Shown here: piece by piece, positions 1 to 37,872 of the stretch | Layout: each line of letters opens with the position of its first letter | How positions within the stretch are numbered: the stretch's first letter is position 1 | NCBI GenBank assembly: GCA_903919375.1 | Contig: CAIXHZ010000042.1 | Span: 1-37,872, forward strand | Length of the DNA stretch: 37,872 nt | Origin: an uncultured Actinomycetes bacterium | GTDB taxonomy: Bacteria; Actinomycetota; Actinomycetes; Nanopelagicales; Nanopelagicaceae | Direction: 5' to 3' | The notes under the pieces: generated by a model | The model's input: the letters and a program-made list of their open reading frames with translations, nothing else | The model's database searches: none | Told to the model about the DNA's origin: nothing | Program-made: the position numbers and the translations under genes

Positions 1-585
1 CATCAGCCAATCATCGAGCAAGCAGCTCGCGTTGGCATGCCATACGTCACTGAGCGTTGGCTCGGCGGCATGCTCACCAACTTCCCTACCGTCTACAAGC
101 GTATTCAGCGACTCAAAGAGCTCGAAGCTCTGGAGAGCCAGAATGATCAGCTCCTCACCAAGAAAGAACTTCTTGTTCTTCGCCGTGAGCGTGAGAAGCT
201 CACACGTAACCTCCAAGGTATTCGCGACATGACCAAGTTGCCTAGTGCAATCTGGGTAGTCGATACCAAGAAGGAACACCTCGCAGTACAGGAAGCACAC
301 AAGCTTGGTATTCCTGTAGTTGCGATCCTCGATACCAACTGCGATCCCGATGAAGTGGATTACAAGATTCCTGGTAACGACGATGCAATTCGTTCCATCC
401 ACCTCCTTACTCGCGTCATCACTGATGCAGCAGTAGCTGGCCTTGCAGCACGTTCTGCAACAGCGGCTGCAGCAGCAGCGTCATCAGTTCCAGCAGCAGA
501 AGCTGCAAAAGCTGAAGTAACTGCAACACTGGAGAAGGAACTCCTTGAGTCAGCAGCTCCAGCAACCGAAGGCGAGGCTAAGTAA
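1..585 (+). CDS. rpsB: 30S ribosomal protein S2, 5'-truncated by the window edge
   Basis: Open from base 1 in frame 1 ([30 protein letters not shown]...), with S2 motifs WLGGMLTN and [31 protein letters not shown]; followed directly by tsf. Confidence 0.97.
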
Positions 586-1413
586 TTGGCTTACACAGCA
601 GCAGATGTAAAGAAGCTCCGCGAGGAGACTGCAGCGGGCATGCTCGACTGCAAGAAGGCACTCGATGAAGCTAATGGCGATTACCAGAAGGCGGTTGAAC
701 TTATCCGCGTTAAGGGTCTCAAAGGCGTAACAAAGCGCGAAGGTCGCACCACATCAAATGGTCTCGTTCTTGCCAAGGCAGAGGGCAACCTCGGCGTAAT
801 GCTCGAACTGAACTGTGAGACAGACTTCGTAGCTAAGGGCGATCGCTTCCAGGAGCTCGCTGCCGAACTCTTAACTCATCTTGAAGCAAGCAAGATCGGT
901 GATCTCACCGCATTCCTCGCTTCAACAATGGCAAATGGCGAAACGGTTCAGGCAGTAATTGATCAAGGAAATGCAACTCTCGGCGAGAAGATTGAACTTC
1001 GCCGTATTGCAGTTCTCGATGGTCAGCCAGTTGCGCTCTATCTCCACCGCACCAGCCCAGATCTACCTCCTCAGGTAGGCGTACTTGTCCAGTTGGCAAG
1101 CGCAGCAGCTGAAGCCGGAAAAGATATTGCACAGCACATCGCAGCATTCGCACCTCAATATGTCAGCCGCGAGCACATCCCAGCAGAGGCGATCGAAAAC
1201 GAGCGCCGTATTGCTGAAGAGACTGCCCGTGAAGAGGGTAAGCCAGAGGCTTCACTCTCTAAGGTTGTCGAAGGTCGCGTGACCGGTTTTGTAAAGGAAG
1301 TGAGCTTGCTTGAGCAATCTTTCGCTAAGGATGCGAAGAAGACTGTTCAGCAGATTCTCGATGAGGCAAAGACTGCCGTGTCTGCCTTCCATCGCTTCCG
1401 CGTTGGCCAGTAA
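586..1413 (+). CDS. tsf: Elongation factor Ts (TTG start abutting the rpsB stop)
   Basis: AYTAADVKKLREETAAGMLDCKKALDEANGDYQKAVELIRVKG, classic EF-Ts N-terminus; LNCETDFVAKGD.F. Confidence 0.97.
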   Translation: MAYTAADVKKLREETAAGMLDCKKALDEANGDYQKAVELIRVKGLKGVTKREGRTTSNGLVLAKAEGNLGVMLELNCETDFVAKGDRFQELAAELLTHLEASKIGDLTAFLASTMANGETVQAVIDQGNATLGEKIELRRIAVLDGQPVALYLHRTSPDLPPQVGVLVQLASAAAEAGKDIAQHIAAFAPQYVSREHIPAEAIENERRIAEETAREEGKPEASLSKVVEGRVTGFVKEVSLLEQSFAKDAKKTVQQILDEAKTAVSAFHRFRVGQ

Positions 1414-1482
1414 TCTAGGGTCATAGCAAGGCCGTTTTACAGCACCACAGAAGTACCCAACAGTTTGAGAGGAGCACTCACT

Positions 1483-2199
1483 ATGGCCCGACCAGGTTAT
1501 AAGAGAGTGCTCCTTAAACTTTCTGGTGAAGTTTTTGGCGGCGAGAAGGGCATCGGCGTTGATCCCGATGTTGTTCACGATATCGCCCAGCAAATCGCCG
1601 ATGTTGTTCGCGGCGGAACCCAAATTGCCATTGTTGTAGGCGGTGGAAATTACTTCCGCGGCGCCGAACTTTCCCAACGCGGTATGGATCGCGCTCGCGC
1701 TGACTACATGGGAATGCTCGGAACAGTAATGAACTGCCTGGCTCTTCAAGATTTCTTGGAGAAAGAGGGCATCGAGACCCGAGTTCAAACCGCGATCACT
1801 ATGGGTCAAGTTGCTGAACCTTATATTCCTCGTCGCGCTATTCGCCACCTCGAAAAGGGTCGCGTCGTTATCTTTGGCGCCGGCGCAGGCATGCCATTCT
1901 TCACGACCGATACCGTAGCTGCGCAGCGCGCACTCGAAGTCGGATCCGAAGCGCTCTTGCTCGCAAAGAGTGGAGTTGATGGCGTCTATTCAGCAGATCC
2001 TAAGAAGGATTCTTCTGCCACTAAATTTGATTCCATCTCTTACGACGAAGTTCTCTCCAAATCTCTTGCCGTTGCCGATGCAGCCGCCTTTAGCCTCTGC
2101 CGCGAAAATTCACTACCCATCATCATCTTTGATCTAAAAAATAAAGGCAATATTGGTCGCGCAGTTCGCGGCGAATCAATCGGAACAATCGTCTCGTAA
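1483..2199 (+). CDS. pyrH: UMP kinase
   Basis: [23 protein letters not shown]..., [23 protein letters not shown] at 1483 preceded by GAGAGGAGC preferred over the TTG at 1465 used in the ORF track. Confidence 0.95.
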
Positions 2200-2208
2200 G
2201 GAAACCCC

Positions 2209-2772
2209 ATGTCAGATATCGCAACTCTTCTCAGTGATTCCACCAGCAAAATGGCTAAGGCTATTGAGGTGGCAAAGGAAGATTTCGGAGCCATTCGCTC
2301 TGGTCGCGCACATCCCACAATGTTTGCCAAGATCGTTGTGGATTACTACGGCACTTACACTGCTCTCACCCAGCTCGCCACAATTCAAGTCCCAGAACCT
2401 CGTATGGCAGTAGTGAGCCCATTCGATAAAGGTGCGATGGCATCGATTGAAAAGGCTATTCGCGAATCCGATCTCGGCGTGAACCCAGCGAGTGATGGCG
2501 CAGTTATCCGCGTGAATTTCCCTGAACTTACCGAAGAGCGCCGCAAGGATTACATCAAAGTTGCTCGCACCAAGGCGGAAGATTCCAAGATCGCTATTCG
2601 CAATATTCGTCGCGCAGCTAAAGAAGCGATGGAGAAACTCGAGAAAGATGGCGATGCTGGTAAAGATGATGTAGCTCGCGGAGAGAAAGATCTCGAGAAG
2701 ATTACCGCTGATCACGTCACCAAGATTGATGAACTCTTAAAGCATAAAGAGACTGAGCTACTCGAAGTTTAA
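2209..2772 (+). CDS. frr: Ribosome recycling factor
   Basis: KAIEVAKEDFGAIRSGRAHPTMFAKIVVDYYG, INFPELTEERRKDYIKVARTKAEDSKIAIRNIRR-type RRF signature. Confidence 0.97.
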   Translation: MSDIATLLSDSTSKMAKAIEVAKEDFGAIRSGRAHPTMFAKIVVDYYGTYTALTQLATIQVPEPRMAVVSPFDKGAMASIEKAIRESDLGVNPASDGAVIRVNFPELTEERRKDYIKVARTKAEDSKIAIRNIRRAAKEAMEKLEKDGDAGKDDVARGEKDLEKITADHVTKIDELLKHKETELLEV

Positions 2773-2773
2773 A

Positions 2774-3622
2774 ATGGATGACCTGCACTCCCTCAATGAG
2801 GCGATAAATAAGAGAGCGGGGCGCAAGCTCCTTCCCTCGATCTTGGTATCGATCTGCCTGCTCGCCCTGGTTTTTGGAAGCGTCATCCTAGCCCCCGCAC
2901 TCTTTGGAGTACTTCTCTGGGTCGCCATCATTCTCGCCTCCCATGAATTAGTGCATGCCTATGGCGATGGGGGAATTGATCTTCCGGAACGGGCCATCCA
3001 AATTGCTGCCACCGGAATTTTGATCGCTGCTTGGTATGGTCGAGTCTCAGGTCTTGCTGTTGCAATGTCGATTGCCGTGCCCAATTTACTTGTCTACATC
3101 ATGATTAAAAGCCCCAAAGATTTCGTTCGACGATCTACATCTGCGGCTTTTGCGCTTTTCTATCTTCCCTTCTTGGGCGGATTTATTCTCTTACTCGCTC
3201 ATAGCAGCAATGCCCCAGCGCGAATTTTGGCTCTTGTTATTCTTGTGAGTTGCAATGACACCTTTGGATATTTTGCAGGCGTCCTCTTTGGTAAGCACCC
3301 ACTGGCACCACAAGTAAGTCCCAAAAAGACGTGGGAAGGGCTGGCTGGCTCCATTGTGGCTACCACGATTGGATCAAGCTTGGTTCTTCGCTACGCCTTG
3401 CATCATGCACTCTGGCTCGGCGCGCTTATTGGAGTCATGGCGGTTATCACATCAACTGCTGGCGATCTCATCGAATCCGCAGTAAAACGCGATCTCTCCA
3501 TTAAGGATATGGGAGCAATTTTGCCCGGACACGGTGGAATACTTGATCGCATCGATTCTGTTCTCTTTACCGGGCCAGCTATTTGGTTTGCGCTCGAATT
3601 TATCAAACACTTTAGTCTGTGA
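2774..3622 (+). CDS. cdsA: Phosphatidate cytidylyltransferase
   Basis: Multi-TM protein with the C-terminal CDS signature [28 protein letters not shown]. Confidence 0.95.
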
Positions 3623-3629
3623 GTCCCGA

Positions 3630-4775
3630 ATGAGCACTAGCGCCGAACGTCCGCAAGATGCACCTGAACTCAAGCTTGTCTTTGATGAGCCAAAGCAGAA
3701 GGTAAAGCCACCGAAGCACTTTGCCGACCTGGCGCCAGAAGATCGTAAAGCGCGCGCTGTCGAATTAGGTATCCCAGCATTTCGTGCAAACCAAATGGCT
3801 GTTCACTTCTTTACTCATTACAACGATGATCCTGAAACATGGAGCGATATTCCTAAGGATCTTCGCGAGACGCTAGTGAAGGAATTTGTTCCTCAACTCA
3901 TCACCTTAGTTCGTACTGTTACTACCGATGGCGGCAAGACCCGCAAAGATTTGTGGCGTCTGCACGATGGCGTTCTGGTGGAGAGCGTACTGATGCGTTA
4001 CACCGACCGCACAACAGTTTGCATCTCCTCACAAGCGGGCTGCGGAATGAACTGCCCGTTCTGCGCAACCGGACAAGGTGGACTTACTCGAAATCTCACC
4101 GCTGGCGAGATCACCGCTCAAGTTGTTGCAGCTGCGCGCATCTGCGCCACGGGTGAAATGCCTGGGGGAGAGACTCGACTCTCCAATGTTGTCTTTATGG
4201 GCATGGGCGAGCCGCTCGCTAACTACAACGCAGTTATCCGCGCCGTTCGTAATATCACCGCGCCGCAGCCCGATGGTCTCGGCATCAGTGCGCGCTCTGT
4301 CACTGTCTCTACAGTGGGACTTGTCAACGGAATTGAAAAACTCCGCGAAGAAGGCATTCCGGTGACACTTGCTGTTTCGCTGCATACTCCCGATGATGAG
4401 CTTCGCGATACGTTGGTCCCTATTAATAATCGATTCAATGTCAAAGAAGTACTGGCCGCAGCTGATGCCTATGCCGAAAAAACGGGCCGCCGTTATTCAA
4501 TTGAGTACGCGATGATTCGCGATATCAATGACCAAGCCTGGCGCTCAGATCTCTTGGGGCGACTTCTTAAAAATCGAAATGCCCACGTGAATCTCATTCC
4601 ACTCAATCCAACACCTGGCTCAAAGTGGACCGCTTCCAGGCCACAGGATGAGGCAGAGTTTGTAAGGATTCTCGAAAATTATGGGGTTCCCGTCACAGTG
4701 CGCGATACCCGCGGCCGGGAAATCGATGGCGCGTGTGGCCAATTGGCAGCGGCCGAGATAACCTCTGAGGCATGA
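3630..4775 (+). CDS. rlmN: 23S rRNA (adenine2503-C2)-methyltransferase, radical SAM
   Basis: [24 protein letters not shown] radical-SAM motif, [32 protein letters not shown] at 3630, just after the cdsA stop, preferred over the track start. Confidence 0.95.
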
Positions 4776-6199
4776 AAAGCTTCTCAAACTTTATTGATGG
4801 AAAGTCGACCCCCGCTCTCTCGGGAGAGACCACCGAAGTAATAAATCCCGCTACCGGCGAGGTCTATGCGCAGGCTGCCAACTCTGGCGCAGCCGATGTC
4901 GATGTAGCGATGAAGGCAGCCTCGAAAGCATTTGAAGATTGGCGCGATTCCACGCCATCTGAACGCCAGCGCGCGCTATTAAAAATTGCTGATGCGCTCG
5001 AATCTCGCGCTGACGAACTCGTTGCGATTGAAGTAGAGAACACCGGTAAGCCCATCGCACTTACTCACTCTGAAGAAGTGCCACCGATGATCGACCAAAT
5101 TCGATTCTTCGCTGGCGCTGCTCGCAATCTCGAAGGCAAATCTGCCGGCGAATATATGCGCGGTATGACCTCCTTTATTCGCCGCGAACCCATCGGCATT
5201 TGCGCCCAAGTAACTCCATGGAATTACCCGATGATGATGGCGGTCTGGAAATGGGCACCAGCGATTGCTGCTGGAAATACTGTTGTACTCAAGCCAAGCG
5301 ATACCACTCCCGCATCGACCGTCTTTATGGCCGAAGTTATGGCTGAGTTCCTTCCGGGCGGAGTCTTTAACGTTGTGACCGGAACTCGTGAAACCGGTAA
5401 AGCCTTGGTCGAACATGCAACCCCATCGATGGTCTCTATTACAGGGTCTGTGCGCGCCGGAATTCAAGTAGCACAGAGCGCCGCCACCGATCTTAAGAAA
5501 GTGCACTTAGAGCTTGGCGGCAAGGCACCTGTCGTTGTCTTTGCTGATGCCAACTTAGAGGCGGCAGCTGAAGCGATTGCGATCGCTGGTTACTTCAACG
5601 CCGGCCAAGATTGCACCGCCGCAACACGCGTTATGGTCGAAGCATCTGCATACGATGAATTCGTCGCATTACTAGCTGCGCAGGCGAAGAACAATATTGC
5701 CACTGGTGGACCCACTGAAGATGTTCTCTATGGCTCAGTAAATAACGCCAATCAACTCGCTCATGTTAAGGGCTTTATCGATCGACTTCCAGATCATGCC
5801 AAGATCCAAGCGGGCGGTCACATTATTGATCGCGCTGGTTATTACTTCGAGCCAACCGTCATCTCTCATCTCAACCAGAACGATGACGCTATTCAAAACG
5901 AAATCTTTGGGCCAGTTATCACCGTCCAAAAATTCACCGATGAAGCACAGGCAATTAGCTATGCAAACGGTGTTGTCTATGGCCTTGCTTCCAGCGTGTG
6001 GACGAGTAACCATTCACGAGCAATGCGCCTTGCCAAAGCTTTCGATTTTGGTTGCGTCTGGATCAACACTCATATTCCACTCGTCGCCGAAATGCCACAT
6101 GGTGGTTTCAAACGTTCTGGCTACGGCAAAGATCTCTCCTCTTATGGCTTTGAGGATTACACCCGAATCAAACATGTAATGAGTAACCTCAATGGCTAA
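4772..6199 (+). CDS. NAD(P)-dependent aldehyde dehydrogenase, aminobutyraldehyde/guanidinobutyraldehyde dehydrogenase-like
   Basis: ALDH motifs [61 protein letters not shown] overlap with rlmN and overlap with the downstream ureohydrolase. Confidence 0.88.
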
Positions 6200-7190
6200 T
6201 ATCGGAAATATGTATGGACCTAAGTTCACCTTCTTAGGAATTCCTGAATGCGACCTCGAAGTACCTTCGAGCTTTGCAGGTGCAGATGTTGTCATTGTTG
6301 GTGCGCCGATTGATAGCGGAACATCCCATCGATCAGGTGCCAAGCATGGACCTCAGGCGATTCGTGGTGGCGATTACTTGCCGCATGATGCTGAACGTCC
6401 CCATATGTCGATGCGCGTTGATTCACTTAAAGAACTCAAGATTTATGATGCCGGCGATCTCTTGATGCCGGGCGGGGATATCGTCGCTTCACTGAAATTG
6501 CTCGAAGAGGCAACCGAACTTATCTCGCGCGCAGGCGCTATCCCATTGATTCTCGGTGGCGATCACTCCATCGCCTCAGCTGATGTGCGCGGAATTGCAA
6601 ACCATCGTGGCTTTGGAAAAGTCTCCATGATCCACTTCGATGCCCACGCCGATACAGGCGATACTCAATTTGGTTCACTAGTTGGCCATGGCACGCCTAT
6701 GCGCCAACTTATCGACTCGGGCGCAGTGCGCGGAGATCGATTCTTGCAGTTAGGACTTCGTGGCTACTGGCCAGATGACATCACATTAAAGTGGATGCGC
6801 GATCAAGGAATGCGTTCGTATGAGATGACCGAAATTCATCATCGCGGAATGAAGGAAGTTCTCGATGAATCTTTTGCTCGTCTCACCGACGAATGCGATG
6901 GCGTCTTTCTCTCCGTGGATATCGATGTTGTGGATCCAGGAATGGCGCCAGGTACAGGCACCCCAGAGCCCGGTGGCATGACTAGTCGCGAGCTTCTAGA
7001 AGCTGTTCGTCGTATCTGCTTCGAACTTCCGATTGTCGGGATCGATATTGTTGAGGTCGCACCGGCCTACGACAGCGCCGAAATTACCGCCATTCTTGCC
7101 AACCGCGTTGCATTGGAAGCACTCAGCGCCATCACACTTCGCAAGAAGGGTGGAACATATTCCGCTACTCGTAACCTGCTTGATCGGTAA
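6192..7190 (+). CDS. Ureohydrolase (arginase/agmatinase family; agmatinase or guanidinobutyrase)
   Basis: LGGDHSIA, IHFDAHADTGD, SVDIDVVDPGMAPGTGTPEPGG metal-binding motifs of the ureohydrolase family. Substrate cannot be fixed from motifs. Confidence 0.9.
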   Translation: MANIGNMYGPKFTFLGIPECDLEVPSSFAGADVVIVGAPIDSGTSHRSGAKHGPQAIRGGDYLPHDAERPHMSMRVDSLKELKIYDAGDLLMPGGDIVASLKLLEEATELISRAGAIPLILGGDHSIASADVRGIANHRGFGKVSMIHFDAHADTGDTQFGSLVGHGTPMRQLIDSGAVRGDRFLQLGLRGYWPDDITLKWMRDQGMRSYEMTEIHHRGMKEVLDESFARLTDECDGVFLSVDIDVVDPGMAPGTGTPEPGGMTSRELLEAVRRICFELPIVGIDIVEVAPAYDSAEITAILANRVALEALSAITLRKKGGTYSATRNLLDR

Positions 7191-7193
7191 TTA

Positions 7194-8333
7194 ATGCGCG
7201 AAATCGTAATTTTAGGATCGACGGGGTCGATCGGTGTGCAAGCACTGGAGATCATCGCCGCCAACCCCAATAAGTTTCGCGTCGTTGCGTTAGCAGCTGG
7301 CTCGAAAAATATTCCCCTCCTCATCGAGCAAGCAAGAAAATTCTCCGTTCCCATCATTGCAACTACGGCCGAGCGCGCTGAAGTTCAGGAATTAGCTGGT
7401 GATATCCAGGTAATCGATGGCCCGCTTGCTGCATCTGAAGTCGCCACGATTCCCTGCGATATTGTCCTGAATGGAATTACTGGATCCATCGGTCTTGGTC
7501 CCACTCTTGCTGCACTTGGCGTGGGAAATAAGGTCGCACTTGCCAATAAGGAATCACTTGTAGCAGGTGGCGATTTGGTTATGGCCTTTGGTCGAGATCG
7601 AATCATTCCGGTGGACTCCGAGCACTCTGCGCTCTATCAATGCTTCCTTGCAGGTAAGAGCAGTGAAGTTAAAAAAGTTATCTTGACGGCAAGTGGTGGC
7701 CCATTCCGAGATCGCGAAGATCTATCGGATGTCACAGTGGCAGATGCGCTAGCGCATCCCACGTGGGCAATGGGTCCATTAGTCACCATCAATTCAGCAA
7801 CTTTGATGAATAAGGGCTTAGAGATTATTGAGGCGCACTATCTCTTTGATATTCCATATGCGGCAATCGATGCCGTCATTCATCCACAATCGGTTGTGCA
7901 TTCCATGGTGGAGTTCATTGACGGTTCAACTCTTGCCCAAGCAAGCCCACCCAATATGAAGGGTCCGATCGCTTATGCATTGGGCAATGGTGAGCGAGTG
8001 GCTCGAGCTACCCAGCCAGTCGATTGGAGCAGATCACATCGTTGGGATTTCGCTCCCATCGATACCGCACGTTTTCCTGCAATTGATTTAGCGCGCCGCT
8101 GCGGCGAACTCGGGGGAGGGCTCCCAGCAATCTTTAACGCCGCCAATGAGGTCGCTGTTGAAGCATTTTTGAATGAGCAGATTGCATTCACAGCCATTGT
8201 CGATATCGTGGAGTTAGCTGTGCAAAAACTTGGTGGCAGTGCTCCCGTTATCGCCAGAAATCTCGCCGATGTCAGTGCCATCGAGGATGGTGCTCGTCGT
8301 ATCGCCCACGAATTAGTTCAGGAGAAAAAGTGA
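7194..8333 (+). CDS. dxr: 1-deoxy-D-xylulose 5-phosphate reductoisomerase
   Basis: REIVILGSTGSIGVQALEII, LANKESLVAGG, PVDSEHSALYQC, LTASGGPFRDR, HPTWAMG, MNKGLEIIEAH. Confidence 0.97.
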   Translation: MREIVILGSTGSIGVQALEIIAANPNKFRVVALAAGSKNIPLLIEQARKFSVPIIATTAERAEVQELAGDIQVIDGPLAASEVATIPCDIVLNGITGSIGLGPTLAALGVGNKVALANKESLVAGGDLVMAFGRDRIIPVDSEHSALYQCFLAGKSSEVKKVILTASGGPFRDREDLSDVTVADALAHPTWAMGPLVTINSATLMNKGLEIIEAHYLFDIPYAAIDAVIHPQSVVHSMVEFIDGSTLAQASPPNMKGPIAYALGNGERVARATQPVDWSRSHRWDFAPIDTARFPAIDLARRCGELGGGLPAIFNAANEVAVEAFLNEQIAFTAIVDIVELAVQKLGGSAPVIARNLADVSAIEDGARRIAHELVQEKK

Positions 8334-9511
8334 GTTTTGTCGGTGCATTAGCTTTTATCGTTGCTTTACTTCTATCGGTCATGATCCACGAAGCCGGTCA
8401 CTTCTTTACCGCCAAGCGCTTTGGCATGAAAGTGACAGAGTTCTTCCTCGGTTTCGGTAAGAAACTCTGGTCCTTTCAGCGGGGTGAGACCGAATTTGGT
8501 GTGAAAGCGGTTCCTGCCGGTGGTTACTGCCGAATTGTGGGAATGTCGATGCACGAACCGCTCACTGAGGATGAAAGACCGCGCGCTTTCTACACCTCAT
8601 CGGTCCCTAAGCGTCTCATCGTTTTAGGTGCCGGCTCCTTCCTGCATTTTGTATTGGGTTTCATTACGCTCGTAATTCTCTTCTCAGCAGTGGGAACCTC
8701 TGCTGTTTCTGGAACGGTAGGCCTGGTCCCGCAGTGTCTCTCCTCCGATGGTAAGACATGTGCGCCTACTGATCCGGCATCACCTGCATTCGTCGCAGGA
8801 GTAAAGGCTGGCGATCAGATCACTGCGATCGACGGCGTTAAGTATCACCATTGGTCAGATGCAGTAGTCAAGATTCGCGCCTCAGCTGGTAAGCCCATTG
8901 ATCTCACCATTTATCGCGGTGGCTCAATTCTTCACATCACTCTTACGCCGATTGCTCGAACGGTAAATGGCAAGAGTATTGGAATCATGGGCGTCAATAA
9001 TCGCATCGGCAATCAACGCGATAGCGTCATCGAAAGTTTGGGAAGTGCTGGATCTCTCTCACGTCAGCTTTTCACGAGCAGCATCTCCTCGCTCTTCACA
9101 TTGCCAGCTAAAGTTCCTGCGCTCTTTCGCGAAACCTTTGGACGCGAAAAGCGTGATCCGCAAGGACTAGTCGGTGTCGTTGGTGTGGCTCGAGTCAGTG
9201 CCCAGACTGCCAGTGATCCTCATTTAGCTACCCGCGAAAAGATCGCCACCTTCTTACTAATCGTTGCTAGCCTCAATATCTTCGTTGGAATTTTCAATCT
9301 CCTGCCACTCTTGCCCCTCGATGGCGGCCATATGGCGATTGCGATCGCCGATGGAGTGCGTCGCACCTGGGCAAAGCGTCGCAAGCGCCCCATCCCAGCC
9401 CCGCTGGATGTTGAGAAATTAATGCCGGTGACAATTGCGGTATTTGTGCTCTTGGTGGCACTTTCGCTCTTGCTGCTCGCAGCCGATATCTTTAATCCCG
9501 TCACGCTTTAA
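8330..9511 (+). CDS. rseP: Site-2 intramembrane zinc metalloprotease, M50 family, with PDZ domain (RseP/Rip1-like)
   Basis: SVMIHEAGHFFTAKRFGMKVTEFFLGFGKKLWS, HExxH motif; C-terminal NIFVGIFNLLPLLPLDGGH; GTGA overlap with dxr. Confidence 0.93.
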   Translation: MSFVGALAFIVALLLSVMIHEAGHFFTAKRFGMKVTEFFLGFGKKLWSFQRGETEFGVKAVPAGGYCRIVGMSMHEPLTEDERPRAFYTSSVPKRLIVLGAGSFLHFVLGFITLVILFSAVGTSAVSGTVGLVPQCLSSDGKTCAPTDPASPAFVAGVKAGDQITAIDGVKYHHWSDAVVKIRASAGKPIDLTIYRGGSILHITLTPIARTVNGKSIGIMGVNNRIGNQRDSVIESLGSAGSLSRQLFTSSISSLFTLPAKVPALFRETFGREKRDPQGLVGVVGVARVSAQTASDPHLATREKIATFLLIVASLNIFVGIFNLLPLLPLDGGHMAIAIADGVRRTWAKRRKRPIPAPLDVEKLMPVTIAVFVLLVALSLLLLAADIFNPVTL

Positions 9512-9553
9512 ATTGAGATCAAAACTTCACTAGGAATAGGGCAGAATATCCCC

Positions 9554-10705
9554 ATGGTTAATCTTGGAATGCCAGCCTCACCGCTGCCCACATTGTCGCC
9601 TCGCCGCCCAAGTAAGCAGCTCAAAGTCGGCAACGTCCTTGTCGGAGGAAATGCACCAGTAAGTGTGCAATCCATGTGCACAACTTTGACTTCAGATGTA
9701 AATGCAACGCTCCAGCAGATCGCCGAACTCACCGCATCTGGTTGCCAGATTGTTCGTGTTGCTGTCCCTTCGCAAGATGATGCTGACGCCCTGGCGCAGA
9801 TTGCAAAAAAGTCTCAGATCCCAGTGATCGCCGATATTCACTTCCAGCCAAAATATATTTTTGCAGCGATCGATGCTGGCTGCGCAGCTGTGCGCGTTAA
9901 CCCTGGCAATATCAAGCAATTCGATGACAAGGTCAAAGAGGTAGCAAAGGCTGCCGGCGATGCGGGAATTCCCATTCGCATTGGCGTCAATGCTGGTTCA
10001 CTTGATCCACGCCTGCTTGCCAAATACGGCAAGGCAACACCAGAAGCACTCGCTGAATCTGCGCTCTGGGAAGCATCACTCTTTGAAGAGCATGGCTTTA
10101 GTGATATTAAGATCTCTGTAAAACATCACGATCCAGTAACGATGGTTCAGGCTTACCGTCTCCTGGCCTCCAAGTGCGATTACCCGCTCCATCTTGGCGT
10201 AACCGAAGCAGGTCCGATCTTCCAAGGAACGATTAAATCTGCAACTGCTTTTGCCATTCTTCTCTCAGAAGGAATCGGTGACACCATTCGCGTCTCCCTC
10301 TCTGCGCCACCAGTAGAAGAGGTCAAGGTCGGTATTTCTATTCTCGAGTCACTCAATTTGCGCCAACGCAAACTTGAGATCGTCTCCTGCCCATCATGCG
10401 GTCGCGCTCAAGTAGATGTCTACTCTCTTGCCGAAAAAGTCCAAGCCGGATTGCAGGGCATGACTGTGCCACTTCGCGTTGCGGTTATGGGTTGCGTTGT
10501 GAACGGTCCGGGCGAAGCTCGCGAAGCAGATCTCGGCGTTGCATCCGGAAATGGCAAGGGTCAGATTTTTGTTAAGGGTGAAGTCATCAAGACTGTCCCC
10601 GAAGCACAAATCGTGGAGACCTTGATCGAAGAAGCGATGCGTTTGGCCGAGGAGATGGAAGCAGCAGGCGTGGCTTCAGGTACTCCATCTGTCACGACCG
10701 CGTAA
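9554..10705 (+). CDS. ispG: 4-hydroxy-3-methylbut-2-en-1-yl diphosphate synthase
   Basis: [67 protein letters not shown]. Confidence 0.97.
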
Positions 10706-10733
10706 TTCTTTTAGTTCCCACTCCATCATTCGG

Positions 10734-10739
10734 TAAGGT
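10734..10739 (+). promoter_or_regulatory. Candidate -10 (TAAGGT) 6 nt upstream of proS ATG
   Basis: TAAGGT-TCGACC-ATG; TANNNT consensus at leaderless spacing. Confidence 0.4.
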
Positions 10740-10745
10740 TCGACC

Positions 10746-12473
10746 ATGCTAAAGATGTCGACCCTGCTCCTGCGCACTCTCCGTGATGACCCAGCTGATG
10801 CCGAAGTAGCGAGCCATAAGCTCCTCGTTCGCGCCGGTTATGTACGTCGCGTCGCTGCCGGCATCTACGCCTGGCTTCCCTTGGGCTACATCACTCTTCG
10901 CAATATTGAACGGATCGTGCGCGAAGAGATGGATGGCGCCGGATTCCAAGAAGTTCATTTTCCCGCGCTACTTCCCCGCGAGCCTTACGAAAAAACAAAT
11001 CGTTGGGAAGAGTACGGCTCAGATCTCTTCCGCCTGCAGGATCGTCGTGGAAATGATTATCTCCTTGGCCCAACTCACGAAGAGATGTTCACCTTGATGG
11101 TGAAGGGGGAGTACTCCTCGTATAAAGATTTGCCACTCTCTATTTATCAAATTCAAACCAAGTATCGCGATGAGACCCGCCCACGCAGTGGCATCATCCG
11201 CGGCCGCGAATTTGTCATGAAAGATTCGTACTCATTCGATCTCGATGATGTTGGTTTAGCCATTTCCTATGAGAAGCATCGCAACGCGTACGTGAAGACT
11301 TTTGATCGCCTAGGAATGAAATACAACATCGTTTCGGCGGTATCGGGTGCTATGGGTGGATCTCGCTCGGAAGAATTTCTGGCGCCCTGCCCCACTGGTG
11401 AAGATACATATGTCCTCTGCGAAAAGTGTGGCTACGCTGCAAATGTCGAAGCAATGGTCACCAATGTTGCGCCATATTCTGGCGATGCTCCAGCTTCAAT
11501 GGAGATTTTTGATTCGCCGGGAACTCCGACAATCGATTCGCTCGTAGAATTATTGAACACAAAGTTTGGCCCAGGTCATACTGGCGCTCACACTCTCAAG
11601 AATGTTCTACTCATGGCAGATGACGAAGCCATTTCCGTTTTGGTTCCTGGTGATCGCGAAGTTGATCTCAAGCGCCTGCAAGCAAACCTGCCTGGCGTGG
11701 AAGAACTTCGACTCTTTGATGATGGCGATTTCGCTAAGCGACCAGGTCTGGTCAAGGGCTATGTCGGCCCACAAGATGCCGCACAGCTCGGCCTTCGTCT
11801 CTTTGCAGATCCCCGGGTAGTTCGCGGATCACATTGGATCACGGGCGCAAACCAGAAAGATAAACATGTTCGCTTTGTTACTCATGGCCGCGACTTTGAA
11901 GTAGAGCGATTCATCGAAGCAGCTGAAGTTCGCGCGGGCGATCTCTGCCCAGAATGCGCAACACCTGTAGTTATTGATCGCGCCATCGAAATTGGCCATA
12001 TTTTCCAACTTGGTCGTAAATATGCAGAGGCGCTAGATCTCACTGTCTTAGATAAAGATGGCAAGCCTCGCGTTGTCACAATGGGTTCCTACGGAATTGG
12101 TGTATCGCGCGCAGTTGCTGCGATCGCTGAACAGACTCATGATGAGATTGGCCTTAATTGGCCGCGCGAAGTTGCACCAGCCGATCTTCACATTGTCGCG
12201 ACTGGCAAAGAAGATCAACCATTCGATGTTGCGCTCTCACTTGCCACCGAACTCGAAGCAAAGGGCGTTCGCGTGATGTACGACGATCGTCGCGATGCTA
12301 GCCCGGGCGTTAAATTTAAGGATGCCGAACTAATTGGTATCCCATTTATCGTTATCGTGGGTAAGTCACTTGCCGATGGCAAGATCGAACTTCGCGTTCG
12401 CAGTACCGGTGCGAAATCCGAGATTGCACTTGACGGCGCACTCGACGTTATTTACTCCACTATTTTCGCTTAA
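10746..12473 (+). CDS. proS: Prolyl-tRNA synthetase (bacterial type with editing insert)
   Basis: [83 protein letters not shown]. Confidence 0.97.
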
Positions 12474-12479
12474 CGTGCC

Positions 12480-13247
12480 ATGTCGATAGCCACCTATCTC
12501 TTCTTGGCTATCGCCTCGGGATTTGCTGGCTTTATCGACGCCATCGCTGGTGGCGGCGGTCTCATTCAACTTCCGGCGCTACTGATTGGCTTGCCGCAGA
12601 AGCCGATTGGATTAATTCTTGGAACGAATAAAGTTCCAGCAATTTTGGGAACTAGCTCATCGGCAATTGCCTACTTCCGTAAAGTCCGACCAGAGCTCCA
12701 TGCCGTGCTCTTCATGGCCGGGCCAGCAATGGCTGGGTCAGCGCTCGGCGCGCATTTAGCCAGCCATTTTCCTTCGCATACCTTTCGCCCAATTATCATT
12801 GCGCTCTTAATCATGGTTGCGATCTATACCTGGAAGCGGCCGCACTTGGGCGTTGAAGAGAATCTGCGTTTTAGCGCTCGGGGTCGAAATTTACTTCTTG
12901 CACTCATTGGCTTGTTGATCGGCTTCTACGACGGAATCTTCGGGCCTGGTACCGGAACATTTCTCGTCTTCTCGCTGGTAGGAATTATTGGCTATGCCTT
13001 TTTGAAAGCATCCGCCACCGCCAAGCTCGTCAATATCTCCACGAACTTTGCGGCGCTAGTTACTTTCCAAATCTCTGGCCATATTTGGTGGCGGCTCGGA
13101 TTGGTGATGGCGGCTGCAAATATCACTGGCTCTATTTTGGGCGCCCGGCTAGCTATTCGCGGGGGATCGACGCTGGTCCGCAAAGTCTTCCTTTTTGTGG
13201 TTGCAATTTTGATCCTGAAGTTAGGTTATGATTGGCTCCATCAGTAA
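12480..13247 (+). CDS. TSUP/TauE-SafE family membrane transporter
   Basis: FAGFIDAIAGGGGLIQLPALLIGLPQKPIGLILGTNKVPAILGT; second repeat GFYDGIFGPGTGTFLVF. Confidence 0.88.
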   Translation: MSIATYLFLAIASGFAGFIDAIAGGGGLIQLPALLIGLPQKPIGLILGTNKVPAILGTSSSAIAYFRKVRPELHAVLFMAGPAMAGSALGAHLASHFPSHTFRPIIIALLIMVAIYTWKRPHLGVEENLRFSARGRNLLLALIGLLIGFYDGIFGPGTGTFLVFSLVGIIGYAFLKASATAKLVNISTNFAALVTFQISGHIWWRLGLVMAAANITGSILGARLAIRGGSTLVRKVFLFVVAILILKLGYDWLHQ

Positions 13248-13303
13248 GTAAGACCATTCACCGAATGACAACTTCATAACAATTGAATAGATAGGAAATG
13301 CGA

Positions 13304-13768
13304 ATGTCAGTTATTGACGATGTTACAGCGGCGATTAAGCCTGTTATTGAGGCCGGCGGCAATTACTTAGAAGAAGCCACTATTACCAACGCGGGAAAGC
13401 TCCGCATCCTCACCGTTATTGTGGATAGCGATAGCCACCTCAACCTTGATCAAGTCACTTCCGTAAGCCGCGATATCTCTGAAATTGTCGAAGGTCTCAC
13501 TGCTCTTGGCGAAACACCTTTTACCTTAGAAGTCACCTCGCCAGGAGTCGATCGCCCACTCACTTTGCCTCGCCACTGGCGCAAGAATGAAGGCCGACTC
13601 GTAAAAGTTACATTGCTCGATGGCAGTTCGCTCAATGGTCGAATTGGAAAATCTGATGAGAATACTGTTCTGGTTGGCGAGGAGAGCGTTGAGATCGCTG
13701 CCATTAAGAAAGCACTCATCGAAATTGAATTTAAATCGATCAAATCTGAAGATGGAGGCGATGAATAG
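13304..13768 (+). CDS. rimP: Ribosome maturation factor RimP
   Basis: LEVTSPGVDRPLTLPRHWRKNEGRLVKV; directly upstream of nusA. ATG 13304 sits about 7 nt after AGGA, preferred over the ATG at 13298. Confidence 0.92.
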   Translation: MSVIDDVTAAIKPVIEAGGNYLEEATITNAGKLRILTVIVDSDSHLNLDQVTSVSRDISEIVEGLTALGETPFTLEVTSPGVDRPLTLPRHWRKNEGRLVKVTLLDGSSLNGRIGKSDENTVLVGEESVEIAAIKKALIEIEFKSIKSEDGGDE

Positions 13769-14826
13769 TGGCTGTTGATGTCGATGCGCTGATTGCTCTC
13801 ACCGTTGAAAAGCAGATTCCGCTTGAGAAGATGATCAGTGCGATTGAAAATATTGTTACTGAGACTTATCGCGAACTCCCTGAAGCAAAGCCAGGTGGCC
13901 GCGCTGTCCTCAATCGCGCTACGGGCGAGATTGATATTCATTATCCAATTTACGATGAAGAAGGTCTCTATAAAGAGAGCTTGGTCGATGCACCCGAAGG
14001 TTTCGATGAAGTTATCACTCGCTTAACTCGTAAAGAGATTAAGGGACGGATGCGCGCGGCAAACGATGCCGGAATTGTCGAAGAGTTCTCCGCCAATGTT
14101 GGCGATGTCATCTCTGGCGTCATCCAACAAGGCCGCGATTCATCGATCGTCTATGTAGACCTTGGTCGTTGGGAAGGTAAAATCCCGGCGCAAGAACAAG
14201 TGGCAACTGAAAAGTACGTGCACGGCCAACGCATTAAGGCATTTGTTGTCTCTGTAATCCAAGGAGAGAAAGGCCCAGAGATCACTCTCTCTCGCACCCA
14301 TCCGCTCTTAGTAAAAGCACTCTTCACGCTCGAAGTTCCAGAACTTAAAGATCGGGTCGTGGAAATTGTTGGCGTTGCTCGCGAAGCGGGTGCGCGCTCT
14401 AAAGTTTCTGTTCGCTCTCATCGCGCAGGTGTCTCACCTAAGGGCGCGTTGATTGGTCCGCTCGGTGCCCGCTCTAAAGCCGTGACCGACGAACTCTGTG
14501 GCGAGAAGATTGATATCGTCGATTACTCCGAAGATCCTGCTACCTATGTTTCCAATGCGCTCGCCCCTGCGCGCGTGACGAGCGCTGAGGTCGTTGACCC
14601 AGAGACGAAATCAATCAAGGTCGTAGTCCCTGACTTCCAACTCTCGCTGGCGATTGGCAAAGATGGTCAGAATGCTCGATTGGCCGCTCGCTTAACTGGC
14701 TGCCGCATCGACATTCACCCCGATAACCCGGTGGCTCGGATTGAGAAGCCAAAGCCAGTGGTGGCAGAGGCTGAGATTGCCCCGTTACCTGAGCCTGAAT
14801 CCGGACCGATTAACCCCACCGCCTAG
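13768..14826 (+). CDS. nusA: Transcription termination/antitermination factor NusA
   Basis: S1 and KH domains; GPLGARSKAVTDELCGEKIDIVDYSEDPATYVSNALAPA, AIGKDGQNARLAARLTGCRIDI. Confidence 0.96.
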   Translation: MAVDVDALIALTVEKQIPLEKMISAIENIVTETYRELPEAKPGGRAVLNRATGEIDIHYPIYDEEGLYKESLVDAPEGFDEVITRLTRKEIKGRMRAANDAGIVEEFSANVGDVISGVIQQGRDSSIVYVDLGRWEGKIPAQEQVATEKYVHGQRIKAFVVSVIQGEKGPEITLSRTHPLLVKALFTLEVPELKDRVVEIVGVAREAGARSKVSVRSHRAGVSPKGALIGPLGARSKAVTDELCGEKIDIVDYSEDPATYVSNALAPARVTSAEVVDPETKSIKVVVPDFQLSLAIGKDGQNARLAARLTGCRIDIHPDNPVARIEKPKPVVAEAEIAPLPEPESGPINPTA

Positions 14827-14879
14827 CGGCGCGGTAAGATTTACCTGTTGGTTGGATCGAATTCGAGGAGCGTGTTCCC

Positions 14880-15131
14880 GTGGGGTTACCCATCCGGAGT
14901 TGCATCGCTTGTCGAAAGCGTGAGAATCAGATCGATCTTCTTCGGGTAGTTCGATCCGGAGGCCGCGTGCTTCCCGATCCAACTAAGCAGATGAACGGTC
15001 GTGGCGCTTGGTTACACCCCCATTGTGTGGAGATGGCAATCAATCGCAGAGCTTTTGAGCGAGCACTGAAGTCGGAAGAGATTCTCGATATCAGTGAAGT
15101 TCTGAAGTTCGTTGAAGGAAGCAGTAACTAG
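14880..15131 (+). CDS. ylxR: YlxR family RNA-binding protein
   Basis: RSCIACRKRENQIDLLRVVR...GRGAWLHPHCVEMAINRRAFERAL; between nusA and infB. Confidence 0.9.
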   Translation: MGLPIRSCIACRKRENQIDLLRVVRSGGRVLPDPTKQMNGRGAWLHPHCVEMAINRRAFERALKSEEILDISEVLKFVEGSSN

Positions 15132-15156
15132 AAAGCAGTAAGCAATGAAGTACCGA

Positions 15157-15286
15157 GCCAGAAAATTTCTGGCCCATGAGAAGGAGCAAAAAATGTCTTC
15201 CTTTACAAGGGAACTATCACAATCATGAGCGCCCAACGCTCATGAGTAAGACATTCATTTAGGCTCCAATCACAAACGTGGGGCCT
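15157..15286 (+). ncRNA. Structured leader region upstream of infB (several hairpins)
   Basis: GCCAGA-AAATT-TCTGGC (15157-15173). Outer stem AATGTCTT/AAGACATT (15192-15199 with 15248-15255) enclosing CCTT-TAC-AAGG (15200-15210) and a perfect 9-bp hairpin TCATGAGCG-CCCAA-CGCTCATGA (15223-15245). AGGCTCC/GGGGCCT (15261-15267 with 15280-15286). Confidence 0.6.
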
Positions 15287-15310
15287 CCAGAGCAAGACAG
15301 GAAGGCAACT

Positions 15311-18010
15311 GTGGCCAAGGTCCGCGTTTACGAGTTAGCAAAAGATTTAGGATTAGAGAGCAAAGAGCTCCTCGCTAAGTTACAAGAAGTTGGCGAGTTT
15401 GTTCGTTCAGCATCCTCAACTGTTGAAGCACCAGTCGTGCGCAAGTTGATGGAGAAGTTCCCTGATTTAAAGGCAGTGGCTGCAGAAGCGCCAAAGCCAG
15501 TCAAGAAGGCAGCAGCTAAAAAGGCAGCGGCTAAGCCAGCAGCCCCCACTCAAGAAGAGATTGAAGCGGCGCTCGCCTCGCTTCCTGAAGATACGCGTTC
15601 ACAGATTGCAGCAGCGCAAGCAGCTGTACCTGTTGCACCTGTAGCTCCAGCAGCAACATTTACTCCAGCAGATGGCGTGGCAACACCCGCGGTCCCTGCA
15701 TCTCCAGCTTCAGTCAAACCACCAGTTCCCGGCGCACCATCGCCAGCATCGATGATGCCGCGTCCACCACGCGCGGGAAATAATCCATTCTCTGCCGGCA
15801 GCACACCAATGCCACGTCCACCAGCGCAACGTCCATTGCGTCCAGGTGAGCGTCCACCCATGGCTGGTGCACGTCCCGGTTCAGTTCGTCCAGGTTTTGC
15901 AGCACGTCCACAAGGTGCACGCCCCGGAACACCAGGTGCAGGCGGTCCAGGTGCACGTCCAGGTTCTACCGGCGCACCAGGTTCTCCGTATCGTTCACCA
16001 GCAGGTGGCGCGGGTGCACCAGCCGGCGGTGGCAACTTCGGTCCCAATAAAACTGGTGGACCAGGTCGCTTCCAACGCGGTGGCGCAGCAGGAGCATTTG
16101 GAAAGCAAGGCGGAAAATCTCGCAAGGCGCATAAGAGTAAGAAGGCGCTTCGTGAAGAGTTCGACAATATGGCAGCCCCATCATTAGGTGGCGCAGTTAT
16201 TCCTCATGGTGATGGCAAGACCGCTATTCGACTTCGTCGTGGCGCATCTCTTATGGACTTTGCCGAGAAGATCGGCGCAGATCCAGCTGCCTTAGTTTCA
16301 GCACTCTTCCACTTAGGTGAAATGGTGACTGCAACGCAATCAGTTGATGAAGATACCTTCATGATCCTTGGCACCGAACTCGGATACACCATCCAAGTGG
16401 TTAGCCCAGAAGATGAAGACCGTGAACTTCTCCAAGAGTTTGATATCAACCTAGAGCAAGAGCTCGCTGATATCGATGAAGAAGATCTCGTCGTGCGCTC
16501 GCCGATTGTGACCGTCATGGGCCATGTCGACCACGGTAAGACTCGCTTGCTCGATGCCATTCGCCAAACTGAAGTTATTAAGTCAGAAGCTGGCGGAATT
16601 ACTCAGCACATTGGTGCCTACCAAATTCATCATGATCACGATGGAGTTAACCGCGCAATTACCTTTATCGATACACCAGGTCACGAAGCATTTACAGCGA
16701 TGCGTGCTCGTGGTGCCAAAGTCACCGATATTGCCGTTCTTGTTGTTGCAGCCGATGATGGTGTGATGCCTCAGACCATTGAAGCTCTCAACCACGCACA
16801 AGCAGCCGATGTTCCTATCGTCGTTGCCGTGAACAAGGTTGATAAAGAGGGTGCGAACCCAGATAAGGTCCGCCAACAGCTCACGGAATATAACTTGGTC
16901 GCTGAAGAGTACGGTGGCGACACCATGTTCATTAATGTCTCTGCTAAATCAGGTGAAGGTATCGATGACCTCATCAATGCCATTCTCTTGGTAGCAGATG
17001 CAGCGATCGATCTTCGCGCAGTGGCCGATGATGTTGCTCGCGGTGTTGCTATTGAAGCCAACCTCGATAAGGGTCGTGGCCCAGTCGCTACCGTCCTTGT
17101 TCAACGTGGAACTCTCCATGTCGGAGATGCCATCGTTGCCGGTGGCGCCTTTGGTCGCGTTCGTGCGATGCTCGATGAAAATGGAACTCCAGTCGATGAA
17201 GCTGGTCCATCTCGTCCAGTTCAGGTTCTGGGATTCACTTCGGTTCCTGGCGCTGGCGATACCTTCATGGTTGCCGAAGATGACCGCACTGCCCGACAGA
17301 TCGCTGAGAAGCGACAGCTCGCTATGCGAAATGCACTTCTTGCCAAGACTCGTAAGAAAGTCTCGCTCGAAGACTTCATGGAGCAGTCCAAGATCTCTAC
17401 TCTTAATCTCATTATTAAGGGTGACGTATCTGGTTCGGTCGAAGCGCTCGAAGATGCACTTATGCAGATCGATGTCGGCGCCGAAGTTGATCTTCGCGTT
17501 ATTCACCGTGGCGTTGGTGCAATCACCAAGGGCGATGTCACTCTGGCATCGGCTTCAACAGCAGTCATCATTGGCTTCAACGTTAAGCCAGAACCACAGA
17601 CTGCCATCTTCGCTGATCAAGAGGGCGTCGATATTCGTTTCTACACCGTCATCTATCAAGCAATCGAAGAGATCGAAGCTTCACTCAAGGGCTTGCTCAA
17701 GCCAGAGTACGAAGAAGTCGTTCTCGGAAATGCCGAAGTTCGCGATATCTTCAAGTCGAGCAAAGTTGGCAATATTGCCGGTTGCCTCGTCCAAGATGGA
17801 TTCATTCGACGCAATGCCAAGGCGCGTACCTTGCGCAATGGCGTCGTGATCGGCGAAAACCTCAGCATCGATTCCCTTCGTCGCTTCAAGGATGATGCCA
17901 CTGAAGTCAAGGATGGATTTGAGTGCGGTATCGGACTCGGCTCCTTCAAGGAACTCGAAGTGGGCGACGTTATCCAGACGTACGAGATGCGTGAAAAGAA
18001 GCGGGCCTAA
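15311..18010 (+). CDS. infB: Translation initiation factor IF-2
   Basis: [43 protein letters not shown]-terminus [39 protein letters not shown] starts at GTG 15311 with AGGAAGG upstream; the track start at 15278 lies before this RBS, inside a hairpin region. Confidence 0.96.
15700..16130 (+). repeat. Low-complexity Pro/Gly/Ala/Arg-coding segment within infB with near-repeats of GGTGCACGYCC
   Basis: Repeated RPG/ARPG/GAPG codon blocks ([42 protein letters not shown]); expected for actinobacterial IF-2 N-terminal regions. Confidence 0.75.
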
Positions 18011-18013
18011 GCC

Positions 18014-18430
18014 ATGGCTTCTAATCGCGCACTCAAAGTCGCAGATCGCATTAAAGAGGTAGTGGCTGGAGCCCTCGAGACCCGGGTCAAGGATCCACGT
18101 CTGGGCTTCATCACTCTCACCGATGTACGCGTCACTGGCGATCTTCAACAAGCATCAATCTTCTACACCGTTCTCGGTGATGAGATCGAGCGCGCTGCAA
18201 CTGCTGCTGCACTCGAATCTGCAAAGAAGATGTTGCGGGCTGAAGTCGGACATACGCTCGGATTGCGCATTACTCCTTCTATTGAATTCTTCGAAGATGG
18301 CTTAGCTGAAACTGCTAGCGCAATGAATGATTTGATGGCAGAAGTTCGCGCCCGCGATGCCGAGCTAGCAAAGCTACGCGAAGGCGCTAAGCCTGCTGGC
18401 GAAGCCGATCCCTATAAAGTCCGCGACTAA
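18014..18430 (+). CDS. rbfA: 30S ribosome-binding factor A
   Basis: RALKVADRIKEVVAGALETRVKDPRLGFITLTDVRVTGDLQQASIFYTVLG; downstream of infB. Confidence 0.94.
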   Translation: MASNRALKVADRIKEVVAGALETRVKDPRLGFITLTDVRVTGDLQQASIFYTVLGDEIERAATAAALESAKKMLRAEVGHTLGLRITPSIEFFEDGLAETASAMNDLMAEVRARDAELAKLREGAKPAGEADPYKVRD

Positions 18431-18457
18431 TTACCGACTTCCGATAATCCAGTTCAG

Positions 18458-19336
18458 ATGAATGGTTTCCTCGTTATCGACAAGATCGGTGGCATGACTA
18501 GCCATGATGTCGTAGCGAAAATTCGCAAACGCTTTGGTACGAAGAAGGTGGGCCACGCCGGCACGCTCGACCCTATGGCAACCGGTGTTCTCGTCATCGG
18601 CCTAGGAAATGCCACCCGGCTTCTTCAATATGTTACCGATGGCACCAAGGCCTATCGCGGAACTATTCGCCTAGGAAGTGCCACGCATACCGATGATCGC
18701 GAAGGCGATGAAATTTTCCGAGGGAGCCCTGAAGTACTTTCTTCTATCTCTGATGATGAAATTCGAAGTGAATTAGCGAAGATGGTGGGCGTCATTAAGC
18801 AGCGCCCTAGTTCTGTATCGGCAATTAAGATCGATGGTAAGGCTGCTCACCAGCGCATCCGCGAAGGTGAAATCGTCGATATCCCGGAACGCGAAGTGAC
18901 GATCTCGGCAATCGACATCACCCGTATTGAGCGCACCTCAGATGCAATCGATATTGCTATTGAAGTTACCTGCTCGGCCGGAACTTATATTCGATCTATC
19001 GCTCGAGATTTGGGCGATCGACTGCATGTGGGAGGACATCTCACTTCACTTCGCCGCACGTTGGTATCGCCCTTCACATTGGATGAAGCAGCGCCATGGG
19101 AGAGCGCAGAGGCAATCGATACCGCCGCAGGGATCTCACGACTCTTTCCCTCGCGAAGACTAAATTTTGAGGAGATGCTCGAAATTTCACATGGCAGGTA
19201 TTTGGCCCCGAATGAGATGGCAGGCATCGTGATCGCGCTTACCCCGCACGGTGAATTCGCGGCCTTACTCGAAAATAAAGATATTTCTGGCAAGACCTTA
19301 GCTACGCCCTCACTTGTTTCTCCACAGAGCGCTTAA
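18458..19336 (+). CDS. truB: tRNA pseudouridine55 synthase
   Basis: GFLVIDKIGGMTSHDVVAKIRKRFGTKKVGHAGTLDPMATGVLVIGLGNATRL. Confidence 0.96.
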   Translation: MNGFLVIDKIGGMTSHDVVAKIRKRFGTKKVGHAGTLDPMATGVLVIGLGNATRLLQYVTDGTKAYRGTIRLGSATHTDDREGDEIFRGSPEVLSSISDDEIRSELAKMVGVIKQRPSSVSAIKIDGKAAHQRIREGEIVDIPEREVTISAIDITRIERTSDAIDIAIEVTCSAGTYIRSIARDLGDRLHVGGHLTSLRRTLVSPFTLDEAAPWESAEAIDTAAGISRLFPSRRLNFEEMLEISHGRYLAPNEMAGIVIALTPHGEFAALLENKDISGKTLATPSLVSPQSA

Positions 19337-19360
19337 CTGGATCTGTGAAAGAATAGCGAC

Positions 19361-20245
19361 ATGCGCAGAACGGTCATCATCGGAATTTTCGACGGCGTCC
19401 ATCGCGGGCATCAAGAATTAATCAGCCTGGCCAAGGAAAAGGGCCACGTCATTGCCCTTACCTTTGATCCACATCCCACTTCAATTGTTGCCCCAGAGCG
19501 CACGCCTTCGCAATTAGTTTCCGTAATCGATCGGGTTGCTCTCCTACAGAGTTATGGCGTTGACCAAGTTGTCGTTAAAGAATTCACGCGCGAATTTGCG
19601 GCGCTTTCGCCCGAAGAATTTATCTCCCAGGTTTTGGTGGGAGAGTTGAAAGTAACCGATGTGATCGTGGGGGAGAATTTCACCTTCGGGAATAAGGCTT
19701 CTGGCAACGTCGAGACGTTGCGAGCAAATGTCCATGGCTTACAGATTCAGATTGCGGAGCTGGAAGAGAATCGTGGAACAACAATCTCATCTACTCGCAT
19801 TCGACATTTAATTACCGATGGCGATATTGAACGCGCCGCTGACTTAATGACCCGCAATCACTACTTAGTCGGTCCTGTAGTTCATGGTGAAAAACGTGGG
19901 CGCACAATTGGATATCCCACTGCCAATATCGGACTTGACCCACTCGCCACTATTCCAGCCGATGGCATTTATGCCGGTTGGCTCTCGGTCGCTGGTGTGC
20001 GATGGGCGTCTGCAATTTCGATCGGTACCAATCCGACATTTCCGGGCGTGCGCGGCCGACAAGTGGAGGCCTACGCGCTGGATCAAATTGGCCTTGATCT
20101 ATATGACCAGATTGCCACAGTGGAGTTTGTTGCCCGATTACGTGACACTCTCAAATTCGATGGCCTCGACCCGCTCTTAACTCAGATGAAGAAAGATTGT
20201 GATCAGGCCCGTGACATTCTCAACCCAGCAAAGGAGCTCTCATGA
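19361..20245 (+). CDS. ribF: Bifunctional riboflavin kinase/FAD synthetase
   Basis: IGIFDGVHRGHQELI, TFDPHP, VGENFTFGNKASG, GRTIGYPTANI. Confidence 0.95.
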   Translation: MRRTVIIGIFDGVHRGHQELISLAKEKGHVIALTFDPHPTSIVAPERTPSQLVSVIDRVALLQSYGVDQVVVKEFTREFAALSPEEFISQVLVGELKVTDVIVGENFTFGNKASGNVETLRANVHGLQIQIAELEENRGTTISSTRIRHLITDGDIERAADLMTRNHYLVGPVVHGEKRGRTIGYPTANIGLDPLATIPADGIYAGWLSVAGVRWASAISIGTNPTFPGVRGRQVEAYALDQIGLDLYDQIATVEFVARLRDTLKFDGLDPLLTQMKKDCDQARDILNPAKELS

Positions 20246-20838
20246 ACGCTGATATGTGGTTCGACCCGATCTGTCCATTTGCATGGATTACTTCGCGCTG
20301 GTTGATCGAAGTCGAACGCGAGCGCAATCTCCAAGTTGATTGGAAAATTATGAGTCTGGCACATCTCAACAAAGATCGCGAAGTCGATGCGGCGCATCAA
20401 GATGCCTTCGGTAAGTCATGGTGGGCTACTCGCGTTGTTGTTGCAGCTAAAGCCGAACATGGCGCGGCAGCAGTGCTTCCGCTCTACACCGCAATCGGCA
20501 CTCGTATCCATAATCGCAAAGAGAAGCTATCGCGCGAACTCCTTGTTGCAGCGATTGCTGAAGCGGGATTGCCCGAAGATTTGATCGATGCATCCGAAGA
20601 TAGCAAGTGGGATGAAGCCATTATTAAGTCGCACGACAGTGCTATCGCACTCGTGGGTAGCGATGTCGGAACCCCTGTCATTGGCGTAGCTGGCGTTGGC
20701 TTCTTTGGACCAGTGATCTCACCTGCCCCTAAGGGGGAGGAGGCGGCCAAGCTCTGGGATGGCGTGCTGGCTCTGGCTCAATATCCAGGCTTCTTTGAAC
20801 TCAAGCGCTCGCGTACCGTTGGCCCAATTTTCGATTAA
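20242..20838 (+). CDS. DsbA/thioredoxin-fold protein resembling mycothiol-dependent nitroreductase (Rv2466c-like)
   Basis: MWFDPICPFAWITSRWLIEVERERNLQVDWKIMSLAHLN, GTRIHN, GTPVIGVAGVGFFGPVISP.P.GEEAAKLWDG, YPGFFELKRSRT match the layout of mycobacterial Rv2466c as I remember it; ATGA overlap with ribF. Confidence 0.85.
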   Translation: MNADMWFDPICPFAWITSRWLIEVERERNLQVDWKIMSLAHLNKDREVDAAHQDAFGKSWWATRVVVAAKAEHGAAAVLPLYTAIGTRIHNRKEKLSRELLVAAIAEAGLPEDLIDASEDSKWDEAIIKSHDSAIALVGSDVGTPVIGVAGVGFFGPVISPAPKGEEAAKLWDGVLALAQYPGFFELKRSRTVGPIFD

Positions 20839-20931
20839 TTGCCCCCGCTGATACCCTTTATCCACAAGCGAGAAATCGAGCCTTCGTGAATTACACCGAG
20901 GCCCTCGTGACAGTTAAAGGGAGTACCACTT

Positions 20932-21201
20932 ATGGCACTAAAGCCAGAAGAGAAGAAAGCAATCATCACTCAGTACGGAACTTCCGCAACTGACACGGGA
21001 AGTCCAGAAGCTCAGATCGCGTTGCTTTCACGCCGCATCGAGCAGATCACCGAACACTTGAAGACCAACAAGCATGACCACCACAACCGTCGTGGCCTGC
21101 TCCTCTTGGTAGGTAAGCGTCGTCGTATCTTGCAGTACCTCGCCAAGACAGATGTAACTCGTTACAGAGCGATTATCGAAAAGCTCGGTATTCGTCGCTA
21201 A
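20932..21201 (+). CDS. rpsO: 30S ribosomal protein S15
   Basis: [54 protein letters not shown]. Confidence 0.97.
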
Positions 21202-21252
21202 CTCTTTCGCGTTAGCTCGTTAAGCTACAAAGAAGATAGCAATAAGCAAAAC

Positions 21253-21356
21253 GAGAGCCTCGCGCATTTATTAGGAATTGGTCCTCGGTAGTGGTTTACG
21301 GATATGAGATCCGTGAACTTCGATCGAAGATCCATTTCTAGGTGTGCGGGGCTCTC
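21253..21356 (+). ncRNA. Structured 5' leader of pnp, consistent with the Actino-pnp RNA motif
   Basis: Outer 14-bp stem GAGAGCCTCGCGCA (21253-21266) with TGTGCGGGGCTCTC (21343-21356), two G-U pairs. Inner hairpin TACGGAT-ATGAG-ATCCGTG (21297-21315) and CTTC-GATC-GAAG (21318-21329). The GGTCCTCGGTAGTGG segment resembles leaders of other actinobacterial pnp genes as I remember them. Confidence 0.8.
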
Positions 21357-21376
21357 TTAAAGAAATGGAGAGACCT

Positions 21377-23590
21377 ATGGAAGGTCCAGATGTAAAAGTA
21401 GCCGTTGCAACAATTGATAACGGCAAGTTCGGAAAGCGCCAAATTCGTTTCGAAACCGGTCGCCTAGCACGTCAAGCTGCAGGAACTGCAGTCGTATATC
21501 TCGATGACGAGACCATGTTGCTTTCAGCAACAACCGCATCAAAGCAACCAAAAGACCACTTCGACTTCTTCCCACTTACTGTGGATGTAGAAGAGCGTAT
21601 GTATGCAGCAGGAAAGATTCCTGGCTCATTCTTCCGCCGCGAAGGTCGCCCATCCGAAGATGCAATTCTTACCTGCCGCTTGATCGACCGCCCATTGCGT
21701 CCATCATTCGTTAAGGGTCTTCGCAATGAAATTCAGATCGTTGTGACCGTTATGGCACTTCATCCTGATCACATGTACGACGTGCTTGCTATCAACGCTG
21801 CATCGATGTCGACTCAGCTTGCAGGTCTGCCATTCTCTGGTCCCATCGGTGGAGTGCGTGTTGCACTTATCGAAGGACAATGGGTTGCATTCCCTAACCA
21901 CTCAGATCTCGACAAGGCCGTATTTGATATGGTCGTTGCTGGTCGTATTGCTGGCGACGATGTTGCCATCATGATGGTGGAAGCAGAAGCTACCTCTAAG
22001 ACCATCGACCTCATCAAGGGTGGCGCTGCTACTCCTACAGAAGAGATCGTTGGCGAAGGACTTGAAGCATCAAAGAAGTTCATCCGCGCACTCTGTGAGG
22101 CACAGATGGAACTCGCGAAGGTTGCTGCAAAGCCAACTGGCGAATTCCCTGTCTTTTTGGATTACCAAGATGATGTCTACGCTGCTGTTGAAGCTGCCGC
22201 TAAAGATAAGCTTGCAAAGGCTTTGACCATTGCTGGCAAGCAAGAGCGCGAAACTGCTCTCGATGAGATCAACGCTCTCGTCACCGGCGAACTCGCAGAA
22301 TCATTTGCAGAGCGTGGCAAGGAAATCTCTGCCGCACTTCGCTCAGTCACCAAGAAGCTTGTTCGCCAACGTGTTCTTCGCGAGAAGGTACGTATCGATG
22401 GCCGTGGTCCACGCGATATTCGCGCGATCACTGCTGAGGTCGAAGTAATGCCTCGCGTTCACGGTTCTGCAATCTTCGAGCGCGGCGAGACCCAGATCCT
22501 TGGCGTCACCACACTCAATATGCTTAAGATGGAACAGCAGCTCGATACTTTGAGCCCTGAGACAAATAAGCGTTACATGCACAACTACAACTTCCCTCCT
22601 TACTCAGTAGGAGAGACCGGCCGCGTAGGTTCACCTAAGCGCCGCGAAATCGGACATGGTGCCCTCGCTGAGCGCGCACTTGTACCTGTACTCCCAACCC
22701 GCGAAGAGTTCCCGTACGCAATCCGTCAGGTCTCTGAAGCACTGGGTTCAAACGGCTCGACTTCTATGGGCTCTGTCTGTGCATCGACAATGTCGTTGCT
22801 CAACGCAGGTGTTCCACTCAAGGCTGCCGTTGCCGGTATCGCTATGGGTCTGATCTCAGATGAGGTTGATGGCAAGACAGAATATGTCGCTATCACCGAT
22901 ATTCTCGGAGCAGAAGATGCCTTCGGCGATATGGACTTCAAGGTTGCCGGAACAAAGGATTTCGTTACTGCACTTCAGCTCGATACCAAGCTTGATGGCA
23001 TTCCAGCTTCTGTCCTTGCGGGCGCACTGCTCCAAGCAAAAGAAGCTCGTATGACCATTCTTGGAATCATGAACCAAGCAATTGATGCACCAGATGAGAT
23101 GAGCTTGCTCGCTCCTCGCATCATTAGCGTCAAGGTTCCTGTCGATATGATCGGTGCCATCATCGGACCTAAGGGCAAGATGATTAATCAGATTCAAGAT
23201 GAAACTGGCGCAGATATCACCATTGAAGATGATGGAACTATCTACATCGGTGCACTCGAAGGTTCACAGGCAGAGGCTGCAAAGGCTCAGATCAATGCGA
23301 TCGCAAACCCTGTTGTCCCTAAGGTCGGAGAGCGCTTCAACGGTACCGTTGTAAAGCTCGCGACATTCGGTGCATTCATCTCACTCGTACCTGGCAAGGA
23401 TGGCTTGCTTCACGTTTCCCAGATCCGCAAGATGCATGGCGGAAAGCGCATTGAAAACCTCGAAGAGGTAATGAATGTGGGAGACAAGATTCAGGTTGAG
23501 ATCCAAGAGATCGATCCCAAGGGCAAGTTCTCACTCGTTGCAGTTGACGCAGATGGCAACATCTACGGCGCTGGAGATAGCGAGAAGTAG
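21377..23590 (+). CDS. pnp: Polyribonucleotide nucleotidyltransferase (PNPase)
   Basis: [54 protein letters not shown]-terminal KH ([30 protein letters not shown]) and S1 domains. ATG 21377 is preceded by GGAGAGA; the track start 21344 falls in the leader stem. Confidence 0.96.
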
Positions 23591-23597
23591 AAAGAGA

Positions 23598-25615
<2,018 letters not shown>

Positions 25616-25669
25616 TCTTTTCTTTTCGCAAACATTCACTACATTCACCATTTAAAAAAGGAGAGCACG

Positions 25670-25921
25670 ATGTCAACAATCACCATGTATGGAGCCGATT
25701 GGTGCGGCGATTGCCGCCGCTCAAAGCGATTCCTCGATGCTAATAACGTTGCTTACACCTATGTCGATGTTGAAACCGATCTCTCAGCTGCCGATAAAGT
25801 TATCGAAATCAACGGGGGAGCTAAGTCCATTCCTGTTATCACTTTCGAAGATGGAACTCATCTCACAGAGCCTTCCGATAATGACCTCAAGGCGAAGTTA
25901 GAGGCGCTAAAAGTTCTTTAA
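25670..25921 (+). CDS. Glutaredoxin-like (mycoredoxin/NrdH-type) protein with CGDC active site
   Basis: ITMYGADWCGDCRRSKRFLDANNVAYTYVDVETD...KSIPVITFEDGTHLTEPS; strong RBS AAAAAAGGAGAG upstream. Confidence 0.88.
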   Translation: MSTITMYGADWCGDCRRSKRFLDANNVAYTYVDVETDLSAADKVIEINGGAKSIPVITFEDGTHLTEPSDNDLKAKLEALKVL

Positions 25922-25938
25922 TTTCTCGAACCGTAGTT

Positions 25939-26250
25939 TTAGTGCCGGTACTTATAGACCAGTGCAGAGGTAAGCGCCGATCCCACAACCACAACCGGGA
26001 ACGGCGCTTTTGCAATGAGCGCAGCGATCGCAAAAGCCAAGCCAGCTAGGCGCTGATCAATAACGTACTTAGTTTTCTCCGTAATTGTCTGTACGGCCAC
26101 CAAGGCGCTCAGCAGCGCGATCGGAATAAAGTTGTTGATCTGTTGAATTCGGGGATGGCTCAGCCACGTCTGCGGAATTGATGAGCCAATATATTTCAAG
26201 CCAAATACGCCAATACTTGATCCAATGAGTGCAATCCATTGCGGGCTCAT
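25939..26250 (-). CDS. azlD: AzlD-like branched-chain amino acid exporter small subunit
   Basis: MSPQWIALIGSSIGVFGLKYIGSSIPQTWLSHPRIQQINNFIPIALLSALVAVQ; small TM protein overlapping by ATGA with azlC. Internal Met at 26250 preferred over the track start 26364. Confidence 0.8.
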   Translation of the reverse strand: MSPQWIALIGSSIGVFGLKYIGSSIPQTWLSHPRIQQINNFIPIALLSALVAVQTITEKTKYVIDQRLAGLAFAIAALIAKAPFPVVVVGSALTSALVYKYRH

Positions 26251-26906
26251 CTGCGCCACCCCACAATTACCGCGATCAGCGCACACGAAATAATAGGAAC
26301 GCCCGCTGGTGCAAAGGGAATCAACGACAGTGAAAGTGCGATCGCAGCGCCGGCTACTGCCCACGTATCTTTTGCTTTAAGCCGCGGCCAGAGTAACCCA
26401 AGAAAGGCTGCAGGAACTGCGGCATCAAGGCCCCACGCAGATGGATTTCCGATTGCATGTGCGCCGAGTGCCCCAATAACAGTAAAGATATTCCAAAAGA
26501 GAAATACACCAAGTCCAGTCAGCCAGAATCCTTGGCGAGCTTGTTCAACGGAGCTTTGTGAAAGCGCAACACCCGTAGATTCATCGATAGTTACTTGTGC
26601 GCCGATTAATCGCTTCCAGCCGCGATGTTGCAAGATGGTAGCCATGCGTACGCCATAGAGAGCATTGCGCGTTCCGAGCATTGTCGATGTGGCAATGGCA
26701 CTTATGGCTGATCCGCCTGCGCCCATGACTCCCACAACTGCAAATTGAGATGCGCCAGAAAATGTTAATAGCGAAAGTAAGCACGCTTGCACAACGGTGA
26801 AGCGATCGGCCACAGCGGCGGCGCCAAAGGCGCTGCCATATGCCCCCACCGTCAGAGCAACACTGAGGGAGTCCCGCTGGACGGAGTTCATTTTGGGCAC
26901 TGACAC
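26247..26906 (-). CDS. azlC: AzlC-like branched-chain amino acid permease large subunit
   Basis: GAYGSAFGAAAVADRFTVVQACLLSLLTFSGASQFAVVGVMGAGGSAISAIATSTMLGTRNALYGVRM, typical AzlC N-terminus. Start chosen at GTG 26906, 6 nt downstream of a CAGAAT; ATG 26891 is the alternative. Confidence 0.85.
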   Translation of the reverse strand: MSVPKMNSVQRDSLSVALTVGAYGSAFGAAAVADRFTVVQACLLSLLTFSGASQFAVVGVMGAGGSAISAIATSTMLGTRNALYGVRMATILQHRGWKRLIGAQVTIDESTGVALSQSSVEQARQGFWLTGLGVFLFWNIFTVIGALGAHAIGNPSAWGLDAAVPAAFLGLLWPRLKAKDTWAVAGAAIALSLSLIPFAPAGVPIISCALIAVIVGWRR

Positions 26907-26949
26907 GCCGATATTCTGCCCCATTCCTGAGAGTAACCGCACCGCTATA

Positions 26950-26955
26950 TAGGGT
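26950..26955 (+). promoter_or_regulatory. Candidate -10 (TAGGGT, within TATATAGGGT) 6 nt upstream of thyX ATG
   Basis: TAGGGT-CGCCTT-ATG; lies in the divergent azlC/thyX gap. Confidence 0.4.
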
Positions 26956-26961
26956 CGCCTT

Positions 26962-27714
26962 ATGAGTGAAGCACAGAACCAGAGCGCTCCAGCCGAGCAT
27001 TTCCCGATTCAATTCCGCGAAGATATGACCGTTGAACTTGTGAAGTCCTCGGCCAGTGACTCGGATGTTATCTGGGCAGCTCGGGTCTCAACGGCTGGCG
27101 AAACCTCGCTCGATGCAGTGGGCTCGGATGCTACTCGCGCAGAAGGCCTGATCAATTACTTGGCACGCGAACGCCATGGCTCGCCATTCGAGCATACGTC
27201 GATGACTTTCTTTATCTCTGCCCCCATCTTTGTCTTCCGTGAATTTATGCGCCATCGGATCGCTTCCTATAACGAAGAATCTGGTCGTTACCGCGAATTG
27301 CGTCCGGTCTTTTATGTTCCCAGCCGCGAGCGCAAATTAGTTCAAATTGGCAAAGCGGGCGCCTATACCTTTGTCGATGGCTCAACTGAGCAATATGACA
27401 TAACAGTGAAGGCGATCAAAGAGTCGTGCACCGTTGCTTATGAAAATTACACCAAAATGCTCGATGCTGGCGTTGCCCGTGAAGTTGCACGCGCAGTCCT
27501 TCCGGTTACTTTGTACTCATCGATGTATGTGACCATGAATGCCCGCGCACTCATGAATTTCCTCTCGCTGCGCACATCCCATGAGGGTTCCCATTTCCCC
27601 AGCTACCCACAACGCGAAATTGAGATGGTTGCCGAGCAGATGGAGGCTCATTTCGCGAAGTTGATGCCTATTACCTACGGGGCATTCCAAAAGTCTGGAC
27701 GGATTGCTCCTTAA
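26962..27714 (+). CDS. thyX: Flavin-dependent thymidylate synthase
   Basis: EFMRHRIASYNEESGRYREL (RHRxxSxNExSxR ThyX motif). Confidence 0.96.
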   Translation: MSEAQNQSAPAEHFPIQFREDMTVELVKSSASDSDVIWAARVSTAGETSLDAVGSDATRAEGLINYLARERHGSPFEHTSMTFFISAPIFVFREFMRHRIASYNEESGRYRELRPVFYVPSRERKLVQIGKAGAYTFVDGSTEQYDITVKAIKESCTVAYENYTKMLDAGVAREVARAVLPVTLYSSMYVTMNARALMNFLSLRTSHEGSHFPSYPQREIEMVAEQMEAHFAKLMPITYGAFQKSGRIAP

Positions 27715-27732
27715 TCAGGGTAACCTTCACCT

Positions 27733-28623
27733 ATGCATATTCACGCGCCATTCGGGCGAATGCTCACCGCCATGGTGACTCCCTTCAACAAAGATCTTTC
27801 TGTGGATTGGGCTGGAGTCGATCGACTCGCTCGCCACTTGGCTGATAATGGCCACGACGGCATCGTCGTCAACGGAACTACGGGCGAAGCTCCCACCACA
27901 AAGCCAGAGGAGAAAGACGAGATCATTCGCGTTGTTAAAGCAGCGGTGGGCGATCGGGTCAAAATTCTCGCCGGTGCAGGCGATAACGAAACTTCATTCT
28001 CAGTGGATCAAGCAAAGCGCGCTGAAAAAGCCGGCGCCGACGGCATTTTGATTGTTACTCCTTATTACAACAAGCCACCCCAAGAAGGAATCAAGGCTCA
28101 CTTCTTGGCAGTAGCCAACTCCACCGATCTTCCCGTCATGATGTATGACATTCCTGGTCGCTCTGGTGTTGAGATCGAGTCAGATACGATCGTAAGCCTC
28201 TTTGAGCACCCACAGATCGTTGCCCTCAAGGATGCCAAGGGAAATGTTGCAGCCACCTCATGGGTGATCAAGCGTTGCGGTATTCCGGTTTATTCTGGCG
28301 ATGACATTCTTAACTTGCCACTTCTCTCTGTTGGCGCCGTCGGCTTTGTCTCCGTCTGTGGCCATACTGTCGGCAACGAACTCAAAGCGATGCTCGATGC
28401 GTGGTTTGCCAATAATGCAGAGCGCGCCTGCGAAATTCACCAACAACTATTACCGGTATTCACCGGAACCTTCCGCACTCAAGGTGCGATATTGACTAAG
28501 GCTGCCATGAACCTCATGGGCCTACCTGGCGGTTTTACGCGTTTGCCACTTGTCGATGCCACCGAAGCGCAGATCGCGCAATTGCGGGAGGACCTTCAAC
28601 AAGGCGGAGTAAAACTTAACTAA
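27733..28623 (+). CDS. dapA: 4-hydroxy-tetrahydrodipicolinate synthase
   Basis: GRMLTAMVTPFNKDLSVDW, VVNGTTGEAPTT, VTPYYNKPPQEGIKAHF, MYDIPGRSGV, LKDAKG. Confidence 0.96.
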   Translation: MHIHAPFGRMLTAMVTPFNKDLSVDWAGVDRLARHLADNGHDGIVVNGTTGEAPTTKPEEKDEIIRVVKAAVGDRVKILAGAGDNETSFSVDQAKRAEKAGADGILIVTPYYNKPPQEGIKAHFLAVANSTDLPVMMYDIPGRSGVEIESDTIVSLFEHPQIVALKDAKGNVAATSWVIKRCGIPVYSGDDILNLPLLSVGAVGFVSVCGHTVGNELKAMLDAWFANNAERACEIHQQLLPVFTGTFRTQGAILTKAAMNLMGLPGGFTRLPLVDATEAQIAQLREDLQQGGVKLN

Positions 28624-30305
28624 TGAATCATCCCCACCCAGAATTACCATATCCACCAAAGCTTCAACCTAAAACTCTTCGCATCGTAGCCCTAGGCGGC
28701 CTCGGTGAAATCGGTCGCAATATGACCGTCTTTGAGTATGAAGGCCAGCTTCTGATTGTCGATTGCGGCGTTCTCTTTCCGGAAGAGTCCCAACCAGGAA
28801 TCGATCTCATCCTTCCCGACTTCTCATATATCCGTGAGCGACTTGGCGATATCGTCGCAGTTGTTCTCACCCATGGTCACGAAGACCATATTGGCGCTGT
28901 TCCTTACCTCTTACGTGAACGCAGTGATATCCCTGTCGTGGGAGCCAAGCTGACCCTTGCCTTTACTGAAGCAAAACTCAAGGAGCGTCGCATTACTGCG
29001 CCACTTGTAGAAGTACGTGAAGGAATGGTGCAGAAATTCGGACCATTCGAACTCGAATTCGTTGCGGTAAATCACTCCATTCCCGATGCGCTCGCAGTGG
29101 CGATTAAGACACCTGCTGGCGTTGTTCTCGCTACCGGCGACTTTAAGATGGATCAGCTTCCACTCGATGGTCGGATTACCGATCTTGCTACCTTTGCTCG
29201 ACTTGGCGCTGAAGGAATCGATCTCTTTATGGTCGACTCCACCAATGCCGATGTTCCAGGATTTACTACGCCAGAGCGAGATATTGCCCCCACTCTTGAT
29301 CGTGTGATTCGTTCGACCGATCGCCGCGTAATCGTGGCATCGTTTGCATCGCATGTGCACCGCATTCAGCAAATCATTGATGTCGCCGTGGCGCATGATC
29401 GCAAAGTTGCATATGTCGGTCGCAGCATGGTTCGCAATATGAAATTGGCACAGGACATGGGCTATCTCACTGTTCCTGAAGGCGTCGTCGTTGATGCTAA
29501 GAAGATTGAAGATTACGGCGATCGGATCGTGATGATCTGTACCGGTTCACAGGGTGAGCCGCTAGCGGCGCTCTCCCGAATGGCAAATGGCGAACACCCC
29601 ATCGTCGTTGGCAAGGGCGATACCGTCATTCTTGCCTCATCTCTGATTCCAGGCAATGAGAATCCAGTCTTTAGAGTCATTAACGAACTCACCCGCTTTG
29701 GTGCAACAGTTGTACACAAGGGCAATGCCATGGTTCACGTTTCTGGCCACGCCGCAGCTGGCGAACTTCTCTATTGCTACAACATAGTTAAGCCAAAGAA
29801 TGTTATGCCTATCCACGGTGAATGGCGCCACCTTCGCGCAAATGCTGAGCTCGCCATTAAGACCGGTGTTCCTCGCAACAATGTTCTGGTCGTAGAAAAT
29901 GGCATCGCCATTGATATGGCCGATGGCTATGCCGATGTGGCTGGCGCAGTTCCAGTTGGATATGTCTATGTCGATGGCCAATCCATTGGTGAGATCACTG
30001 AATCATCCCTGAAAGATCGGCGCATCCTGGGCGAAGAAGGCTTCATCTCCGTGGTGGTTGTTATTGAATCGCAAACTGGAAAAATTGTGGCAGGTCCAGA
30101 TATTCACGCGCGTGGATTCACAGAAGATAACGCCCTCTTTGATGAAGTAAAGAGCAAGATTGAAAAAGCGCTGGCTCAATCATTTGCCAACGGCAATAAC
30201 GCAACTCATCAATTGCAGCAAGTGGTTCGACGCACCGTTGGTTCTTGGGTGGGCGATGAACATCGCCGCAAGCCAATGATCGTCCCCGTTGTCATCGAGG
30301 TATAA
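28623..30305 (+). CDS. rnj: Ribonuclease J
   Basis: VALGGLGEIGRNMTVFEYEGQLLIVDCGVLFPE, LTHGHEDHIGAVPYLL beta-CASP motif, SGHAAAGEL. Confidence 0.95.
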   Translation: MNHPHPELPYPPKLQPKTLRIVALGGLGEIGRNMTVFEYEGQLLIVDCGVLFPEESQPGIDLILPDFSYIRERLGDIVAVVLTHGHEDHIGAVPYLLRERSDIPVVGAKLTLAFTEAKLKERRITAPLVEVREGMVQKFGPFELEFVAVNHSIPDALAVAIKTPAGVVLATGDFKMDQLPLDGRITDLATFARLGAEGIDLFMVDSTNADVPGFTTPERDIAPTLDRVIRSTDRRVIVASFASHVHRIQQIIDVAVAHDRKVAYVGRSMVRNMKLAQDMGYLTVPEGVVVDAKKIEDYGDRIVMICTGSQGEPLAALSRMANGEHPIVVGKGDTVILASSLIPGNENPVFRVINELTRFGATVVHKGNAMVHVSGHAAAGELLYCYNIVKPKNVMPIHGEWRHLRANAELAIKTGVPRNNVLVVENGIAIDMADGYADVAGAVPVGYVYVDGQSIGEITESSLKDRRILGEEGFISVVVVIESQTGKIVAGPDIHARGFTEDNALFDEVKSKIEKALAQSFANGNNATHQLQQVVRRTVGSWVGDEHRRKPMIVPVVIEV

Positions 30306-30337
30306 GGGTTACCGCAACAGTAGTTATCTAGTTTCAA

Positions 30338-30366
30338 CGGCGCGCCTGCCACAAGCGGGCGCGCTT
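30338..30366 (+). terminator. GC-rich hairpin in the rnj-ftsK gap, possible intrinsic terminator
   Basis: GCGCGCCTGC-CACAA-GCGGGCGCGC (10 bp with one G-U, extendable to 12), followed by TTCCTCTTT. The T-tract is interrupted. Confidence 0.5.
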
Positions 30367-30386
30367 CCTCTTTACTGTTGGGCATC

Positions 30387-32765
30387 ATGGCCGCACGCAA
30401 AACACGTAAAAAAGCATCCACTTCCCGCGCTAAGAAGAGCTCGCAGTCTCCTGCCGCCACCTTCGCCCGGGTAGTCGTAAAAATTTGGCATACCCTCGCA
30501 AAGGGTTTTGGGGCATCTATCCGTCTAGTCTTTCGCGGATCACACGACCTCGATCCCGCACACCATAAAGATGGTTGGGCCTTTGCAGTTTTGGTTGCTG
30601 GCTTAATCTCAGCCGGCGGCGTCTGGTTCCATCTTCATAATTTTGTCGGTAATGCAATTTACGATTTCATCTATGGTGGTCTCGGGCGAATTGGTTACCT
30701 TGCACCACTGATCTTCGCCACCTTTGCATTTCGTATTTTCCGTGCCCCTGATCATGCTCGTGCCACGGGACGCATCCTTGTTGGAACGGTCTTTCTTCTC
30801 GCAAGTGCTACTGGCCTTGCCCATATCTTTGCTGGCTCAGTGGGGACTGGTGCAACAGCAATTCGCCATGGCGGCGGTCTTCTCGGTTATGGTGTCTCCA
30901 CACCATTGGTAGGCCTGGTCACAAATATTTTGGCAATTCCACTCTTACTCTTGATCTTTGGCTTCGGCTTGCTTGTAGTGACAGCAACACCATTCGCCAA
31001 GGTCATCAATGCCGTGAAGTCGATCTTCGGCAAAGGTTCGGCAGCGATAGCCGCGCGCCGTGAAGCCATCGATGATGAAGAGTTTGAAGTAACGGATACG
31101 CCACCATTTGAAACTCCGTTGGTTGCTGGCTTCCACAACAATGACGTTGAAGATGAAGATGAAGAGATCGACGAAGAAGAGTTCGATGAAGAATTTACAG
31201 TCGAGCTTCCTCGCCCCATCGAAGATGCCACCCCTCAAGTTGTAAAGGCATCACCGCCGGCGCCTACCGGTCCCGCAAAGCAGATGCTCTTAACTGCAGA
31301 GACTCCTTATCAATTGCCACCCATGGACCTTCTCAAATTAGGACCGGCCGCTAAGGCAAAGTCCAAGGCGAATGAGACTGTTGTCGCTGCGCTCACGCAA
31401 GTCTTCGAACAATTTAATGTCGATGCTCGCGTTACTGGTTTTATGCGCGGCCCTACAGTTACTCGCTATGAAGTAGAACTCGGTGGGGGAGTAAAGGTTG
31501 AGGCTATTACTGCACTTGCCAAAAATATCTCTTACGCCGTTGCCAGCGGCGATGTTCGCATACTCTCGCCTATTCCTGGAAAATCCGCAGTAGGTATCGA
31601 AATTCCTAACATTGACCGCGAGATGGTGACACTGGGAGATGTGCTGAGATCTGGCGTTGCGACCGGCGATCCGCACCCCATGGTTATTGCCCTTGGCAAA
31701 GATGTTGAAGGCGCCTTTATCTGCGCCAACCTCGCCAAGATGCCGCACTTACTTGTTGCGGGCGCTACTGGCGCCGGCAAGTCATCGATGATCAATTCAC
31801 TCGTTGTCTCAATTTTGATGCGTGCAACTCCTGATGAAGTTCGCTTAGTGATGATTGACCCTAAGCGAGTGGAACTCACATCGTATGAAGGTATTCCGCA
31901 TCTGATCGCGCCAATCATCACCAACCCGAAGAAGGCGGCCGATGTCCTCGCCTGGGTCGTACGCGAAATGGATATGCGTTACGACGATCTATCCCATTTT
32001 GGGTTCCGACATATTGATGATTTCAATAAGGCAGTTCGCGCTGGAAAGATCACTCCTCCTGCTGGCAGCGAGCGAGTCCTTGAACCTTATCCATACCTCC
32101 TAGTAATCATCGATGAGCTTGCAGACCTCATGATGGTTGCAGCACGTGAAGTAGAAGAGAGCATTGTTCGTATTACTCAATTGGCTCGTGCCGCCGGTAT
32201 TCACTTAGTCATTGCAACACAACGTCCGAGTGTGGATATTGTTACGGGACTTATCAAAGCGAACGTTCCATCTCGCCTTTCATTTGCCACCTCTAGCCTG
32301 GCCGATTCACGAGTTATTTTAGATACTCCAGGTGCGGAAAAATTGGTAGGCCAAGGCGATGGTCTCTTCCTGCCGATGGGTGCAAGCAAGCCGATCCGTA
32401 TTCAAGGTGCCTATGTGTCAGAACGCGAAACTGAAGCGATTGTGAATTTTGCGAAGGCGCAATTGCAGCCGGTCTATCGCTTGGATCTCAATGCACCAGT
32501 CAAAGCCAATGTCATCGAAGATGATATCGGCGATGATATGGATCTTTTGTTGCAAGCAGTGCAACTTGTCGTCTCCACACAATTTGGTTCAACATCAATG
32601 TTGCAACGAAAGCTTCGCGTTGGTTTTGCGAAAGCGGGTCGCTTGATGGACCTCATGGAGAGTCGCGGAATTGTCGGACCATCTGAAGGATCGAAGGCTC
32701 GCACTGTTTTGATTAATGCCGAGCAGATGCCTGATGTACTTGAAGAACTTCAGGGCAATCTCTAG
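30387..32765 (+). CDS. ftsK: DNA translocase FtsK/SpoIIIE
   Basis: N-terminal TM segments, acidic linker, LLVAGATGAGKSSMINSLVVSIL Walker A, IIDELADLMM, TQRPSVDIVTGLIKANVPSRL, C-terminal gamma domain. ATG 30387 preferred. Confidence 0.95.
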   Translation: MAARKTRKKASTSRAKKSSQSPAATFARVVVKIWHTLAKGFGASIRLVFRGSHDLDPAHHKDGWAFAVLVAGLISAGGVWFHLHNFVGNAIYDFIYGGLGRIGYLAPLIFATFAFRIFRAPDHARATGRILVGTVFLLASATGLAHIFAGSVGTGATAIRHGGGLLGYGVSTPLVGLVTNILAIPLLLLIFGFGLLVVTATPFAKVINAVKSIFGKGSAAIAARREAIDDEEFEVTDTPPFETPLVAGFHNNDVEDEDEEIDEEEFDEEFTVELPRPIEDATPQVVKASPPAPTGPAKQMLLTAETPYQLPPMDLLKLGPAAKAKSKANETVVAALTQVFEQFNVDARVTGFMRGPTVTRYEVELGGGVKVEAITALAKNISYAVASGDVRILSPIPGKSAVGIEIPNIDREMVTLGDVLRSGVATGDPHPMVIALGKDVEGAFICANLAKMPHLLVAGATGAGKSSMINSLVVSILMRATPDEVRLVMIDPKRVELTSYEGIPHLIAPIITNPKKAADVLAWVVREMDMRYDDLSHFGFRHIDDFNKAVRAGKITPPAGSERVLEPYPYLLVIIDELADLMMVAAREVEESIVRITQLARAAGIHLVIATQRPSVDIVTGLIKANVPSRLSFATSSLADSRVILDTPGAEKLVGQGDGLFLPMGASKPIRIQGAYVSERETEAIVNFAKAQLQPVYRLDLNAPVKANVIEDDIGDDMDLLLQAVQLVVSTQFGSTSMLQRKLRVGFAKAGRLMDLMESRGIVGPSEGSKARTVLINAEQMPDVLEELQGNL

Positions 32766-32947
32766 TTGAACCGGTTGGTTTGTCGTCCACATAGGTGACA
32801 TTCAGGGTGAATTCCCAGTGAACCCCAAAAACTGAGCGTGAGTCACAGTCGTGTAATTCATCATCAATTTGTGGCTCGCCCGAGTTCGGATTTACCCTTT
32901 ACCCCTGCTCGCAATCCCCATGCGAAAAAGAAAAGGACTACCTCACC

Positions 32948-33697
32948 ATGTCTGAGATTGCTATGACAGTTGGAGAAGCACTTCGCGCTGCGCGCGAGGG
33001 AGCGGGATATTCCGTGGCTGAAATTTCTGAGATCACTCGCATTCGTAAAGATGTCATCACGGATCTCGAATCAAATATTTTTACTACATCTGGCGGAATG
33101 GCATATGCACGCGGACATATCCGTAGCATTGCCAAGACCATCAAAGCTGATGGTGATTACTTAGTACAACTACTCGAAGAGACAACGGGCGAAGTTGATC
33201 GTCCCATGATCGACCTTCTCACCGAAAATAATGCAACTCCCGTTCGTCGCGAACTTCCTAAAGTTTCTTATAAAACTATGGCAAGTGCAGCAGCTGGAGT
33301 GATCGCGCTTCTCATTCTTGTACCCTCTGTCTCTGGACTTTTCACATCTTCCACTCACGTGGCAAAGAAGAGCGTTCACGCTTCGGTGTCGCAATCAACA
33401 TCTTCAGATGCCGTTGCAACTGTCGCTACCAAAACTTCTGATGTAAGCATTACCATCACTGGCACTGCTGGCAAGAGTTGGGTGGGAATCACTGATGCTT
33501 CGGGAGCACAGGTCTTTAGTGGCCAGATCGCACAAGGCGTAAGCCAGAGCTTCTCTGACGCACAACAACTCTATGTCGTCATCGGTAATGCTGGCGCAGT
33601 TGATGTCGTTGCCAATGGCAAAGACCTCGGCACACCAGGGGCAATTGGTGAAGTTGCACATCTTGCATTCGGCCCCGGCTCTTCATCTCAGGGCTAA
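32948..33697 (+). CDS. RodZ-like protein: cytoplasmic HTH_25, single TM, extracytoplasmic DUF4115-like domain
   Basis: [58 protein letters not shown]-terminal [51 protein letters not shown]. Confidence 0.85.
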
Positions 33698-33728
33698 CCG
33701 CTTCACCACAACTTCCCGCTGAGCAAGG

Positions 33729-33734
33729 TAGCAT
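33729..33734 (+). promoter_or_regulatory. Candidate -10 (TAGCAT) 7 nt upstream of rimO GTG
   Basis: TAGCAT-TGCGCAG-GTG; no clear SD. Confidence 0.35.
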
Positions 33735-33741
33735 TGCGCAG

Positions 33742-35169
33742 GTGAGTTCAGACCTGCAGGTAAAAGCCCCCAAGACCGTTGCACTTGTAACGTTGGGGTG
33801 CGCCCGCAATGAAGTCGACTCCGAAGAACTCGCTGGCAGACTCGCCGCCGATGGCTGGACCTTGGTCGATGATGCAGCGCTGGCAGAGGTTGCCGTTATT
33901 AATACCTGCGGCTTTATTGAAAGTGCGAAGAAGGATTCGGTAGATGCCCTTCTTGAGGCCCACTCCCTCAAAGGCAATGGCATTACTCAAGCGGTAGTAG
34001 CTGTCGGCTGTATGGCTGAGCGCTACGGCAAGGAGTTAGCAGAAGCGCTCCCTGAAGCCGATGCCATTCTCGGTTTCGATGATTACACCGATATTTCCAA
34101 TCGTTTGCGCACAATCATTAATGGCGGCTCGGTGGAAGCGCACACTCCAAAAGATCGTCGAACTCTGCTCCCAATCTCCCCTGCCGCTCGCGCTGAAAAT
34201 CGCGATGCTGCGGTACTCAATCGCCCCGAACCCACCAACCAATTTGGCCAAGGCGTTCGCGTCATGCGCAAGCGTCTGGAGAGCGCGCCGGTGGCGCCAC
34301 TCAAAATCGCCTCTGGCTGCGATCGTCGTTGTTCCTTCTGCGCCATCCCGATGTTCCGCGGCTCTTTCGTCTCCCGTCGGCCAGTGGAAATTATTGAAGA
34401 GGCCAAGTGGCTGGCCGATCAAGGCGTCTCTGAAATTTTCTTGGTGAGTGAGAACACCACTTCATATGGAAAAGATTTTGGCGATCTTAAGGTGCTCGAG
34501 ACGATGCTTCCCGATCTCTCGGCCATTAGCGGCATTGAGCGAATCCGGCTTTCCTATCTCCAGCCAGCTGAGATGCGCCCCTCGCTTCTCCAAGCGATGG
34601 TGAGTGTTCCAAAAGTCGTGCCGTACTTCGATCTCTCTTTCCAGCATGCCAGCGGAAGCGTTCTTCGTCGTATGCGCCGCTTTGGTGACTCCGAGAAGTT
34701 CCTTCACTTGATCGAACAGATTCGCGCGCTAGCACCCGAGGCCGGAATCCGTTCTAACGTGATCGTTGGTTTCCCAGGGGAGACGCAAGCGGAGTATCAA
34801 GAATTAGTTCACTTCATCTCCGAGGCGCGCATGGATGCCGTAGGCGTCTTTGGTTACTCCGATGAAGATAAGACCGAAGCGCTGACCTTGCCGGATAAGG
34901 TAGAGGCAGATGTAATTCGCCACCGTGTTGAAGAGCTTTCGACTATGGTCGATGAACTCCTAATGCAACGCGCGGAGGAGCGCATTGGCGAGAAAGTTCG
35001 CGTACTTATCGAAGATGCCGAATTGCAAGAAGGTCGCGCCGAACACCAAGGCCCAGAGGTCGATGGCTCTACCTTTATCCAAGGTCGCGGCCAATACAAG
35101 GTAGGCGAATATGTCGATGCGATTGTCATCGATGTAGCCGGCGCAGATTTGGTAGCCCAGCCGTTATGA
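33742..35169 (+). CDS. rimO: Ribosomal protein S12 methylthiotransferase
   Basis: [67 protein letters not shown]-terminal TRAM. Confidence 0.94.
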
Positions 35170-35729
35170 GTTCGCCTGAGTCAGCCACTACACAAAGTGG
35201 CAACTTCAATCTTCCTAACTTTTTAACTGTTCTTCGCGTGGTGGCACTTCCATTTTGCGCCTATGCCCTTTTTAAAGATCACGGCAATAACCATCATTGG
35301 CAATACCTTGCCTGGACCGGATTTTTCCTCGTTGGCCTCACTGATTTCTTTGACGGTCGCATCGCTCGTTCTCGTAAGACGATCACTAGCTTTGGAACAT
35401 TTCTTGATCCGGTAGCTGATAAGGCCGCGATTGGTACTGCACTGATTGGGCTATCCATTCTCGGAAAACTCTGGTGGTGGGTGACTGCCGTAATTTTGAT
35501 TCGAGAGATTGCTGTCACGGTTCTTCGTTTGGCGGTCATCAGTGATGGTGTTATTCCAGCCAGCAAGGGCGGAAAGCTCAAGACCCTGCTCCAAAGCTTT
35601 GGCGTTGGCTTCTTTATCTTGCCACTTCCGCATTGGGCGCTTGTGCCCCGAGATCTCTTTATGGCCGCGGCCGTCATTCTCACCATGACCACTGGCTTTG
35701 ATTACTTCGCCAAGGTGCTGCGCCGCTAA
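35166..35729 (+). CDS. pgsA: CDP-diacylglycerol-glycerol-3-phosphate 3-phosphatidyltransferase
   Basis: [50 protein letters not shown] (CDP-alcohol phosphotransferase motif). Confidence 0.93.
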
Positions 35730-36208
35730 TGGCTAAGACATTAACTTCGGCCGAAGAGATCGTTAAGGCACTCAAAAAGAAGAAGCGCACCATGGTGACT
35801 GCTGAATCCATTACCGGTGGTGGACTGGGTGCTGCGATCACTGATGTGCCGGGCGCTTCTGAAGTCTTTCTCGGCGGGCTTATTACCTATAGCGATAAGG
35901 CCAAGCAATCGATCTTGCAGGTTGCAACGCGCCTACTGACTAAGCACACTGCGGTTTCCGAAGAGGTGGCCTCGGCGATGGCCGAGAGCGCTCGCCTGCA
36001 ATTTAAGGCCGACTACGCCATTGCCACCACTGGTGTGGCTGGTCCCGGCAAGGCCTATGGCCAGAAAGCTGGCACAGTATGGGTGGCGATTGCCAGCAAG
36101 AAAGAGGTCCACACTATTGCGCTGGCGCTTTCGGGGGATCGCTCAGATGTGCGCCACGCGGCTATAGAGAGCGCATTAGCCGCCTTTGCGCGTATTCTTG
36201 CCCTGTGA
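35729..36208 (+). CDS. CinA C-terminal domain protein / nicotinamide-nucleotide amidohydrolase PncC
   Basis: [64 protein letters not shown]-terminal domain only. Confidence 0.92.
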
Positions 36209-36474
36209 CTCTTCTCCGTACCCATATCGGTAGCACCCTGCGCAGCGCCCGCGTTGCTCAAGGCCGCACCCTGCGCGATGTCGCCAAAGGTGCCCGCGTC
36301 TCCTTGGGTTATCTCTCTGAGGTAGAGCGTGGCCAGAAAGAAGCATCGTCTGAACTTCTTAACTCCATCTGCCAGGCGCTCGATCTTTCCCTGAGCACTG
36401 TCATGATTGATGTCGCCCATCTTGTTAAGTCTTCTGAAGCACCAGTATTAACTGTGGTCGACGACGCGGCCTAA
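36205..36474 (+). CDS. clgR: XRE-family HTH regulator, ClgR/PopR-like
   Basis: [63 protein letters not shown] overlap with the cinA-like gene. GTG 36205 preferred over the track start 36079. Confidence 0.82.
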
Positions 36475-36484
36475 GGCAGCGCCA

Positions 36485-37015
36485 GTGACCGAAAAATACG
36501 CCCCACAAATGGCAACTCAACAACGCTCCCGCGCCGCAATTCTGGCTGGCGCCAAGGCAGTCATTGCCGAATCGGGCAATTACGAATCTCATATGATTGA
36601 CATCGCGGCAAGAGCTCAAGTCTCACGAGCTACGGTCTATAACCACTTTGCTGATAAAGAAGAGATGATGCTGACTCTTCTGGAGTCAGAGATTGACCGA
36701 TTGGCTGAACTTGCTCGAAGCGCCGCAGACCCGGCCGAAGCCCTTCGCCTGCTCTCAATTGATATCTCCGAGGATCCAGCACTGCGCAAGATGGTGACTA
36801 GCGATCCACTGGATATCGCTCGCTTTGTTACGGTGACCGACCATCCGTTATGGTCTAAGGCGCTCGCGCATCTGTCAGATATCTTCGGCGCCCAAAATTC
36901 AGCTCTGATTATTCGTTGGTTGATCGGCCAGATCGGCGCGCCATTGACTGCCGCCGAATCTGCCAGCCAAGCCCTCCAATTAGCCTCGGCGCTCGCCCGC
37001 TCAAGCTTGGATTAA
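36485..37015 (+). CDS. TetR-family transcriptional regulator
   Basis: RAAILAGAKAVIAESGNYESHMIDIAARAQVSRATVYNHFADKEEMMLTLLESE, TetR HTH. Confidence 0.88.
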   Translation: MTEKYAPQMATQQRSRAAILAGAKAVIAESGNYESHMIDIAARAQVSRATVYNHFADKEEMMLTLLESEIDRLAELARSAADPAEALRLLSIDISEDPALRKMVTSDPLDIARFVTVTDHPLWSKALAHLSDIFGAQNSALIIRWLIGQIGAPLTAAESASQALQLASALARSSLD

Positions 37016-37018
37016 TCC

Positions 37019-37210
37019 ATGAGAATTACGGAACTGCGCTCGCGAATCTTTGATTACTTTCCCGATGCAGATACCTATGCCCGCGATATCGTGCACTCAG
37101 AACTCGGTGGCCGGACTGTCAATGAAGCTCTCAAGGCGGGGGATGAGCCAGGCGATATCTGGAAAGCAGTGGTGAAACATAATCCCGAGATGCCACTTAA
37201 ATTTCGGTAA
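37019..37210 (+). CDS. DUF3046 family small protein
   Basis: MRITELRSRIFDYFPDADTYARDIVHSELGGRTVNEALKAGDEPGDIWKAVV, resembles the small protein usually next to recA in Actinobacteria. Confidence 0.82.
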   Translation: MRITELRSRIFDYFPDADTYARDIVHSELGGRTVNEALKAGDEPGDIWKAVVKHNPEMPLKFR

Positions 37211-37261
37211 TAATGAATGGTCATTGAGATTAAATTTGATGCAAGAAAGTCGCATGTAATT

Positions 37262-37267
37262 TATATT
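37262..37267 (+). promoter_or_regulatory. Candidate -10 element (TATATT) for a leaderless transcript of the terminal ORF
   Basis: TATATT then 6 nt then GTG at 37274; no Shine-Dalgarno visible; no convincing -35. Confidence 0.4.
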
Positions 37268-37273
37268 TTGTGA

Positions 37274-37872
37274 GTGAAGTTCCTCAGAGTGGTAATTAGT
37301 TTCGCCCTACTGGTTGGCGTATTGAACTTCTTATCTACCCCTACATTTGCAGCAGAATCAACCATCGTTCCATTTCTCCTACCTTGCGAAGGAAATGAAA
37401 GTCGTTGCATTGAAAGTCTAGTTGCAACAAAGGCAGATGGAACGAAAATTAAGGCACAACCGACTGGGCGAATAATTAACCAATCCCTTGGTAATACTGA
37501 TCCATATTTCAAGTACATTCAAGGTCAATCAGTCGAATGGGAATTTCCAGGTTTGACCTTTCAAAATGGATCAGGGAGAGCATTTTTAAGAAGTTATTAT
37601 AGGCCAGCAAGCAATTTACATTGCTGGAGTGATGGAAATTGCTCTTCTAATGAAGAGGAATGGGGAACCTATATGGTCCCTTCTGATCTTTCTGGTTCTC
37701 GACCACTTGTGAATCTGAGTCAACAAGATGCACAAGTGATCTGCCCATCTAACCCTTCGGGCTGCATACTAGGAAGTCCACCATGGGAATTCGGTATTGA
37801 TATCAGCTTCACACTCACTGTCAGGATGGCTCCAGATTTCGTCCCACTCTACACACAGGGTAGAGTCAAAAA
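37274..37872 (+). CDS. Secreted protein of unknown function, 3'-truncated by the window end
   Basis: Manual translation: VKFLRVVISFALLVGVLNFLSTPTFAAESTIVPFLLPCEGNESRCIESLVATKADGTKIKAQPTG...LHCWSDGNCSSNEEEWGTYMVPSDLSG...VICPSNPSGCILGSPPWEFGIDISFTLTVRMAPDFVPLYTQGRVK. Signal peptide with A-x-A-like site; about 199 codons without a stop. Absent from the ORF track because it has no stop in the window. Confidence 0.85.
   Translation, partial: MKFLRVVISFALLVGVLNFLSTPTFAAESTIVPFLLPCEGNESRCIESLVATKADGTKIKAQPTGRIINQSLGNTDPYFKYIQGQSVEWEFPGLTFQNGSGRAFLRSYYRPASNLHCWSDGNCSSNEEEWGTYMVPSDLSGSRPLVNLSQQDAQVICPSNPSGCILGSPPWEFGIDISFTLTVRMAPDFVPLYTQGRVK

Follow-up and report, generated by a model that had tools for sequence, protein, structure and literature searches.

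The ylxR-infB intergenic region

The window, by which we mean the whole stretch of 37,872 nt that was analysed, carries ylxR and infB, the gene for initiation factor IF2, separated by a gap of exactly 179 nt between the stop of ylxR (15131) and the GTG start of infB (15311). This gap holds three mini-ORFs (uORF1 to uORF3) chained to one another by ATGA stop/start overlaps, which are followed by a hairpin and by a strong infB Shine-Dalgarno (SD) sequence (Table 1). The length of the gap and all the hairpins and stems named in the initial annotation were found exactly where they had been placed; the three overlapping mini-ORFs, and the TCATGA present in both arms of the central hairpin, had been overlooked there. 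The main feature of the region is the chain of three uORFs, rather than the hairpins of the gap.

Table 1. Elements mapped in and around the ylxR-infB gap (positions in the window)
Element	Position	Strand	Basis or remark
ylxR, upstream neighbour	14880..15131	+	Pfam YlxR
Hairpin GCCAGA/TCTGGC	15157-15173		Located in sequence
SD-like GAAGGAGC of uORF1	15180..15187	+	Position; mean anti-SD duplex energy
Outer stem of the initial annotation, arms AATGTCTT (15192-15199) and AAGACATT (15248-15255)	15192..15255	+	Present; without covariation
uORF1, ATG...TGA, MSSFTRELSQS*	15193..15228	+	Stop overlaps ATG2 in ATGA
Central 9-bp hairpin of the initial annotation, arms TCATGAGCG (15223-15231) and CGCTCATGA (15237-15245)	15223..15245	+	Arms contain both TCATGA stop/start overlaps
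uORF2, ATG...TGA, MSAQRS*	15225..15245	+	Start overlaps uORF1 stop
uORF3, ATG...TAG, MSKTFI*	15242..15262	+	Start overlaps uORF2 stop
Hairpin AGGCTCC...GGGGCCT, between uORF3 stop and infB SD	15261..15286	+	Fold; swap test
infB SD CAGGAAGG	15298..15305	+	SD-like 4-mer in 152/152 leaders
infB (IF2), GTG start	15311..18010	+	Pfam IF-2, GTP_EFTU and IF2_N above cut-off

A terminator or promoter was sought in the gap and none was found on the plus strand, in agreement with the earlier view that the region is not a simple terminator. The comparison with Rfam that the initial annotation had suggested was run on the window at the gathering score, where no family matched the leader, and on 12 leaders with E values up to 5, where no relevant family appeared and the sole match was a sub-threshold miRNA. 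Elsewhere in the window, at 21277-21335, lies an Actino-pnp cis-regulatory RNA (RF01688; 69.7 bits, E 1.1e-13), an element already described.

Conservation of the uORF chain and of its start signals

Leaders were scored as strict chains when stop and start overlap, and as relaxed chains when these lie a few bases apart. Among 160 distinct leaders, which are kin by descent and hence not independent events, 135 have ATGA or TAATG overlaps and in a further 17 the stops and starts of the three ORFs are near-adjacent. The DNA of the gap was matched in 26 of the 27 genomes of the window's genus, in many of which uORF1 differs in length and sequence while its stop still falls on ATG2 or a few bases upstream of it. 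Other genera within the same family have strongly diverged DNA and yet keep the chain, for instance as MTL*/MSTTRL*/MSRSI*, where the overlap is TAATG, or as MKLK*/MSSFTS*/MRSNN*. Three ORFs were found in 61 of the 69 distinct leaders of this family (45 strict and 16 relaxed); the other eight have only one or two under the rules used, so the full chain is dispensable in the family. Four leaders from a single genus of the family (L115, L118, L119 and L122) have one mini-ORF left (MRRQ or MRKQ), followed by a hairpin-like repeat, and their chain seems to be reduced or to use other start codons.

Outside the window's family, 90 of the 91 distinct leaders from the same class have a strict three-ORF chain and the remaining one a relaxed chain. 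The usual forms are MSAR*/MSTQR*/MST..* and, in the Mycobacteriaceae type, MSTP*/VKSR*/MTMRHS*, whose uORF2 has a GTG start. Leaders L154, L163, L168-L172 and L179 all have this GTG start (CCGTGA), the start codon having been switched and the overlap retained. A natural variant without the hairpin is leader L180 (G185, minus orientation, last 260 bases), which reads MTSR*/MSARNR*/MSTPM* and then the infB SD. Judged by these comparisons, a predicted three-uORF chain and a hairpin are present upstream of infB in nearly all the Actinomycetes sampled.

A pattern scan of GTDB contigs gave at least 119 matches; among the matches listed, 106 precede an IF2 match at the distance of a gene start, five further ones read as infB in pieces that are cut or unmatched, and eight look like chance, in unrelated sequence. 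The genera named among the matches listed are Nocardia, Rhodococcus, Gordonia, Mycolicibacterium, Corynebacterium, Nocardioides, Actinomadura and Nocardiopsis. A contig titled as a Spirochaetaceae MAG (L289, JAJAYQ010000041.1) also carries the leader pattern ahead of an IF2 match, and is probably a mis-binned actinobacterial contig.

Chance expectation was gauged with 20-kb stretches of control DNA from other genomes, scanned as 170-nt windows. Chains of at least three ORFs occurred in 4 of 4680 such windows from the class and in 25 of 4680 from AT-rich DNA of the window's family; when the leaders themselves were dinucleotide-shuffled, they arose in 126 of 16000 cases. The three-ORF chain was found in none of 30 infC leaders and in none of 18 infB leaders from other classes of the phylum. 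Since the leaders share descent, the argument from conservation rests on the divergence of the sequences with the overlaps retained.

This divergence is considerable. uORF1 ranges from 3 to 13 codons across leaders, uORF2 has 4-6 codons in nearly all of them, and the 152 three-ORF leaders encode 61 distinct peptides in uORF1, 72 in uORF2 and 101 in uORF3. In the same 152 leaders, uORF1 stops with TGA in 126 and TAA in 26, uORF2 starts with ATG in 141 and GTG in 11, and uORF3 stops with TAG (83), TAA (49) or TGA (20). Because the peptides are free to vary and the overlaps are fixed, selection appears to favour translation in itself over any encoded peptide or stalling signal, and the constraint on the chain looks translational.

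The distribution of SD signals was scored in the three-ORF leaders. An SD-like 4-mer precedes the infB start in all 152 of them and ATG3 in none (0/152); for ATG2 it was found in 3 of the 91 leaders outside the window's family and in 37 of the 61 inside. Many leaders outside the family have no clear SD before ATG1, where the 4-mer occurs in 32 of the 91; the mean anti-SD duplex at this site is -6.3 kcal/mol in the window's family. Ordered by mean anti-SD energy, the strongest signal is that of infB, followed by ATG1, ATG2 and ATG3. The lack of an SD of its own is a property of ATG3, and of most ATG2 sites outside the family, but not of infB, which has one.

RNA structure of the leader

The gap folds better than its shuffles, of which 0/200 were as good; z is -3.3 over its full length and -5.0 over the core. 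RNAalifold, applied to a MAFFT alignment of 42 three-prime blocks, returned only 4 pairs, and because loops misalign in this alignment, covariation was measured instead as the duplex energy of cognate arms against that of arms swapped among non-redundant sequences, a test in which phylogeny is incompletely modelled. By this measure, the hairpin upstream of the infB SD covaries class-wide (-19.2 kcal/mol for cognate and -15.2 for swapped arms, z -9.8, 0/2000 swaps as good), and also within the window's family (z -4.5, 0/2000 swaps as good). No covariation was detected for the outer stem at ATG1 (z -0.4 in the family and -1.1 in the rest of the class) or for the pairing of the upstream region with the tail of uORF1 (z -0.7 and 1.0), which indicates that relatedness alone gives no large z here.

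These results modify the picture given by the initial annotation, which had suggested a cis-regulatory leader, an autoregulatory site or an RNase III processing site for infB, possibly folded into a three-way junction. A conserved cis-regulatory infB leader, unmatched in Rfam, is supported, and compensatory changes do occur in it, but they lie in the flanking hairpin before the infB SD and not in the outer stem, which leaves the junction unsupported; the conserved parts are the three-uORF chain and the hairpin before the SD. The perfect 9-bp central hairpin is present in the window, but its swap test gave z 0.1 in the family, where only 7 non-redundant sequences were available, and a marginal z of -2.9 in the rest of the class (n=14). 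In several related genera it has shrunk to a few pairs, and the mini-ORF overlaps are kept there. The core of this hairpin follows partly from the overlaps, since TCATGA, which constitutes the stop/start overlap (a Ser codon, TGA and ATG) and is found in both arms, is self-complementary.

The stop of uORF3 is usually a few bases from the covarying hairpin, which in turn lies a few bases upstream of the infB SD, and a ribosome terminating on uORF3 should consequently open the hairpin. The GGAGC of the uORF1 SD can also pair with the GCTCC at 15263-15267, a pairing that the swap test supports in the window's family only (z -3.8). Because the segment after the uORF3 stop is at the same time the 5' arm of the hairpin, the two pairings are mutually exclusive, and a switch between them is possible in this family.

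Discussion

The comparative data, namely the conserved chain, the SD-less ATG3 (and most ATG2 outside the window's family), the variable peptides and the covarying hairpin, suggest that the uORFs are probably translated and coupled to one another. We therefore propose, with somewhat better than even confidence, that the infB leader is translated and that serial termination-reinitiation controls the synthesis of IF2. A ribosome would initiate at uORF1 and terminate, re-initiate at uORF2 and next at uORF3, whose starts overlap the preceding stop and lack an SD, and halt beside the hairpin that lies between the uORF3 stop and the strong infB SD, so that IF2 synthesis would hinge on successive termination-reinitiation events. 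Such coupling has precedents, since an AUGA overlap drives termination-reinitiation at ppe2 of Mycobacterium tuberculosis (PMC11260477) and AUGA overlaps support it in Escherichia coli and Haloferax (Huber 2019, PMC6728339). infB could nevertheless be initiated independently of the chain, through its own strong SD. The eight family leaders with fewer than three ORFs and the many ATG1 sites outside the family that have no clear SD 4-mer also speak against the model.

The least certain part of the proposal, which we put forward tentatively and with more doubt than belief, is that the chain senses how active the initiation factors are and exerts feedback on infB. It is suggested by the need of re-initiation for IF2 and by the reported ejection of short peptidyl-tRNAs by IF1 and IF2: work by Karimi in 1998 is said to have found that IF1 together with IF2 removes such molecules from ribosomes. 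Given these two effects, ORFs of 4-6 codons upstream of infB would be well placed to respond to IF2, and high IF2 could cause either more re-initiation along the chain or more drop-off within it. We lean toward negative feedback. In E. coli, IF2 enhances and excess IF3 reduces re-initiation (PMC2268962); the effect of IF2 overproduction in that study, for which a mutant initiator tRNA was used, would taken alone imply positive, not negative, feedback. The leader might even be a bacterial counterpart of GCN4, a possibility that we hold with similar reserve, in which three overlapping mini-ORFs count ribosomes, gauge the activity of initiation factors and determine how much IF2 is made, with one IF2-dependent step of re-initiation (or drop-off) contributed by each mini-ORF.

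Other explanations of the same anatomy were considered. The mini-ORFs could act as a simple ribosome relay that delivers ribosomes to infB, melts the hairpin or shields the leader from Rho or nucleases, and senses nothing. The anatomy expected is identical, ribosome delivery is a role proposed for short uORFs in a 2025 review (PMC12548453), and the hairpin is close enough past the third stop to be openable by a terminating ribosome; however, a single uORF would suffice for this purpose, whereas three in series throughout the class suggest that their number matters, and we consider the relay rather unlikely. That the leader is instead a structured RNA or a protein-binding site, as the initial annotation proposed, with the ORFs incidental, we regard as improbable. 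The strong fold in the window, the covariation of the hairpin before infB and the capacity of the uORF1 SD to pair with the segment after the third stop in the window's family are all in keeping with it, but the outer stem does not covary, and structure does not alone predict overlaps that survive changes in the lengths, start codons and stop codons of the uORFs.

An even smaller chance is given to the view that the GATGAG repeats serve a protein or an RNA as binding sites, with the reading frames as a by-product: most of the class does have ATGAGC/T recurring at its start codons, yet where ATGA has become GTGA, in leaders of the Mycobacteriales type, or TAATG, in part of the window's family, the frame is kept and the motif is lost. 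Least credible of all is an attenuator of the whiB7 kind with ribosome-stalling leader peptides. A translation gene preceded by short uORFs and a hairpin would fit such a device, as would the WhiB7 peak upstream of infB in Mycobacterium abscessus (PMC10727445), but the peptides are unconserved and the plus strand of the gap has no intrinsic terminator. Serial termination-reinitiation remains the reading that we prefer.

IF2 is essential, and to our knowledge no cis-control of infB has been described in Actinomycetes, the class to which Streptomyces and Mycobacterium belong. A literature search, which covered few subscription papers, found no earlier account of the infB leader; its parts, such as overlapping ORFs and mycobacterial uORFs, are already known, and it is the conserved triple chain at infB that is apparently undescribed. 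If true, a class-wide three-uORF relay at the gene for an initiation factor would give the study of bacterial re-initiation a natural and testable system. As the listed members of the Streptomyces SigR regulon include infB (PMC5472188), the leader may also tie the control of infB to translation-stress regulons, both that of SigR and, considering the peak in M. abscessus, that of WhiB7.

Among known systems, the stop/start overlaps and the starts with no SD (ATG3) or mostly a weak one (ATG2) resemble the termination-reinitiation coupling of ATGA/TGATG gene pairs (PMC6728339) and of the ppe2 uORF (PMC11260477). Unlike those gene pairs, the infB leader has three mini-ORFs in series, mostly of 4-6 codons and fixed upstream of infB class-wide, and a hairpin and a strong SD separate the last uORF stop from infB. 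It shares with the whiB7/wblC attenuator of actinobacteria the placing of a short uORF ahead of a translation-stress gene, but has neither a terminator nor a conserved peptide. The IF3-dependent start-codon control of Streptomyces sigR is another case in which initiation-factor activity gates translation, as proposed here for infB, although it relies on a rare GTC start codon and has no uORF chain (PMC5472188). A further parallel is yeast GCN4, where, as summarised in PMC11550727, re-initiation depends on an initiation factor: in both, several short uORFs precede a single main ORF. The dependence on IF2 is conjectural at infB, and the infB leader differs from GCN4 in being bacterial, in the overlap of its uORFs and in that the gene under control itself encodes the initiation factor.
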